This document shows, one piece after another, positions 1 through 64,000 of a stretch of 64,000 nucleotides of DNA. Numbering within the stretch: the first letter of the stretch is position 1; every line of letters begins with the position of its first letter. The stretch lies in NCBI GenBank assembly GCA_025060105.1, contig JANXCS010000008.1:1-64000 (forward strand), given 5' to 3'. Source of the stretch: Pseudothermotoga sp. (GTDB lineage Bacteria > Thermotogota > Thermotogae > Thermotogales > DSM-5069). Made by a program: the position numbers and the translations under genes. The notes beneath the pieces were generated by a model, which was not told where the DNA came from, ran no database searches, and saw nothing but the letters and a program-made list of their open reading frames with translations.

Positions 1-351
<351 letters not shown>

Positions 352-409
352 TTAAGATTCTAGCAAAAGGAACGTGGCAAAATGTTGGTGGAAGAAGGTG
401 TGAACGTTC

Positions 410-946
410 ATGGATAGAAGATGGTTAATGATCGTTGTGTTGATCGCACTCGCTTTTTGGATATCTGTCGTTCTATATTTCGGCACTCGGAATGCGAACG
501 TTTCGTCACAGCAAGCACGTTGGGCTTACAGAACATTGAAGAAGATCGACGAGCTGCTGGATTTTTCGAAAATGCCTTTGTTCATTCAACTCAAGGAAAA
601 ACTGAACAGACTTTGGTTTGGAAACAGAAAAATGCCAACGGTCGAACTCGTTCGAAAATCGGCGCACGTCGGTTTGTACATGGTGCTCAGTATCATCGCT
701 TTTTGGTTCGCGCTACTCTATTCACGTAAATTGCTCATGGCAATTCTCCTTGGTCTTTCTCTGCCTGGATTCGTTGCTGGCCTTGATGAATACCTTCAGC
801 AGTTCCGAGGAAGGGGAGCCTCGCTGAACGATGTCGTCATAGACATCTCTGGAACGATCGTCGGGGTGATTCTGTGTTCGCTCTCCCTCGGTGTCGGGAG
901 GTTCGTCAGGTTTCTTGCCAGAAGAAGATTTCGAAGGGTGGTGTGA
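410..946 (+). CDS. VanZ-like membrane protein
   Basis: 178-residue membrane protein with an N-terminal transmembrane segment, a soluble stretch of about 60 residues and three more hydrophobic helices. The core reads KSAHVGLYMVLS, then GLDEYLQQFRGRGASLNDV, the hallmark of the VanZ/TvzH family (conserved K..H near the first core helix, DE.hQ....R..s..Dv). VanZ confers low-level teicoplanin resistance in enterococci, but most family members are uncharacterised envelope proteins. An ATG six codons downstream is an alternative start. It ends 4 nt before the ferredoxin gene, so it is probably co-transcribed with it; a functional link to aldehyde oxidation is not evident. Confidence 0.75.
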   Translation: MDRRWLMIVVLIALAFWISVVLYFGTRNANVSSQQARWAYRTLKKIDELLDFSKMPLFIQLKEKLNRLWFGNRKMPTVELVRKSAHVGLYMVLSIIAFWFALLYSRKLLMAILLGLSLPGFVAGLDEYLQQFRGRGASLNDVVIDISGTIVGVILCSLSLGVGRFVRFLARRRFRRVV

Positions 947-950
947 GAAT

Positions 951-1361
951 ATGGCAAAAAAACTCACGGTGAAAGATAGGGAGCGATGTATCGGATGTTA
1001 CTGTTGTATGTTTGCGTGTACGCGCGTCTGGTATGGCGCTTTAGGGATAGAGAAGTCCGCCATGAGAGTGAAGAACTATCCTGGAGTCGAAGGTGCTTTT
1101 TCTGTTCGTGTCTGTCAAGCTTGTAAGCAACCAGAATGCGCTGCAGCTTGTCCAACCGGCGCACTGAGACTGGCCAAGAGGGGTTTCGGTGTCGAACTGG
1201 TGAGAGAGTTATGCACGCATTGTCGAAAATGTGTCAGAGCTTGTGCTGCGAACGCTCTCCAGTGGGACGAACAATTACAGATTCCCATCGCTTGTCGTCA
1301 TTGCGGAATTTGCGTGCGGTACTGTCCCACGAACGTTTTGACTATGCAGGAGGTGGTGTGA
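951..1361 (+). CDS. Four-cluster 4Fe-4S ferredoxin, partner of AOR
   Basis: 136-residue iron-sulfur protein with four Cys motifs: CIGCYCCMFAC, CQACKQPECAAACP, CTHCRKCVRAC and CRHCGICVRYCP. That is enough for four [4Fe-4S] clusters and resembles the electron-transfer subunits beside aldehyde oxidoreductases and dehydrogenases. The ATG at 951 is used because VanZ ends at 946 and GGTGGTGTGAGA lies upstream; a longer in-frame extension would overlap VanZ. Its stop overlaps the AOR start by one nucleotide (TGATG), which implies translational coupling. It most likely takes electrons from the tungsten enzyme and passes them to a ferredoxin pool. Confidence 0.85.
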   Translation: MAKKLTVKDRERCIGCYCCMFACTRVWYGALGIEKSAMRVKNYPGVEGAFSVRVCQACKQPECAAACPTGALRLAKRGFGVELVRELCTHCRKCVRACAANALQWDEQLQIPIACRHCGICVRYCPTNVLTMQEVV

Positions 1362-3121
1362 TGTACAGGATGCTTTCAATAGACCTTTCTTCGGGAAAGA
1401 TAGAGGAGAGAGACATCAGTGATATTTTCAAAAAGTTCATCGGAGGCAGTGGCGTTTTGACGTACTTAGCCGCACAGGAACTCACGAAAGAGCTCGATCC
1501 ATTTTCAGAACGTGCTCCCATATACTTCGCGTTGGGACCTTTGAACGGTTATTTTCCGAGCATGTCCAAAACGGTTGCTCTTTTTAAATCACCCCTGACT
1601 GGAGATCTCGGTGAATCACACGCTGGAGGTCGCATGTCCCTTGCGATGCTTTCGGCAAACGTCCACGTTCTCAGAATCGTTGGAAAAGCATCACAACCTG
1701 TTTATCTCTCGATAGACGGAGACAGAGTGGCGATGATCCCTTGCAGTTCACTTTGGGGCAGGAGTGCTCTGGCAACGGAGAGGATTTTGAGAGAAAAGGA
1801 AGACCACAGAAAAGGTAAGAAAAGTATCGTGAGGATCGGACCAGCTGGTGAGAGATTATCTCCCATCGCCTGTGTAACTGTCGATTCTTCGAGACACTTC
1901 GGAAGGCTCGGTCTTGGAGCCGTAATGGGTTCGAAAAACTTGAAAGCCATAGTGATTTCTGGTAGCGAATGTCCAAAGATCGAGAACAAGAAAGCTTATC
2001 AGGAACTGTATGATAGGATATTCAAAGAGCTCATAGAAAGTGAAAATACCTACAAATACAGAGATCTTGGTACCGCCGCAAACGTTGTACCCTTATCCAA
2101 AATCATGGGTCTTCCAACGAGGAACTTTTCTCAGGGTTTCTTCGAAAGTGCACACACGATAAGCGGAGAATATTTTGCAGACCACCTCTTGGCTCAGCAG
2201 ATCTCGTGTGCTCATTGTCCTATCGGTTGCATTCATATGGGTGTTTTCAGAGAACTCTTTGCAGATCCTCACATGTACAAGACCTTGAAGACTTCTTACG
2301 ATCATGAACTCATATATTCGTTGGGCTCAAATCTGAGTATCGCTAAAGCCGAGGAACTGTTGAAGATCATACATTTCGTTGAACGACAAGGCTGGGATGC
2401 GATAAGCATAGGTGTCGTGCTTGCGTGGGCTACCGAAGCCTTCCAGAGAGGTTTGATCACATTGGAGGAAACTGCCGGACTCGCGTTGAACTTTGGAGAC
2501 GCAGAAACTTATTTGAAAGTACTCGAAAATATCGCGATTGAAAGAAACGAATTTTACAAGGATTTGGAAAAAGGCGTCGCGTACTGTGCCAAAAAGTACG
2601 GAGGAGAAGAATTTGCCATATGTTTCAATAAGAATGAAGCGCCAGGTTACATGACTGGCCCAGACGCCTTCGTTGGTTACGCCGTCGGTGTGAGGCACTC
2701 TCATTTGGATTGTGCTGGATACAGCTTCGATCAAAAGTACCTTGGCCGCGCGGAAGATGTGGAAAAAGAAGTGAAAGCCATGTACGAGGAGGCTGTCTGG
2801 CGTATGATCACCAACAGTTTGGTGATGTGTCTGTTTGCAAGGGGTGTCTACACACCCAAAACAGTTTTGGAATGTTTGAACGTCGTTGGATATAATTTGG
2901 ATGAACAATCCCTCGATCGAGTGGCCCACACTATACACGGCATGAAGTACATCATCAAAGAAAAACTGGGCTTCGACTTTGCAAAGTTGAATCTTCCTAA
3001 GAAACTACTCACAGTTTACACGAGCAGAGGCAAAATGAACGAGGATAGTTTCAAAAAGAGAGTAGAATTTTATTCAAAACTCGTTGAAGAAGATAAAGAA
3101 CTAGCCTTACGCGCGGTTTGA
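1361..3121 (+). CDS. Tungsten-type aldehyde ferredoxin oxidoreductase (AOR family)
   Basis: 586 residues. The N-terminal AOR domain begins LSIDLSSGKIEE and contains GGSGVLTYL, GPLNGYFPSMSKT and SHAGGRMS (tungstopterin binding). A CAHCPIGC motif lies near residues 283-290 and a distal Cys near 490 (SLVMCLFARG). This matches the four Cys ligands of the [4Fe-4S] cluster in Pyrococcus furiosus AOR. The family oxidises aldehydes to carboxylates with ferredoxin as acceptor, in the cytoplasm. The substrate here is unknown; AOR, WOR-type and other subfamilies look alike at this level. The ATG start overlaps the ferredoxin stop. The 3' end overlaps the convergent exporter gene by 52 bp. Confidence 0.9.
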   Translation: MYRMLSIDLSSGKIEERDISDIFKKFIGGSGVLTYLAAQELTKELDPFSERAPIYFALGPLNGYFPSMSKTVALFKSPLTGDLGESHAGGRMSLAMLSANVHVLRIVGKASQPVYLSIDGDRVAMIPCSSLWGRSALATERILREKEDHRKGKKSIVRIGPAGERLSPIACVTVDSSRHFGRLGLGAVMGSKNLKAIVISGSECPKIENKKAYQELYDRIFKELIESENTYKYRDLGTAANVVPLSKIMGLPTRNFSQGFFESAHTISGEYFADHLLAQQISCAHCPIGCIHMGVFRELFADPHMYKTLKTSYDHELIYSLGSNLSIAKAEELLKIIHFVERQGWDAISIGVVLAWATEAFQRGLITLEETAGLALNFGDAETYLKVLENIAIERNEFYKDLEKGVAYCAKKYGGEEFAICFNKNEAPGYMTGPDAFVGYAVGVRHSHLDCAGYSFDQKYLGRAEDVEKEVKAMYEEAVWRMITNSLVMCLFARGVYTPKTVLECLNVVGYNLDEQSLDRVAHTIHGMKYIIKEKLGFDFAKLNLPKKLLTVYTSRGKMNEDSFKKRVEFYSKLVEEDKELALRAV

Positions 3122-5079
3122 ACCTTTTCTGGGAAGACAGAAGTCATCCAGATCAACGTGTAGGTCGAGGCTAAAGCCATCCCAACGCATATGAGTGCAG
3201 CTATGTGCACGTGGACTTTCATAGGTGATAGAAAGAGAACCGAAAAGCCCAGAGCCACACCGAACGCGTTGGCGAGTATTGGACGCCGCGTGAGTCGATA
3301 TGCTTCATTAGCAGAGTTATGTTTGACATAAGCACAACTGAAATGAATCGCGTAATCTATACCTGCGCCTAGAACGATGTTCAGCAAACAAGCACTCACA
3401 GCGTTGATGGGGACTCTGAAAAGGCCCATTGCACCGTAAAGACTAATCAAAGTTGCAGCGATGGGGACGCAACTTATAAGACCGAGTTTGAAATTTTTCA
3501 ACATCGATCCCATCATGAGTACGATGACGAGGAGTGCAAAGATCAAACTCACTTTCAAGTTCTCTACGACGAATTCGTTCATCTCCATGTACTTGAAATC
3601 TTCCCCTGATAGTTGGATGGATTTCACCGAACCCGATACGTGCGAAGATGCAACTTTTTCTATTTGGCTGTAAGTTTTCCTGTCGACGCGTTTCGGAAAA
3701 ACGATCATCAGCAACGAACTGTTCTTTCGATCGTAGAGCATACCTTCAGGTATCAACATTGGAATGAAACTACGTAGCGTTTGGGGAAAAATTTCAAAAA
3801 GATCAAGAATGGAGAAAGTTCTCACACAATAATCTTTCAGGCTCTCTCTAACCATCCTGAGTGTTTCAAGACCTTCTGAGCTCAACACATCGACGTTCAA
3901 ATCGATCTTCATGAATATGGGAACCTTTATGCCAGCGATGGTTTCAACCACTCGTGCACCCTTCATGACTTTCGAGCTAGGTCTGAAAAAGATGAGGGAA
4001 TGAAACTCTGATTCAACATTGAAGATGAACAAGCAGAAGAAAAAGATCATTGTGAAAAACCAAACCAAATTCCATCTCTTCCTCACCGATTGATCCGAAA
4101 ACTTTGTTTCAAAGTTCCTCTTAGGATCAATCAACGTTGCGATCGGAGGCAAGAAAACGAAGGTGACCAAACCCGATGTCCCAACACCGATTGCCCCACT
4201 GAAACCTAGTTCCCTCATCACCGGCGAGCTGGTCAAACCGAGGCTCAGAAAGCCAACGATTGTTGTGAGGACGGTCATCAAGAGCGCAACAAAAGTTTCT
4301 CGCATCGCCCTGTAAGATCTTTCGAATCTGTTTGGATCTTTTATCGCTAGGTACCTGCTGAAATAATGTAAAGCTGCTGAGCTGCCCATGATCAAAGTTA
4401 TGAACGGCATCAGGACGTTCTCCATAGTGACTGGTTTACCCACGAAAGCGTACGTACCTAGCAAGTAGACCGTTGTCAGTGAGCTTGGAAGGAACGCGAG
4501 TACCGCCGCCCAGAAATTTTTCAACGTGAAGAAAAACACCGCGAACATGACCAACAGAGCGATCGGTGTTAAATAAACAAGGATCATCCTCACATAATCC
4601 ATCGCCATAGCACCGATGTATGAAATTCCGAAGATGAATCCACCTTTCTTTCTCACAACCTGATGAATCTTGCGCGCAGTCGATTCTGGATTTTTCGAGA
4701 TAAACGCAAGTAAAAGAGCATATTCTCGGTTTTCAAATTGGCCGATGAGCTTGAGTTGCCTAGCCAAAGCACTGTTTCTGCCGATGGTCAAAGGAAACTC
4801 CAGCGGGTTGATGACCATAGAAATTTCATCAAATTTGCGAATTTCTTGGACGATAGCAGATACACCTGTTCGATCCTCACACGGAACAGCAACGATGGCG
4901 ATATCTTTGAGCGAAAAACTTTTGAACAGTTCCCTTTCGGCATGAACATAACGCGATTCTTTGGAAACTTGTGTTTTGAAATAGGCTCTCACCCGCAATT
5001 TAGGAAGCTGTGAGCCTGTAAGAATCCCGAGAATGAGCATGAGGACGAGTGACAACCAAGGTTTCTTTATCCAACCCAT
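3070..5079 (-). CDS. RND/MMPL-family exporter
   Basis: 669-residue integral membrane protein with the duplicated MMPL/HAE architecture. An N-terminal helix is followed by a soluble domain of about 120 residues and a first set of helices containing PFITLIMGSSAALHYFSRYL. A second soluble domain leads to a second set with VLGAGIDYAIHFSCAY. The GxGIDYAIHF motif in the distal half is typical of RND-type lipid or hydrophobe exporters driven by proton flow. No membrane-fusion protein or outer-membrane channel is adjacent, so it may work alone, as archaeal and Gram-positive members do. The cargo is unknown. It is divergent from tatD. Confidence 0.8.
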   Translation of the reverse strand: MGWIKKPWLSLVLMLILGILTGSQLPKLRVRAYFKTQVSKESRYVHAERELFKSFSLKDIAIVAVPCEDRTGVSAIVQEIRKFDEISMVINPLEFPLTIGRNSALARQLKLIGQFENREYALLLAFISKNPESTARKIHQVVRKKGGFIFGISYIGAMAMDYVRMILVYLTPIALLVMFAVFFFTLKNFWAAVLAFLPSSLTTVYLLGTYAFVGKPVTMENVLMPFITLIMGSSAALHYFSRYLAIKDPNRFERSYRAMRETFVALLMTVLTTIVGFLSLGLTSSPVMRELGFSGAIGVGTSGLVTFVFLPPIATLIDPKRNFETKFSDQSVRKRWNLVWFFTMIFFFCLFIFNVESEFHSLIFFRPSSKVMKGARVVETIAGIKVPIFMKIDLNVDVLSSEGLETLRMVRESLKDYCVRTFSILDLFEIFPQTLRSFIPMLIPEGMLYDRKNSSLLMIVFPKRVDRKTYSQIEKVASSHVSGSVKSIQLSGEDFKYMEMNEFVVENLKVSLIFALLVIVLMMGSMLKNFKLGLISCVPIAATLISLYGAMGLFRVPINAVSACLLNIVLGAGIDYAIHFSCAYVKHNSANEAYRLTRRPILANAFGVALGFSVLFLSPMKVHVHIAALICVGMALASTYTLIWMTSVFPEKVQTARKASSLSSSTSFE

Positions 5080-5125
5080 CGCTTATTTCCCTGATAGAAT
5101 TTTAACAAGAGGAGGGTTCAAGACT

Positions 5126-5893
5126 GTGAGGTTGGTCGATACACATGCACATCTCCATTTTCACCACTTCGAAAAAGATTTAGAACAAGTCCTTCAAAAA
5201 CTGGATTCGTACAATTTCGCGTTCGTCGTGAATGTGGGTATAAACATCGAAGATTCAAAAAGAACTGTTTCTTTTTGCGAAAAGCACGAAAAAATTTATT
5301 GTTCTATAGGAGTTCACCCGCACGAAGCGGGGAAAGTGAACGATGATTTTTTAGAAAATCTCGAACAATTACTGTCGTGCAAAAAAGTTGTGGCCATTGG
5401 TGAGTGTGGCTTGGATTATTACAGGATGTTTTCAGACAGAGATCAACAGAGAAGAGTCTTTGAAGCACAATTGAAGTTCGCAAAGGAAGTGGATCTTCCC
5501 GTCATAGTACACATCAGAGACGCTTACGCAGAAGCCTACGAAATCATAAATAAGGTGGGATTACCGATGAGAGGTGGTGTTGTGCACGCGTTCTCGGCGG
5601 ATGAAGAGTGGGCGCTGAAGTTCGTCGAACTTGGCATGTACATAGGTATCGGAGGTCCATTAACTTATCCATCCAACCACACACTCAAAAGGATCGTTAG
5701 AACGATAGGTATCGAGAACGTACTGAGCGAAACTGATTGTCCATATCTAGCTCCCCAACCTGTTCGAGGAAAGAGGAATGAACCAGTTTATGTCAGGTTT
5801 GTGGTTGAGGAGATCGCGAAAATTCTAAATATGAATCTAGAAGAAGTTTCCGAAAGGCTCGTCAACAATGCTGAGGAACTCTTCATGTGTTGA
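5126..5893 (+). CDS. tatD: TatD-family metal-dependent hydrolase / DNase
   Basis: 255 residues. DTHAHLHF near the N-terminus gives the first metal-binding His pair. SIGVHPHEA, AIGECGLDYY, PVIVHIRDA, GVVHAFS and SETDCPYLAP follow in TatD order and supply the remaining metal and catalytic residues. Members are TIM-barrel exonucleases/deoxyribonucleases acting on single-stranded DNA, with roles in DNA repair or quality control. The GTG at 5126 is chosen because GGAGGG lies 9 nt upstream and HAHL falls at the usual distance from the N-terminus; longer versions would run into the divergent exporter gene. The end overlaps the convergent MFS gene by 11 bp. Confidence 0.9.
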   Translation: MRLVDTHAHLHFHHFEKDLEQVLQKLDSYNFAFVVNVGINIEDSKRTVSFCEKHEKIYCSIGVHPHEAGKVNDDFLENLEQLLSCKKVVAIGECGLDYYRMFSDRDQQRRVFEAQLKFAKEVDLPVIVHIRDAYAEAYEIINKVGLPMRGGVVHAFSADEEWALKFVELGMYIGIGGPLTYPSNHTLKRIVRTIGIENVLSETDCPYLAPQPVRGKRNEPVYVRFVVEEIAKILNMNLEEVSERLVNNAEELFMC

Positions 5894-7058
5894 TAGCTTC
5901 GCTGTGTTTTGAGAACCACCGTAGCGCAGGAATGGAGACGAACAACGCCACGATGAAAATCAGCGAAGAAGTCATAAAAACCCATCTGTGTCCAAGTTTA
6001 CCAGCGATCTGAGTTGACAGCACGGGTATGAAAGTTCTACTGAAGATGTTCAAGCCTTGAAAGAAACCTTCCCACCTGCCAAGTTCCCGTGGTGATATAC
6101 CAAGCTTTATGGTTTCCTTGGCCGGGAACCACAAAATGAAACCTGCACCCATGATCACGTGAGCACCAAAGAAGAGATAAACGTTGGGAACAAACCACAT
6201 AATGAACGTGAAAGCTATCAATAAGGCACCAACAATCAAATTGATAACTGGGCCAAAATTGATTTTCTTCCTCCAGAAATAAAAAAGAACCACAGAAGCA
6301 GAGAAGATCATTTCGAAAAGGAAAGGAGAAGAACTGTCAAGTTTGAATCGATCCATGAGATAGTAAGAGATGATCAAAAAGCTCGAAAAGCTGAATGAAG
6401 TGTAAGCGAGATATTGATGCAACATGATCGAGATGAAGGCGCCGTTCGAGTTGGAAGCAAGCACGTGACCTTCATGTAAATTCGAACCAGTTTCAACGCG
6501 TGGCAAGATCTTCAAGAAAGAAAAAGCATAGAACAAATTTGCAAAGAAGATTGAAATGAAAATGGACAGCAAAAATCTTATATCCTTCATGTACCTTGCC
6601 AAAACAAAAACTAAAAAGAAATACACGGTAGCTTTAGTGGACTCCGTGATCAAGAATTGGGTGGAGTAGATTTCCTCACGCTCATTCGGGGGAAACAACG
6701 CTCTTTCATACATCACTTGACATGGATAAAATATGTCAGCAACGCCAAGTAAAAGCTGAGCCACCACGAAACTGTACACGTTACGTACAGCTGCGAACAA
6801 CAAACTACCACTAGCAAAGAAACTACGTGCTACAGCTAGACCGTAATTGACACTCATGCTTTCAAATTTTCTTCCAAGCAAATAAGTGAGCATTGCTTGA
6901 ACCACGTACGAAAAACTGAAAAGCCAGCCCAAATTCTCGATAGAGATGTTCAAAACCTTGCCCAAGGTTGGAGCAGCTATGATGGCAGAAAAGGAAAATC
7001 CTGTCAGAGAGTATATAACTAAATACCTCTTCACTTCCTTTGGTAGATTCTTCCACAT
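5883..7058 (-). CDS. MFS transporter
   Basis: 391-residue polytopic protein with about 12 hydrophobic helices and a central soluble loop (LPRVETGSNLHEG). This is the usual major facilitator arrangement. Small motifs such as YLLGRKFESM after helix 2 correspond to the loop 2-3 signature in degenerate form. The ATG at 7058 is preferred over ATG 7064 or GTG 7067 because AGGTG then sits 6 nt upstream. Substrate is not deducible; no enzyme of a clear pathway flanks it. It converges on tatD and is upstream-adjacent to a tRNA gene on the other strand. Confidence 0.7.
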   Translation of the reverse strand: MWKNLPKEVKRYLVIYSLTGFSFSAIIAAPTLGKVLNISIENLGWLFSFSYVVQAMLTYLLGRKFESMSVNYGLAVARSFFASGSLLFAAVRNVYSFVVAQLLLGVADIFYPCQVMYERALFPPNEREEIYSTQFLITESTKATVYFFLVFVLARYMKDIRFLLSIFISIFFANLFYAFSFLKILPRVETGSNLHEGHVLASNSNGAFISIMLHQYLAYTSFSFSSFLIISYYLMDRFKLDSSSPFLFEMIFSASVVLFYFWRKKINFGPVINLIVGALLIAFTFIMWFVPNVYLFFGAHVIMGAGFILWFPAKETIKLGISPRELGRWEGFFQGLNIFSRTFIPVLSTQIAGKLGHRWVFMTSSLIFIVALFVSIPALRWFSKHSEAINT

Positions 7059-7113
7059 ACTCATCACCTGCTCGTTCTTCTCATTATTAATTCAAGAGTA
7101 AATGAATCTACAC

Positions 7114-7141
7114 TTGAAATGAGAAGGCCCTTTGGTAGAAT
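7114..7141 (+). promoter_or_regulatory. Promoter of tRNA-Asn
   Basis: A -35-like TTGAAA at 7114-7119 and a -10-like TAGAAT at 7136-7141 are separated by 16 bp. They sit about 20 bp upstream of the mature tRNA 5' end, as expected for a sigma-A type promoter. Confidence 0.65.
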
Positions 7142-7160
7142 ATTTAACGAAACGAATCGC

Positions 7161-7236
7161 TCCGGCGTAGCTCAACCGGCAGAGCGGGTGGCTGTTAACC
7201 ACTAGGTTGCAGGTTCGAGTCCTGCCGCCGGAGCCA
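7161..7236 (+). tRNA. tRNA-Asn (anticodon GTT)
   Basis: Complete 76-nt cloverleaf. The acceptor stem TCCGGCG pairs with CGCCGGA, followed by discriminator G and an encoded CCA. The D arm holds GCTCAACCGGCAGAGC. The anticodon loop CTGTTAA gives GTT, and the T arm contains the GGTTCGAGTCC core. It is a single tRNA with its own promoter, followed by a terminator hairpin. Confidence 0.97.
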
Positions 7237-7264
7237 AAATCCTTAGATACATTTTCGATCGAAT

Positions 7265-7290
7265 GGCGGGTTGGACCCGCCGTATTTTTA
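7265..7290 (+). terminator. Terminator after tRNA-Asn
   Basis: GGCGGG (7265-7270) pairs with CCCGCC (7276-7281) around a 5-nt loop, followed by GTATTTTTA. It is an intrinsic terminator on the plus strand about 30 bp after the tRNA. Confidence 0.75.
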
Positions 7291-7322
7291 TGATGTCCTT
7301 GACCAATCCTTCGCAAGAAAAA

Positions 7323-7346
7323 CCGCTCCATCTCGGAGCGGCTTTT
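7323..7346. terminator. Second, probably bidirectional terminator
   Basis: CCGCTCC (7323-7329) pairs with GGAGCGG (7335-7341), with a T run on the plus-strand side (CTTTTA) and a longer one on the minus strand (TTTTTCTTG). It could back up the tRNA-Asn terminator and stop the minus-strand aldo/keto reductase transcript. The rest of 7237-7497 shows no gene I can support. Confidence 0.6.
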
Positions 7347-7497
7347 ATGTTGATTTTCAAATTAACAATTTGCCAGGTAGGCTGAATCAAAGATCCTACT
7401 TCTCCGAAATGTTCTTTGTTGCGTTCGTCGCAAAATTCAACCGTTTTTATTTTAGCAGAAAAAACCACCTCGAGAACAGCTACCATGCAATTTCATA

Positions 7498-8628
7498 TTA
7501 TTCCAACTCGCTATGAATTTTTTTGAAAAGTGAAGGGATCTCGAGTTTCTGTGGACATTTACTGAGACATTCGCCGCACTCGGTGCAAAAGGCGGCCGCT
7601 ATTTTTTGGCTCTTAAACCACGCGTAGATTCCCTTACCACCTTGTATGTCTTCGAACATGATCGCTTCATTGTACAGTCTGAAGTTAGCAGGTATATCTA
7701 CACCGTTTGGACAGGGCATGCAGTAACCGCACTCTGTACAATTGATGACGGTGAAGGATTCTAGAGTCTGCCTCACTTTCTCGATCAATTTCAATTCTTT
7801 TTCGCTCAAGTTGTTTGGAGTCAGAAGATTCGCTATTTGAACGTTTTCCTCCACTTGTTCGAAATTACTCATCCCACTCAGAATCACTGACACCTCTGGA
7901 AAGTTTGCAAGCCATTTGAACGCCCACTCAACGTTGGATCTTTCCCTATTTTCTTTCTCAAGGATGCTCATGACCTTTTTTGGCAATCTTGCAAGTTTTC
8001 CTCCCTTGAGTGGTTCCATTATTACAACAGCGAGTCCCTTCGAAGCCGCATAACGAAGACCTCTCAAGCCAGCTTGATAGTTAACATCCATGTAGTTCAG
8101 TTGAATTTGGCAGAAGTCCCATGAGTATCCATCCACTATTTCTTTGAAAACATGGTATTTATCGTGGAAGGAAAAACCGACAAACTTTATTTTCCCTTGC
8201 ATCCTCGCCCTATCGGAAAACTCAAAGAACCTGAAGGCTTTTATTTTTTCCCATCTTTCTTTTGTGAGCGCATGCATGAGGTACATATCTATATGATCTG
8301 TTTGTAGTTTTTCGAGTTGTTCATCCAAAAATTTGTCGAAATCTTCACAACTTTCCACCTTCCAAACAGGTGATTTGGTGGCTAGAAAAACTTTCTCCCT
8401 GTAACCGTCTTTCAGCGCTTTTCCAACAACTTTCTCGCTGTTTCCCCTATGGTAAGGGTACGCAGTGTCAATGTAGTTCACCCCATGATCGATCGCATAC
8501 CTGATCATCCTTATTGCTTGCTCCTCATCGATTTGTGATTCATCGTTGTTCACCACTGGAAGCCTCATGGCACCAAAACCTAGAATAGAGCATTTCGCAT
8601 TCGTTTTTCCAAAGTCTCTATAGAGCAT
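7498..8628 (-). CDS. Aldo/keto reductase with C-terminal 4Fe-4S domain
   Basis: 376 residues. The N-terminal AKR barrel keeps the catalytic tetrad context: YIDTAYPYHRG (Asp, Tyr), FLATKSPV (Lys) and DMYLMHAL (His). The C-terminal 100 residues carry two Cys motifs, CTECGYCMPCP and CTECGECLSKCP, as in the AKR-ferredoxin fusions common in Thermotogae and clostridia. This suggests NAD(P)H-linked carbonyl reduction with electron exchange through Fe-S clusters, in the cytoplasm. Substrate unknown. It is monocistronic: a promoter lies upstream, a hairpin downstream, and tRNA genes flank both sides. Confidence 0.88.
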   Translation of the reverse strand: MLYRDFGKTNAKCSILGFGAMRLPVVNNDESQIDEEQAIRMIRYAIDHGVNYIDTAYPYHRGNSEKVVGKALKDGYREKVFLATKSPVWKVESCEDFDKFLDEQLEKLQTDHIDMYLMHALTKERWEKIKAFRFFEFSDRARMQGKIKFVGFSFHDKYHVFKEIVDGYSWDFCQIQLNYMDVNYQAGLRGLRYAASKGLAVVIMEPLKGGKLARLPKKVMSILEKENRERSNVEWAFKWLANFPEVSVILSGMSNFEQVEENVQIANLLTPNNLSEKELKLIEKVRQTLESFTVINCTECGYCMPCPNGVDIPANFRLYNEAIMFEDIQGGKGIYAWFKSQKIAAAFCTECGECLSKCPQKLEIPSLFKKIHSELE

Positions 8629-8649
8629 ACTTCAACCTCCAAGAATGAA

Positions 8650-8678
8650 TATACAACATCTGAATCTGAGCTTGTAAA
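8650..8678 (-). promoter_or_regulatory. Promoter of the aldo/keto reductase gene
   Basis: Read on the minus strand, TTTACA (8678-8673) and TGTATA (8655-8650) are 17 bp apart. They lie just upstream of a GGAGGTTGA ribosome binding site and the ATG at 8628. Confidence 0.55.
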
Positions 8679-8725
8679 CCTCATTCGGAGAGATCCATCG
8701 ATCACGCTTTTTCCCAGAACGATCA

Positions 8726-8752
8726 ACAAAAAGGGAGCACAAATGTGCTCCC
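8726..8752 (-). terminator. Terminator of tRNA-Glu
   Basis: A perfect 8-bp stem, GGGAGCAC (8733-8740) with GTGCTCCC (8745-8752), has a 4-nt loop. On the minus strand it is followed by TTTTTGTTG, directly downstream of tRNA-Glu. Confidence 0.85.
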
Positions 8753-8767
8753 TCACGCTTAAATCAC

Positions 8768-8842
8768 TGGTAGCCCCACGGGGAATCGAACCCCGACCTT
8801 CGGACTGAGAATCCGATGGACTAGCCGTTATCCTATGGGGCC
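8768..8842 (-). tRNA. tRNA-Glu (anticodon CTC)
   Basis: 75-nt cloverleaf on the minus strand. GGCCCCA pairs with TGGGGCT in the acceptor stem (terminal G-T wobble), with an encoded CCA end. The anticodon stem is TCGGA/TCCGA with loop TTCTCAG, giving CTC. The T arm is CGGGG TTCGATT CCCCG. It reads GAG codons. Confidence 0.95.
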
Positions 8843-8853
8843 ACGCATTTTTT

Positions 8854-8880
8854 ATTATACCACATCTTTTACTCAGTCAA
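8854..8880 (-). promoter_or_regulatory. Promoter of tRNA-Glu
   Basis: On the minus strand, TTGACT (8880-8875) and TATAAT (8859-8854) are 15 bp apart, 12 bp before the tRNA 5' end. The hexamers are near consensus; the spacer is slightly short. Confidence 0.6.
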
Positions 8881-8956
8881 GCGATCGTTTTTATCGTATC
8901 TTGGTACTAAAAGTAGTATAAACTATTTTAAAGGATCTGTCCAGCGGGGGATGAAC

Positions 8957-9658
8957 ATGTCGAGCAAAGGCGGTGTGATCCTGCTCGACTTTGAGGGAAC
9001 GTACCTATTTCAAGAAAAACTCTCTGAGAAAGCCACACGGATCGATCTGAGCCACCTCAAATCTACCAAGTATATGTGCAATCGGGTGACTTTTGAGCGC
9101 GTCAGGAACGTTGTTGAGAAACGTCCCAAATTGGCATTTTTGAGCGATTCTGCTTATCATCACTTCACTTATCTTTTTTTGTCCATGATCGATGTTCCCT
9201 TCGAACTGGTTGTTCTCGACAACCATCGAGACGATATGAACAGGCACTCAGCTTTCCTCACATGTGATTCTTGGATAAAGAACTCAGAGAGATTGAAAAA
9301 TCTCAGGAAGGTACACATAATCAAAAAGAAAGACGAACTTCCAGATCGCGTTGAACATCCTGTCTATTTGAGCATAGACAAGGATGTCATATCGGATCAG
9401 TTCATTGAACTCGGTTGGGATCAGGGACAAATCGATCTTGATGAATTTTTCACGATGGTTCAGCACGTATGTGAGCGTTTCGAACTGCTCGGAGCTGACG
9501 TGTGCGGTGAACCAAGAGATCCATTTCAACTCAACGTCAGCGAACAGATCAACTTGCGTTTACTCGAGATCATTTTAAACGGTATAGAAAGAATTTTCAT
9601 TGAAACGACTTTTAAACTTTCTTCGGAGGCTCTCCTCTCTCAACGAAACTCATCGTGA
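8957..9658 (+). CDS. Compact arginase/ureohydrolase-fold protein
   Basis: 233 residues. Four motifs in order match the metal centre of the arginase/agmatinase superfamily: SDSAYHH (66-69 region, replacing GGDHS), LDNHRDD (D88, H90, D92, as in DAHxD), LSIDKDV (D141, D143, as in SxDxD) and GADVCGEP (E185). The fold would be an alpha/beta ureohydrolase with a binuclear Mn site. Length is well below the usual ~300 residues and there is no SxDxDxxDP continuation, so the true substrate may not be arginine or agmatine. The second ATG (8957) is preferred: GGGGG sits 6 nt upstream, whereas ATG 8951 abuts it. It overlaps the convergent MFS gene by 47 bp. Confidence 0.6.
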   Translation: MSSKGGVILLDFEGTYLFQEKLSEKATRIDLSHLKSTKYMCNRVTFERVRNVVEKRPKLAFLSDSAYHHFTYLFLSMIDVPFELVVLDNHRDDMNRHSAFLTCDSWIKNSERLKNLRKVHIIKKKDELPDRVEHPVYLSIDKDVISDQFIELGWDQGQIDLDEFFTMVQHVCERFELLGADVCGEPRDPFQLNVSEQINLRLLEIILNGIERIFIETTFKLSSEALLSQRNSS

Positions 9659-10853
9659 CCATTGAGAGGGACACGAATATGGCAGAAAAAATGAAGAGCG
9701 TCCAATATCCAAGGAGATCCAGTATCAGACCGGTGAGTGGTGGGGAAACTATGTTTGCAAGCATCGAAGAAAAATAGTAAAGCCCAGTGTAACCCCCCAC
9801 TTTCCAAGTTGGTGCCATGTCTAGGACCATCGGTAACGAGTTAACGTTGGTCAAAGCCCAACCGATACCACCAACTACGAACAGAAAGAGAAATGGCTCA
9901 ATCAATTGCTCTCCGCTCATTCTGAAAGACAAAAGTGTCCCGATCAAAAGACAGACGATCGTGCTGACCAAGCCAGCTAGTATCGTTCTTTTTCTACCAA
10001 ACTTTGCACCGATGTAACCTGCAGGCACTGAAAAAATCATGAAAGCAAGTGAAAGCATTCCAAGCATACCGGTGGCGATGTACTCCGGCAGATTCAGGTA
10101 AAATTTCGCATAACTGGTGAAGAACGTCTCGAGGGCGTTGAATCCCACGAACCACAGAAAGATAGAAAGAAGCATGAAAAAGAGACTTTTCTCTTTCGAA
10201 AACATAATCTCCTTCAAGTTCTCCACCAGTTCTGCATGACTTTTTGTAAAAGTCTCTCTCAATTTGAAGCCGGATCTGACATCTTTCTGAACAGGTTCTT
10301 TCACAAACAAAACAACGAAAAGATTCGCCAGAAGGAGTAAGACTGAACCAACGGCGAATGGATGGATCGGAGAAATCTGATACAAAAATCTTCCGGACAA
10401 ATAAGCTAACATGGCACCCAAGCCACCCATGAAGTTGATGATCCCATTGGCTTGGCTTCTGTATTCAGACGCTGTTGTGTCTGGCATGAGTGCAATCAAT
10501 GGAGATCTGAACAGTGCCATGGAGAAGTTCATGATGACGATGCTGAACGTTATGGCAGCAAAGTTCGAGTGCTTCCAAGAGATCGGTATGAGCAAGAAGA
10601 AGACTGCAGCCAACGGTGCTCCAATCAGAATGTACGGTTTTCTTCTTCCAAACTTTGTGAAAGTTTGATCGCTGAGTGCTCCAATGTAAGGCGTTAAAGC
10701 TACAGCGAAGATATTGTCTATGGTCATGTAAGTACCGACGATGAAAGAAGACAGACCAAAGGATTTGAGAAATATAGGAACGTACGCATTGTACAATGGC
10801 CAAACGATGTTTATACCAAAAAAACCAAAACCAAGAAGCCAAAACTTCAACAT
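9612..10853 (-). CDS. MFS transporter, sugar/cation symporter-like
   Basis: 413 residues with about 12 transmembrane helices. The loop 2-3 motif is GALSDQTFTKFGRRKPYIL, matching the GxxSDxxxxxxGRRKP(Y/F)I signature of the GPH/SLC45-type sugar:cation symporters. In the second half AKFGRRKTIL repeats a GRR loop. Transport of a glycoside by H+ or Na+ symport is the likely role. It lies directly downstream of the MBL-hydrolase gene (3 nt gap), so they are probably one transcript. Confidence 0.78.
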   Translation of the reverse strand: MLKFWLLGFGFFGINIVWPLYNAYVPIFLKSFGLSSFIVGTYMTIDNIFAVALTPYIGALSDQTFTKFGRRKPYILIGAPLAAVFFLLIPISWKHSNFAAITFSIVIMNFSMALFRSPLIALMPDTTASEYRSQANGIINFMGGLGAMLAYLSGRFLYQISPIHPFAVGSVLLLLANLFVVLFVKEPVQKDVRSGFKLRETFTKSHAELVENLKEIMFSKEKSLFFMLLSIFLWFVGFNALETFFTSYAKFYLNLPEYIATGMLGMLSLAFMIFSVPAGYIGAKFGRKRTILAGLVSTIVCLLIGTLLSFRMSGEQLIEPFLFLFVVGGIGWALTNVNSLPMVLDMAPTWKVGGYTGLYYFSSMLANIVSPPLTGLILDLLGYWTLFIFSAIFVSLSMVTMSFVERGEPPKKV

Positions 10854-10856
10854 GGC

Positions 10857-11597
10857 TCACACGATCATTCTGTCAAAATCGTTTGGAATTACGACCTCAC
10901 CTTCGAAGATTTCTTCAGCTTTCTTCTTCAACTCGACTATGTGTTCCTCCAGTTCTGGGCCAAGGTGAACTAGACAGAGAGTTTTTGCACCAGCCTCTTT
11001 AGCGATTCTTGCAGCGTCTTCTACACAAGTGTGACCCTCTTTCCTACCAGTTATGGTTTCACTGCACGTAGCTTCGTGTATCAATACATCAACGTTCTTC
11101 GATCGTTTAACCACTTCTTCACACGGTTCCGTATCGCTCGTATAAACGACAGAGGCGTTAAAAGTTGTGATCTTCAAGCCGAAATTCGGAACAGAATGTC
11201 TCACGGGAAAACTCTCCATCCTGAACGGTCCTTCAAAGAGTACAGACCCGACTCTGACAGGTACAAGCTCGATGGAAAAATCCCCTCGGACAAGGCCGTA
11301 AATCTTCAGAACTTGTTCCACATCGACTAAAAAATCTTCTCCAAGGTATACCTTGATGGAATCTTTACCTGAAAGCCTCAGCATCTCTAAAAGTGAAACA
11401 AGACCGTATGAATGATCTACATGTCGATGCGTTACTATGACGGCTTTCAAATTCATCGGATTGTATCCTGCTTTCAATAACTTTCCAAAGGCGTTACCAG
11501 GACAATCGACCAAGACGTCCTCGATCAAGAAAGATGTGTTATCTCGATGGACATTCGACACTGCCGCAGAAGTTCCCAAAAATATTATTCTCAACAT
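10857..11597 (-). CDS. MBL-fold hydrolase, ribonuclease Z-like
   Basis: 246-residue metallo-beta-lactamase-fold protein. It begins LRIIFLGTSAAV, has THRHVDH as the HxHxDH metal motif (~residues 58-64), KITTFNASVVYTSDT with the bridging Asp, VLIHEATC, and GHTCVEDAARIA with LVHLGP for the last His. This layout fits the RNase Z / ElaC-like group. A much longer ORF start exists upstream, but the GTS motif marks the natural N-terminus; ATG 11597 or the adjacent ATG 11600/TTG 11594 follow GGGTG. Substrate (tRNA 3' trailer or a small phosphodiester) is undetermined. Confidence 0.75.
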   Translation of the reverse strand: MLRIIFLGTSAAVSNVHRDNTSFLIEDVLVDCPGNAFGKLLKAGYNPMNLKAVIVTHRHVDHSYGLVSLLEMLRLSGKDSIKVYLGEDFLVDVEQVLKIYGLVRGDFSIELVPVRVGSVLFEGPFRMESFPVRHSVPNFGLKITTFNASVVYTSDTEPCEEVVKRSKNVDVLIHEATCSETITGRKEGHTCVEDAARIAKEAGAKTLCLVHLGPELEEHIVELKKKAEEIFEGEVVIPNDFDRMIV

Positions 11598-11673
11598 CAT
11601 CACCCAGATTCGATTATATTCTAAAGGAAACATCGGCCCGAGCGATAAAATATAGTGACGGAGGGTCAACGCA

Positions 11674-13209
11674 TTGAAGATCAGTTGGATCTTTTTGATC
11701 ATTTTCATTGCTTTGATCTTGCTGATCAATTCGTGTCAAAAAACAACCAACGATATTCCCGTAATGCTGTCGATCAATCCTCACACACCAACGCCGGGCA
11801 GTACTGTAACGATCGTTGTTGACACCTCGTTCAATATAGGTGTCACTCTGGCTGGCATCTCGATAGACGGTGTGATCGTGCACAGTGGCAATAGTGTGCC
11901 TCTCACTTACCAATGGCAACCACTTGAGGCGAAACAATACAAAATCCAAGGTTTCGTTGAAAACATCTTCGGTCAGAAAGGTGCTAGGGAGGTCATCGTG
12001 AAAGTTATCGATACGACCAACCCGATCATACAATCTCTCTCGGTGCTTCCCCAATATCCGGAGGAAAATTCTCCTGCGTACCTTTCTCTAGTTGTGAAAG
12101 ATCCAGAAGGTGCCCCTCTGAAGGTGGAAGTGACGATAGGTTCAATATCAAGAGTGATCGAGACGACCGAAAGGGCGATCGTTGTACCATTGCCTTCGTT
12201 ACCTCAAGGAACTTACCCACTGAACGTGTTAATCTCGACCAGCAACATCGCAATGACCGCTACCTCAACAATCTTGAGTGTCCTTCCGAAAGATACATCT
12301 TCCCCACAGATAAGTTTGAGTTTTGCCAAAAAAGTCTTTATAAAAAAGGAACCGGTGACCGCAAAGGTGCTGGTTCAAGATGATACGCAGATAAATTCCA
12401 TCAACGTAGAGGTGGATGGAAAAAATGTCTATTCAAAAACTTTTGGAAAGGCAGATTCGGTGGATCTGGCCTTGATGTTGGGTACTTTCAACGATAGTGG
12501 CTATCATTCGGTGACGGTCATATCAACCGATGGGAGGGGAAAAACCAGCGCTAAAGGTGATTATTTTGCGGTTGGAACTGGCCCAGCGGATGTAAAACTT
12601 AAAGTCAGCAACAACACTCCAGTTCCAGATGAACTTGTAAAACTTGAGGCCATAACGAACGAGCTCAGTGTAAAGAAAGTCAGCTTCTCTGTAGACTCCA
12701 CATCATTGACACCTGCTGCGAGTTTCACAGCTTTCTGGAAAGCTACTTTGCCTCCCACGCACACGCTTTCGGTGTTCCTCGAAACTGATGATGGCCGAGT
12801 TGGTCTCGATGCAGTGCAAGTTTATGTGGCAGATTATGAACCACCCAAGATCGATTCGTTCAGCATTGGTCCCCATTCGCTGAAGGAAGGTGCAATCACC
12901 ATAATCAATAGAGGTTATTACACCATCAAACTGTCGGTGAGCGACAGTTCAGGTTTACCATCTACCCCTTCAATCAACATTGCATTTTCGCCTACACCTT
13001 TGCTTCCCCCTTATACTCCACCTCCTACTGGTTACCTTGTTCCTTTGGTTCTAAGCAGCATGACTCCCGATACGAAGAAAGCTGAATACATCGGCGCGGA
13101 GGACCTGACTAAACTTGCGACCGGTACTTATTACGTGGTACCTTTGGGTATAATCGATATCTACAATAATCCTGTCAAAATCAAGCAGTTTGAAATCGTT
13201 TTGAAATAG
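11674..13209 (+). CDS. Predicted lipoprotein with Ig-like beta-sandwich repeats
   Basis: 511 residues. A lipoprotein signal runs to LLINSC, with Cys as the predicted lipidated residue. The rest is beta-rich and organised as about five bacterial Ig-like domains of 85-100 residues, recognisable by repeated phrases such as DTTNPIIQSLSV, DTSSPQISLSF and YEPPKIDSFSIG. A Pro-rich stretch (TPLLPPYTPPPTGY) lies near the C-terminus. It is probably attached to the outer sheath or inner-membrane outer face and may serve as an adhesive or scaffold. The TTG start follows GGAGGGT. No enzymatic domain seen. Confidence 0.7.
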   Translation: MKISWIFLIIFIALILLINSCQKTTNDIPVMLSINPHTPTPGSTVTIVVDTSFNIGVTLAGISIDGVIVHSGNSVPLTYQWQPLEAKQYKIQGFVENIFGQKGAREVIVKVIDTTNPIIQSLSVLPQYPEENSPAYLSLVVKDPEGAPLKVEVTIGSISRVIETTERAIVVPLPSLPQGTYPLNVLISTSNIAMTATSTILSVLPKDTSSPQISLSFAKKVFIKKEPVTAKVLVQDDTQINSINVEVDGKNVYSKTFGKADSVDLALMLGTFNDSGYHSVTVISTDGRGKTSAKGDYFAVGTGPADVKLKVSNNTPVPDELVKLEAITNELSVKKVSFSVDSTSLTPAASFTAFWKATLPPTHTLSVFLETDDGRVGLDAVQVYVADYEPPKIDSFSIGPHSLKEGAITIINRGYYTIKLSVSDSSGLPSTPSINIAFSPTPLLPPYTPPPTGYLVPLVLSSMTPDTKKAEYIGAEDLTKLATGTYYVVPLGIIDIYNNPVKIKQFEIVLK

Positions 13210-13258
13210 AGTCCTCATCCGGTAAAATTTGATCAAGAATGCGAAGGGGGGAAAATTC

Positions 13259-13588
13259 ATGAACAAACTTTTCAGAGAATTCATTGCTTTCCTTAAACAG
13301 TACAACGTCATAGGTCTGGCTGTGGCGATCATCATAGGGGGTAAACTCAATCAGTTCGTGAGCTCTTTCGTCAACGATCTTCTGATGCCTCTAGTTTTTC
13401 AACCTGCTTTGAGAATGGCCAAGGTGGAATCCATAGAACAACTCCAATATAAAGCCATCTACTGGGGTAAGGTCATATCGGCAGGTATCGATTTCGTTAT
13501 AGTTGCGTTCATCGTGTTCATGCTCATAAGAACCATGAACAAAGCTGCAGAAGTTGCTAAGAAAAAACAAGCTGAAAGAAATCACTGA
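13259..13588 (+). CDS. mscL: Large-conductance mechanosensitive channel MscL
   Basis: 109 residues. The N-terminal amphipathic segment FREFIAFLKQYNVIGLAVAIIIGG and FVSSFVNDLLMPL match the MscL first transmembrane helix. A second helix (IDFVIVAFIVFMLIRTMNK) and a Lys-rich cytoplasmic tail follow. Five subunits form a membrane-tension-gated pore that releases solutes on hypo-osmotic shock. The periplasmic loop is short. The ATG at 13259 follows a strong GGGGGGAAAA region. It stands alone between a lipoprotein gene and a convergent gene. Confidence 0.85.
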   Translation: MNKLFREFIAFLKQYNVIGLAVAIIIGGKLNQFVSSFVNDLLMPLVFQPALRMAKVESIEQLQYKAIYWGKVISAGIDFVIVAFIVFMLIRTMNKAAEVAKKKQAERNH

Positions 13589-13652
13589 TTTTTCCTAACC
13601 TTCTAAACAGTGTGTCAAATGAATGCTACAATTGCTGGGGTTCGATCAAAGT

Positions 13653-14843
13653 TCAGTTTTTGATCTCTCCATTTTTGTTTGTTCTCAGCATGTACACATC
13701 CATGCCACCAGTTCCCATTGATGCGGTGTCCCCAACGATCATGAAACCATCTGGGAGAGCTTGAACACCATAAGCCGTATCGAGCTTACCACCACCATGG
13801 TTTTTGATCCACTGAATCTCACCTTTGAAACCGATTTTGATCAGATAAGCATCGTCCAACAAAGAGTTCAACGGTATACCATGACCAACGATCAAATATC
13901 CATCGGACGTCTCAACTACAGAGCGTGCCGTGTGTGGCGTGGGAGTTTCTATGACCTTCTCCCATTCAACTTCACCGTTTTTCGAAAATTTGATTATGTA
14001 ATAATTACTCAAGAACTGCTGCGATTCACGCCATCCTACAGCTACATGACCACCATCGGTGGTTCTCAAAACCCTACGCAAGCCATCTTCATAAGGTCCA
14101 CCTAACGTTTTTTCTTTCAACACCTCTCCATTCTCTTTCAACCACACAACGTAGGCATCATAGTTGCCAACCCATTTGCCGGATTTATCAATGGTACCAG
14201 AAACACCTGACATACCCACCGCGATGAAACCGCTCGACGTTCGTTCTATCCACGAAAAAGTTTCATTCGCTTCACCACCGTAGTCTTTTTGCCAAAGGAT
14301 TTTGCCCGTCGTATCTATCTTGATCAGATAAGCCTGGCGAGCCTTCTCTTGTATTGACATCGTGCTGCCGGCGATGATGAATCCATCCTCCACCACCAAG
14401 ATACAACTCGCAATGTCATCTTGAAGGCCTCCGTAAGTCTTCTGCCACAAACTGTTCCCGTTCTCATCGATCTTGACAACATAAACATCGCTCTTACCGG
14501 TATCGGTTGACCTCGTCCAACCTGCAATTAAGTATCCATCTTTAGCTTTGACTACGCAGTTTGCTGAATCATCGTCGCTGCCTCCAAAAGTTTTGTACCA
14601 AACCACTTGCCCACGCTGATCGACTTTCAAAACTAGTACATCGAACTTTCCAGCGCCGTAAGAAGATGTGGCACCCACGATGAGAAAATTGCCATCGGTT
14701 GTAACGATCACATCCCGAGCGTAATCAAGATTATTACCACCGAACGATTTTTGCCAAGTTGTTTGTGCGAATGTACTGGCAAAAACAAGTAAGAAAAGTA
14801 AAAAAGTAATTTTGATCAACTCAACCTGAAGTTTTGAGCGCAA
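13653..14843 (-). CDS. Secreted beta-propeller-like repeat protein
   Basis: 396 residues with an N-terminal signal peptide ending near ASTFAQ. The mature part is at least six repeats of about 50 residues built on the pattern W-x-K-x-(F/Y)-GG...D-x-A-x-x-(V/I)...DG-(F/Y)-(I/V)-(I/V)-(A/V)-G-x-T-x-S...D-x-(Y/L)-(V/L)-x-K-(I/V)-D. This repeat family is found in bacterial and archaeal exported proteins and is expected to fold as a beta-propeller. No catalytic residues are evident, so binding or surface structure is likely. The start is a TTG after GGGGTGATG. It lies downstream of the S24 regulator on the same strand. Confidence 0.7.
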   Translation of the reverse strand: MRSKLQVELIKITFLLFLLVFASTFAQTTWQKSFGGNNLDYARDVIVTTDGNFLIVGATSSYGAGKFDVLVLKVDQRGQVVWYKTFGGSDDDSANCVVKAKDGYLIAGWTRSTDTGKSDVYVVKIDENGNSLWQKTYGGLQDDIASCILVVEDGFIIAGSTMSIQEKARQAYLIKIDTTGKILWQKDYGGEANETFSWIERTSSGFIAVGMSGVSGTIDKSGKWVGNYDAYVVWLKENGEVLKEKTLGGPYEDGLRRVLRTTDGGHVAVGWRESQQFLSNYYIIKFSKNGEVEWEKVIETPTPHTARSVVETSDGYLIVGHGIPLNSLLDDAYLIKIGFKGEIQWIKNHGGGKLDTAYGVQALPDGFMIVGDTASMGTGGMDVYMLRTNKNGEIKN

Positions 14844-14949
14844 AAATCATCACCCCTATCCCATGATCCACTCGGCATATTAGAAAATCATTAGAAAAAC
14901 ATGCATGATTAAAACTATGAGGCAAAGAGGGCAGATTCACATTAATCAA

Positions 14950-15579
14950 TCATTGCTCTCGGTGTCTGAGCTTTTTTGGACGTGGGATACGCCTGATTTC
15001 GACGACTTTCCCGATGAGCTGAAAGCGTTCTAGTTTTTCGATAAAAATAGGAGCATACTCAGTGTTGTCGTTCAAGAGCATGATATCGTTATCGGCTTTG
15101 AAAAAGCGCTTCACACGAATAACATTCATGTACAAGCCCACGACAATTTCGCCGTTTTGAATTTCGTCGATCGATGTGCGTTTGACGAACACGACATCTC
15201 CATCGCGTATTTCTGGTTCCATACCTTTATCATGGACTATAAAAGCACAATCAACGTCTACGATGTCGGTTGGGACGAGCTTGATTGGCTCTAGCGAACC
15301 TGGAAAAGTTTCGCTTTCAACGGCCATATTTGTATCGTAGACTGGTACCAACTTCCGTGCGGTTGGCAAAGGGATGGGAATGACTTCATCATCGCTGAAA
15401 AAATACTTGACATCAACTCCGAGTGCTCCCGCTATTTTGTACAGCATGCTGATAGTGATGGCTCTTTTATCGCGTTCGTAGTACGACACTGTGGTTTGAT
15501 CCACTCCAAGCCTTTTTGCTAGTTCTGCCTGACTGATACCCAACTTTGTACGCAACTCACGGATCTTTTTTCCAATCAT
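14950..15579 (-). CDS. XRE-family regulator with S24/LexA-like C-domain lacking catalytic Ser
   Basis: 209 residues. Residues 1-60 are a classical XRE helix-turn-helix (IRELRTKLGISQAELAKRLG, DQTTVSYYERDKR). Residues 75-195 fit the S24 peptidase fold. In LexA/CI-type proteins the catalytic Ser lies in a (D)SMEP..xDGD motif; here it reads DKGMEPEIRDGD, with Gly119 at the Ser position. The Lys of the dyad is kept (VIRVKRF, Lys157). Self-cleavage is therefore not expected, and the domain would serve for dimerisation or sensing. An iteron array lies about 100-140 bp upstream, a likely self-regulatory site. Confidence 0.82.
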   Translation of the reverse strand: MIGKKIRELRTKLGISQAELAKRLGVDQTTVSYYERDKRAITISMLYKIAGALGVDVKYFFSDDEVIPIPLPTARKLVPVYDTNMAVESETFPGSLEPIKLVPTDIVDVDCAFIVHDKGMEPEIRDGDVVFVKRTSIDEIQNGEIVVGLYMNVIRVKRFFKADNDIMLLNDNTEYAPIFIEKLERFQLIGKVVEIRRIPRPKKLRHREQ

Positions 15580-15672
15580 AATACTCTCCCCATAAACATT
15601 ATCTCACCGTATGATCTTCCATCAAAGGTTTTTAGCTTTAATTTCATATTCTTGCTACTTGACCAAAAAATC

Positions 15673-15721
15673 GTATCAACACTACCATGATTCTATCATG
15701 ATTCTATCATGATTCTGATAC
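15673..15721. promoter_or_regulatory. 11-bp iteron array, candidate operator of the S24 regulator
   Basis: Three tandem 11-bp units CATGATTCTAT (15686-15696, 15697-15707, and 15708-15718 with a variant end) are flanked by an outer inverted pair, GTATCA (15673-15678) and TGATAC (15716-15721). The inner ATCATGAT is itself palindromic. An 11-bp period puts every unit on one face of the helix. It lies upstream of the divergently unoccupied S24 regulator gene, suggesting cooperative operator binding. Confidence 0.55.
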
Positions 15722-15996
15722 CACCTACAAAAAGTCTTTGTAACCATAAGAGAAACACTTCCATACGCAATCTTCGATCCGAGTCTTGTGATTCGATAAC
15801 TTACAGCAAGTCTGCCTTTGGTTTCCAACCGATCTGTTCAAAAATCGAATCGAAAACTGAACCGAGGGCCTAATCTTAATAATTCCCCTTGCGAAAAAAT
15901 TACACACAGAGTGAGATGTTACCCTCGACCGGAAAAATCAGTCTAGAGGATTTCGAAAGACAATCAGTCGATACATAGAAAATTTAGAGGTTCATC

Positions 15997-16028
15997 TAAA
16001 AAAGAGGGGATACCGTTTCGGTATCCCC
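15997..16028 (-). terminator. Terminator of tRNA-fMet
   Basis: GGGGATACC (16006-16014) pairs with GGTATCCCC (16020-16028) around GTTTC. On the minus strand it is followed by TCTTTTTTAG. It lies directly downstream of the initiator tRNA. Confidence 0.85.
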
Positions 16029-16036
16029 TACTTAAC

Positions 16037-16113
<77 letters not shown>

Positions 16114-16125
16114 ACGCCGTTTTAC

Positions 16126-16154
16126 ATATTAGCACAGGCTTGGTTCGCTGTCAA
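16126..16154 (-). promoter_or_regulatory. Promoter of tRNA-fMet
   Basis: On the minus strand, a consensus TTGACA (16154-16149) and TAATAT (16131-16126) are exactly 17 bp apart, 12 bp before the tRNA 5' end. Confidence 0.8.
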
Positions 16155-16342
16155 GTTTTTCCAAGATCGAAAGTTTGTGAAAATCTCTCTCAAAACTATC
16201 CATCGAAGTGATGTGTTTCGTGTAATTTTACTCATCGTTTCTCACTTTCTCAACGTGCATGTCAAAGACTGTTAAGCTCAAGAAGTTATGATTTTTGGTG
16301 TCTTTTTGCTTTTGTCATTCTTACCTGTGGGAGGGAGAAAGG

Positions 16343-17677
16343 ATGGAGAAGCTCTTTCGTTTGAAAGAGCAAGGTACAACGGTGCGTCGTGAAATCATCG
16401 CTGGAGTGACTACCTTTTTAACAATGGCCTACATCGTGTTCGTGAACCCTTCGATCCTCATCAATGTTATTCCTGGAGCAACCCCTGGAAGTGATCTCTA
16501 TACACAGTTCTTCGGAGCGTTCATGGTCGCGACGATTTTTGGCTCAGTTATCGCTACGCTCATCGTGGGTTTATATGCGAATTATCCTTTCGCACTCGCC
16601 CCAGGCATGGGTTTGAATGCCTATTTCGCTTTTACGGTGTGCCTCAAGATGGGTATCGATTGGAGAGTGGCACTCGCGGCGGTGTTCGTGGAGGGTATCA
16701 TCTTCATAGTGTTGACGATCACCGGAGCGAGAACTTTCGTGATAAAGGCGATACCAACCTCGGTGAAACTCGCGACAGGTGCTGGCATAGGTTTGTTCAT
16801 CGCCTTCATAGGTTTGAAGAGCGCAGGTATAGTGATCAGTGATCCTGCAACCTTTGTGAGCCTTGGTCACATGACTGATCCGAACGTTTTGGTTGCGATC
16901 ATAGGCTTTTTCATCATCGCGGCATTGTTTGCGATGAAAGTACCGGGCGCGATCATGATAGGCATTCTTGCTTGCACGGTCATAGGAGCTTTGCCAATTT
17001 TTGGTGTAACGAAGTATCAAGGTATCGTTGGAAAGATTCCAAGTGTGGCACCAACGTTCATGAAGATGGATTTCAATTTACAAGCGCTGGGTAGTGCAAC
17101 TTTCTGGATGGTCGTTTTCACGTTCTTTTTTGTGGATTTCTTCGACACAGTGGGAACCTTAACGGGTTTGGCTGAATCTACAGGTTTTGTGAAAAACGGT
17201 GAATTTCCAAGGGCTTCAAGAGCTTACCTTGCCGATGCCGTTGGAACTTCCGTTGGCGCGATGTTTGGAACTTCCACGGTTACCACTTACATAGAGAGCA
17301 GTGCAGGTATCGCCGAAGGCGGAAGAACTGGTCTGACGGCTGTTACCGTCGCGGTTTTGATGCTCTTGATGCTCTTCTTCTCACCTTTAGCGATGACAGT
17401 CCCAGCTGCAGCGACAGCTCCAGCGTTGGTTTTCGTTGGTGTGCTGATGATGAAAAGTTTGAAGAAAGTTGACTGGGACGATGTGACAGAATCCATACCA
17501 GCTTTCATAACTTTGTTGATGATGCCACTCACCTACTCCATCGCGAACGGTATAGCACTCGGTATCGTTACTTATCCTATCGTCAAGCTTCTTTCAGGTA
17601 AAGGTAAACAGGTGCATTGGTTCACATGGGTTCTTGCGATCCTCTTCGTTTTCTATCTTGTGTTTCTAAGAGAGTGA
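16343..17677 (+). CDS. NCS2/AzgA-type purine permease
   Basis: 444 residues, about 12-14 helices. The start REIIAGVTTFLTMAYIVFVN and the motifs FALAPGMGLNAYFAFTV, GIGLFIAFIGLKSAGI, FFFVDFFDTVGTLTGLAE and GTSTVTTYIESSAGIAEGG are characteristic of the AzgA/PbuG-like branch. These proton symporters import adenine, guanine or hypoxanthine. The ATG at 16343 is used because GGGAGGGAGAAAGG precedes it. The 230-bp leader (16114-16342) shows no purine riboswitch I can recognise. A strong hairpin ends the gene. Confidence 0.88.
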   Translation: MEKLFRLKEQGTTVRREIIAGVTTFLTMAYIVFVNPSILINVIPGATPGSDLYTQFFGAFMVATIFGSVIATLIVGLYANYPFALAPGMGLNAYFAFTVCLKMGIDWRVALAAVFVEGIIFIVLTITGARTFVIKAIPTSVKLATGAGIGLFIAFIGLKSAGIVISDPATFVSLGHMTDPNVLVAIIGFFIIAALFAMKVPGAIMIGILACTVIGALPIFGVTKYQGIVGKIPSVAPTFMKMDFNLQALGSATFWMVVFTFFFVDFFDTVGTLTGLAESTGFVKNGEFPRASRAYLADAVGTSVGAMFGTSTVTTYIESSAGIAEGGRTGLTAVTVAVLMLLMLFFSPLAMTVPAAATAPALVFVGVLMMKSLKKVDWDDVTESIPAFITLLMMPLTYSIANGIALGIVTYPIVKLLSGKGKQVHWFTWVLAILFVFYLVFLRE

Positions 17678-17700
17678 AAGCGGGCACCTATGCCCGCTTT
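17677..17700. terminator. Bidirectional terminator between purine permease and ABC genes
   Basis: AAAGCGGGCA (17677-17686) pairs with TGCCCGCTTT (17691-17700), with a 4-nt loop. It is A-rich on the left and T-rich on the right, so it can stop transcription from both convergent genes. It touches both stop codons. Confidence 0.8.
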
Positions 17701-18524
17701 CAATTCAAGGTGAGTCTTCGTTCGGTTTTTCCTGTCAGATAGGCCACAACGATCTCGTTGAGCTTGGGATATCTTCCGACATCGTCATCCGTCTTCAACA
17801 ACACTGACTGACCAACCAAGCCGATGACTTCACCAGAACGAATACTTTCACCTTTTTCGATCAATCTGTGGTTTTCTTTTGCTCCGTCGATGGAGTTTAC
17901 ATAAATTATTCTACCTTCTTTGATTATCGCTATGTGGGTCGCGTACTCTTCGAGTTCGAATATCTCGTGCGATGAGACCAAAACAGCCTTTTCGTTCTTA
18001 GCGTACTCTTTCAAGAGCGACATGACTTCCAACCTCACAGTTGGATCGAGATGTTGTGTTGGCTCATCCAAGATGAGCAGGTCTGCTTGGCTACAGACGC
18101 ACAGACCAACCAAGAAAAGCGTTTTCATTCCAATCGAATAAGATTCGATCTTTTGAGAAAGATCGAAACCATAGCGAGCCACGAAGTTCGAAAAGATCGA
18201 ATCGTTCCAGTTTGGATAAAAATTCGACCACAAATGAACGTAATCCGACGCAGTGAAGTTTCTGAAAGTGATCCTTTCTTCAGGAACAACGGCTATTTTT
18301 TGCTTGGCTTTGACCGATGAGACGTGTTGAAAAGTCTCACCGAACAGCACGATCGTTCCTCCATCCGGCTTGATCACGCCCGAGAGGCATTTTATCGTTG
18401 TAGTCTTCCCTGCCCCATTGGGTCCAACGAGAGCCAGAACATTTTTAGGTTCGATGGAAAAAGATACATCGCTCAAAACTTGTTTGCCTGAAAAATTCTT
18501 TCTCAACTGTTCCACTTTGATCAT
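17700..18524 (-). CDS. ABC transporter ATP-binding protein (YtrB-like)
   Basis: 274 residues. Walker A GPNGAGKTT (~residues 34-42), Walker B ADLLILDEPT and a switch His (VLVSSHEIFEL) are intact. The signature motif is degenerate, SYSIGMKT in place of LSGGQ, as in many YtrB/BcrA-type ATPases. A C-terminal tail of about 60 residues follows the ATPase core. It is last in a four-gene operon with a GntR/YtrA regulator, a permease and a repeat protein. Such systems often respond to cell-envelope stress, but substrate and direction are not given by the sequence. Confidence 0.85.
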   Translation of the reverse strand: MIKVEQLRKNFSGKQVLSDVSFSIEPKNVLALVGPNGAGKTTTIKCLSGVIKPDGGTIVLFGETFQHVSSVKAKQKIAVVPEERITFRNFTASDYVHLWSNFYPNWNDSIFSNFVARYGFDLSQKIESYSIGMKTLFLVGLCVCSQADLLILDEPTQHLDPTVRLEVMSLLKEYAKNEKAVLVSSHEIFELEEYATHIAIIKEGRIIYVNSIDGAKENHRLIEKGESIRSGEVIGLVGQSVLLKTDDDVGRYPKLNEIVVAYLTGKTERRLTLN

Positions 18525-19093
18525 TTTTCCCCACCTCTCTGTGTGAAGAGTTTGTACGAAGCGTAGATTATGAAGAGTGCGAATGCTGCTGAAAGAACGA
18601 TGTTGTCTTGCCTTATTGGACTGATGAGTTTGTATGGATTAAAATTTGCAGACAACCTTGATGAACCGATCGAACTCACAACGAGATCGAAAAGAAGAAA
18701 CAAAAATGCCGCACCGAATGGATCCATCCCCACGCTCACCGCCGACAACACGATGCCCAGATAAGCCCACAGAAAGATCAAAGATTTGAAGAGCATCACC
18801 CAAGTTTCGACAGTTCTCGAAGCGAATGGAAGCCCAGCGAAGAATGAAACAAAAAGTAACAATGTGAGGAAAGCGTACTCGAACAGAAAGATCCGTTTCC
18901 GCGTGAGTGGAAGATACAGTAAAAGATCGAGCCGTTTCTGTCTCACATCGCTGGCGATGGAAAAGATCACCAGAAAGAAGAAACCGAACGCTTTAGCTGC
19001 AAATTCGGGTAGCATCGAAATTACAAAGAAGAACACCATGCTTGGAAACTTTTCGAGCAATTGCTTTCTAACATACGCATCAAAACTTTTCAT
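18521..19093 (-). CDS. ABC transporter permease subunit
   Basis: 190 residues, about five or six hydrophobic helices, with a SDVRQKRLDLLLYLPLTRKR loop typical of ABC-2-type permeases (the coupling-helix region between helices 2 and 3). It overlaps the ATPase start by 4 nt. ATG 19093 is preferred: GGAGG lies 9 nt upstream, while ATG 19111 lacks a site. The gene start overlaps the end of the GntR gene by 14 nt. The protein is short for the family and probably functions as a homodimer. Confidence 0.75.
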   Translation of the reverse strand: MKSFDAYVRKQLLEKFPSMVFFFVISMLPEFAAKAFGFFFLVIFSIASDVRQKRLDLLLYLPLTRKRIFLFEYAFLTLLLFVSFFAGLPFASRTVETWVMLFKSLIFLWAYLGIVLSAVSVGMDPFGAAFLFLLFDLVVSSIGSSRLSANFNPYKLISPIRQDNIVLSAAFALFIIYASYKLFTQRGGEK

Positions 19094-19451
19094 TCCTCCA
19101 CACCTCCTCAACCAAGACCAAAGTCGTGTAAAGATCTAAACCTTTCGATTTGAGATTCATCACCAACTCTCTAATCATTGTGATTATTTGGTTGTCGATC
19201 GACAACTCCTTCGCCACGAAATAGCCAACACCCTGTTCTGCAATGAGATAACCTTCGATCTTCAGTCTATCAAGAGCTTTCAAAATCGTGTTGATGTTAA
19301 CGTCAAATATCATCTCTAGCTCGCGAACGGTTGGAAGTTGCTGACCAGCTTTGAGGTTGCCGAGCAGGATCTCGGATTTGATCTGGTTCACTATTTGAAG
19401 ATAGGCTGGTATACCGCTGTGCTTATCGATCTTTCTGAGCATCTTTATCAC
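19080..19451 (-). CDS. GntR-family regulator, YtrA subfamily
   Basis: 123 residues. The GntR winged helix spans residues ~10-78 (IPAYLQIVNQIKSEILLG, LPTVRELEMIFDVNINTILKALDRLKIEGYL), followed by only ~45 residues, matching the short effector-poor C-terminus of YtrA regulators. These dimers repress their own operon with an ABC transporter. The GTG start overlaps the upstream stop by 4 nt; ATG 19442 is an alternative. The inverted repeat ahead of the operon is the expected binding site. Confidence 0.88.
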   Translation of the reverse strand: MIKMLRKIDKHSGIPAYLQIVNQIKSEILLGNLKAGQQLPTVRELEMIFDVNINTILKALDRLKIEGYLIAEQGVGYFVAKELSIDNQIITMIRELVMNLKSKGLDLYTTLVLVEEVWRNEKF

Positions 19452-20374
19452 TCACTCAACACTTTCACATTCGAACTTTGAACATGTAGCGTGGTTTTGG
19501 ATATATTTCTTACGTTGACTGTACCGCCCGTGCCGTTCAGAACTAACTTGAGCGGCTTGTTACCAGTCACATCCACATTTCCATTCACACCTGTGCCATC
19601 GATTAGAACCGATTCACAATCGTTCAGCTCAATCTTGAGAGAAATGCCGGTGCCATCGATTTTCATCTCGTTGAAACTGTATTTTCCCCCCAGCTTGATC
19701 CCAGTTCCATCCAACTGTAACTTTTCCCCAACGAAAACACCATCGATGTTTACTCCAGTTCCGTTCACAAGCAAACGTTTACTGTGAATGTTTCCCTTCG
19801 CATCGACGGCAGCAGCCTTCATTTGCAATTCTTCTAAAGAGCAATCTCCGTTCAGTGAGATCGAGACTGCGCTGATTTGAAGCGATTTCAATCCCTCTTT
19901 CCCAACTCGGACGATGTACTTGCTCGCTTTCTCCCCTCCAGTGAGCTTGAATCGATCTCCGTTCATCGAAAATTTGAGATCTTTCGGAAATTCGATCGAA
20001 CTACCTTCAATCAAGAAAATTTCGAGAGATCCATTCACGTCGATCGATACGAGAGACTTGATCTGAACCTTCTCAGTTGGCCTTTGCTCCGTTTCGAATG
20101 AGAAGAACGGCCAACCTGTCAAATTCTGCAGAGCTTGAAGTATGACTCTTGAGTACAGATTAACCGTCAGTGGCAACAGAAAGATCACGATGGAGAGTAC
20201 GATGAAGCCTCCGATGTGCTTGATGTACGATTTCAAATGTACAGCGAGCACAACAACACAAGCGAGGGTGATAATGAATTTGAACGGTACAAAGGGTGTG
20301 AGCCAACCCAGAACGCCGAGAACTGCAACTGTGAGGGCAGCTTTGAGTAGATTGGATTCAAAGACATAATTCAT
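19448..20374 (-). CDS. Membrane protein with beta-solenoid-like DGTG repeats
   Basis: 308 residues. Three to four hydrophobic helices occupy residues 1-85. The C-terminal two-thirds is beta-rich with at least five copies of (D/N)GTG(I/V) spaced by 18-25 residues (NGTGVNIDG, DGTGIKLGG, DGTGISLKI, DGTGVNGNV, NGTGGTVNV). This resembles DUF4097-like or 'toast-rack' domains that often sit beside ABC/GntR stress operons. It is first in the operon, right behind the operator. A sensor or scaffold role in the envelope is an inference; no enzymatic motif is seen. Confidence 0.65.
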   Translation of the reverse strand: MNYVFESNLLKAALTVAVLGVLGWLTPFVPFKFIITLACVVVLAVHLKSYIKHIGGFIVLSIVIFLLPLTVNLYSRVILQALQNLTGWPFFSFETEQRPTEKVQIKSLVSIDVNGSLEIFLIEGSSIEFPKDLKFSMNGDRFKLTGGEKASKYIVRVGKEGLKSLQISAVSISLNGDCSLEELQMKAAAVDAKGNIHSKRLLVNGTGVNIDGVFVGEKLQLDGTGIKLGGKYSFNEMKIDGTGISLKIELNDCESVLIDGTGVNGNVDVTGNKPLKLVLNGTGGTVNVRNISKTTLHVQSSNVKVLSE

Positions 20375-20392
20375 AGTTTTACCTCCTTTGTT

Positions 20393-20420
20393 ATAGTGTT
20401 ATATTTATATAGAACACTAT
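20393..20420. promoter_or_regulatory. YtrA/GntR-type operator overlapping operon promoter
   Basis: A perfect inverted repeat, ATAGTGTT (20393-20400) and AACACTAT (20413-20420), has a 12-bp AT-rich centre with TATA-like sequence. It lies immediately upstream of AGGAGGT and the first ATG of the operon encoding a YtrA-type regulator. The centre probably includes the -10 region, so binding would block transcription. Confidence 0.75.
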
Positions 20421-20480
20421 GACTATGACTTTGACATGTCATTCTTGTTCCAATAATGTTTCAAAGCCTTCCAGAAGGTC

Positions 20481-20509
20481 TTGAACTGTCGAAATCAGTG
20501 TGGTAATAT
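20481..20509 (+). promoter_or_regulatory. Promoter of tRNA-Leu
   Basis: TTGAAC (20481-20486) and TAATAT (20504-20509) are 17 bp apart, 15 bp before the tRNA 5' end. Confidence 0.7.
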
Positions 20510-20524
20510 AATAACTGCCGATGT

Positions 20525-20611
20525 GCCGAGGTGGCGGAAATGGCAGACGCGCATGACTCAGGATCATGTGGGTTTCCACCCGTGCGGGTTCAAGTCCCGC
20601 CCTCGGCACCA
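20525..20611 (+). tRNA. tRNA-Leu (anticodon CAG)
   Basis: 87-nt class II tRNA. The acceptor GCCGAGG pairs with CCTCGGC, with discriminator A and an encoded CCA. The anticodon stem CATGA/TCATG encloses CTCAGGA, giving CAG. A long variable arm (GTGGGTTTCCACCC) and a T arm with GGTTCAAGTCC are present. It reads CTG codons. Confidence 0.96.
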
Positions 20612-20612
20612 A

Positions 20613-20640
20613 GAGGCCGGGCGCACCGGCCTCGAATTTT
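20613..20640 (+). terminator. Terminator after tRNA-Leu
   Basis: GAGGCCGG (20613-20620) pairs with CCGGCCTC (20626-20633) with a 5-nt loop, followed by GAATTTTG. It lies between the tRNA and the next gene, so readthrough could feed the glycosyltransferase gene. Confidence 0.75.
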
Positions 20641-20656
20641 GTTTGGAGGTTCACCC

Positions 20657-21388
20657 TTGGAGCAAGTGGAGATCTTCAACTTACCGATCATCATAGGCAG
20701 TTTCGAACAGATATTTTTGCAAATCAAAAACAGGATTTCTCAGCGTCAAAAAACTTTTGTTGTGACAGCTAATGCCACGATAGTTGTGAGATCGATAGAA
20801 AATCCACAATACAGGAAGATAGTTCAGAACGCAGATTTGATCCTCCCTGATGGCTTCGGTGTGTTGTTAGCAATAAAAAGGTTTCATAAAAAAACCTCGG
20901 AGCGGATCACCGGTATCGACATGATGCTGAAGTTGTGTGAAGTTGCTGCTGAAGAGAACCTCAAGGTGTTCTTGCTCGGTAGCAAACCAGAAGTGGTCGA
21001 AAAGGCAGCTAAAAACTTGGAAAAAACCTATGGAAACATCATAGTTGGTTACCATCATGGTTATTTCGATGGTGATGGACCTATAGAACTCATTAAGTCT
21101 TCGAAAGCCGACCTGTTGTTCGTGGGGATGGGTGTACCAAAGCAAGAAATGTGGATAAGCGAAAACTTTGAAAAAGTCCCTGCAATTTTTGCAATGGGTG
21201 TCGGAGGTTCATTCGATGTGGTGTCTGGTTACAAAAAAAGGGCCCCAAAACTCGTGCAAGATTTGAGGCTCGAATGGCTCTACAGGTTTTTGCAATCCCC
21301 GTTTCAAAAAAAGAATGTACCAAGGGATGTCATCAAGTTGCTACGTTACATCCTCAAGCCTCCACGCGAGTTTTCAGTAAAAACATGA
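20657..21388 (+). CDS. WecG/TagA/CpsF-family glycosyltransferase
   Basis: 243 residues. The motifs VVTANATIVV, NADLILPDGFGVL, ERITGIDMM, VFLLGSKPEVVEKA, DLLFVGMGVPKQEMWI and FAMGVGGSFDVVSG are in the order of the GT26 family. These membrane-associated enzymes add ManNAc (or ManNAcA) to a polyprenyl-PP-GlcNAc lipid for surface polymer synthesis. The TTG at 20657 follows GGAGGT; an upstream in-frame extension would read through the tRNA gene. It overlaps the convergent MFS gene by 35 bp. No other polysaccharide genes are adjacent. Confidence 0.9.
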   Translation: MEQVEIFNLPIIIGSFEQIFLQIKNRISQRQKTFVVTANATIVVRSIENPQYRKIVQNADLILPDGFGVLLAIKRFHKKTSERITGIDMMLKLCEVAAEENLKVFLLGSKPEVVEKAAKNLEKTYGNIIVGYHHGYFDGDGPIELIKSSKADLLFVGMGVPKQEMWISENFEKVPAIFAMGVGGSFDVVSGYKKRAPKLVQDLRLEWLYRFLQSPFQKKNVPRDVIKLLRYILKPPREFSVKT

Positions 21389-22538
21389 CAGGCACACTCG
21401 TAAGCTGAAGCAGCAGAGACAGAAAAGCTGTGAAGATGATCGATCTTTGGTAGATCAAACCCATAGTGAAGCTTCCAGCGAACCATGCCACACCATAAAT
21501 TGAGTTCAAAAGACCGTATGCAAAACCTCTCCTTTCAGTTGGAACCATGTTGGCCACCACTGCTTTCATCACAGATTCCTGAGCACCCATACTTATACCC
21601 CAAAGACTGACCCCGAGCACAACGACCATCTTGTTGGCCACAAGGAGCAGAAATGGGCTTGCGAATGCACCCAACGCTGTGGAGATCATGAAAGCGTTGA
21701 TCCCAACTTTATCGTAAAGTTTTCCGAAGACAATGGCAGCTATCGCATCGACTCCCATGGCTATTCCATACAGGATCGGCAGGAACGCTGTGGAAAACAG
21801 CTGTTGTTTCGCAAGATGATAAGAGATCAGAGGAAAATCTATAAAACCAGCTGCCAAGAGGGAAACAGCCGTTAAGTAAAGAATCACTCTTCTTCCTAAA
21901 GGTTTGGTTTGTTTTTCGATGGGAATCACTTTTTCAAATTCTACAGGTCTGGGGAAAGAGAATCTCGCCAAAAGCAGCAGTGTCATGGAAATCACTGCAG
22001 GTATCATGAGCATTGCGAATCCAAAGTGATAACGCTCGATCTCTCGACCAGATTTGAAACTCAGCACGAGTGAAAGTAACAGAGGGCCGGTCACCGCACC
22101 GATTTGGTCCAAGGCTTCTTCCAATCCAAAACCAAGACCAGGACCAACCTGTTTGGCAGCGTACGAGACCATGCTGTCTCGAGCCGGTTTTCTGATTGCC
22201 TTTCCAGTTCTTTCGAGTATCATAAGGAGAACTGCGATCTTCCAATCGTAAACGAACGCGAGCATAGGAATGGCAAATAGATTGAAAGCATAACCTACCA
22301 ATGTGATAGCCCAGTGGCGCTTGGTCCTATCGGCAAGATAACCACTGAAGAGTCTCAGTACATATCCTACGAATTCGCCGAACCCTGCCGCGAATGCGAC
22401 CACAGCTGCTCCGGCACCGAGCTGTAACAGAAATGGACCCGCAACGCCTCGTGCACCTTCGTAAACCATGTCGGAGAAAAGACTCACGAAACCCATCAGG
22501 ATTATGAACAACATGGCTTTGCTGATTTTCTTGTTCAC
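21354..22538 (-). CDS. MFS transporter
   Basis: 394 residues, 12 predicted helices. Loop 2-3 reads SGYLADRTKRHW, the major facilitator GxxxDRxxRR signature, and loop 8-9 has GKLYDKVGI. It resembles the group of MFS proteins with FVSLFSDMVYEGARG at helix 1, often annotated as multidrug or unknown-substrate exporters. The GTG at 22538 is chosen since GGAGG lies 9 nt upstream; the longer open frame runs through the divergent mutL start and is not credible. It shares a 52-bp intergenic region with mutL. Confidence 0.8.
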   Translation of the reverse strand: MNKKISKAMLFIILMGFVSLFSDMVYEGARGVAGPFLLQLGAGAAVVAFAAGFGEFVGYVLRLFSGYLADRTKRHWAITLVGYAFNLFAIPMLAFVYDWKIAVLLMILERTGKAIRKPARDSMVSYAAKQVGPGLGFGLEEALDQIGAVTGPLLLSLVLSFKSGREIERYHFGFAMLMIPAVISMTLLLLARFSFPRPVEFEKVIPIEKQTKPLGRRVILYLTAVSLLAAGFIDFPLISYHLAKQQLFSTAFLPILYGIAMGVDAIAAIVFGKLYDKVGINAFMISTALGAFASPFLLLVANKMVVVLGVSLWGISMGAQESVMKAVVANMVPTERRGFAYGLLNSIYGVAWFAGSFTMGLIYQRSIIFTAFLSLLLQLTSVPVMFLLKTRVEA

Positions 22539-22590
22539 TCGCAGTATCCTCCTTTCACCTTGGCTTATTATATGACTGAGAGGTGAAGGA

Positions 22591-24243
22591 ATGAAAATAA
22601 AAAGGTTAGACGATTCAGTCGTTTCGAAGATCGCAGCGGGAGAAGTCGTCGTTGGAATCCACTCCGTCGTTAAAGAATTGGTTGAGAATGCTCTCGACGC
22701 CGGCGCGAAAAAGGTTGTGGTGGAACTGTTGAATGGAGGCAAGAGCGAGGTGAAGGTCAAAGACGACGGGGAAGGGATGAGCAAAGAAGACCTTTTGCTC
22801 TGTTATCTTCCACACACGACGAGTAAGATAGACAGTTTTTCCGATCTTTCATCACTCACTTCGTACGGCTTCCGCGGTGAAGCACTCCACTCGATCTGTT
22901 CTGTTTCAAAGGTGAAGATAATCTCTAGAGAGGTTTCCTCAGCGATAGGCCATGAGATAGAAGTGGTCGCTGGGAACTTGGTGTACGATAGGCCGGTCTA
23001 TTCCGATATCGGTACGACGGTGATCGTGAGAGATTTGTTTTTCAATGTGCCAGCGAGAAGAAAGTTCTTGAAATCTTCAGCTATAGAATCTCGTATGGCA
23101 ACGGAAATCTTCGAGAGATTCTGCTTGTCAAAGTTAAACGTTCACTTCGTGCTAGTGAAGGAGCAGCAACTTGCTTACGATCTACCACCTTCAGACCTTT
23201 TGCAGAGAGTGAAAGCGATCTTTCCTGATGTTTCCATAGACAGCTTGAAAACGTTTGAAATCGAGCACCACGGTATGACCTTGAAAGGTTGTCTGAGCTT
23301 GAGCTCTTTCTCAAAGAAAGGCTTGATAAACTGTTTCGTCAATGATAGGTTCGTGATCAATCAAACTCTCGTCAGTGCGATTTATGTGGCCTACGCCGAT
23401 CTTTTAGAGAAAGGAAAACACCCATTCGTTGTGTTGAACCTTTCCATCAATCCAAAAGAAGTGGATGTGAACGTTCATCCACAGAAACTCGAGGTCAAAT
23501 TCGTCGACGAAGAAGAGATCTTTAGATTCGTTCGAGACAGTTTGAAAAAATTTCTCTCAAAACCGACGGTCAGGCAGATCCAGATTCGAGAGAAACCTTT
23601 CGTTGCAGATTCCTATGGTTCCTACACGGCGAGGACGGAGCCAGAAGTCCTGGTCGAACCTGCCAAAGAAAAACTCTTGGAAGAGAGTAAGTTCAGAATC
23701 CTGGGTGTCGCAAAGGGGAGATACATTTTGTTGGAAACGGGAGAAAAATTGCTCATCTTGGATTTTCACGCAGCACACGAGAGGATCACTTTCGAACAAC
23801 TCATGAAATCTTTGTTGGAGAGTAGTAGCAAGAAATTGCTTGTTGGATCGAGGTTGAAATTCAAGGAGACGGACATCGATTTACTCGTTTCTTCTCATGT
23901 TTTGAAACAACTCGGATTTGAATTGAAAGTGGATGGAAGAGATCTGGTTGTAGAGCAAATTCCAAACTGGATGGAGTTGTACGAGGTAGAAGAATTTCTG
24001 AAAGACTGCTTGGACGAACTGAAACTCGTGGACTTGCAGGGGATGAATGAAACGATCAAAAAGATCTTGGCAGATCATGCCTGTAAAAAATCGCTGAGAA
24101 CGCGTGATAAAATCAGTGAATCTGAGATGTTGGAACTTGCCAAAAATATCGTCGAAGAAGGTTACAGTACTTGTCCACACGGAAGACCTCTGATGTTCTC
24201 GATAGATTTCAAAGATTTGGACAGATTTTTCGGGAGGGATTGA
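22591..24243 (+). CDS. mutL: DNA mismatch repair protein MutL
   Basis: 550 residues. The N-terminal GHKL ATPase has motif I KIAAGEVV...VKELVENALDAGA, motif II DDGEGM, motif III TSKIDSFSDLSSLTSYGFRGEAL, then FNVPARRKFLKS and VDVNVHPQKLEVKF. The C-terminal domain contains DFHAAHERITFEQL, a version of the DQHA(X)2E(X)4E endonuclease motif with Phe for Gln, and STCPHGRP. It works with MutS to nick the new strand in mismatch repair. The start follows GAGGTGAAGGA. The acetyltransferase gene begins right after the stop. Confidence 0.95.
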   Translation: MKIKRLDDSVVSKIAAGEVVVGIHSVVKELVENALDAGAKKVVVELLNGGKSEVKVKDDGEGMSKEDLLLCYLPHTTSKIDSFSDLSSLTSYGFRGEALHSICSVSKVKIISREVSSAIGHEIEVVAGNLVYDRPVYSDIGTTVIVRDLFFNVPARRKFLKSSAIESRMATEIFERFCLSKLNVHFVLVKEQQLAYDLPPSDLLQRVKAIFPDVSIDSLKTFEIEHHGMTLKGCLSLSSFSKKGLINCFVNDRFVINQTLVSAIYVAYADLLEKGKHPFVVLNLSINPKEVDVNVHPQKLEVKFVDEEEIFRFVRDSLKKFLSKPTVRQIQIREKPFVADSYGSYTARTEPEVLVEPAKEKLLEESKFRILGVAKGRYILLETGEKLLILDFHAAHERITFEQLMKSLLESSSKKLLVGSRLKFKETDIDLLVSSHVLKQLGFELKVDGRDLVVEQIPNWMELYEVEEFLKDCLDELKLVDLQGMNETIKKILADHACKKSLRTRDKISESEMLELAKNIVEEGYSTCPHGRPLMFSIDFKDLDRFFGRD

Positions 24244-24753
24244 GTGGAAGGCGTGAGCATCAGGTGGGTGAGACTCTCGGATGCTCCACAATTGGTGGTT
24301 TTCAAAAAGACCGTGACTAGTGAATCGCCCTTTTTGATCACCTATCCAGACGAAGTTGAGGATGTCTTCGAAGCCAGACGATTCATAAGCATCTATTTGA
24401 CCGACGATCGGCGCATCTTTTTGGTCGCGGAGCAAGGTGGACAGATCGTCGGCATGATAACGCTCGCAGGTTCTGCCAAGAGAAAAGTTTTGCACAAAGC
24501 GGAGCTTGGCATAAGTGTACGGAAATCTCATTGGGGTAAAGGTATCGGTAGTGCCTTGATGAGCGAGGCTCTGAAGATTGCCAAACAAAAGGGTTTCAAG
24601 AAGATCCAACTCGAGGTTATGGAGAACAACGAAAGAGCAATCAAGCTTTACCAAAAGTTCGGTTTCGAGATAGAGGGAAGAAAGAAAAAAGCCGTCTGCA
24701 TGGATGGAAAATATCTAGACTTGTTGGTGATGGGTAAATGGCTCGAAGATTGA
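24244..24753 (+). CDS. GNAT family N-acetyltransferase
   Basis: 169 residues. The GNAT core shows AELGISVRKSHWGKGIGSALMSEALKIAK, where the R/QxxGxG/A acetyl-CoA loop reads RKSHWGKGIG, then IQLEVMENNERAIKLYQKFGFEIEG, the typical beta5/alpha4 region. It is RimI/RimL-like at sequence level; the acyl acceptor is unknown. The GTG start directly abuts the mutL stop, and its 3' end overlaps the next gene by 16 nt, so the three genes appear co-transcribed. Confidence 0.85.
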   Translation: MEGVSIRWVRLSDAPQLVVFKKTVTSESPFLITYPDEVEDVFEARRFISIYLTDDRRIFLVAEQGGQIVGMITLAGSAKRKVLHKAELGISVRKSHWGKGIGSALMSEALKIAKQKGFKKIQLEVMENNERAIKLYQKFGFEIEGRKKKAVCMDGKYLDLLVMGKWLED

Positions 24754-25571
24754 TTCGTTTCACACTGCTGACTTTGACCTTCGCGATGATCGCGTGGTTC
24801 ATCCCATCGTACTGGAACTGGTACATTGAAACCGAAAGGATGCAGGAACATTTCGTCGACGTCTGCCTTAGCTTGATCGAAGTTTCCTTAGAGAAAGTCG
24901 TCGTAGAATCTTTCTCTGAAACTTACCCTCCAGAATTTTCAAGCTACGTTGAGATAGCGAGAAAACTTGGAGGTTACGTGGGGTTCGATCCTAAACTGGG
25001 CAAAGCGGTGGTCGCAACGAGAGTGGGAACGACCGTGAAGATAGCTTCATTCACGATGAATCTCAGTTTTTCAAATTTCGTCTACTACGTTTGTGACCCC
25101 TCTGGTGTGGTGATCATCTCCTCGGAAAAAGTGATGGAGGGAAAGCGAATCGATCTGGCCTTGCCGAACCTTCAGGGTGTTAATTCTTCTATGGTCAAGT
25201 ACAAAGGAAGACAGTATCTTTTCAAACAGAAGAACAATGAACGTTACGGATTCAGAATTCTCGCAGGAATACCTTACAAAAATGTCGCGATACACGGTTA
25301 CGTAGTCTTGACTGTGGTTGTGGGGTTGCTTTCAATCTTTTTGTTTTCTCTAAAAAGATCTGACCTTTCTGAAGATCGATTCATTCAGATCGTACAAGAA
25401 ATTATCGATAAGCGTAAGTTCGATGAGAAGAACATAAAGAACAAACAGTTGAGGGAGCAACTCTTCAAACTCGTGAACAAGTTGGAAAGGAACGAACGAT
25501 TGCTCAAAGAAACGGTGGAAAAGTTAGAGAAGTTGAAGCAATTGCTCGAAGCGAAGAAGGATCGTTCATAA
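24738..25571 (+). CDS. Membrane-anchored protein with extracytoplasmic domain and coiled-coil tail
   Basis: 277 residues, not assigned to a family. One transmembrane helix lies at residues ~5-25, a presumed extracytoplasmic region of ~160 residues (with a PAS/Cache-like core around FSNFVYYVCDPSGVVIISSEK) follows, and a second helix sits at ~190-210. The cytoplasmic tail of ~70 residues is charged and heptad-like (LVNKLERNERLLKETVEKLE). This layout matches the sensor half of a receptor without an output domain. It ends convergent to the FlhB-like gene with a 6-bp overlap. Confidence 0.55.
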   Translation: MARRLIRFTLLTLTFAMIAWFIPSYWNWYIETERMQEHFVDVCLSLIEVSLEKVVVESFSETYPPEFSSYVEIARKLGGYVGFDPKLGKAVVATRVGTTVKIASFTMNLSFSNFVYYVCDPSGVVIISSEKVMEGKRIDLALPNLQGVNSSMVKYKGRQYLFKQKNNERYGFRILAGIPYKNVAIHGYVVLTVVVGLLSIFLFSLKRSDLSEDRFIQIVQEIIDKRKFDEKNIKNKQLREQLFKLVNKLERNERLLKETVEKLEKLKQLLEAKKDRS

Positions 25572-25817
25572 GTTCTGAACGAACACTAAGACTTCCGCAA
25601 CGGCTACGAACAGTTCTTCTGGAATCTGCTGAAGAACTTCCAATTTGTACAGCTTGTACACCAGCTCAGGCGAGCGAACGATCGGCACACCATGCTTCTT
25701 GGCCTCTTCGAGTATTTTCCTTGCAACTTCTCCTTTACCTTTGGCTATGATGAACGGTGCATCGAATCTTTCTGGATCGTAACCCAGTGCCACCGCGATT
25801 TCACGCGTATAGTCCAT
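25566..25817 (-). CDS. FlhB C-terminal-domain-like protein (FlhX/EscU-type)
   Basis: 83 residues. The sequence EIAVALGYDPERFDAPFIIAKGKGEVARKI, then GVPIVRSPELVYKLYKLEVLQQIPEELFVAVAEVLVFV, matches the cytoplasmic C-terminal domain of FlhB/YscU after the autocleavage site. The NPTH site itself and the membrane domain are absent. Such stand-alone FlhB-C proteins (ylqH-like) occur in many bacteria and may replace the specificity switch of the flagellar export apparatus. ATG 25817 lies 9 nt after GGGGG; ATG 25826 abuts it. It overlaps the upstream gene by 17 nt, as in a coupled pair. Confidence 0.78.
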   Translation of the reverse strand: MDYTREIAVALGYDPERFDAPFIIAKGKGEVARKILEEAKKHGVPIVRSPELVYKLYKLEVLQQIPEELFVAVAEVLVFVQNL

Positions 25818-26451
25818 CGATGCCATCCCCCAAGATGATTCTCACCAGAGAGAAACGTTTCGTCAAACGTGTTCTCAACTCTTCGAGTTTTTCTATAGCT
25901 AAAGCTTGTGAAAAGGACAACACGATCTGGTTCTGCCAAACATTTCCCTCGACGACGATAGGTTTAGAATCCTTCACGAAATCTATCCTGAAGGAATGAT
26001 GCTTTCTATCGGCAAAAATATGTATCGGAGCTTCCCCATCTGGCACACTTTGAAACACATAGGGGCTCGAAACGGTGAACAACCATAGGCCGAAGATTTC
26101 ATCTTTACCGGTCTCGTAGTATCTCAACAAACGGTCCCAGAACTTCTTATCTTGTTTTCCCGACCTTTTCTGAACTACTTGTACGAGTTGGGAGAGGAAA
26201 ACAATGTCTTCATCGAACCTGGGTTTCTTGATGATCCTCAAAACCGGCTCGAGAATTGCCAATGGTGGTGCTGCATCACTCAACTGCAGAACTTTTTCGG
26301 CCAGATAAACCTTCTCGAGCAAGGGTTGATCACTGATGCGTACCAATTTCCCAACTTCTGGTGGTGGACCTTTGACTTTCACCACTATGTCTCCTTTCTC
26401 TGTCCGTAGCCTGGCGAATTTACCGTGTGTTTCAACGACGAAACCTTCCAT
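25801..26451 (-). CDS. FliK-like / hypothetical partner of FlhB-C protein
   Basis: 216 residues. The N-terminus (FVVETHGKFARLRTEKGDIVVKV, GKLVRISD) looks like a small beta barrel, the middle is helical, and the C-terminal ~90 residues (HHSFRIDFVKDSKPIVVEGNVWQNQIVLSFSQALAIEKL) resemble the C-domain of flagellar hook-length-control-type proteins. Gene order (this gene followed by a stand-alone FlhB-C) is seen in other bacteria and supports the link, but sequence similarity is weak to my eye. The ATG at 26451 has AGGAGGTGA 7 nt upstream. Confidence 0.5.
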   Translation of the reverse strand: MEGFVVETHGKFARLRTEKGDIVVKVKGPPPEVGKLVRISDQPLLEKVYLAEKVLQLSDAAPPLAILEPVLRIIKKPRFDEDIVFLSQLVQVVQKRSGKQDKKFWDRLLRYYETGKDEIFGLWLFTVSSPYVFQSVPDGEAPIHIFADRKHHSFRIDFVKDSKPIVVEGNVWQNQIVLSFSQALAIEKLEELRTRLTKRFSLVRIILGDGIDGLYA

Positions 26452-26510
26452 CGAGTCACCTCCTATTGAATTCATCGGTTCTGATATCATTTTACTGTAG
26501 AGGTGATGAT

Positions 26511-27533
26511 GTGAAGATCACAGAATTCTTTGAACCCGGCACACCTGCCGCACTGTTGGCCTGGGGACAGTTCGAAACGACTCTCGCTAAGACAACGCAT
26601 GGACTGCTTCGTCACAGCAAGGTTCTGAAACCAGTTTGTGTGGTGGCAGAACAAAAGGGCAAGAGAGCCTCAGATTTCGTTAAACCAGTGCGTTACGATG
26701 TTCCCATAGTCGATAACGTGAAAGATGCAGCTGATCTTGGTGCGAAAGTCCTCGTCGTTGGTATCGCCAGTGTAGGAGGTTATCTTCCACCCATCATGGA
26801 ACAACACATAGTTGATGCGATGCGCCTGGGCATGGACGTATTGTCTGGTTTGCACATGAAACTGAGTGAGATGGAACCTTTCAAAAGTGTCTCACGTGCC
26901 AAGAACGTCAGGATCGTGGAAGTCAGACACTACAAAGGCGAACTGTCGATATTCCACGGCGACATTTTTCACAGCAAAACGGTGAGGATCTGCGTGTTAG
27001 GTACGGACTGTGCCACGGGAAAGAGAACTACGGCGGTACAGCTCTACGAGCTCGCCTTGAAAAGAGGTTTAGCAGCGGCGTTCTTGGCGACGGGTCAAAC
27101 GGGCATCATGTTGGGTGCGGACGAAGGTGTGGCCATCGATGCGCTCCCAGCCGATTTCATTCCAGGTGTCATCGAGAGAATGATCCTGAAACTTGAATCC
27201 GAAGGTAAAAAATTCATCTTCATTGAAGGGCAGGGTGCCTTGAGACATCCTGCTTACGGTCAAGTGACTTTGGGTTTGATCTACGGATGTATGCCCCAGT
27301 TTGTTGTCTTCGTTCATGACCCGAAGAGAAAAAACTTTGAATATTTTGAACGGATCGGTATGAAACCCGACGTCGATGCCGAGATCGAGCTGGTTCAGAG
27401 GTTCATCAACACCAAGGTGCTCGGTATATCCTGTCTCGATGATGGTTTTAAACATGGTCTTTATCCTGTCTTCAATCCTTTCAACGAGAATGACTTGGAC
27501 ACTATCCTCGCGAGGTTGGAGGCGATGTTATGA
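26511..27533 (+). CDS. dgcN: DgcN-type DUF1611 protein (D-glutamate N-acetyltransferase family)
   Basis: 340 residues. N-terminal Rossmann-like domain, then a P-loop domain with GTDCATGKRTTA (Walker A-like), FIFIEGQGALRHPAYG and a distal VLGISCLDD. This is the DUF1611/DgcN family. Where studied, DgcN partners with a dipeptide epimerase-like enzyme (DgcA) in D-glutamate catabolism. The neighbouring gene encodes exactly such an epimerase and overlaps it by 4 nt. The GTG start follows GAGGTGA. Whether it acts on D-Glu or on muropeptide-derived dipeptides is open. Confidence 0.78.
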   Translation: MKITEFFEPGTPAALLAWGQFETTLAKTTHGLLRHSKVLKPVCVVAEQKGKRASDFVKPVRYDVPIVDNVKDAADLGAKVLVVGIASVGGYLPPIMEQHIVDAMRLGMDVLSGLHMKLSEMEPFKSVSRAKNVRIVEVRHYKGELSIFHGDIFHSKTVRICVLGTDCATGKRTTAVQLYELALKRGLAAAFLATGQTGIMLGADEGVAIDALPADFIPGVIERMILKLESEGKKFIFIEGQGALRHPAYGQVTLGLIYGCMPQFVVFVHDPKRKNFEYFERIGMKPDVDAEIELVQRFINTKVLGISCLDDGFKHGLYPVFNPFNENDLDTILARLEAML

Positions 27534-28558
27534 AGATTAAATCCGTCAAGTTTGAAAAGACCTACTATCGGTACTTTGAGCCATTCACGATTTCACTTGG
27601 AACACATGAAGATCAAGAGAATATCGAAGTTCGAATCGAATTGGAGGATGGCACCGTTGGATACGGTGAAGCTTCCACATTGTTCGTCATATCCGGTGAA
27701 ACCGTCGATATCATGATGCAGGTTGAAAAAACCGTACAAGAAATGATTTTGGATGAACATGTGGAAAGCTATGGAAAATTGTTTTCAAGACTTCAACAGC
27801 TCAGGGCCACACCGGCAATCAAAGCAGCTGTGGAGTATGCAATAATCGATGCATTTTGCAAAAGATTTGGCATCAAGCCCTACCAGTTCTTCGGCGGAGC
27901 AACGAACTACGTAGAGACGGACCTGACGGTGGGAATAATGGACCTGGAGAAAACTTTGAAAAAAGTCAAGAAAATATACTCCGACGGTTTCAGAAAGATA
28001 AAGATCAAGGTCGGTAAGAACTTCAAAGAAGACATCGAAAGAGTTGTTGAATCGAAAAAGATCGCACCAGATGCGGTGTTCATTGTTGATGCCAATCAAG
28101 GTTTCACACCTAAGCAAGCGATAGAGTTCGCCAAAGCCCTCCACTCAGAGAGGGTGGAAGTGGTCGTGTATGAACAACCAGTGAACAGGCACGATGTGGA
28201 GGGCTTGAAATTGGTGCGGTTCAACAGCCCATACCCTGTAGCAGCGGATGAGTCAGTCTTCACAAGATACGACGCACTCAAACTGATAAAAGAAGAAGCC
28301 GTCGATTTCATCAATATAAAGCTCATGAAATCCGGCATCAGCGATGCTCTAGCCATCGTTCATCTGGCACAGTCCAGCAATGTTCAGCTAATGATAGGAT
28401 GCATGGGTGAGAGTAGTCTAGGTATAACTCAAAGCATACACTTCGCGGCGGGTACGGGTGCGTTTGCATACCACGATTTGGATGCACACCTATCCTTGAA
28501 CGAGAAAGTCTTCAGAGGTGATTTCAAACAGGAAGGGCCACACATCTATCTGACGTGA
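27530..28558 (+). CDS. dgcA: Dipeptide (L-Ala-D/L-Glu) epimerase, enolase superfamily
   Basis: 342 residues. Closely resembles T. maritima dipeptide epimerase TM0006. The capping domain is followed by KIKIKVGKNFKED (KxK, catalytic Lys), FIVDANQGF, VYEQPV, AADESVFT (three acidic Mg ligands), VDFINIKLMKSG (opposite-face Lys) and MIGCMGESSLG. The enzyme interconverts L-Ala-D-Glu and L-Ala-L-Glu from murein recycling. It overlaps dgcN (ATGA). An N-succinyl amino-acid racemase function is less likely given the CMGESSLG motif. Confidence 0.9.
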   Translation: MKIKSVKFEKTYYRYFEPFTISLGTHEDQENIEVRIELEDGTVGYGEASTLFVISGETVDIMMQVEKTVQEMILDEHVESYGKLFSRLQQLRATPAIKAAVEYAIIDAFCKRFGIKPYQFFGGATNYVETDLTVGIMDLEKTLKKVKKIYSDGFRKIKIKVGKNFKEDIERVVESKKIAPDAVFIVDANQGFTPKQAIEFAKALHSERVEVVVYEQPVNRHDVEGLKLVRFNSPYPVAADESVFTRYDALKLIKEEAVDFINIKLMKSGISDALAIVHLAQSSNVQLMIGCMGESSLGITQSIHFAAGTGAFAYHDLDAHLSLNEKVFRGDFKQEGPHIYLT

Positions 28559-28632
28559 AGGCAACAAATCCGACTTAAAAGATCTAATATATTGTAAAAC
28601 CGCTATCGTAAAATCTTTGTGGGGTGTGAAAA

Positions 28633-29358
28633 GTGCTCAAACTGTTGAACGTAGGCCTTTCGAAGGATTCAAAGCAAATTTTGAAACATCTCAACTTGAT
28701 CTTCGGTGAGCAAGAAGTTCATGTAGTCATGGGGCCAAACGGTTCAGGAAAATCTTCACTCGCTTACACGATCATGGGTCTTGAAGGATACAAACCAACG
28801 GAAGGTAAGATCCTCCTTGATGATAGGGACATCACGAACTTAGGAGTGGCTGATAGAGCCAAGCTTGGGATACATTTGATGTGGCAGGAGCCTGCAAGAT
28901 TCCGTGGTTTGACTGTCAGACAATACCTCACACTCGGCGGCAAATTGAAAGTTTCTCAGTCTGAACTGGAAGAAGTTTTGCATCTGGTAGGTTTATCTCC
29001 AAGTTTGTACATCAACAGGATGGTCGATGAACTGCTCAGTGGTGGTGAGCGGAAACGTGTGGAGCTTGCTTCAATTTTGTTACTCAAACCTAGGTATGCG
29101 ATACTCGATGAGCCAGACTCAGGAATAGATGTGCTTTCTCTGGACATGATAAAGTCCATCGTTGAAAAAATAATAGAAAAAGGTGGGTCAGCGATCGTTA
29201 TCACTCACCGAGAAGAAGTGGCATCCATCGCCGATGTAGCACACGTTCTGTGTGACGGTAGGATCGTACGCAGTGGTCTCCCAGATGAAGTTATGAATTA
29301 TTACAAAAATTTCTGTGATGTGTGCAACCATACGAATGTACCAACGATTGGAGAGTGA
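28633..29358 (+). CDS. sufC: Fe-S cluster assembly ATPase SufC
   Basis: 241 residues. Walker A GPNGSGKSS, signature LLSGGERKRVELASI, Walker B YAILDEPDSGID and switch His (VITHREEV) are all intact. It is the SufC type: soluble, forming a complex with SufB/D to build Fe-S clusters on the scaffold. GTG start after GGGGTGTG. It is first of a plus-strand cluster that continues through sufB, PNP and two NifS-IscU pairs. A further partner SufD is not encoded here, so a SufB-like homodimer is likely, as in the minimal SufBC systems of Thermotogae and archaea. Confidence 0.93.
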   Translation: MLKLLNVGLSKDSKQILKHLNLIFGEQEVHVVMGPNGSGKSSLAYTIMGLEGYKPTEGKILLDDRDITNLGVADRAKLGIHLMWQEPARFRGLTVRQYLTLGGKLKVSQSELEEVLHLVGLSPSLYINRMVDELLSGGERKRVELASILLLKPRYAILDEPDSGIDVLSLDMIKSIVEKIIEKGGSAIVITHREEVASIADVAHVLCDGRIVRSGLPDEVMNYYKNFCDVCNHTNVPTIGE

Positions 29359-29362
29359 TACT

Positions 29363-30322
29363 ATGCAAGTCGAAGTCGATAGAAGAGCAGAATTCGAAGC
29401 TCTCGTTAGAGCTTACGAGAAAGCCGGTGGTGATGTTTCAAAATTCCTCGATAGAAGGATTGCCTCGATCATCATCAGCGGTGATAAGGTGGTTGGGCTC
29501 AACAGTGTGCCAGGAGTTGAACTAGTTCCAGAAACCATAGAAAACGGTGTTCATGCGAAAATGATCATCAAGAAAGGTACAAAACTGTCTTTCCCTGTCC
29601 ACGTTTGTACAGGTTATTTAAAGCGCGAAGGTTATCAAAGGGTAATCTTCGATATAGTAGTTGAAGACGATGCGGAAGCTCATTTCGTGGCGCACTGCGT
29701 TTTTCCTTGGACGAAGCAGTTCACACACGATGCGCTCATGAATGTGACGATCGGGAAAAACGCCAAGATGTCCTATTCCGATGAACATTACCACGCTGAC
29801 ACCGGCACGGTCAATTTGATCACAGTCTCGAGGGTATTGGTTGAATCGAACGGACTTTACGTCAATCGATTCACACTCACCAAAACAAGGGTGGGTAAGA
29901 TGAGGCTCGATTTCTCGGTAGAATTGAAGGAGCGTGCCGTCGCGGATGTTTCAGCGAAAGTGAAGGCAAGTGGCGAAGATGTTGTGGATGTTCATGAAAA
30001 GATAGATCTAGTTGGTGCAGAATCACGAGGCATCGTGAGCACAACGATCGTGGCACTGGACAAGGCGAAGGCACGCGTGGTGAACGAAGCCTATGGTAGG
30101 GGAGACAACGCGAAGGCCCACATAAAATGTGAAGAGATAACCAAGGGAACAAACGTAGAGGTGAGCACGGTTCCAATTTTGAAAGTGTTCAACGAAAAAT
30201 CTGAGTTGACGCATGAAGCTTCGATAGGCAGAGTGAATGCGAAACAACTTGAAACTCTCATGAGCAAAGGGTTGAACGAGGAAGAAGCTGTGGAGCTCAT
30301 CATAAAAGGGCTTTTAGATTGA
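29363..30322 (+). CDS. sufB: SufB/SufD-family scaffold
   Basis: 319 residues. The beta-helical core is visible as alternating short strands (MSYSDEHYHADTGTVNLITVSRVLVES). The C-terminal region ending in ASIGRVNAKQLETLMSKGLNEEEAVELIIKG matches the SufB/D C-terminal signature (h-x-IG-x-h....L-x-Y-L-x-S-R-G-h....A). It is short compared with E. coli SufB (~495), matching the compact archaeal and thermophile version. The start at 29363 avoids overlap with sufC and gives a 4-bp gap. Confidence 0.9.
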   Translation: MQVEVDRRAEFEALVRAYEKAGGDVSKFLDRRIASIIISGDKVVGLNSVPGVELVPETIENGVHAKMIIKKGTKLSFPVHVCTGYLKREGYQRVIFDIVVEDDAEAHFVAHCVFPWTKQFTHDALMNVTIGKNAKMSYSDEHYHADTGTVNLITVSRVLVESNGLYVNRFTLTKTRVGKMRLDFSVELKERAVADVSAKVKASGEDVVDVHEKIDLVGAESRGIVSTTIVALDKAKARVVNEAYGRGDNAKAHIKCEEITKGTNVEVSTVPILKVFNEKSELTHEASIGRVNAKQLETLMSKGLNEEEAVELIIKGLLD

Positions 30323-30336
30323 TGGGGGTGTGAGAG

Positions 30337-31155
30337 ATGGATTACGTAGAAAGGGTTAAAAAGGCCGTTGAATTTTTGAAAGAGAGGGTGAAGTTCTCAC
30401 CGCAGATAGGTATCGTTTTAGGATCTGGTCTAGGAAAGATCGCCGAAGTCATCGAATCACCTCAGACGATACGCTATGCAGATATTCCGGGTTTTCCGAT
30501 CGCGACGGCTCCTGGACACAAAGGTGAACTCATCTTTGGAAAACTTTCTGGAAAGAACGCTCTACTCATGAATGGAAGGTTTCACTACTATGAAGGACAC
30601 TCCATGCAGGACGTCACTTTCCCCATAAGGGTGATGCAACTACTGGGAGTAAAATATCTTTTTTTAACCAACGCGGCGGGTGGTCTGAATCCGCTGTTCG
30701 AAGTTGGCAGGCCTATGATCATAACGGATCACATAAACTTCATGGGTGATAACCCCCTCAGGGGAAGGAACGTCGATGAGTGGGGACCGAGGTTCCCAGA
30801 CATGAGCGAACCTTACGATAGACAACTCATAGCTCTTGCAAAGCAAGTGGCTCAAGAAGAGAAGATAGAAGTTTACGAGGGGGTTTACGTGGCCGTGTCA
30901 GGTCCGAACTTCGAAACGGCGTCTGAGCTTCGTATGTTCAGAAAATTGGGTGCGGACGCCGTTGGAATGTCGACCGTGCCTGAGGTGATAGTGGCGAAGC
31001 ATGCCGGAATGCGTGTACTTGGAATCTCCGCCATCACCGATCGTGCCGTGCCCGAAGATCTGAAACCGCTCACTGCTGAAGAAGTGCTCAGAGTCGCGGA
31101 GGAAACCGGTAAGAAGATTGCACGCATAATCCTCGGAGTGGTTCAAAGATTGTAA
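30337..31155 (+). CDS. punA: Purine nucleoside phosphorylase (trimeric type)
   Basis: 272 residues. GSGLGKIAEVIE (phosphate loop), TAPGHKGELI, NGRFHYYEGHSM, TNAAGGLNPLFE, SGPNFETASELR (Glu193, N1/O6 contact) and VGMSTVPEVIVAKHAG follow in trimeric PNP order. It splits purine nucleosides with phosphate to base and ribose-1-P. At the residue matching Asn243 of human PNP the sequence has ITDRAV, i.e. Asp235. Asn there selects 6-oxopurines; Asp may allow adenosine. ATG at 30337 follows GGGGGTGTGAGAG. It sits inside the Fe-S gene cluster without an obvious functional link. Confidence 0.9.
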   Translation: MDYVERVKKAVEFLKERVKFSPQIGIVLGSGLGKIAEVIESPQTIRYADIPGFPIATAPGHKGELIFGKLSGKNALLMNGRFHYYEGHSMQDVTFPIRVMQLLGVKYLFLTNAAGGLNPLFEVGRPMIITDHINFMGDNPLRGRNVDEWGPRFPDMSEPYDRQLIALAKQVAQEEKIEVYEGVYVAVSGPNFETASELRMFRKLGADAVGMSTVPEVIVAKHAGMRVLGISAITDRAVPEDLKPLTAEEVLRVAEETGKKIARIILGVVQRL

Positions 31156-31167
31156 AGGAGGTGAACG

Positions 31168-32340
31168 ATGAAAATTTTTCTCGATAACTGCAGAACAACG
31201 AGAGTAGTTCCAGAAGTTCTCGAGGAAATAAAAAAATATATGCTCGAAAAGTTCGCAAGACCAGATGGTCTTTACGAATCGGCACAAGAAATCTACGATG
31301 AACTGGTAGAAGCTAGAAAATTCTTTGCCAAAACGATAAATGCATCCTCCGAAGACGAAATCGTGTTCACATCTGGAGCAACTGAGTCGAACAACCTGGC
31401 GTTACTCGGTGTTGCGAGAGCGAATAGAAAGAAAGGTAACCACATAGTGATTTCTGCACTCGAACATGGATCTGTCATGAGTATCGCGGAAGCTTTGAAA
31501 AGGGAAGGCTTCGAGATCAGTGTTGTACCAGTCGACGGAGAGGGTATCTTGAGGCTGGACGAACTTGAGAAGTCATTGAGGCCAACAACGATTCTGGTGA
31601 GCATCATTGCGGTTGGTCACTTCGTTGGCTCGATCATGCCGTTGAAGGAAGTTGGTGAAATTCTATCAAGACAAGATCACAAAATTTACTTTCACACGGA
31701 TGCTGCAGAGATGTACGCCAAAATGCCAATAGATGTTCAGAAGTTGAAAATAGATCTTTTGAGTGTCAGTGGACACAAGTTCCATGGGCCAAAAGGTGTT
31801 GGCTTTCTGTATGTACGCAAAGGCACGAGGATCGAACCGATCATGTTCGGAGCAGAGGCTTTCGATAAGCGAAGACCAGGTGGAGAAAACGTGCCAGCCA
31901 TCATGGGCATGAGGAAAGCGGCGGAGCTTGCCTTCGAGCGCCTCGATGAGACATACAAGAAATTGAGAGAACTTCAGAATTATTTCATAAGTAGAGTGGA
32001 AAACGAAATAGACCACGTGGTTTTAAATGGACCGAGGGGAGAGAAAAGAACCCCCTACAACGTGAATTTCAGTTTTTCATTCATCGAAGGTGAAGCGATA
32101 AGCCTAGCTTTGAGTATGGAGGGCGTGGAAGTAGCTACAGGTTCAGCTTGCGCTTCTGAATCGCTCGAACCAAACTACGCGATCTTGGCCATAGGTGGTG
32201 ACCACGAACGTGCACACGGTTCCATCAGATTCACGTTCAACAGGTTCACAACGAGAGAAGAAGTAGATTACACGATCGAGAAGCTCAAAAAAGTTGTTCA
32301 CTGGCTACGCACCATCAGTCCATTGAAAGCTGAGAGGTGA
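31168..32340 (+). CDS. Divergent NifS-like cysteine desulfurase (first copy)
   Basis: 390 residues, class V aminotransferase fold. PLP-Lys204 in SVSGHKFHGPKG and catalytic Cys328 in TGSACASESLEPN are present. Other hallmarks are altered: the N-terminal LDNAATT reads LDNCRTT, the AVNNEVG loop reads AVGHFVG, DAAQ/DATQ reads DAAE, and the GGGQERGxRSGT loop reads GAEAFDKRRPGGE. The last helps bind PLP phosphate from the other subunit. Possibly a desulfurase of altered activity or a regulator. A NifS-like gene occurs at this place in the T. maritima suf cluster too. It is followed by a canonical IscU (8-bp gap). Confidence 0.8.
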   Translation: MKIFLDNCRTTRVVPEVLEEIKKYMLEKFARPDGLYESAQEIYDELVEARKFFAKTINASSEDEIVFTSGATESNNLALLGVARANRKKGNHIVISALEHGSVMSIAEALKREGFEISVVPVDGEGILRLDELEKSLRPTTILVSIIAVGHFVGSIMPLKEVGEILSRQDHKIYFHTDAAEMYAKMPIDVQKLKIDLLSVSGHKFHGPKGVGFLYVRKGTRIEPIMFGAEAFDKRRPGGENVPAIMGMRKAAELAFERLDETYKKLRELQNYFISRVENEIDHVVLNGPRGEKRTPYNVNFSFSFIEGEAISLALSMEGVEVATGSACASESLEPNYAILAIGGDHERAHGSIRFTFNRFTTREEVDYTIEKLKKVVHWLRTISPLKAER

Positions 32341-32348
32341 TATATATC

Positions 32349-32732
32349 ATGTTGAAATACACAGAGTTGGTTCTAGATCATTTCAAAAATCCCAGAAATC
32401 TGGGTAAGATAGAAAATGCAGATGCCGAAGCCACCGAAGGTAGTGTCGCTTGTGGAGACATGATGACGGTCTATCTGAAAATCGAGGACAACAGAATAGT
32501 TGACATAAAGTTTGAATCCTACGGGTGTGCTGCGAACATCGCAACGGCTTCCATGATGACCGAAGTTGTCAAAGGTTTAACGCTCGAGGAAGCCAAGAAG
32601 ATCACTTGGAGAGACATTGTGGAAAGACTCGGTGGTTTGCCACCAGTGAAGTACCATTGTAGTAACCTCGCGATCGATACTCTGAGAAAGGCTATAGAGG
32701 CTTACGAGAATTCACCTGTCAGGAGGCGATAA
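32349..32732 (+). CDS. iscU: IscU/NifU-N Fe-S scaffold
   Basis: 127 residues. The three cluster Cys are all in place: VACGD (Cys35, with Asp37), YGCAANIA (Cys60) and KYHCSNLA (His103-Cys104). N-terminal LVLDHFKNPRNLG is typical. It accepts sulfur from a NifS-type desulfurase and holds a [2Fe-2S] or [4Fe-4S] cluster. ATG 32349 is used, with AGGTGAT upstream; an in-frame GTG at 32337 overlaps the previous gene. T. maritima TM1372 is the equivalent gene. Confidence 0.92.
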   Translation: MLKYTELVLDHFKNPRNLGKIENADAEATEGSVACGDMMTVYLKIEDNRIVDIKFESYGCAANIATASMMTEVVKGLTLEEAKKITWRDIVERLGGLPPVKYHCSNLAIDTLRKAIEAYENSPVRRR

Positions 32733-32734
32733 GG

Positions 32735-33865
32735 GTGAGGGTGTATCTCGATCACGCAGCCACAACACGTGTCTTCGATGAAGTCGCACGAGAGGTTTTC
32801 AAGCTTTTCACAGATTTTTACGGGAATGCTTCGAGCACACACGCTCACGGCTATGAAGCAAAAAAAATTTATGAAGAAGCAAGGGGGAAAATAGCGAAAC
32901 ATTTGAACGTTGATCCGTCTGAGATCTACTTCACATCGGGTGGTACAGAATCAGACAACATCGCAATATGTGGCTTTCTGAAAGCGAATCATCCAGACGG
33001 TGGCCATCTCATAACAACACAGATAGAACACCCCGCTGTTCTGGAAGTCATGAGACAGCTAGAAAAGCGGGGTTACAGTGTCACGTACCTGAAACCAACA
33101 CCGGAAGGTTACGTCACACCAGATGATTTTCGAAAAGCTATAAAGAAAAACACCGTCTTGGCATCGATCATGTGGGTGAACAACGAGACGGGTGCGATCC
33201 AGCCGATAGAAGAAATCTCAAAGATAGCCAGAGAGCACGGAATAACTCTGCACAGTGACGCGGTTCAAGCAATTGGAAAATTGAAGATCGATGCAAAACT
33301 CGTTGACATGTTGTCTGCGTCTGGTCACAAGTTCTATGCCCCAAAGGGGTGCGGTTTTCTTTATGTATCGAAATCTGTGAAGATCGAGCCTATCATGTAC
33401 GGCGGTGGCCATGAGAAAGGTTTGAGGAGTGGGACTGAGAACGTCCCTGGTGCACACGGAATGGCCGTTGCACTCGATCTGATCGATAAAAATTATACAG
33501 AATGGTCCAAGAAGTTGGAACGCTTCAAAAGAAAGATCGTGGAAGTCATCGAGAACATTCCAGACCACCACATCAACGGTTCGAACACCATCTTTTCGCA
33601 CATCAACGTCTCGTTCAAAGGCATTTCTGGGGAAACGCTCGCAACGGCGCTCGATCTGTACGGTATATCCGTTTCCATGGCTTCCGCTTGCTCTTCTCAT
33701 CACAGTATCAAGCGTTCTCACGTCCTAGAAGCGATGTCACTTGAGGAATGGATGATGGATGGAGCCATCAGGATAAGCATGGGTTACGATAACAGCGAAG
33801 AAGAGATAGATTTCTTCGTCAAAGTTCTTCTCGAAGAAGTGTATAGACTCAGGAAGATGGCGTAG
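32735..33865 (+). CDS. Cysteine desulfurase NifS/IscS (second, canonical copy)
   Basis: 376 residues. VYLDHAATTRVFDE, FYGNASSTHAHG, TSGGTESDNIAI, MWVNNETGAIQPIEE, SDAVQAIGKL, SASGHKFYAPKG (PLP-Lys), YGGGHEKGLRSGTENVPG and MASACSSHHSIKRSHVL (catalytic Cys) are all canonical. It removes sulfur from cysteine, giving alanine and an enzyme persulfide. The loop after the Cys is of the NifS-like type also seen in T. maritima TM1692. GTG start 2 nt after the iscU stop. It pairs with the unusual IscU-like gene that follows. Confidence 0.92.
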   Translation: MRVYLDHAATTRVFDEVAREVFKLFTDFYGNASSTHAHGYEAKKIYEEARGKIAKHLNVDPSEIYFTSGGTESDNIAICGFLKANHPDGGHLITTQIEHPAVLEVMRQLEKRGYSVTYLKPTPEGYVTPDDFRKAIKKNTVLASIMWVNNETGAIQPIEEISKIAREHGITLHSDAVQAIGKLKIDAKLVDMLSASGHKFYAPKGCGFLYVSKSVKIEPIMYGGGHEKGLRSGTENVPGAHGMAVALDLIDKNYTEWSKKLERFKRKIVEVIENIPDHHINGSNTIFSHINVSFKGISGETLATALDLYGISVSMASACSSHHSIKRSHVLEAMSLEEWMMDGAIRISMGYDNSEEEIDFFVKVLLEEVYRLRKMA

Positions 33866-33877
33866 GGGGTGAGATCT

Positions 33878-34228
33878 GTGTATTCGGAAAAATTCAAGCA
33901 ACTGTTCTTGTATCCGAAATACTGTAAGGATATAGAGTACACCCACACGGCAGAAGGATTCTATCCTGAACACGGAGACAGGGTTAGAATATTTCTCAAG
34001 ATAGAAAATTACATCGTCAAAGATGCGGCTTTCAAAGCCGTTGGTTGTCCGAGGGTCATAGCTGCCTCCGAAGCTGTTTGTAGATTGATCAATGGAAAGC
34101 ATGTGGATGACATAAAATCTCTCAACGAAGAACACGTAAGGGACGAGATGGATTTTCACGATAAAACTTTCACCTGCATAAATACTCCCATAGAGACTGT
34201 GAAAAAGGCGATAGCAAAGCTAGAATGA
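33878..34228 (+). CDS. IscU-like protein with His in place of first cluster Cys
   Basis: 116 residues, clearly IscU fold: YPEHGDRVRIFLKIE aligns with the CGDxxxxxLKh strand, VGCPRVIAASEAV with GCxxxxASxS, and FTCINTPIETVKKAI with HCSxLAxxAhxxAI. The Cys residues are at 57 and 100, but position 32 is His (EHGD); the His normally preceding the third Cys is Thr. A cluster with His ligation, or a sulfur-carrier role, are possible. GTG 33878 lies 8 nt after GGGGG; GTG 33869 overlaps it. The ZIP transporter gene starts within its stop (4-nt overlap). Confidence 0.75.
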   Translation: MYSEKFKQLFLYPKYCKDIEYTHTAEGFYPEHGDRVRIFLKIENYIVKDAAFKAVGCPRVIAASEAVCRLINGKHVDDIKSLNEEHVRDEMDFHDKTFTCINTPIETVKKAIAKLE

Positions 34229-34965
34229 GCAGCTTTTGGCGTGGACTGATTTACAGTAGTGTTGCAGGTATCACCACTGCATTAGGAACGATACCATTTT
34301 TGTTGTTCAACAGGATCGTGAGTCAGAAAACTATAGACGTTTTTCTTGGATTCGCTGCAGGCGTTATGCTCGCAGCTAGTGTTTTCAGTCTCGCCTTACC
34401 ATCGATAGAACTTGGAGGCCCATTAAGGTTCGCCATCGGTTTTCTGATAGGTGGAGTTTTGGTCGATGTTATGGACAAATTGCTTCCGCACGAGCATTTC
34501 ACGAAAGGACACGAAGGCATAGATGTGAAGCGTTTGAAGGCAATTTGGTTGTTCATCATAGCCATCACCATTCACAACTTTCCGGAGGGTATGGCAGTTG
34601 GTGTGGGAGCATTCACTCCGCACGCTCTGACCATAGCCATCGCGATAGGTCTTCAGAACATCCCAGAGGGCGCCGCAGTGGCTGCATCTTTGATGAGTGC
34701 CAAATACAGAAAATCTTCCATCTTCTTCATCACTCTGTTCACAGGTCTGGTTGAAGTTGTTGGAGGGTTCCTCGGGGTGTTGCTCGTGAGCTTTGCAGAA
34801 AATTTACTTCCGTACCTCCTAGCACTGGCCGCAGGGGCAATGGTTTTCGTGATAAGCGATGAAGTCATACCTGAAACACATTTGAAAGGAGCAGAGAGGA
34901 TCACCACCTACTGGCTTCTAATCGGTTTTGTTCTCATGACCATGTTCGATGTGCTTTTGGGCTGA
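34225..34965 (+). CDS. ZIP-family metal transporter
   Basis: 246 residues, eight predicted helices. The helix 4 and 5 motifs ITIHNFPEGMAVGVG and GLQNIPEGAAVAASL contain the HNxPEG metal site shared by ZIP proteins. The loop between helices 3 and 4 is polar with His (PHEHFTKGHEG). It imports divalent metal (Zn, Fe or Mn) into the cytoplasm. Its start overlaps the IscU-like stop by 4 nt. Iron supply for the adjoining Fe-S genes is an attractive but unproven reading. Confidence 0.88.
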   Translation: MSSFWRGLIYSSVAGITTALGTIPFLLFNRIVSQKTIDVFLGFAAGVMLAASVFSLALPSIELGGPLRFAIGFLIGGVLVDVMDKLLPHEHFTKGHEGIDVKRLKAIWLFIIAITIHNFPEGMAVGVGAFTPHALTIAIAIGLQNIPEGAAVAASLMSAKYRKSSIFFITLFTGLVEVVGGFLGVLLVSFAENLLPYLLALAAGAMVFVISDEVIPETHLKGAERITTYWLLIGFVLMTMFDVLLG

Positions 34966-34995
34966 GTTGATATCATTTCTATGGAGGTGTGCCTC

Positions 34996-36389
34996 ATGAA
35001 CGAGAAAATAGACAGGATAGTTCTATCTTTAAAAGAAGAAATATTCAGGGAAGCGTCCAATTTGGTAAAAATAAGATCCGTTCAAACTGAAGCAGCTCCA
35101 GGTAAACCCTTCGGAGAAGGTGTTGCGCAAGCTCTGGAGTACACGCTGAGGCTGGGTGAAAGACTCGGTTTTCGTGTCAAAAACGTCGATGGTTATGCTG
35201 GGCACATCGAGTACGGTGACGGTGAAAGATTGTTCGCGGTGCTTGGCCATTTGGACGTGGTACCAGAGGGTGAGGGATGGTCGGTCGATCCGTACGGTGG
35301 GATCATTAAAGATGGTTATCTGTGGGGACGTGGTGCTTCGGACAACAAGGGTCCCACTGTGGCTGTCATTTACGCGCTGAAAGCCGTCAAAGAAGCTGGA
35401 GTGAAGATCAAAAATAGAGTTAGGATCATCCTAGGTACGGATGAAGAGTCCGGCTGGGAATGTGTGAAATACTACTTCCGAAAGGAAGAAAAACCGATCT
35501 ACGCTGTCACACCGGATGCGGCTTTTCCCATCATATACGCTGAGAAAGGCATCATAACTTATAGATTGAGATTCAAAAGCTCGGCTTCCACATCTCTGAA
35601 CCTTTTGAAACTTGAAGGTGGCGATGCACCGAACGTCGTACCTCAAACGGCTGTTGCTGAACTTTCTCCAGTCAGCAATGAATTGGTGAAAAAATTGGAA
35701 GATTTTCATCCCAAGAACGGTGCTAAGATGAGTTGGCGTGTCGAGGATGATCGACTCCTCGTTCGTGCCCAAGGCAAATCGGCTCATGGTTCAACACCAG
35801 AACGTGGTATAAACGCTATAGCTGCTTTGTTGGACTTTCTGAGGGATCTGCCTTTGGATGAAGGAACAAAAATATTCGTTGGTTCGATCGCTGGCAGGAT
35901 CGGTTACGAAACGGATGGAACTTCATTGAGGATCGCCGGTTCTGATTGTATCACTGGTCCATTGACGGTGAACCTCGGCACGATCAAGATGCAGAACGAT
36001 TCGCTCGAAGCAACGATCAACATAAGATATCCCGTATACTACTCCGAAACGATGTTGACACGACAGGTGAAGGAAGCCTTGAAACCCATCCAAGTGGAGG
36101 AAGAGCACCACTTGCCACCGCTGTTCGTTTCGCCTGACAGCGAGTTGATCAAAATCTTGAGTGAAGTTTACATGGAGGTCACGAACCAACCGGTCAAGTT
36201 ACTGACCATGGGAGGAGGGACCTACGCACGCGCAGTACCGTGTGGCGTTGCATTCGGTCCATTGTTGCCCGGGAGGGAGGGGACCGAGCATCAGCCCGAT
36301 GAGAGGATCGCTCTGGAAGACTTGGTAACGGTGGCGAGGATTTATGCGCAACTCTTTTATAGGATGTTGGCACTTTGGGGGGATGAACG

Positions 36390-36393
<4 letters not shown>
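34996..36393 (+). CDS. M20 family dipeptidase (PepV-like)
   Basis: 465 residues. LGHLDVVPEGEGWSVDPYGG gives the first metal His-Asp, RGASDNKGP the bridging Asp, GTDEESGW the catalytic Glu pair, and GGGTYARAVPCGVAFGPLLPG with GTEHQPDE the last His. An embedded dimerisation/lid domain contains QGKSAHGSTPERG. This is the PepV/Sapep type of Zn or Mn dipeptidase acting on X-His or broad dipeptides in the cytoplasm. ATG 34996 has GGAGGTG upstream; ATG 34981 lies in front of that site and is less likely. Confidence 0.9.
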
Positions 36394-39045
<2,652 letters not shown>

Positions 39046-39050
39046 TCACC

Positions 39051-39704
39051 TCAGACCAAGACCACGTTCCTGAGAATCTCAACGACAAAATACGCAGCCT
39101 TGGGTCCAAATCTGGCGTGATTCTCGATGTACTGCTCGATAGCTTTCGAACCGGCAAAGTCAACTATCACTTTCACTGATAAGAACGGTTTTTCGTTCTC
39201 CACACAAACCTTCGCTGCCGCAGCGGAATCCATATCCACGCAAATTGCTCCGGTCGCTTCATGGATCTTCTTCGCCAAACTCTCGGAAGAGACAAAACTA
39301 TCGCCTGAGGTGATGATTCCACAGTTGACCTCGCTCGATTCAAGTAACGGGGCGAACACTTCTTGACGAGGGCTTATGAGAGAATCGACATTTATTCTTG
39401 GCGAAAAATCGTATTCAACGTACGCAGTGCCAGCTACCAGTGTTCCGAGTGGGACATCTTGACGTAGAGCACCTGCGGCTCCGATCAGTAGTAGACAATC
39501 TGGTTTGAACCCATCTATGACTGCTTGAACAACGGACGCAGTCTCCACCTTCCCAACACAACCACTGATGATCAGGACCTCGTTGGAACCTATCAACCCA
39601 CGAAAAACTGGACGTTTCAACAACTGAGAAATCTGCAATCTAGGTGCAAGTGAATCAACAATGGGCTTGATTTCATCAGGCAAAACCCCAACGATTGCGA
39701 TCAT
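39051..39704 (-). CDS. MTAN-like nucleosidase / phosphorylase-superfamily protein
   Basis: 217 residues. IAIVGVLPDEIKPI, SGCVGKVETASVVQAVID, LLIGAAGALRQDVPLGT, ITSGDSFVS and VDMDSAAAAKVCVE match the purine nucleoside phosphorylase/MTA-SAH nucleosidase fold. MTAN has VEMEgAAxA; here the Glu pair reads VDMD. The distal catalytic Asp could be the one in VIVDFAG. Substrate might be MTA, SAH, futalosine or another nucleoside. It lies between HD-GYP and ligA, 18 bp behind the former. Confidence 0.75.
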   Translation of the reverse strand: MIAIVGVLPDEIKPIVDSLAPRLQISQLLKRPVFRGLIGSNEVLIISGCVGKVETASVVQAVIDGFKPDCLLLIGAAGALRQDVPLGTLVAGTAYVEYDFSPRINVDSLISPRQEVFAPLLESSEVNCGIITSGDSFVSSESLAKKIHEATGAICVDMDSAAAAKVCVENEKPFLSVKVIVDFAGSKAIEQYIENHARFGPKAAYFVVEILRNVVLV

Positions 39705-39722
39705 GAAATCACCCAGAAAGAA

Positions 39723-41252
39723 TTATACCCTCGTCGAGGACCTACGTATGTATCTCTGAAGCACCCTCAAGAAAGCTTCGTACAGTTTTGGGTCGAATTT
39801 CGTGCCAACCATTTCGTTCTCCATGAGCCTCAGTGCTTCTTCAACACTCAAAGCGCGTCTATAGGGTCTATCTTCAATGAGTGCACTGAATACGTCCACA
39901 AGCCCAACTATTTGTGTCCTCAAACTGATCTGCGTTCCCTTTAAACCATCCGGATAACCAGATCCATCAAAATTTTCATGATGGTGTCTGATTATATCGG
40001 CTACAAGGTCCCAACCTGAAATCTTTCTGACGATCTTTTCACCGTAGATCGGATGCATCTTCATGATCTCGTATTCATCTTGTGTCAATCTACCTGGTTT
40101 GTTGAGAATGTGCTCTGGTATTCCTATCTTACCTATGTCGTGCAGTAATGCACCGAACCTGATGGCCTCCAAATCAGCTGGATCTGTGAGCCCAAGCTCT
40201 TTCGCCAGATCGAGAGCGAGCGTTACAACGTGGTCCGAATGCCCAAAGGTGTTGGCGTCTTTGATTTCTATAGCCTCGGCCAGAGTGGCAATGATCTGTG
40301 TGTTTCTTTCTTGCAAAACCTTCTGAGTTTCCTCAAGCTCGTTTACGGTATCTTGCAAGTTGTTCATCATCGCATGAAGTTCATGCCAAGATGCTTTCTG
40401 AGCCTCGATGAGTCTTTGAATGCCGTTTTGCAGCTGGTTCAGTTCTGTTATCTCAGTTTCTATAGGTACATAAACAACTTCTTCGGTTTTATCCAACTTT
40501 GACAAACTTTGATTCACGTTCTCGAGCGCCAGGTTCATCGCCGTCATAAATCTATTCTCGAAACTGTAGGCCAAAGTTAACCAAATTGCCGCACCACACA
40601 GAGCCGCTATGAACACCAAAAAGTACGGAAGCAGAACCACCAAATAAGTGTTCAACGGAATGAAGGAACACACGAAAGCTTTGAACGGTTCGATAGGTTC
40701 AACTTGCATGTAACCAACAGAGGATCCAATTTTCGAAAAACCCTTCTTTGGATAGATCTTAGACCCCAAGAGGTTCATGTTGTTGGATACCACGATGGTA
40801 CCATCCGAACTGGCGAGAAAAACGTACGCCATTTCCGCCGAAAGGATCCTTTCAAATAACGATGAAGGAATTTCAATTAAAAGAATGTGAGGTTCGTCGA
40901 CGAGCAGGAATTTCGCACTACTACCGTAAGTGAAGAGACCTTTTGGATTTCTTGAAAGTCCCGGTAGATCTTCATAAACCAGCAATCCAGAGAGATCGAC
41001 GCCTGTGGAAACATCGATGAAGTTTTTTGTCAACCTCTTCACGACGATACCCAACGCCGGTTGGGATTGACCACTCACACGTTGAATCAGTTCATTCACA
41101 AAATTCTTCAACTGTTTCACATAAGTTGTCGAGTAGTACACACTTATCCTTTGAGCCAATGGGAAAAGACCTATCATGAACGTTGCAACGAGGATGATCA
41201 TCAATATCAAGCCGTATCTTTTGAAACGTTTCACCATCTCGCTGAGACTCAT
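39723..41252 (-). CDS. HD-GYP domain cyclic-di-GMP phosphodiesterase with Cache-like sensor
   Basis: 509 residues. Transmembrane helix near residues 20-40, an extracytoplasmic sensor-like region of ~200 residues, and a second helix at ~220-240. A cytoplasmic linker with a predicted coiled coil (LQERNTQIIATLAEAIE) leads to the HD-GYP domain: HDIGKIGIPEHILNKPG around residue 370, HHHENFDGSGYPDG, and FSALIEDRPYR. All metal and GYP residues are kept, so it is probably an active c-di-GMP phosphodiesterase. ATG 41252 has GAGAGGTGA upstream. It lies right behind a solo periplasmic binding protein gene. Confidence 0.88.
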   Translation of the reverse strand: MSLSEMVKRFKRYGLILMIILVATFMIGLFPLAQRISVYYSTTYVKQLKNFVNELIQRVSGQSQPALGIVVKRLTKNFIDVSTGVDLSGLLVYEDLPGLSRNPKGLFTYGSSAKFLLVDEPHILLIEIPSSLFERILSAEMAYVFLASSDGTIVVSNNMNLLGSKIYPKKGFSKIGSSVGYMQVEPIEPFKAFVCSFIPLNTYLVVLLPYFLVFIAALCGAAIWLTLAYSFENRFMTAMNLALENVNQSLSKLDKTEEVVYVPIETEITELNQLQNGIQRLIEAQKASWHELHAMMNNLQDTVNELEETQKVLQERNTQIIATLAEAIEIKDANTFGHSDHVVTLALDLAKELGLTDPADLEAIRFGALLHDIGKIGIPEHILNKPGRLTQDEYEIMKMHPIYGEKIVRKISGWDLVADIIRHHHENFDGSGYPDGLKGTQISLRTQIVGLVDVFSALIEDRPYRRALSVEEALRLMENEMVGTKFDPKLYEAFLRVLQRYIRRSSTRV

Positions 41253-41256
41253 CTGT

Positions 41257-42246
41257 TCACCTCTCGACTTCGAATTTCCCATTTCTTATCCTGAGGAAAG
41301 TTAACTGTCGTTTGGTTGACAAATCCGATGCGACGACGAACTGGCCCGTGATCCCGTTGAATTTGCGATCTTTGAGATACTCCGCGGCCTTCTCCGTTGA
41401 AACTCTGTTTTGAACAAGCTCGGCTATCACCATGGCGGCGTCGAAGGCACCAGCGACCTGCATGTCATCAAACCCTTGAATTCTCATGACTTCGTAGTCA
41501 TACAAACAACAAACGAGCATATCTTCAACGGACTGCTTACCACTCCTTATCAAATCCTCAGTGAATACATAGTCACTGCCGATGATGAGACCATCGAAAT
41601 TTTTCGATCGGATCAGTTGAGCGATCAATCCAGCTTTTTTCCCATCCAAACTCAGCACGATCGCATCGTACAAACTGAAATTACTGTTAAGAAGCTCCTC
41701 CACTTCTGAAATTTCCACAGTTTCGAGCGGTGTGGGAAGATGTTTTTCCAAACCCTCCCTGAGAGTTTGATTGTGAACAGGATTGTTCCTGTCGCAGATG
41801 AACAGCACCCTCGTTTTTCCATGGGCCAAGATTCGCTTTGCGATTTGCTCACCCTGTTCTTCATCAGTCACAGCGAGTGACATTAGATACTGACTTTTCC
41901 CAACAACACGGTTAGACGTCACCAAAGGTGCTATCGTGAAAATTCTGTTCTCTTCAAGAATTGGAAGTAAAAGGTACGCTTGAGAGCTCAACCTTGGCCC
42001 TATGGAATAATTGTTCGAAAATTTTTTTAAAGTTGCTTCAAGTTTGTCCCAGCCAGTATCTATTCTTACAATCTGGATCTCGTACGAAAGCTTTCTACGA
42101 TTCAGAAAATCTCGTACACCGTGTTGAAACCTCGCCTCACCGTCGTCCAAAATGATTATCACTGGCTTGTCCAATCTCAGTTGGGTGAGTAGTACTATCA
42201 CCACTGATACTGAGATGAACAGGAATATTAAAACGATCTTCTTCAC
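41257..42246 (-). CDS. Membrane-anchored periplasmic binding protein (Leu/Ile/Val-type fold)
   Basis: 329 residues. An uncleaved-looking N-terminal helix (no lipobox Cys) precedes a type I periplasmic binding fold: VIIILDDGEARFQHGVRDFL, RIFTIAPLVTSNRVVGKSQ, KTRVLFICDRNNPVHNQTL, DAIVLSLDGKKAGLIAQ and GAFDAAMVIAELVQ. It is in the Peripla_BP_6 group with LivK but has no adjacent permease of its own. It overlaps the DegV stop by 4 nt and is 4 bp ahead of the HD-GYP gene, suggesting it feeds a ligand signal to that sensor. Ligand unknown. Confidence 0.72.
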   Translation of the reverse strand: MKKIVLIFLFISVSVVIVLLTQLRLDKPVIIILDDGEARFQHGVRDFLNRRKLSYEIQIVRIDTGWDKLEATLKKFSNNYSIGPRLSSQAYLLLPILEENRIFTIAPLVTSNRVVGKSQYLMSLAVTDEEQGEQIAKRILAHGKTRVLFICDRNNPVHNQTLREGLEKHLPTPLETVEISEVEELLNSNFSLYDAIVLSLDGKKAGLIAQLIRSKNFDGLIIGSDYVFTEDLIRSGKQSVEDMLVCCLYDYEVMRIQGFDDMQVAGAFDAAMVIAELVQNRVSTEKAAEYLKDRKFNGITGQFVVASDLSTKRQLTFLRIRNGKFEVER

Positions 42247-43106
42247 TTAATGACCTCCATACCAAAACCAGCGGTGCCCGGACCAACGTGCGTGGTTATC
42301 ACCTTACCCATCTCCGTGAATTCAACGTCAAGAACTTGATAGTGTTTTTTCAGCATCTCTAGCATGGTTTGCGTGCTCTCCCTCTCTTGAGCATCGACCA
42401 TGAGCAAGCGAACTTTTGTTCCCTCAGGTACCATACTCAAAGCCTTCTTGATCAGCATTTCCTGAGCTCTCCTCTGTCCCCTCGCTTTTTCGAAAGGTAT
42501 GAGTTTTCCTTCTTCGTTTATCCAAAGGCCAACATGGATGTTCAAAATGCTACCGAAAAAGCCCTGCAAGCGTGTGACTCTACCACCCTTAATGAGAAAA
42601 TCGAAGTTTGAAACATAGAAGATCGCTTTGTACCGTCCATTTTTAATGTCATCTTGGATGATCTCGACAATTTGCTTAACATCTTTGCCTTCTCTTTCCA
42701 GCTCTCTGGCTCTCCTGGCAGGCAGTGGCATAGCAGCTGAGGCCAATTTCGTGTCGACCACATGCACTGGTATACTGGTTTGTCTGGCCGCCTGTGTGGC
42801 CGAATCGTAAGTTCCAGATAACGCCGTAGAAATGGTCATCACCAAGATCTCTTCGTAACCTTGCTTTTTGATTTTTTCATAGAGCTCCAAAAATTCTCCT
42901 ACCGATGGCTGAGAACTCTTCGGCAAATCCTTCGCCTTGGATATCCGTTCATAAAAGTTCTGAATTTCTTGAAGATCTCTCGTATCGTCTTCCTGACTAC
43001 CATCTGGCCAGGTCACGTGAAGTGGTATGATGGAAATGTCGTACTTTTGAATCCATTCTCTGGGCACATCTGAAGTGCTGTCCAAAACGATCTTGACTTT
43101 CTTCAT
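42243..43106 (-). CDS. DegV-family fatty-acid-binding protein
   Basis: 287 residues. It opens KIVLDSTSDVPREW, has SQPSVGEFLELYE, MTISTALSGTYDSA, VHVVDTKLASAAMPLPARRA and a distal THVGPGTAGFG. This is the DegV fold, which buries a fatty acid between two domains and in Gram-positives serves as FakB, delivering fatty acid to kinase FakA. No FakA gene is nearby. ATG 43106 is preferred since ATG 43121 has no site and lies upstream of the GGTGGTGGAGG region. It is first in the DegV-SBP-HD-GYP set. Confidence 0.88.
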   Translation of the reverse strand: MKKVKIVLDSTSDVPREWIQKYDISIIPLHVTWPDGSQEDDTRDLQEIQNFYERISKAKDLPKSSQPSVGEFLELYEKIKKQGYEEILVMTISTALSGTYDSATQAARQTSIPVHVVDTKLASAAMPLPARRARELEREGKDVKQIVEIIQDDIKNGRYKAIFYVSNFDFLIKGGRVTRLQGFFGSILNIHVGLWINEEGKLIPFEKARGQRRAQEMLIKKALSMVPEGTKVRLLMVDAQERESTQTMLEMLKKHYQVLDVEFTEMGKVITTHVGPGTAGFGMEVIK

Positions 43107-43222
43107 CCTCCACCACCCCATTTTGAAAGAGTTGAGTCATAGTTGCAATTGCAAGATAAATTTTATCAGTTTCCGCGGTATTTTTGAGAAGTTTAATCTT
43201 ATTCGAGCATTTTAATACTGAA

Positions 43223-43942
43223 TCAAGCGATACCAAGGTACGCTTTCTTCACACCCTCGTTGTTGAGCAACATGGAACCATCGCCTTCGAGCACTATACG
43301 TCCCGTTTCAAGTACATAACCATAATCGGCTATCTTCAACGCTCCGAGTGCATTTTGTTCGATCAATAACACCGTGACTCCTTCCTCCCTTATCTTCTGT
43401 ATCACTTGAAAAACTTCCTTCACCAACAATGGGGCGAGCCCCAAAGACGGTTCGTCGAGCATGAGCAGTTTAGGACGGCTCATCAGTCCCCTTGCGAGGG
43501 CGAGCATTTGCTGCTCCCCACCAGACAACGTACCACCTAATTGCTTCAACCGTTCTTTCAAACGTGGAAAAAGACTGAAGACGAATTCTAGATCTTGCTT
43601 GACCTGTTCTCTGTCTGTTCGTGAATAAGCTGCCATCATGAGATTCTCATAGACTGTCAAGTTTGGGAAAATTTTTCTTCCTTCTGGAACGAGTGCGATA
43701 CCTGCTTTGACAATTTCGTGAGTTTGAAGCTTACTTATATCGATCCCATTGAAGAGAACCTTTCCAGAGCTTTTTCTCACCAAATTCATGATGGCTTTAA
43801 GAGTGGTGCTCTTACCTGCTCCGTTGGCACCGATGAGTGTGACGATCTGTCCCTTCTTTACGTGCAAGGAGATGCCTTTTACTGCGTGAATGTTCCCGTA
43901 GTGTACGTGTAGATCTTTCAACGTTAAAAGTGGTTCGTTCAT
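43223..43942 (-). CDS. livF: Branched-chain amino acid ABC transporter ATPase LivF
   Basis: 239 residues. Walker A GANGAGKST, signature GGTLSGGEQQM, Walker B PKLLMLDEPSLGLAP and His switch region VTVLLIEQNALGAL (the switch His is Gln in LivF-type proteins). LivF-type marker IVPEGRKIFPNLTVYENL reads LVPEGRKIFPNLTVYENL. It overlaps livG by 4 nt. With LivG it forms the heterodimeric ATPase of the five-gene livKHMGF uptake system. It ends the transport operon. Confidence 0.95.
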   Translation of the reverse strand: MNEPLLTLKDLHVHYGNIHAVKGISLHVKKGQIVTLIGANGAGKSTTLKAIMNLVRKSSGKVLFNGIDISKLQTHEIVKAGIALVPEGRKIFPNLTVYENLMMAAYSRTDREQVKQDLEFVFSLFPRLKERLKQLGGTLSGGEQQMLALARGLMSRPKLLMLDEPSLGLAPLLVKEVFQVIQKIREEGVTVLLIEQNALGALKIADYGYVLETGRIVLEGDGSMLLNNEGVKKAYLGIA

Positions 43943-44718
43943 GCTGGCACCTCCTCGCCGAGATAAGCTTTAATCACCAACGGATTCGACTGGATCTGTT
44001 TTGGCGTTCCTTCAGCAATGAGTTTACCGTAATCCATGACGTAAATTCTTTCGCATATTCCCATGATAACCTTCATATCGTGCTCGATCACGACAACGCT
44101 CAGATTGAATTCATCCCTGATCGCTTTGATGAAATCCATCAACTCCAGAGTTTCTTGAGGATTCATCCCCGCTGCAGGTTCGTCCAGCAACAAAAGCTTC
44201 GGATCTGTTGCCAAGGCTCTGGCTATCTCAAGCTTGCGCTGCAAGCCATAAGGAAGCACACTCGCCTTCTCCTCAGCGAAGCTCAACAGACCAACTTTTT
44301 GTAAAAGTTTTTCCGATTCGATTTGTACATTTTTTTCGAACCTCAATGCTCGTGGCGTTTTGAGCACGAAACTGAACATCGAGAACATACTCAACTTACC
44401 GTGCTTTGCCACCATCACGTTTTCCAAAACGGTCATATCGGAGAACAATCTTATGTTCTGAAAAGTTCTGGCGATACCGAGACGCGTTATTTGATGCGGT
44501 TTCAAACCGTTCAATTTTTTCTCAAGGAAGACTATTTCACCTTCGTCCGGTTCGTACATACCAGTGATCAGATTGAAAAGAGTTGTCTTACCTGCGCCGT
44601 TTGGCCCTATGAGGCCGAGTAACTCTCCATTCTTTACATACCCCGTGAATCTATCAACAGCTGTTAAACCTCCAAAACGTTTGGTGACATTTTCAATTTT
44701 CAAAACGATGTCGCTCAT
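43939..44718 (-). CDS. livG: Branched-chain amino acid ABC transporter ATPase LivG
   Basis: 259 residues. Walker A GPNGAGKTT, then the LivG-type insert (FNLITGMYEPDEGEIVF, GIARTFQNIRLFSDMTVLENV), a signature region VLPYGLQRKLEIARAL (G-x-QR in place of SGGQ, common in LivG), Walker B PKLLLLDEPAAGMNP and switch His VVVIEHDMKV. It overlaps livM by 4 nt. Together with LivF it powers uptake. Confidence 0.95.
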   Translation of the reverse strand: MSDIVLKIENVTKRFGGLTAVDRFTGYVKNGELLGLIGPNGAGKTTLFNLITGMYEPDEGEIVFLEKKLNGLKPHQITRLGIARTFQNIRLFSDMTVLENVMVAKHGKLSMFSMFSFVLKTPRALRFEKNVQIESEKLLQKVGLLSFAEEKASVLPYGLQRKLEIARALATDPKLLLLDEPAAGMNPQETLELMDFIKAIRDEFNLSVVVIEHDMKVIMGICERIYVMDYGKLIAEGTPKQIQSNPLVIKAYLGEEVPA

Positions 44719-45773
44719 CTTCTGCCACCTCGCTTGAGCTTAACAAAAGCCGAGAAAAACTTCTCCCAACTCAATTCATCCCTACCCATGATCCCTCGTT
44801 GCCAGAACAACATGAGCACGATCAAAAGAACTGCCAGTACGACCATCCTCATGCCAGGTATGCCGGGATAGTTGATGAACCACACTTTGAACGGACTTTC
44901 AAGGATCCTCAGAAACTCCAATCCTACAGTGTAAACGGCAGCACCTACGATGGAACCCGTTATGCTCCCCAAACCACCGAGCACGACCATGATCAATATT
45001 TCAAAGGTTTTTGTAAAACCAAAAGATTTCGGATCGATCGTCGTTATCAAATGCGCCCAGAGTGCACCACCAACACCTGCGAAGAATGATCCTATGACAA
45101 AGCTCATTACCTGATGGGAAAAAACGTTTATTCCCATAGCTTTCGCTGCTATTGAATCCTCTCTGATAGCCTTCAGTGCCCGACCGTAAGAACTCTTAGT
45201 TAGGCTCGCAACGAAGCAAACGGTCGCTAAGGCCCAACCCCACGACCAGTATAAATTAGTATATTGAGGTATCCCTTTCAGACCAAGCGCCCCGTTCGTT
45301 ATGGACCAAGCGTTGTTCGCAATGATACGGATCGTTTCACCAAGCCCGAGTGTCGCTATTGCAAGATAATCACCGATCAATCTGAGCGATGGAGCCGCGA
45401 CAATATAACCGAAGATCGCTGCTGCGAGGCCAGCAGCCAATGTGGATGGTAGAAACGGCGCCTCGATTCTATCGAATGGAGGCATAACAGGCTTTATCAG
45501 ATAACTCATTTCCTTCTGTTGAACAGGAAGCGTGAACAGAACGGACACGTAAGCCCCTATCGCAATGAAACCCGCATGTCCCAGAGAGAATATCCCAGTG
45601 ATGCCGTTGATCAAGTTCAGTGAAACTGCAAAGATAATGTTTATAGCCATCAAGTTGAGTATCATGACGATGTAATCGCTCGCCTTATGGTTCGCAAGCA
45701 CAAGAAGAAAACCCACAGTCGAAATCAAAATCAATGTGAGAATGATCTTCATCTTGACCGTTAACTTCACCAT
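44715..45773 (-). CDS. livM: Branched-chain amino acid ABC permease LivM
   Basis: 352 residues, about ten helices. It contains GITGIFSLGHAGFIAIGAYV, DYLAIATLGLGETIRI and the cytoplasmic EAA-like segment YGRALKAIREDSIAAKAMGI, all typical of LivM. ATG 45773 gives a natural N-terminus (MVKLTV); a longer frame runs into livH. An insertion of ~35 residues (QKEMSYLIKPVMPPFDRIEA) after the second helix pair is longer than in E. coli. It overlaps livG by 4 nt. Confidence 0.93.
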   Translation of the reverse strand: MVKLTVKMKIILTLILISTVGFLLVLANHKASDYIVMILNLMAINIIFAVSLNLINGITGIFSLGHAGFIAIGAYVSVLFTLPVQQKEMSYLIKPVMPPFDRIEAPFLPSTLAAGLAAAIFGYIVAAPSLRLIGDYLAIATLGLGETIRIIANNAWSITNGALGLKGIPQYTNLYWSWGWALATVCFVASLTKSSYGRALKAIREDSIAAKAMGINVFSHQVMSFVIGSFFAGVGGALWAHLITTIDPKSFGFTKTFEILIMVVLGGLGSITGSIVGAAVYTVGLEFLRILESPFKVWFINYPGIPGMRMVVLAVLLIVLMLFWQRGIMGRDELSWEKFFSAFVKLKRGGRR

Positions 45774-45780
45774 AGATCCA

Positions 45781-46689
45781 TCACACCTTCTCGGTGACCT
45801 CGACGCCGAGTATTCCTTTCGGCCTGACGAGCAGTACAAAGAGGAGTATAGCGTAGGCGATGGCGTCTCTGTATCCTGCTATGGAAGGGAAGAAAGCCAC
45901 TATCATGATTTCACACACACCCAGTATGAATCCTCCAAGCATTGCTCCTTGGATACTTCCTATGCCTCCCACGACGGCCGCCGTGAACGCTTTCAAACCC
46001 GGTATGACACCGGTGAACGGATAAACTTGAGGATAAGTCATGGCCCACAGTAAGCCACCAACCGCTGCCAAAGATGAACCGAGCATGAACGTGATCATTA
46101 TTATCTTATCCACGTTCACACCCATCAAACGTGTCGTTGGAATGTCTTTTGAGATGGCTCTCATAGCCATACCTGTTTTCGTTTTGTAAACTATCCAGAT
46201 CAAAATGAGCAACGAGACCGTCACTGTAACAAGTGTTATCACAGAGAGTATTTTCAACCTCACACCACCAATGTTGAGTACGTTCAGAAAGTATGTTGGG
46301 TACATTCCAGTCTGCGGATTGAAAGATTTCGCACGACCACCGAACACAACAGTAGCAAAGTTCTGCAAGAAGAAGGAGACACCTATCGCAGTTATGAGGG
46401 CGGATATCCTAGGAGCATCCCTCAAAGGCCTGTAGGCAATTCGTTCTATGAGCGATCCTAAAAATGCAGTCAGAAAGATGGAAAGAATGAAAGCAACCCA
46501 CCAAGGAAGAAGGAAGAGAGAAACACCATAGAAAGCGAAATATATGCTGTAAGTGAATATCTCACCGTGGGCGAAATTGATGAGCCTCAAGATCCCATAG
46601 ACCATCGTGTACCCTATCGCGATCAGTGCGTATACACCACCAAGCGAAAATGCATTGACCAAATGTTGAAAGAAGTCAGCGATCCTCAA
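45781..46689 (-). CDS. livH: Branched-chain amino acid ABC permease LivH
   Basis: 302 residues, about eight helices. It starts FFQHLVNAFSLGGVYALIAIGYTMVYGILRLINFAHGE, the LivH hallmark, and has GMAMRAISKDIPTTRLMGVN as the ATPase-contacting loop and AVVGGIGSIQGAMLGG. Pairs with LivM to form the pore. It lies 50 bp downstream of livK behind a GC hairpin. Confidence 0.95.
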   Translation of the reverse strand: MRIADFFQHLVNAFSLGGVYALIAIGYTMVYGILRLINFAHGEIFTYSIYFAFYGVSLFLLPWWVAFILSIFLTAFLGSLIERIAYRPLRDAPRISALITAIGVSFFLQNFATVVFGGRAKSFNPQTGMYPTYFLNVLNIGGVRLKILSVITLVTVTVSLLILIWIVYKTKTGMAMRAISKDIPTTRLMGVNVDKIIMITFMLGSSLAAVGGLLWAMTYPQVYPFTGVIPGLKAFTAAVVGGIGSIQGAMLGGFILGVCEIMIVAFFPSIAGYRDAIAYAILLFVLLVRPKGILGVEVTEKV

Positions 46690-46712
46690 CTCGACCCCTC
46701 CTCAAAGCTGAA

Positions 46713-46732
46713 AGCCCCCCTCTCGGGGGGCT
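46713..46732 (-). terminator. GC hairpin between livK and livH (attenuator or RNA stabiliser)
   Basis: AGCCCCCC (46713-46720) and GGGGGGCT (46725-46732) form a perfect 8-bp stem with a 4-nt loop, 6 bp after the livK stop. The following minus-strand sequence (TTTCAGCTTTG) is only moderately T-rich, so partial termination or mRNA 3' protection, giving excess binding protein, is expected. Confidence 0.65.
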
Positions 46733-46738
46733 CCCATC

Positions 46739-47863
46739 TTACGGCTTGACAACCGTGAGGAGTTCAGGCTTTCCGTTCCTTATTTGGATTATCACAGCAG
46801 GTTTGATCGGATCACCCGAATCGGGTGGGAAACTGATGGTACCTGCCACACCCTCAAAGCCCTTGGTGGCTGCGAGAGCATCCCTAATGGCGACTGGGTC
46901 GGTGGACTGCGCTCTTTCTATCGCATCGAGCACCAAATTGTAGGCGTCGAACGCAAGTGCCCCGAATGCGTCAGGTCTTCTGTTGTACTCTTTCATGTAT
47001 GCCTCTACGAAAGGTTTCGTTTTCGGTGATAAATCTGCATCTTGATGGAAGTACGTCGTGTAGCAGAGACCTTCCACAAACTTGCCGCCGATCTGTACCA
47101 CTTCAGGCGCATCCGCACCATCACCTGCGAGGAAGTTACCTTTGAACCCGAGTTCTCGCGCTTGCTTGCACATCAGAGCTATCTCAGCGTAGTAACCAGG
47201 CATGAAGATCAGATCTGGATTTCTCGAAAGAACATAAGTCAGTTGCGCTGAGAAATCTTGATCACCCGTGTTGTAGTAAGCTTCAAAGAATTTGCCACCG
47301 TACTTTGCGAATTCACGCTTGAAGTAGTTTGCCAAACCAACGACGTAATCCTGGGCAACGTCGACCATGATTGCTACGTTCCTCGCCTTCAAATTTTCCC
47401 AAGCGAACTTGGCGAGGAGTTGGCCCTGCAGTGTGTCCACAAAACAAGCACGGAAGATGAATCTTCTGTTCTGAGTTACAAGCGGGTTCGTTGCTGTGTT
47501 CGTTACCATAGCAACTTGTTTTTGCTCAGCTATGGCACCGGCAGCCATGGCACACGAGCTTGTACACGGTCCGAGTATGACCGACACTTTTTCTACATCG
47601 ATCAATCTCCTTGCGACGTTGGCAGCCTCAGCCTTGTCACCTTTGTTGTCGAGCAGAATCACAACGACTGGTACCTCTTTACCCTGGATCTTAACCGTTG
47701 GTCGTAACTTCATCGCGAGTTTCACACCATCCCACGACATTTGACCGAAACCTGCTATGGGGCCTGTCATTTCCCAACCTGCACCGATCCTAACTTCCGT
47801 GACTTGAGCGATAGCAAAAAGCGCGGCGGAAATCAACAGCACAAACAACAAACACTTACGCAC
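46739..47863 (-). CDS. livK: Branched-chain amino acid-type periplasmic binding protein LivK
   Basis: 374 residues. A signal peptide ends near LFAIAQ. The mature protein is a type I periplasmic fold (VRIGAGWEMTGPIAGFG, VVVILLDNKGDKAEAANVARRLI, ILGPCTSSCAMAAG, ARNVAIMVDVAQDYVVGLANYF, DAFGALAFDAYNLVLDAIERAQ). The CTSS motif lies in the ligand pocket position where LivK-type proteins bind the amino-acid carboxylate. It captures an amino acid for the LivHMGF pore; exact ligand is not fixed. A promoter is upstream. Confidence 0.92.
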   Translation of the reverse strand: MRKCLLFVLLISAALFAIAQVTEVRIGAGWEMTGPIAGFGQMSWDGVKLAMKLRPTVKIQGKEVPVVVILLDNKGDKAEAANVARRLIDVEKVSVILGPCTSSCAMAAGAIAEQKQVAMVTNTATNPLVTQNRRFIFRACFVDTLQGQLLAKFAWENLKARNVAIMVDVAQDYVVGLANYFKREFAKYGGKFFEAYYNTGDQDFSAQLTYVLSRNPDLIFMPGYYAEIALMCKQARELGFKGNFLAGDGADAPEVVQIGGKFVEGLCYTTYFHQDADLSPKTKPFVEAYMKEYNRRPDAFGALAFDAYNLVLDAIERAQSTDPVAIRDALAATKGFEGVAGTISFPPDSGDPIKPAVIIQIRNGKPELLTVVKP

Positions 47864-47906
47864 AACACCACCTCCACTGAACAGTTTGAGGATTTTATTT
47901 TCCGCT

Positions 47907-47937
47907 ATTATACCATGGCCTGGAGGATACTAGTCAA
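47907..47937 (-). promoter_or_regulatory. Promoter of the liv operon
   Basis: On the minus strand, TTGACT (47937-47932) and TATAAT (47912-47907) are separated by 19 bp. They lie 44 bp ahead of the livK start. The spacer is longer than ideal. Confidence 0.55.
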
Positions 47938-47989
47938 CCTGTTCTCGATCGAACATTTGTGCTAAAATTGGAGCCGTGGGGGGAAAACT

Positions 47990-48586
47990 GTGTCGGTGGA
48001 TCCAAAAAAATTGGAAAGCATAATCACACAGATTTCTGGAATCGTTGCAGCACGAGTGGTTTCTGACAGTGACGCGATAAGAGAAATACACATCGTTGCA
48101 GATTCCGGGAAGAACCCGAAGCAGATAGTTCGAGATGTGGAAACTGCGATACTGGCTTCGACGGGATTGAGGATCGACAGGAAAATCGTAAGTGTCGCGC
48201 AGTTGAACCAAGAATATCAGCAAGAGGATGATTACAGCGTTGAATCCCTCAAATTGGAGGAGATAGGCAAGAATTTGAGAATAACTGTGTCCATCAAACG
48301 TGATAACGAAACTTATGAAGGAGTTGCGGAAGGGCCAAAAACGAGCCTTCAAAGACTCAAGATAGCTGCTTCGGCTGTCTTGAAAGCTTTAGATGATCTT
48401 TCGAACGATGTTTTTTCCGTTGACGATGTTAGGCTCATCAACTTGGCAGGAAAAGATTTCGTCGTTTGTCACGTCACAAAACTCGCAAACGGCAGAGAAA
48501 AAAGCTTAGTAGGTTGTGCCGAGGTTGGACGTGACACACTCATCGCCGCAGCGAGCGCAGCCTTAGACGCTTGGAAAAGAGCTTAG
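47990..48586 (+). CDS. Conserved hypothetical protein
   Basis: 198 residues, function unknown. No signal peptide or membrane helix. The N-terminal half (EIHIVADSGKNPKQIVRDVETAILASTGLRIDRKIVSVAQL) resembles a domain I have seen in other bacterial hypothetical proteins. The C-terminal half has two beta-rich copies of an alpha/beta pattern ending in ALDAWKRA. It is a lone plus-strand gene between two minus-strand blocks. GTG start after a GTGGGGGGAAAA site. It overlaps the convergent jag stop by 4 bp. Confidence 0.6.
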   Translation: MSVDPKKLESIITQISGIVAARVVSDSDAIREIHIVADSGKNPKQIVRDVETAILASTGLRIDRKIVSVAQLNQEYQQEDDYSVESLKLEEIGKNLRITVSIKRDNETYEGVAEGPKTSLQRLKIAASAVLKALDDLSNDVFSVDDVRLINLAGKDFVVCHVTKLANGREKSLVGCAEVGRDTLIAAASAALDAWKRA

Positions 48587-49224
48587 TCGTTTTTTTCACT
48601 CTTTCCGTTGGCATTGTACTCGATCACCACTTTTCTGTATGGTTCAATGCCCACAGAATAGCTCTTGATATCTTTGTACTGCTTCACCAACTCATGAACG
48701 AGCCTCCGTTCGAATGCGAACATGGGATCGAGTACGACTTTACTTTTGGTTGCCTTTGCGCGCTCTATAGCTTGCTTAACGATACTCTCTAAATTCCTTT
48801 TTCGCCTCTTTTTGTACTCTCCCGCATCCACCGAGACTGAAAGCTTCGTATCGCTCATCCTGTTCAAATATATCATCGCGATGTGTTGAAGAGCAGCGAG
48901 TGTTTTACCATGTTTTCCTATCAATCGTCCTATATCCTCTCCATCGAGCTCAACCAGGAATCTCCTGTTTGAACTCGAGACCCTCACCGTCACATTCCCG
49001 CAAGCACTGACGATCTGCGACAAAAATTTCTCCAGCTTTCGAGCGAAGTATTTTGGATTGAGAGTGATCTCTATTTCAGCGTTCTTTGCAAACAGGCCAA
49101 ATATCCCCTTCGATCCTTTATCGATCACAGTGTACTCGTAGTCACCATCTTCTAAATCAAAGCATTCTTTTGCTTTTTTCAAAGCTTCCTCAACCGTTGG
49201 TGCACTGACCCTAACCTTTTTCAT
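48583..49224 (-). CDS. jag: Jag/KhpB RNA-binding protein
   Basis: 213 residues. N-terminal Jag_N domain (APTVEEALKKAKECF, SKGIFGLFAKNAEI), a KH domain (GEDIGRLIGKHGKTLAALQHIA) and a C-terminal R3H domain (FERRLVHELVKQYKDIKSYSVG). It is the SpoIIIJ-associated, KhpB-type sRNA-binding protein that works with KhpA in cell-length control. It follows yidC, as in most bacteria (rpmH-rnpA-yidD-yidC-jag order is preserved here). Confidence 0.93.
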   Translation of the reverse strand: MKKVRVSAPTVEEALKKAKECFDLEDGDYEYTVIDKGSKGIFGLFAKNAEIEITLNPKYFARKLEKFLSQIVSACGNVTVRVSSSNRRFLVELDGEDIGRLIGKHGKTLAALQHIAMIYLNRMSDTKLSVSVDAGEYKKRRKRNLESIVKQAIERAKATKSKVVLDPMFAFERRLVHELVKQYKDIKSYSVGIEPYRKVVIEYNANGKSEKND

Positions 49225-49230
49225 CTTATC

Positions 49231-50568
49231 TCACCCCTTGGACCTCAACCCCAGAAGTTCGCGCGTAGTTATACCCTTGATCTTGTAACGTTTGTAGATG
49301 TAGTAAGTGACCAGCAATTGGATCACCGTGTTCGTTGTGAAGTACAGGAAAAGTCCACTCGGAAGACCTACGAACAAAAACGTGAAAGCAACGGACATCA
49401 ATATTCCCTGCCAAGCGGATCTGGTATCTTGACTGGTGATAAGAGTGTTGTAATAGCTTGCCACGATCGTGATCAAAATGAAGATAGCATTGGCTTGAAA
49501 TCCGCCTTTGGAAAGATCAGACCAGATCAAAAAGCGTCCGTTGAAAGCGAATTCCTCTTGGAAATACCGTATGACTGCATAGAGCAAGAAGAAGATGGGA
49601 AGTTGTATCAAAAGCATCAGACAACCGCTGGCTGGGTTCACTCCTTCTTCACGGTACGCCTTGAGCAATTCTTCCTGCTGTTTTGCTGGATCTTTGTACT
49701 TCTTCCTTATCATCTCGATCTTCGGTTGTAGCTTACGCATCTTTATCATCGATTTGGTCTGAGCATGATAGAGTGGATACAGCGCAAACCTCACAACTAT
49801 GGTGAACAAGATGATCGCCCAGCCGAAATTCTTCGTGAGCCCGAACAACCACCAGAAGAACCATACAAGTGGGTAGAACACAGCGTCATACCAGACTGAA
49901 GAACCTGGAATGGTCTTCAGCGTGGATACAATGGCTTCATAGTCATTGGGAAAGAGTTTTTTGAGAAACACCCTTTTGTAGGGACCAAGATGGAAGATCA
50001 GCACTGATTCGCGTTCAATTCGCACGGTATTTGAAGTGATCCTTTCAGAATTGGTTTTTACCAAACTCAACGTCCTAGTCTTGGGCGACAAAGAGATGAA
50101 GTAATCTCTAACTATTCGATCATTATCTGAAAACCACACACGCGGGAGATTAACTATCAATGGTTCTTTTGCTTCAATCCTCACTTCTACAAGGTATTCT
50201 GGAACGTTCCGAATAACGTAAGTTTTCTTCACATTTTTAAAATCATAAACTAACCTAAGGTCACCTCTGTAAGTGTTCGGCGCGATCTGATCACCTAAGA
50301 TTTGTAGTTGCAACTCTCCACCGATCGGAGTTCCATCCATCGTGAAAAGATCAAAACCGTCTTTATCTCTCTCGAAAACGTGAACCTTCTTCTCAGCTGT
50401 CAAATAAACGTTTGCCAGGTTACCATCCTGATCGAAATCGTACTCCACGAACCTCGTTTGAACCTTCACTCCATTGGTCAAAAGTGCCACTTTAATCTCG
50501 TTTTGAGCAAAGATCAGAACCGTGAGTACGATCAAGAACCAAAGCGTCAAGAATCTCAGATTTCTCAA
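49231..50568 (-). CDS. yidC: Membrane protein insertase YidC
   Basis: 445 residues. An N-terminal signal anchor is followed by a periplasmic beta domain of ~190 residues ([21 protein letters not shown]), then five helices with [21 protein letters not shown] and the cytoplasmic [19 protein letters not shown]. The Arg in the hydrophilic groove (VVRFALYP) is kept. The presence of a sizeable periplasmic domain resembles the Gram-negative YidC rather than Gram-positive SpoIIIJ. It inserts membrane proteins, alone or with SecYEG. It overlaps yidD by 4 nt. Confidence 0.96.
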
Positions 50569-50804
50569 GTCGATCTCCTCCTCAATGTGAATTTTTCTGG
50601 GACAGGATCTTCTCCACCTGGATTCAGTGGATTACATCTGAGCACACGCCAAATGGACAATATCAAGCCTCTCATCACCCCGAACTTTTCGATGGCTTGC
50701 AGCGCATAGTTGGAACAAGTCGGGTTAAACCTACACGTTGGAGGTTTCAAGGGAGAAATGTACTTCTGATAAAATCTTATGCAACCGAGAACCATCTTCT
50801 TCAT
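50565..50804 (-). CDS. yidD: Membrane protein insertion efficiency factor YidD
   Basis: 79 residues. [34 protein letters not shown], with the CRFxPTCSxYA motif, and [17 protein letters not shown] are diagnostic. The small amphipathic protein assists YidC. Starts at the rnpA stop. Confidence 0.96.
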
Positions 50805-51157
50805 TATCCGATCCTCTTCAACAGATATTCCAGTTCACTCTTCATCGTGTGGAAATCCAGCTCATCGAGAACTTCAGACAGAGCTTTCCGCGGTATCACA
50901 ACGATATCGAAACTCTTCGAAAGCTCTGGTTTCATCGTTCTGTAAGCTTCCCTGATCAAGCGCTTTATTCTGTTCCTATCGTGTGCTTTGCCAAGCTTTC
51001 TTTTTACAACAATGGCTATTCTGTTGAAATCAAGGTTATTGTTGACATAGAGCACGGTGAAAAAATTGCTTTGTAACGATTTGCCCTCACGGAAAACTCT
51101 GTCGAAGTCTCGCTTCAGTCTCAGCCTTTCTCTGCGAGGAAAAGAATGGAGATTCAA
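50804..51157 (-). CDS. rnpA: Ribonuclease P protein component
   Basis: 117 residues with [23 protein letters not shown] and [22 protein letters not shown], the RNR motif ([12 protein letters not shown]) of the RNase P protein that binds pre-tRNA leader and RNA subunit. The preferred start is TTG 51157: it has GGAGA 7 nt upstream, overlaps the rpmH stop as TTGA, and gives a length near that of T. maritima RnpA. ATG 51172, five codons upstream, is the alternative and would deepen the overlap with rpmH. Confidence 0.93.
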
Positions 51158-51288
51158 ACTGCCAATCTCCATCTACCTTTTGCCCTTCTGCGGGCGAGCA
51201 CCTTTCTACCTGAAGCTGTACGGGACCTGACGAGGAAACCGTGAGTTTTTTGCCTTTTCCTTCGATTCGGTTGGTAAGTTCTTTTCAT
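51154..51288 (-). CDS. rpmH: Ribosomal protein L34
   Basis: 44 residues, [20 protein letters not shown]... with a basic tail ending KGRWRLAV, nearly as in T. maritima L34. A TAG-like triplet at 51175-51173 is out of frame; the true stop is TGA at 51156-51154. The gene overlaps the start region of rnpA. The ATG has GGAGGAGTGCG upstream. L34 is near the peptidyl-transferase centre of the 50S subunit. Confidence 0.96.
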
Positions 51289-51322
51289 TTCGCACTCCTC
51301 CCTCTCTATGCTGGTTTTTCTT

Positions 51323-52393
51323 TCACTCTACTTTTTGCATCCTTTCCCTTCCTCTTATCATACCAAGATTTGTTGCGATTGCCAACGCTCTTTTCTCTCC
51401 GATACCATCTACAGATTTCAACACCTCTACATCCGCTTCGCTGAGGTTTTTCAGATGTTTGAACGCCTTCACAAGATTCTGCGCGACGTTGAGGGGTATC
51501 CTCACTGTACCTTTCAGGAATCTGTAACCTTTCGGATAGACAACGGTCTCACCCGCCTGAGAAATCGTCTGTACATTGAAACCAAGTTCTTTTATGATTT
51601 TCATCTCAGTGAGATTTCGTTCTTGTTTCAATTTCTCGGTAATTTGAACGGCTTGATCGGCATCTACATCACCAACACTGAAATCCATGATCAACAACAT
51701 CGCTGTTTCTTCCACATCCGCGAGCAATTCCTCCAATTGAACCCACATCAAGTTGGCTTCCTCACCGAGTTCCACCATATAAGGATAGATATCCTCGTAT
51801 ATCTTCATCATTCTGATGGCTTTCTCTACGGTTCTCGCAACATCGTGGATGGAAACACCTGTGTCGAATCTTACTGAATCGATCGTGGACAAAAGCTTAT
51901 CCAAGTTGGAACGATACTTCTCCAACGCGTTCAGCGCTTCAGATACTCTCGCCATGAGAAGCCTTGTGTCACTCAAGATGTATTTGTGTTGACCATAGTA
52001 AACGGTCACCACGTTCCTACGTTTGGATATGGCTACCACCATGCAGTGAGTTTGCTTTGCGACACGCTCGGCCGTCCTATGACGGGTACCAGTTTCAACC
52101 GTTGGGATGGATGGATCCGGTACAAGATGTGCGTTCGCTATGAGAATCCTCGAAACATCCTCGGAGACAACTATCGCACCATCCATCTTCGAAAGCTCAT
52201 ACAACCTTTCAGGTGTGAACGAACAGTTCACCTCGAATCCACCTTGAATGATGTTTCTGTACTTTGCCAGATCATCGACAAAGAAGATCAATGCCCCTAG
52301 GTTTGCCGCCATTATATCGTCAAGTGCTTTTCTGAGCCTGGTACCCGGGGAAAGCAGAGCGATCTTCGCAAGAAGTTCACTGGATATCAACAC
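51323..52393 (-). CDS. disA: DNA integrity scanning diadenylate cyclase DisA
   Basis: 356 residues. The DAC domain has DGAIVV and [14 protein letters not shown], the two ATP-binding motifs, both intact. A helical linker follows, then a C-terminal helix-hairpin-helix domain ([20 protein letters not shown]) that recognises branched DNA. It makes c-di-AMP from 2 ATP and is slowed at recombination junctions. GTG start with GGGGGGAAGA before it, overlapping the radA end by 17 bp. The clpC-radA-disA order is as in Firmicutes. Confidence 0.95.
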
Positions 52394-53711
52394 TCTTCCC
52401 CCCCAAGATGCTGAGCAAAGATCTCACATCTTTCAACGCAACACAATTTTGTTCGTTGGTATCGGAAGCTGAAGGCAAAAGAATTTTCTTCAACTCCAAC
52501 TTGCTAAGGGCATCCAAACGGTTCTTCACCCTGTGGACCGGCCTGATCCTACCATCGAGACTCACTTCCCCAAAGGCTGCCATCTTGCCCAAAGAAAGCT
52601 CTGTGAGGGAGGAAACGATGGCACACACTACAGCCAAATCTGCTGCCGTATCGGTGATTCTGAGACCACCCATCACATTTATGTAAACATCTCTGTTCTC
52701 CAAAGGGAGACGCGCGTGTTTCTCGAGAACGGCTATGAGCATCAGAAGTCTAGTCAAATCGTAACCATTGCTGATGCGCCTCGCTGACAAAGAACGAGCC
52801 TTCGAGACGAGCGCTTGAACTTGGACGATGAAAGGTTTCGAGCCCTCGATCACACAACTGAAACAATTACCCGAAGGTGGTTCTTCAATATCTATGAGGA
52901 ACGATTCTTCGATCTGTCTCAATCCAAATTCAAACATCTCAAAAACACACACCTCACCTGAAGGGCCAAATCTGTTCTTCACGACTCTCAGTATCCTGAA
53001 ATCCGTGTTCACCTCACCCTCAAAGTAGATCACGGTATCAACCAAGTGCTCCACCATCTTTGGACCTGCTATCTCACCACTTTTGGTAATGTGTGCTATG
53101 AGTATGGCTGGTATCGAGAGCGATTTGCATCGTTCGGTGATCAAAGAAGCCGCAGTACGAACTTGGGCAACACTGCCCGGATAAGATCCTACTTGTTCTG
53201 AATACATCGCTTGGAGGGAATCGATGACCAGAAGACCAAATGAATTGTCCAGAACATCTAAAACAAGCATCGGATCATTCTCAGTGAGGATGACTACGTT
53301 GTCCTGCGATTTGCAACCAAACCTCTCCGCTCTGAACGCTATTTGATCGGCAGATTCTTCCGCCGTTACGTAAAGTGATTTGACCTTATTCGCCAACTGG
53401 CAACAAATTTGAAGAGCCAGGCTACTCTTACCCACGCCTGGCTCTCCACCGAGTAGAACAACTTGACCAGGTAATAATCCTCCATTCAACGCTGAGTCCA
53501 ATTCGGAAAAACCTGTAGAAATTCTGCTGGTTCGCAGCTCAACGGCTATCTTCTTCAATGTTGTTGGTCCAGTCTTCCTCCCTCTTCCAGGTTTCTCGGA
53601 AGGTGTGAATTGTTTTGCAGTGTTCCAAGCACCACAATTCGGACATCTTCCGAACCATTTCGGTGATTCGTATCCACAGCTTTCACACACGAAAAGTTCA
53701 TTTTTTCTCAT
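52377..53711 (-). CDS. radA: DNA repair protein RadA/Sms
   Basis: 444 residues. N-terminal C4 zinc finger (CESCGYESPKWFGRCPNC), Walker A GGEPGVGKSSL, RadA-specific KNRFGPSGE, and a C-terminal Lon-like domain (YINVMGGLRITDTAADLAV). It is a hexameric helicase/recombination factor extending D-loops. It overlaps clpC by 4 nt. Confidence 0.96.
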   Translation of the reverse strand: MRKNELFVCESCGYESPKWFGRCPNCGAWNTAKQFTPSEKPGRGRKTGPTTLKKIAVELRTSRISTGFSELDSALNGGLLPGQVVLLGGEPGVGKSSLALQICCQLANKVKSLYVTAEESADQIAFRAERFGCKSQDNVVILTENDPMLVLDVLDNSFGLLVIDSLQAMYSEQVGSYPGSVAQVRTAASLITERCKSLSIPAILIAHITKSGEIAGPKMVEHLVDTVIYFEGEVNTDFRILRVVKNRFGPSGEVCVFEMFEFGLRQIEESFLIDIEEPPSGNCFSCVIEGSKPFIVQVQALVSKARSLSARRISNGYDLTRLLMLIAVLEKHARLPLENRDVYINVMGGLRITDTAADLAVVCAIVSSLTELSLGKMAAFGEVSLDGRIRPVHRVKNRLDALSKLELKKILLPSASDTNEQNCVALKDVRSLLSILGGKSVDIQ

Positions 53712-56161
53712 CCCTGAAGAACTCCTGCTTTCGTTATTCGTCTTCTGTTGAACTTCAGACCATTTTTGCCTCGAGAACAGACAACAACATCTCCAGAATT
53801 GAATTTACCTCTTAAAATCTCTTCCGCTAGAGGATCTTCCAGATACTGCTGAATCGCACGTTTCATTGGTCTTGCACCATAGACGGGATCGAACCCTTTC
53901 TCCATGAGGAACTCTTTTGCAGATTTTGTCAAGATTATGTCTAAGCCTTTACTCTTCAGCCTCTCACGCACATCTGAAACGAGTATATCGATGATCTTCG
54001 AAACGTGTTCTTTTGTGAGAGGATGGAACACGACGATCTCGTCTATTCTGTTCAAAAATTCTGGCCTGAACGTTTTCTTAACCTCGTCAAGAACAAGCGT
54101 TTTGATTTCTTCATAGTCCCGTTGCGAATCTTCTTGCGAAACGAATCCGAGCGTTCTTTTAGCTTTGTTTATCAACGTGCCACCGATGTTGCTGGTCATG
54201 ACTATAATGGTGTTCTTGAAATCTACTTCTCTACCTTGCGAATCTGTCAATCGTCCATCGTCCATTATTTGCAAAAGTATGTTGAAAACATCTGGATGAG
54301 CCTTTTCGATTTCATCGAACAAAATGACAGAGAAAGGCCTACGCCTGATTTTCTCAGTGAGAGTACCACCTTCCTCGTAACCAACATAGCCTGGAGGTGC
54401 TCCTATCAATCTGGAGACCGAGAACCTTTCCATGTACTCGCTCATGTCGAATCTAACCAAAGCTTTTTCATCACCAAAAAGGTGTGCAGCGAGCACTTTC
54501 GTCAACTCAGTTTTACCAACACCCGTCGGACCGAGGAACAAAAACACGCCAATAGGACGTCTTGGGTCCTTTAAACCACTTCGTGCACGTCTTATAGCCC
54601 TCGCGATCGCCTTTATAGCTTCATCTTGTCCAACGATACGTTGATGCAAGGCTTTTTCTAAGTTCAAAAGTTTTTCGCTCTCGCTCTCTTCTATCTTCAT
54701 CAGTGGTATACCTGTCCAACCCGATACAACTTCCGCAATTTGGTCCACGTCGACCGTTATGATCGATGACTCAACAGATTTCCTCCATTGCTGGTATTTA
54801 TCGTTGAGCTGTGCAGAAAGGATCCGTTCACGTTCTTTCAACTCAGCAGCTTTCTCGTAATCTTGGTTCAGTACGGCCAGCTCTTTATCGTTCTTGGTCT
54901 GTTCCAACTGAGCTTTCAAGAGTTGGATGTCTGGTGGGAGGATGAAACTCTTCAGTCTCGCCCTGGCACCAGCTTCATCTATCACGTCTATCGCTTTATC
55001 TGGAAGGAAGTGATCTGTAATGTAACGTTTCGAAAGATAAACAGCAGCTTCAAGTGCGGGGTCGGTGTACTTAACTCTGTGGTGTGACTCGTATTTGTGT
55101 CTCAACCCCTTTAAAATCTCCAAAGTTTCCTCAGCGCTGGGTTCTCTGATGTAAATTTTTTGGAAACGTCTCTCCAAAGCCGCGTCTTTCTCTATGTACT
55201 TTCTGTATTCGTCAGGCGTTGTGGCACCAATACACTTGATTTCACCACGAGCGAGGGCCGGTTTGAGTATGTTCGCCGCATCCACAGCACCTTCTGCAGA
55301 TCCCGCACCCACTATTGTGTGGATCTCATCTATGAAGAGTATGATGTTAGGATCGCGACTGACGACCTGGAGTAATTTCTTCATCCTCTTTTCAAATTCG
55401 CCCCTGTACTTGGTACCAGCAACGAGCGCGGCAACATCCAGAGAGAAGATCGTTTTGTGTTTCAACGGCTCCGGGACATCTCCAGCCACTATCTTTTGTG
55501 CGAGACCTTCCACGATGGCAGTCTTACCAATGCCCGGTTCACCTATGAGCACAGGATTGTTTTTCTTTCGCCTGACGAGCACCTGCATCACGCGCGCTAT
55601 TTCTTCCTCTCTTCCAATGACGGGATCGAGTTGGTTTTTCATGGCGAGCGCCGTGAGATCTATTCCAAAACCCTCTAAATGCCTCACAGAAGGATTGTCC
55701 GAGGACCTGTCGATATCGTAATCACTTTCACGTTGCTGCGAACTTTCAACAACGTTTCTTCTGAGTACGCCAAGGTCCACACCCATTTTTCTCAGTACGT
55801 GAACTGCGATACCTTCACCTTCCCTGATGATACCTAGGAGGATATGCTCAGGCTGAATTTTTTCACTACCCAAGTATTTCGCTTCCTCGTAAGCGAGCTC
55901 GATGACACGTTTGGCTCTTGGGGTCATCTGAGGCGAACTAGAATAACCTCGCATGCCCATTCCAACCATGGATATGATCTCGTTCTTTGCACGCGCATAA
56001 GTAACACCCATTTCAGCGAGAGATTCACTGAGCGGAGTATCTTGCTTCAGTATGGCCAGAAGTATATGTTCGGTACCAACGTACGAATGGCCCATCTCAA
56101 TGGCTTCTTTCTGTGCTTCAACGATCAACCTTGCGGAACTTTCTGAGAATTTATCGAACAT
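53708..56161 (-). CDS. clpC: ATP-dependent Clp protease ATPase subunit ClpC
   Basis: 817 residues. Clp-N repeats (FSESSARLIVEAQKEAIEMGHSYVGTEHILL), first AAA+ with GEPGIGKTAIVEG, a middle M-domain with a UVR-type NDKELAVLNQDYEKAAELKERE, second AAA+ with FLGPTGVGKTELTK, and YGARPMKRAIQ near the end. It unfolds proteins for ClpP. The ATG at 56161 has GAGGTG 6 nt upstream; GTG 56170 and ATG 56167 are alternatives. No ctsR/mcsAB precedes it; a CPBP protease gene does (21-bp gap). Confidence 0.96.
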   Translation of the reverse strand: MFDKFSESSARLIVEAQKEAIEMGHSYVGTEHILLAILKQDTPLSESLAEMGVTYARAKNEIISMVGMGMRGYSSSPQMTPRAKRVIELAYEEAKYLGSEKIQPEHILLGIIREGEGIAVHVLRKMGVDLGVLRRNVVESSQQRESDYDIDRSSDNPSVRHLEGFGIDLTALAMKNQLDPVIGREEEIARVMQVLVRRKKNNPVLIGEPGIGKTAIVEGLAQKIVAGDVPEPLKHKTIFSLDVAALVAGTKYRGEFEKRMKKLLQVVSRDPNIILFIDEIHTIVGAGSAEGAVDAANILKPALARGEIKCIGATTPDEYRKYIEKDAALERRFQKIYIREPSAEETLEILKGLRHKYESHHRVKYTDPALEAAVYLSKRYITDHFLPDKAIDVIDEAGARARLKSFILPPDIQLLKAQLEQTKNDKELAVLNQDYEKAAELKERERILSAQLNDKYQQWRKSVESSIITVDVDQIAEVVSGWTGIPLMKIEESESEKLLNLEKALHQRIVGQDEAIKAIARAIRRARSGLKDPRRPIGVFLFLGPTGVGKTELTKVLAAHLFGDEKALVRFDMSEYMERFSVSRLIGAPPGYVGYEEGGTLTEKIRRRPFSVILFDEIEKAHPDVFNILLQIMDDGRLTDSQGREVDFKNTIIVMTSNIGGTLINKAKRTLGFVSQEDSQRDYEEIKTLVLDEVKKTFRPEFLNRIDEIVVFHPLTKEHVSKIIDILVSDVRERLKSKGLDIILTKSAKEFLMEKGFDPVYGARPMKRAIQQYLEDPLAEEILRGKFNSGDVVVCSRGKNGLKFNRRRITKAGVLQG

Positions 56162-56182
56162 TCGCATCACCTCTTCAACGTT

Positions 56183-56746
56183 TTACAGTGATGATATCAA
56201 TGCCACCACATTGTTTAGACAGTGAACTATCATACAAGGTATCAAAGATCCGTGAGCTTCTCTTATCGTTCCAAGTAACATAGAAGTCACGAATATCTGT
56301 GGAAAAACAGCCATCGGATGAAAGAATGAAAAGAAAAGCGATGTTACAACTATAGCTCCGTTCGTACCGAGACGCTTTTTGAAAACCGACTGTGTATAAC
56401 CCCGAAAAGCAATTTCTTCCGCGACTGGGGCCAGAAAGAGAGCAAGAACGATCAAACCGGGATCTAAACTCAGTTTCTGAACGGAATCTTTTTGCTGAGG
56501 AAAGATCGCGTTCGTCAGTGCAAGCAAGCCGTAAAGTACAAGCAAATACAACAAGCTCCTCAGAAGGATGCCCTTCTTGTAGCTGAAGAGCGAACCTATT
56601 TTCTCCATCTTCATCGAGAACAAGCTCACAAATAAAAGTATTGCATACCATACTGTTGCGCTCCATATCGAGCTGTTCAAACTCACTATGAATGGTCCCA
56701 AAAACAAGACTAATAAGAACAAGAGGAACAGCAGCCTACTTTTCAT
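56183..56746 (-). CDS. CPBP-family intramembrane metalloprotease
   Basis: 187 residues, about six helices. EEIAFRGYTQSVF carries the Abi/CPBP Glu-Glu-Arg motif, followed by FFSFFHP and IVHCLNNVV (the HxxxN motif). These are Rce1-like membrane proteases. Substrate unknown. ATG 56746 is used because the upstream region contains the rpsT terminator, whose T tail would overlap the alternative ATG at 56776; the GGAAG at ~9 nt upstream fits. Confidence 0.8.
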   Translation of the reverse strand: MKSRLLFLLFLLVLFLGPFIVSLNSSIWSATVWYAILLFVSLFSMKMEKIGSLFSYKKGILLRSLLYLLVLYGLLALTNAIFPQQKDSVQKLSLDPGLIVLALFLAPVAEEIAFRGYTQSVFKKRLGTNGAIVVTSLFFSFFHPMAVFPQIFVTSMLLGTIREAHGSLIPCMIVHCLNNVVALISSL

Positions 56747-56776
56747 GGCAACATCTTCCTGATTAAATTTTACCAT

Positions 56777-56811
56777 CAAAACAAAACCAGCACCTGAATC
56801 GCAGGTGCTGG
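56777..56811 (-). terminator. Terminator of the rpsT/metK operon
   Basis: CCAGCACCTG (56787-56796) and CAGGTGCTGG (56802-56811) form a perfect 10-bp stem with a 5-nt loop. On the minus strand it is followed by TTTTGTTTTGAT. It separates rpsT from the CPBP-clpC group. Confidence 0.9.
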
Positions 56812-56849
56812 AACAAACGAGAAAAGACACTTTAAGTTTTGTTAACTTA

Positions 56850-57137
56850 TCACTGTTGAATCATTTGCAAACTTTTGTTGACGAGATTCATGAGACGAGA
56901 TTTTCTGCGCGCAGCTTGATTTTTGTGAATGGCACCCTTCGAAGCAGCTTTATCTATGGCGGAGATAGCCTCTCTGACAAGCTGCATGATTTTTTCCCTG
57001 CTCTCACCGGCTTTTATAGCCTCCATAACACTTTTGACGTTGTTTTTCATCTTCGTTTTGTAAGATCTATTTCTCTCCCTTCTTTCAGCCGACTGTTTCA
57101 CACGCTTCAAAGCTGATTTATTGACTTTCCTCGCCAC
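56850..57137 (-). CDS. rpsT: Ribosomal protein S20
   Basis: 95 residues. NKSALKRVKQSAERRERNRS, then KAGESREKIMQLVREAISAIDKAASKGAIHKNQAARRKSRLM, typical S20 helical hairpin with basic surface. Standard length is ~85-100. It binds 16S rRNA near the 5' domain. Follows metK by 15 bp, so likely in its transcript, and is ended by a strong terminator. Confidence 0.97.
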   Translation of the reverse strand: MARKVNKSALKRVKQSAERRERNRSYKTKMKNNVKSVMEAIKAGESREKIMQLVREAISAIDKAASKGAIHKNQAARRKSRLMNLVNKSLQMIQQ

Positions 57138-57152
57138 GGCAATTCGCCTCCC

Positions 57153-58346
57153 TCATCGCAAGTTGAAATATCTCTTGAGTTCATCAACGGCATCGAGTTT
57201 TTCCCATGTGAAATCGGGATCATTTCTACCGAAATGCCCATAAACTGCCGTTTTCTTATATATCGGCCTGCGTAGATTCAGCTTCTCAATGATCGCAAGT
57301 GGTCGAAAATCGAACACCTCGACGACAGCTTTTTTCAGGCGTTCCTCGTCAACCTTTGCGGTCCCGAACGTGTCTATCATCAACGATACAGGCCGTGCTT
57401 TACCGATCGCGTACGCAACTTGTATCAGGAAACGATCAGCTAAGCCAGCAGCAACGATGTTTTTAGCAACGTATCGTGCCATATAGTGAGCTGATCTATC
57501 CACCTTCGTGGGATCTTTGCCACTGAAAGCTCCTCCTCCGTGTGGTACCCAACCTCCATAGGTATCCACTATGATCTTTCGTCCAGTTAAACCTGTGTCT
57601 GCTGATGGACCTCCGAGTACGAACCTTCCTGTTGGGTTCACCAAGATTTTCACATCGTTTGACCAGTACTGTTCCGGTATAGTTGGTCTTATGACGTGTT
57701 CAATGAGGGCTTCTCTGAGTTCATTGATCGTCACATCCGGCTCGTGCTGAGCAGAAATGAGAATCGTATCGACTCTCACTGGTTTCAGATTTTCATCGTA
57801 CTCGACAGTGACTTGAGTTTTTCCATCAGGTCTGAGAAACGGGACTATCTTCTTCTTTCGAACTTCAGCGAGTCTCATCGCGAGCTTGTGCGCGAGCATT
57901 ATTGGGAGTGGCATGTACTCAGGTGTTTCGTTGGTGGCATATCCAAACATCATTCCTTGGTCTCCAGCACCGATTTTGTCGTAATCGTCATCGAGATGGT
58001 TTTTCTCTCTAACCTCCAGTGCTTTGTTCACTCCTATGGCTATATCTGGTGACTGGTTGTGAATGGAAGTCAAGACTCCACAAGTTTCACCGTCAAAACC
58101 ATATTTTGCCCTGGTGTAACCTATGTCGAGGATCGTCCTTCGAACGATTTCCTGGATGTCCACATAGGCTTCCGTCGTGACTTCTCCAGCAACTATTGCA
58201 ATCCCTGTGGTAACTAATGTTTCAACGGCAACCCTCGCGTTCGGATCCTGCTCTAAAATTGCATCCAGTATCGCATCTGATATCTGATCTGCCATCTTGT
58301 CTGGATGACCTTCTGTAACACTCTCACTGGTGAACAACCTCTTCAT
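57153..58346 (-). CDS. metK: S-adenosylmethionine synthetase
   Basis: 397 residues. [36 protein letters not shown] (ATP motif), [21 protein letters not shown] (P-loop-like) and [27 protein letters not shown] are all canonical. It joins methionine and ATP to make SAM. It lies in the hflX-M23-Zn-ribbon-metK-rpsT run; no SAM riboswitch is seen ahead of it. Confidence 0.98.
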
Positions 58347-58675
58347 TTCTCCTCCTCCTTTGTGTGCTGTTCGTACTGTTCTTTGGTGACGAATTCTCCA
58401 CCTTCAAGGCTGAAGGATCGAACTTTATAGTTCATACTGAACGTGGCACTCAGATGCAACTTGTTTGGACACTTTGAACCAACATAGATCTTATCAATTC
58501 TGTATGGAGTGCTCGGGTTGTCATAATCATTTATGAAATCGTAACCCATGCGTAAATGGCTACGGAAATATTCACCACACTTGGAACATTTGAAGTACAC
58601 CACTAACGTGTTACCATGTCTGTAAAAAGGATCCAAAGCGAGGTTCTTGACTTTCTTTCGTCCGAAGAACCACAC
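58343..58675 (-). CDS. Small Zn-ribbon-like protein
   Basis: 110 residues, not recognised. CSKCGEYF gives a CxxC pair and SKCPNK a third Cys; a fourth ligand is unclear. The tail is acidic and Lys-rich. It overlaps the metK start by 4 nt and lies 5 bp after the M23 gene, so it is translated with them. No function is inferable. Confidence 0.55.
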
Positions 58676-58680
58676 GCTTT

Positions 58681-59655
58681 CTACCTTCTTTCCAAAACGA
58701 ATCTCAATTCATACTCAGTTTTCCAAATGTCCTCACAAACTATAACCACATTCACTCTAGAAGGAAGCTGTCCCAGCTCGGGAAACTTATTCAACTTAAC
58801 AATTCTACTCCCTTTGTCTGGATAGAGCTTGTAGTAAGCGGCATATCTGTACCCATCCGAGATTGAATCTTCAGTGTAGACTGCCCACACGTTGTTGAAC
58901 TCGTTTGCATGTATCTCACTGAAATTGATATGATACACTAAACTGTTGTTCAAATACAATTTCAAAGATTTCATACCGATGTTGTTCCTACCTATGATTG
59001 TCACTGCATCCAAAGCGATCTTTGGCCAATCACCTCGAAATTTGTATACTTTTCCCTCAGTGTAAGTTTGCTTCTCACCGTCTATGATCAACCCTCTCAC
59101 GGTGAATCTAGCATCTGAAGGTTTTGGAACGAGTAGAAAATCAGTGGGATCGTAATGTAAAGTTTCATCCGCGTTTCTCACCTCGAAATGGCAGTGTGGC
59201 TGAGCGGCTTCCCCAGTTTGGCCAGAATAACCCACTGTTTCCTTCGCCTTGAACCAAACAGTTCTTTCGGGAAACTCTACCACGATCCTTCTTCTTCCGA
59301 ACTCGCTCACGACACTGTTCACGATACCCCTGATCTTCTCGGAAAAATCACTGAGGTGGGCGTACAAGGTCCTCATACCATTTTCATGTTGGAGAACAAC
59401 TACGTTACCGTATATGTCATCTTCATCTATTTCCACCCGCACGAGCCATCCATCTGCTGCAGCGAGTATTGGGACACCCGCGCGCATCTGCGTTGAAAAG
59501 TCGGCGCCCATGTGAAAATGTGGACCTCTGTTTCCAGTACCTCTGAATTCACCGAAACTGGAGGTTATCAAAAGTTGGCCATCCACAGGTGGTACGAACG
59601 TGGCTAGCACGAACACCGGTAAGATTATCAGAACCATCAGCACTGACCTTCGCAC
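58681..59655 (-). CDS. M23-family peptidase (LysM-less endopeptidase type)
   Basis: 324 residues with an N-terminal signal peptide (~20 residues). The M23 domain has HFHMGADFS (first His and Asp), YAHLSDFS and PHCHFEVRN (HxH), all Zn ligands intact. The C-terminal ~130 residues are beta-rich and of unknown role. Secreted murein endopeptidase acting between stem-peptide crosslinks is likely. It overlaps hflX by 19 bp. Confidence 0.85.
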   Translation of the reverse strand: MRRSVLMVLIILPVFVLATFVPPVDGQLLITSSFGEFRGTGNRGPHFHMGADFSTQMRAGVPILAAADGWLVRVEIDEDDIYGNVVVLQHENGMRTLYAHLSDFSEKIRGIVNSVVSEFGRRRIVVEFPERTVWFKAKETVGYSGQTGEAAQPHCHFEVRNADETLHYDPTDFLLVPKPSDARFTVRGLIIDGEKQTYTEGKVYKFRGDWPKIALDAVTIIGRNNIGMKSLKLYLNNSLVYHINFSEIHANEFNNVWAVYTEDSISDGYRYAAYYKLYPDKGSRIVKLNKFPELGQLPSRVNVVIVCEDIWKTEYELRFVLERR

Positions 59656-60914
59656 TCAACCATCCCTCCATCGAAAAGTGTTGCGAGTTTTTTCAGTACA
59701 CTCTCACGAGCTTTTATTCTAACAACAACTCCGCCAGGAGTGTAAACACTTTCTTCAATTGTTATCTTTTCGCGGTACTTTTCTAACAGGTGTAAACGAT
59801 CCAGTTTCACGAGAAGCTCCATTTCAATCTCTTCCCTTTCTAAGATTCGACAAACTTCTTTGAGGAGCACGTCTAATCCTTGACGCTTGAGGGCACTTAT
59901 AAAAATTGCGCTTGGATAATCATCCAAAAGCCGCTGAAGATCTTCCTCACTGAGCAAATCAATCTTGTTGAAAACCAGCAACCGTTGAATTTGGTAAGCG
60001 TTTAGTTCGTTCAAGACTTCTTCAGCCACCTTTATTTTCTCTGAGAATTCTCTGTCCGAAGCATCCACAAGTAATATCACAAGATTTGAAAAGACGATTT
60101 CCTCTAGCGTTGATTTGAAAGCTTCCACGATGGAGTGTGGCACTTTCCTTATGAAACCAACAGTATCTTTGAACAATACGATTCGTCCGTTCGGTAATTT
60201 CACCCGCCTCACCACTGGCGCTAAAGTGCTGAAGAGCCTAGGACTCGCGGTGATCGAAGGATCAGCCGACAGAGCAGCCAACAAGCAAGATTTCCCAGCG
60301 TTGGTATAACCAACTATCGACACAGTTGCAAGTTCGTTGTCTAATCTGAGCTTCCGTTGCTGCTCCCTGTTCTTTCTGATTTCATCCAATTGTTTTTTCA
60401 ACGCACTTATCCTTTCGCGTATCTCCCTTCTTTTCTCTTCGAGCTTTGGTTCACCTGGTCCCCTCGTTCCGATGCCACCACCCAGTCTCGACAAACTCTT
60501 ACCTTCTCCAACCAATCTAGGCAGTTCGTACTGAAGCTGGGCGAGCTCAACTTGAAGTTTTCCTTCCTTCGTGGTGGCATGGCGTGCAAAAACGTCCAGA
60601 ATGATCTGCGTTCTATCCCTTACAGGAACTTTGAGAATTTTCTCCAAGTTTTTGACTTGGAGTGGGGTGAGTTCACTGTCAACCACGACGTAATCGATCT
60701 TCATTCGCTCGACTTTCTCGACGAGGGATTCTACTTTGCCTCGGCCAAGATAAAAGCGCGAGTCAGGGAACTCGCGCTTCTGCTTTACAATTTCCTCAAC
60801 CTTCACTCCCAGGTTGGACAGAAGATCGATCAATTCTTCACAAGACGGGCTATCGCTATCTATTGTGAGCATCAAAACTCTCTTAAAATCTGTAGTTTCA
60901 CTCGTCCGCACCAT
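59637..60914 (-). CDS. hflX: Ribosome-associated GTPase HflX
   Basis: 425 residues. N-terminal HflX domain (FYLGRGKVESL, QIILDVFARHATTKEGKLQVELAQLQYELPRLVG), G1 GYTNAGKSCLL, G3 DTVGFIRKVPHSIVEAFKSTLEE, G4 NKID. It splits stalled ribosomes under heat stress. It overlaps the hfq end by 17 bp, in the widely conserved miaA-hfq-hflX order. Confidence 0.95.
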   Translation of the reverse strand: MVRTSETTDFKRVLMLTIDSDSPSCEELIDLLSNLGVKVEEIVKQKREFPDSRFYLGRGKVESLVEKVERMKIDYVVVDSELTPLQVKNLEKILKVPVRDRTQIILDVFARHATTKEGKLQVELAQLQYELPRLVGEGKSLSRLGGGIGTRGPGEPKLEEKRREIRERISALKKQLDEIRKNREQQRKLRLDNELATVSIVGYTNAGKSCLLAALSADPSITASPRLFSTLAPVVRRVKLPNGRIVLFKDTVGFIRKVPHSIVEAFKSTLEEIVFSNLVILLVDASDREFSEKIKVAEEVLNELNAYQIQRLLVFNKIDLLSEEDLQRLLDDYPSAIFISALKRQGLDVLLKEVCRILEREEIEMELLVKLDRLHLLEKYREKITIEESVYTPGGVVVRIKARESVLKKLATLFDGGMVECEGQC

Positions 60915-61176
60915 CAGACTGTCCTTGCTGGGCTTCCTCCTTCTCCTTCTGCTCCGTCTTCACGAGCTTAACAAAAGACGTTGGCATAATCGTACTTATG
61001 GCGTGTTTGTAAATGAGACTCTGTTGATTTTCATTTTCAAGAAGAATGGTGTAACTGTCGAAGGAACGAATAATGCCCTTGGTTTGAAACCCATTGACCA
61101 AGTAGACTTTTACCTCGACTTTATTCGTGCGCAGAGTGTTCAAAAATCTGTCTTGAAGGTTGAACTTTTCAGCCAT
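60898..61176 (-). CDS. hfq: RNA chaperone Hfq
   Basis: 92 residues. FNLQDRFLNTLRTNKVEVKVYLVNGFQTKGIIRSFDSYTILLE and the Sm2 motif YKHAISTIMP are diagnostic. The acidic C-terminal tail (KEKEEAQQGQSDGADE) is short. It forms a hexamer that pairs small RNAs with mRNAs. 18 bp behind miaA. Confidence 0.96.
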   Translation of the reverse strand: MAEKFNLQDRFLNTLRTNKVEVKVYLVNGFQTKGIIRSFDSYTILLENENQQSLIYKHAISTIMPTSFVKLVKTEQKEKEEAQQGQSDGADE

Positions 61177-61194
61177 CCTCTAGACCCCCCAACA

Positions 61195-62106
61195 TCATCG
61201 TAGATTTTTATATACGCATTCTCTCGCTAAAGAAACGAGTTTCTCAACTATTCCCTCATTGTTTGCATCTAGCCAGATCGCATCTTTGTACCTTCTGAAC
61301 CATATGAGTTGTCTTCGGGCAAAATGGCGAGTGTTGAGCTTGATTTTTTCCACCATTCGTTCAAAGGTCTCGGTTCCTTCGAGATACTCGATGACCTCTC
61401 GATAACCAATTGTTTTCAAAGCGTTCAAATCTTTTGAGTACCCTCTGTCGAGCAAAGCTTTAACTTCCTCGATCAGCCCGTTTTTCATCATTTTTTCTAC
61501 TCTCATGTTGATTCTATCATAAAGTTCTTGTCGATCTCTCGTCAGAACAACGATCACGAATTTCCCTGCAGGCTGAGCGCTCTTCCAAAGCTCCGAGATG
61601 GTCTTCCCAGTTTTGAGCCAAACTTCAAGAGCTCTCACGGTCCTTTTCAGATCATTGATGTGTATTTTCCTTGCCACTTCAGGGTCTATCTTTTCAAGCC
61701 ATCTTCTGAGTGAACCAGGTTGTTGGTTTTCTTTGAGCATCAACTGTTGTCTCAACTTTTCATCGCGAGGTACTCCATCGAATATACCCCTCACCAATGC
61801 GTCCACATAAAGCCCTGTACCTCCAACCAACAGGGGTATTTTCCCCTTTTGCTTGACCCTCTCAACAGCTTGCAAAGCATCGTTTCTGAAGTTATAAACG
61901 CTGTAGTACTCATCCGGATAGATCAGATCGATCAAATGGTGAAATACCACTTCTCTCTCATGAAGTGTCGGTTTGGCTGTCCCTATATCCATGAGCTTGT
62001 ATATCTGCCTCGAGTCAACTGAAACGATCTCTGCACCGATACGGAGAGCGACTTCTATAGCGATGGCAGTTTTTCCAACACCAGTTGGGCCAGTCAGTAT
62101 CATCAT
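61195..62106 (-). CDS. miaA: tRNA dimethylallyltransferase MiaA
   Basis: 303 residues. GPTGVGKTAIAIEVA (P-loop), VSVDSRQIYKLMDIGTAKPT, HHLIDLIYPDEYYSVYNF, PLLVGGTGLYVDAL and DLKRTVRALEVW are canonical. It puts a dimethylallyl group on A37 of tRNAs reading UNN codons. ATG 62106 overlaps the upstream methyltransferase stop by 4 nt. Confidence 0.97.
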   Translation of the reverse strand: MMILTGPTGVGKTAIAIEVALRIGAEIVSVDSRQIYKLMDIGTAKPTLHEREVVFHHLIDLIYPDEYYSVYNFRNDALQAVERVKQKGKIPLLVGGTGLYVDALVRGIFDGVPRDEKLRQQLMLKENQQPGSLRRWLEKIDPEVARKIHINDLKRTVRALEVWLKTGKTISELWKSAQPAGKFVIVVLTRDRQELYDRINMRVEKMMKNGLIEEVKALLDRGYSKDLNALKTIGYREVIEYLEGTETFERMVEKIKLNTRHFARRQLIWFRRYKDAIWLDANNEGIVEKLVSLARECVYKNLR

Positions 62107-62873
62107 TTCTTATTGATCACTCCATACAAAACTTGACTCTTCTTACTACCAGTTATCATGTCCACTTTGATTCTCTCAAACATAGAATCTTTTGCGTGTG
62201 CTTTCAAAACAACTTTTTTTCGAGCAACTCGGATCATCTCCCTAACGTCCGCGCCTGTCACAGTAGCATAGACAGCGAAAGGTCTCAATGGGTTCATAGA
62301 AGAAGATTCGTACACAGGATTCTCGAACATTGGATCACAGTAAACGATATCGAAGAATCCGTCGGGACAGCTCGAAAGGTAGGTTCTGAAATCACAGTTT
62401 AAAAGTTCTATTTTTGACATAGCGATATTTATCCATTCTTCTTTATCTCTGTAAGTTTTCAAACCCTCTCTCACAACTATGTATATGGGCACCGAAGCCT
62501 CTAAACCCAAAATTCTACCTTCACGAAGAAAGCCAGCCATGAGTATTGCCTCGGCTCCAAGTCCAAAGGTTGTATCCAAGATGAGTTCATCACCCTTCAA
62601 ACCGAGACACTCTATGAGGTGATCTTTCAATCCTTTTTTTATGTTCCTCATCCTCACCTTTGCGGTGGATGGATGAAAGAACAGCGAACCATTTTTATAT
62701 TTCACAACGATTCTGTCAGACTCAACAACGTAGCAGTAATCATCTCCAACGAAGCTCAGGAGGTTTGAATGATTTTTGCGCGAGAGGTATGGTAATCCCA
62801 GTTCTTCTGCTAATCTTCTAGCTTTCAAAACTTGTTCTTTTGCTGGCTTATGAGATGTTGTGACGAAGATCAT
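62103..62873 (-). CDS. RsmJ-like class I methyltransferase
   Basis: 256 residues. An N-terminal region of ~85 residues precedes a SAM-binding fold: ILDTTFGLGAEAILMAG (motif I), GLEASVPIYI (motif II) and DIVYCDPMFENP (motif IV, DPMF as in RsmJ's DPMFP). RsmJ methylates G1516 of 16S rRNA in E. coli, but the target here is uncertain. Overlaps the small FtsL-like gene by 4 nt. Confidence 0.78.
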   Translation of the reverse strand: MIFVTTSHKPAKEQVLKARRLAEELGLPYLSRKNHSNLLSFVGDDYCYVVESDRIVVKYKNGSLFFHPSTAKVRMRNIKKGLKDHLIECLGLKGDELILDTTFGLGAEAILMAGFLREGRILGLEASVPIYIVVREGLKTYRDKEEWINIAMSKIELLNCDFRTYLSSCPDGFFDIVYCDPMFENPVYESSSMNPLRPFAVYATVTGADVREMIRVARKKVVLKAHAKDSMFERIKVDMITGSKKSQVLYGVINKK

Positions 62874-63085
62874 CGCGGTTTGTTCTCCTTCAACACGTTG
62901 ACTTCCTTCGCCAATTCTTCGACCTGCTTTAATAGACTGTCTCTTCTTTCCACAAGTTCAGCATTCTTCTTCGTTTCAACGACAAGATGCAGGCAAAATC
63001 CAGCCCACAGGAACATTATGACAAAAAAAGTTACAATCATCACCTTTCCTATGAAATTATCGCGACGTCTTTTTAAGTGTTTCAT
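62870..63085 (-). CDS. Small single-span coiled-coil protein, FtsL/DivIC-like
   Basis: 71 residues. One transmembrane helix (residues ~14-34) follows a basic N-terminus (KHLKRRRD). A coiled-coil region follows (ELVERRDSLLKQVEELAKEVNVLKE). This layout matches FtsL/DivIC septum proteins and other small membrane-associated coiled coils. Sequence alone cannot decide. Starts 10 bp after the sugar permease stop. Confidence 0.5.
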   Translation of the reverse strand: MKHLKRRRDNFIGKVMIVTFFVIMFLWAGFCLHLVVETKKNAELVERRDSLLKQVEELAKEVNVLKENKPR

Positions 63086-63095
63086 ACACCATTCC

Positions 63096-64000
63096 TCATT
63101 TCAAGCCTGTACGAGCGATACCCTGAACAAAATATCGTTGTGTGAGCAAGAACAAAATCAATATGGGAAGAATCGAGAAAGTTGCCGCGGCCATGAGTAA
63201 ATTGTAAACTGTGCCCACATCCGTACTGAAAGTTTGCAGCCCCACAGGCAGTGTTCTGAACTTATCTTTGTTCGTCACAATGAGCACCCACAGAAAAGCG
63301 TTCCAACTTCCCACAAATTTCAAAAGTGCTGCGGTCACTATCGCCGGTTTCGAAAGAGGCACCACGATTGTCCAAAGAAACTTCCAATGAGAACAACCAT
63401 CTATCTTTGCCGCGTCCTGAAGCTCCTTTGGTAGGACCAAAAAGTGTTGTCTCAGCAGAAAGATTGCGAAAACACTGACAATCCAAGGAATTATGAGAGC
63501 ATAGTACGTATCGATCCAACCTAACTTTGAAATTGTGATGAAATTGGGCACCAGTAATACTTCTCCTGGTATCATCATTGTGCTCAGAAAAACTGCAAAG
63601 ACGATATTCTTTCCTGGAAAATTCATCAAAGCGAAAGCGTAAGCAGCCATCGCGCAGAGAACGATCTCCGCGAGTGTCGTCACCGTCGAAACGAAAACAG
63701 TGTTGAAGTAATAGATTCCAAAAGGTGCGCTTTTCCAAGCTGAAACGTAGTTGTGAAAAACGTTCCCAAGCATTTCTTTGAAAGTATAATCGACGCGCAC
63801 AATGTAACGCTCATCTTCTAAGTACACAGGATGAACGTCTTTCAGGACAAGTTCGATCGTTTGGTTGCGTTTCAATCTTACTTCTTCCACAAAATCTGGA
63901 GCGCTAATAAGCTCCATCAAACTTTGAGTTCTAGAAAGAGCAGCCCTCAATTGACTTATTGTCTCTATCTCTTCACAAACATCCTGAAACGCCTTGAAAA
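63096..64000 (-). CDS. Sugar ABC transporter permease, MalG type, 5' part beyond window
   Basis: The reading frame continues to the right edge, so only the last ~300 codons are here. The core has six helices and the EAA loop LPKELQDAAKIDGCSHWKFLW. The upstream part (FVEEVRLKRNQTIELVLKDV...) is not a membrane segment; it looks like an extracytoplasmic insert, as in the long MalG proteins of Thermotoga. It moves maltose-like sugars with MalF and an ATPase. An ABC partner is presumed beyond the edge. Confidence 0.85.
   Translation of the reverse strand, partial: FKAFQDVCEEIETISQLRAALSRTQSLMELISAPDFVEEVRLKRNQTIELVLKDVHPVYLEDERYIVRVDYTFKEMLGNVFHNYVSAWKSAPFGIYYFNTVFVSTVTTLAEIVLCAMAAYAFALMNFPGKNIVFAVFLSTMMIPGEVLLVPNFITISKLGWIDTYYALIIPWIVSVFAIFLLRQHFLVLPKELQDAAKIDGCSHWKFLWTIVVPLSKPAIVTAALLKFVGSWNAFLWVLIVTNKDKFRTLPVGLQTFSTDVGTVYNLLMAAATFSILPILILFLLTQRYFVQGIARTGLK

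Follow-up and report, generated by a model that had tools for sequence, protein, structure and literature searches.

We found that four adjacent genes in the window, by which we mean the whole stretch of 64,000 nucleotides that was analysed, encode two IscS-IscU pairs altered in opposite members: the first combines a desulfurase homologue with a changed PLP pocket (NifS1) and a canonical scaffold (IscU1), and the second a canonical desulfurase (NifS2) and an IscU homologue with changed ligands (IscU2). This mirror-image pattern is well supported by the sequences compared, and the mechanism that we infer from it is a separation of functions in which pair 2 would release sulfur and pair 1 would assemble clusters, a reading that we favour tentatively and with somewhat less than even confidence. 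The divided labour of the two pairs put forward in a first-pass annotation of this DNA gained support from these data, as the changes are fixed in the family of the window and both archaea and other families show the mirror image as well.

Gene run and residues of the four proteins

The two pairs lie in one tightly packed run on the + strand together with the SufC, SufB/SufD-core, PNP and ZIP genes (Table 1), at the positions already given by the first-pass annotation. The best start of IscU2 is the GTG at 33878, which fits the Met-Tyr-Ser start of its relatives and agrees with the earlier numbering of His32, whereas the ORF caller placed it at the GTG at 33869. As the genome holds a single PF01458 protein, it has no SufB plus SufD pair; a search of the genome for further IscU genes returned none beyond IscU1 and IscU2. 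The Pfam model Aminotran_5 scored 255.7 bits on NifS1 and 272.2 bits on NifS2, and NifU_N scored 151.9 bits on IscU1 and 56.0 bits on IscU2.

Table 1. Genes of the run, with positions in the window and the basis or context of each assignment
Gene product	Position	Strand	Basis or context
SufC-like ATPase	28633..29358	+	Same gene run as the two IscS-IscU pairs; model matches, synteny
SufB/SufD-core protein	29315..30322	+	Sole PF01458 protein of the genome
Purine nucleoside phosphorylase (PNP)	starts 30337	+	In the run, upstream of NifS1
NifS1, IscS/NifS-type, PLP pocket altered, partner of IscU1	31168..32340	+	Pfam, residue alignment
IscU1, canonical scaffold	32349..32732	+	Ligand residues, tree clade
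NifS2, canonical type I cysteine desulfurase	32735..33865	+	Pfam, residue alignment
IscU2, IscU homologue with altered ligands	33878..34228	+	Residue alignment
ZIP-family metal transporter	34225..34965	+	Overlap with the IscU2 3' end; synteny within the family

NifS1 and NifS2 were aligned with E. coli IscS (sequence from NC_000913), whose residue numbers are used for both. NifS1 carries the replacements A11R, N155H, E156F, Q183E, S241P and T243G and retains T76, H104, D180, H205, the PLP lysine K206 (its own Lys204), the catalytic C328 and R354. The first-pass annotation had described NifS1 as having lost several PLP-pocket motifs, which holds for N155, Q183 and T243; the residues of the aldimine chemistry are still present. 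NifS1 may therefore remain an active desulfurase, given that the PLP lysine, His104, Asp180, Arg354 and the catalytic Cys are all in place.

NifS2, earlier called fully canonical, proved to be so at all the positions compared except for Gly in place of A75, a common variant. The set K206/H104/N155/D180/Q183/T243/C328 was complete in 16/16 relatives, barring one truncated C-terminus. Its mobile loop reads ASACSSHH, and the relatives compared share the form C-x-S-H, mostly C-x-S-H-H. On its residues, NifS2 is the sole fully canonical desulfurase of the IscS/NifS kind found in the genome. The third-best class-V aminotransferase match (C1:246339) was considered as an additional desulfurase and discarded: it is encoded beside a SerA-like gene and is probably an aminotransferase of the serine/glyoxylate type.

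The ligand positions scored in IscU were Cys37, Asp39, Cys63, His105 and Cys106. IscU1 shows C-D-C-H-C (its own Cys35, Asp37, Cys60, His103 and Cys104), as do all 16 of the 16 Thermotogota IscU1 proteins, and among solved structures it comes closest to 4eb5 chain C (2.4e-44). IscU2 shows H-D-C-T-C, with His32 replacing the first Cys and Thr replacing the His before the third Cys, while Asp34 and the second and third Cys are retained; H/D-D-C-x-C occurs in 15/15 Thermotogota IscU2 proteins, which thus lack the residue set of an IscU scaffold. The ligand alignment therefore agrees with the earlier description of both proteins, and two refinements followed from the relatives. Ligation by His, as had been suggested, is too narrow a description, since His replaces the first Cys in the family of the window, while three related families and 11 methanogens have Asp there; likewise, the Thr is not a special feature, as the position varies among T, E, D, K, V and R and only the absence of His is conserved. 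The identification of IscU2 as SufU was rejected, its score being 34.3 bits against a cut-off of 92.5 for the NCBIfam model SUF_scaf_2.

Conservation in Thermotogota

Both pairs are present in 11/11 genomes of the family, the window included, and the PNP and ZIP flanks are syntenic wherever the contig extends. Within the family the NifS1 proteins share 74-87% identity, with N155H, Q183E, T243G and A11R fixed in all 11 genomes; throughout these genomes IscU1 and NifS2 are canonical, and in IscU2 the first cluster Cys and the His preceding the third are missing. H155, E183 and G243, which set NifS1 apart from the type I desulfurase residue set despite the retained K206, H104, D180 and C328, occur in 12/12 Thermotogota genomes when a member of another family (G047) is added. 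In this twelfth genome a conserved block of NifS1 reads AHFVG instead of GHFVG, and the two pairs lie on separate contigs. Free variation of the substituted residues among close relatives, which the first-pass annotation had named as a sign of drift, was thus not seen, the NifS1 changes being fixed in the family and essentially so in the twelfth genome. Within the genus, dN was about 0.08 for NifS1 and about 0.12 for NifS2, dN alone being compared because dS was saturated, and the altered enzyme is, if anything, better conserved than the canonical one.

Three other Thermotogota families retain both pairs, one of them in the NifS1-IscU1-NifS2-IscU2 order of the window (G045). The more distant families f4 (G045, G051, G057) and f7 (G048, G054) encode a NifS1 relative only about 36% identical to that of the window, in which ATT has become RTT, N155 is replaced by His and T243 by Ala, and the lysine is present; the G048 contig ends before this gene. 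Both families have a canonical IscU1 bearing a C-terminal PF01883 domain, a canonical NifS2 and, where contig or assembly shows the gene, an IscU2 with Asp for the first Cys. The two pairs of G048 are separated by an Rrf2 regulator and by two small genes, judged by eye to be HEPN/nucleotidyltransferase-like.

Pairs in archaea and Clostridia

A NifS1 profile search covered 247 genomes from the phylum to which an archaeal locus (Candidatus Methanofilum) belongs, a NifU_N survey was added, and the regions were fetched; as the archaeal genomes examined were chosen partly by search score, the counts are not those of a random sample. Besides fully canonical pairs, the archaeal and clostridial set contained three kinds of pair. 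In kind (i), the PLP lysine of IscS is replaced by Thr, H104 by Asp or Asn, Q183 by His and N155 by Gln, and its IscU partner, always of about 212 aa, is canonical at the ligand positions and carries a PF01883 tail in those scanned. The Thr was found in 34/34 members of this methanogen and Clostridia group, against Lys in 16/16 Thermotogota NifS1 proteins. Kind (ii) joins an IscS of the Archaeoglobus type, in which Asp stands in place of the lysine, to a canonical IscU, and kind (iii) a canonical IscS to an IscU without the first Cys and the His, the Cys being replaced by Asp in 11 genomes and by His in 8. Kinds (i) and (iii) provide the only IscU genes of the 11 Asp-type archaeal genomes, which therefore show the same mirror image as the window.

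In all 19 archaeal genomes in which it was seen, the altered IscU accompanied a lysine-less pair: 19/28 archaeal genomes with kind (i) and 0/15 without it had one (43 genomes; Fisher p = 1e-5, a value that describes a related, partly score-chosen set and not independent events). The converse did not hold. Nine archaeal genomes have kind (i) without an altered IscU, and the rule that a lysine-less pair implies an altered IscU failed in the four genomes with kind (i) among 398 of the phylum of a Clostridia genome: three of these four also hold a second, fully canonical pair, and no altered IscU was found among the IscU proteins read in them. Pair 1 can thus occur without an altered pair 2. In many archaea the sole IscS next to an IscU is lysine-less, and sulfide may therefore be the source. 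In a scan of named genomes, the best 80 matches listed were all canonical NifS.

When all the pairs were read, the 67 degenerate IscS proteins (51 without Lys and 16 with an altered pocket) were all found beside a canonical IscU and 0/67 beside an altered one; one flagged sequence (L212) was left out of the 67, as it differs at N155 alone. Conversely, the IscS partners of altered IscU were all canonical at the scored residues. The scripted tally gave 25 pairs of canonical IscS and altered IscU; the Methanosarcina-type HGD sequences, gapped at the first Cys and tallied as incomplete, were read separately. The altered IscU proteins follow a fixed pattern, [H/D]-D-C-(not H)-C in 34/34, with only His or Asp ever replacing the first Cys and with Asp39, Cys63 and Cys106 invariant.

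NifS1 stands together with the Thr group of methanogens and Clostridia on one side of a branch of the IscS tree with support 98/92, and in the IscU tree IscU1 and the IscU proteins of the Thr group form one clade with support 100/99. Pair 1 of the window therefore belongs to a family common to Thermotogota, methanogens and Clostridia, and the residues indicate that the window lineage is the form of this family that still has its PLP lysine. The best tree puts the Archaeoglobus Asp group outside the clade that unites NifS1 with the Thr group, but the test of a joint origin did not reject it (p = 0.39). The IscS partners of altered IscU are not monophyletic (three changes), and a single origin of the altered IscU was rejected by the trees of these partners (p = 1e-6), which implies that it arose about three times, provided that partners were inherited together. 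The short IscU alignment on its own did not settle the origins, with p = 0.064 for a joint origin of all three groups and 0.04 for the two archaeal groups.

Proposed roles and known systems

According to the reading that we favour, NifS2 would be the working cysteine desulfurase and would release sulfur, while IscU2 would no longer be a scaffold and would act as a persulfide acceptor or carrier through Cys63 and Cys106, with a metal-capable His or Asp at the site of the first Cys. IscU1 would be the cluster scaffold, and NifS1, its desulfurase activity weakened or lost, would serve mainly as a dimeric platform on which IscU1 docks, with the NifS1 loop cysteine available as a ligand; the sulfur would pass from pair 2 to IscU1 or arrive as sulfide. 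We infer every one of these biochemical steps, from the activities to the transfer between pairs and the metal at the His/Asp site, from residue patterns. Pair 2 is read as sulfur-releasing because a canonical desulfurase stands beside an IscU that lacks two cluster-holding residues and has two candidate sulfur-accepting cysteines, and pair 1 as cluster-building because of its analogy with Archaeoglobus, where the IscS of A. fulgidus has no desulfurase activity and gives its Cys321 to a [2Fe-2S] cluster on IscU (PMC7585200, PMC9769115). The same parallel, the closest that has been characterised, suggests a role as platform and cysteine ligand for NifS1, and nothing pointed to the regulatory role once proposed for it.

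The main arguments against such a split are the intact lysine of NifS1, the Clostridia with an unaltered second pair and the absence from IscU2 of Cys37, which is proposed to be the first residue of E. coli IscU to accept sulfur (PMC2854127, PMC9769115). As this residue is lost, IscU2 would have to accept sulfur on Cys63 or Cys106, and direct acceptance of sulfur is possible at more than one cysteine of IscU (PMC2854127). In a broader form, which we consider possible though rather doubtful, Fe-S assembly would have been split repeatedly into a sulfur-liberating complex, made of an active IscS and a scaffold-dead persulfide IscU, and a cluster-building complex, made of an inactive IscS lending its Cys and a scaffold IscU, and sulfur would pass between the two complexes; NifS1 would then be a lysine-bearing intermediate.

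Drift, by which both altered members would be decaying duplicates without present function, agrees with their lower scores for their families compared with the canonical counterparts, but the genes remain whole throughout the family, NifS1 has changed at a lower rate than NifS2, the substitutions do not vary from one genus to another, and an identical ligand set arose on more than one occasion. As relatives share the changes, chance is inapplicable as an explanation; pseudogenes are ruled out by the conservation and the intact reading frames, and we give decay hardly any credence, the sequences indicating that the alterations of NifS1 and IscU2 are real. The two pairs might instead be parallel working systems with different clients and no exchange of sulfur, NifS1 being active with retuned PLP chemistry, pair 1 making clusters and pair 2 supplying sulfur to tRNA thiolation or cofactors. 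The lysine, His104, Asp180, Arg354 and loop Cys are indeed intact in every NifS1, scaffold residues are missing from IscU2, and each pair is internally co-inherited, remaining paired in G047 even on separate contigs. However, the sister clade of NifS1 lacks both the lysine and His104; N155, Q183 and T243 change together only in degenerate groups and never in the canonical sequences compared; and no tRNA-thiolation gene was found within the gene run, so that we regard such parallel systems as unlikely.

NifS2 could also serve both scaffolds, being the only fully canonical desulfurase of its kind found in the genome. A rival built on this, with NifS1 as a non-catalytic stoichiometric partner or chaperone of IscU1 and IscU2 as a Zn- or Fe-loaded activator or brake on NifS2, would account for the His or Asp that leaves four possible metal ligands in 34/34 altered IscU proteins, for the ZIP transporter gene, with its overlap with IscU2 and its synteny in the family, and for the C-x-S-H(-H) loop of NifS2, which could reach a metal on IscU2. 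The metal binding is a prediction, and the invariance of the candidate sulfur acceptors Cys63 and Cys106 speaks against this rival, although a metal site alone could explain it; we judge it improbable.

Should the two pairs indeed divide sulfur release and cluster assembly, they would bear on a debated point of the ISC system, the route of sulfur from desulfurase to scaffold and the IscU cysteine that receives it first. Apparently split natural systems that lost the same ligands in separate lineages offer a direct way to separate sulfur-accepting from cluster-holding residues.

Bacillus SufU is an IscU-fold protein that acts as the sulfur acceptor of a desulfurase and not as a scaffold. IscU2 shares the fold and the proposed role of acceptor with this protein (PDB molecule name 'zinc-dependent sulfurtransferase SufU') but is not long enough to contain the SufU insertion, and its partner is a type I, not a type II, desulfurase. 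As far as the papers citing Garcia et al. describe the minimal MIS and SMS systems (MisSU, SmsBC; PMC12442378, PMC11559095), the window genome resembles them in having IscS-IscU pairs with a single SufB-like protein and SufC in the same run, and in the absence of SufU and of a second SufB/D, and differs in its two mirror-image pairs in place of one standard MisSU.

IscS, IscU, minimal ISC pairs, the lysine-less archaeal IscS and IscU with His for Cys are already known, and the Archaeoglobus IscS and Methanosarcina IscS1/IscU3 are published. No account of the mirror-image rule was found in the open-licence papers searched, which is weak evidence of absence; what may be new is the alteration of opposite members of two pairs, its recurrence in both bacteria and archaea, and the constant set of replacements in the altered IscU. 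The A. fulgidus IscS-IscU complex (PDB 4EB5, 4EB7, 4HVK) resembles pair 1 in joining an IscS without a normal PLP site to a canonical IscU, although Asp replaces the PLP lysine that NifS1 retains.

The IscS1-IscU1 pair of Methanosarcina acetivorans (MA0808-MA0807, PMC7585200) likewise combines a degenerate IscS with a canonical IscU. Kind (i) fits its description, and the archaeal sequences matched to it by that description (24.2 kDa IscU1, lysine missing) share the clades of NifS1 and IscU1. The archaeal IscS1 type lost both the PLP lysine and His104, which NifS1 has; the C-terminal PF01883 domain of the methanogen partner IscU is found in IscU1 of the related Thermotogota families but not in that of the window, and no DsrE gene lies upstream of pair 1 in the window. 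M. acetivorans IscU3 (H32, D34, C57, C101; PMC7585200), whose description the archaeal His-type altered IscU fits, resembles IscU2 in the His for the first Cys, the canonical IscS partner and the residues retained; the trees of the partner IscS rejected a common origin with NifS2-IscU2, and Methanosarcina differs in having a third, fully canonical pair. The authors considered these Methanosarcina copies possibly non-functional or engaged in other roles (PMC7585200), and the split between sulfur release and cluster assembly, if true, would explain these puzzling copies, IscS1 and IscU3.

Suf genes of the window genome

The genome's sole SufB/D-core protein (335 aa) lacks its N-terminal part and adjoins SufC, and no second SufB or SufD was found in the whole genome, thus defining a SufBC-only arrangement in a bacterium.

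Cysteine desulfurases

The canonical desulfurase NifS2 and its Thermotogota relatives carry a mobile-loop His at catalytic Cys +3 (C-x-S-H), directly followed in most of them by a second His; the +3 His was absent from the other groups compared. An additional NifS-like gene with motifs HTDAAD, NHEIG and WPGVENVP occurs in G006, a genome of the window's family; as it is split over two overlapping reading frames, it appears to be a degenerate copy of NifS that has suffered a frameshift.

Coordinates of the features
Feature	Location	Strand
SufB/D-core protein	window 29315-30322	+
NifS2	window 32735-33865	+
NifS-like gene	L041:2591-3836 (G006 locus)	

Lysine-less IscS

A DsrE-family (PF13686) gene precedes the lysine-less IscS and the IscU-PF01883 fusion in Clostridia (locus L386) and in a methanogen (L264), the three forming a conserved unit in Clostridia and methanogens. 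Asp-type lysine-less IscS adjoins IscU in about ten archaeal genomes (L309-L316, L318-L320), in several of which this is the sole IscU; the situation seen in Archaeoglobus is therefore widespread.
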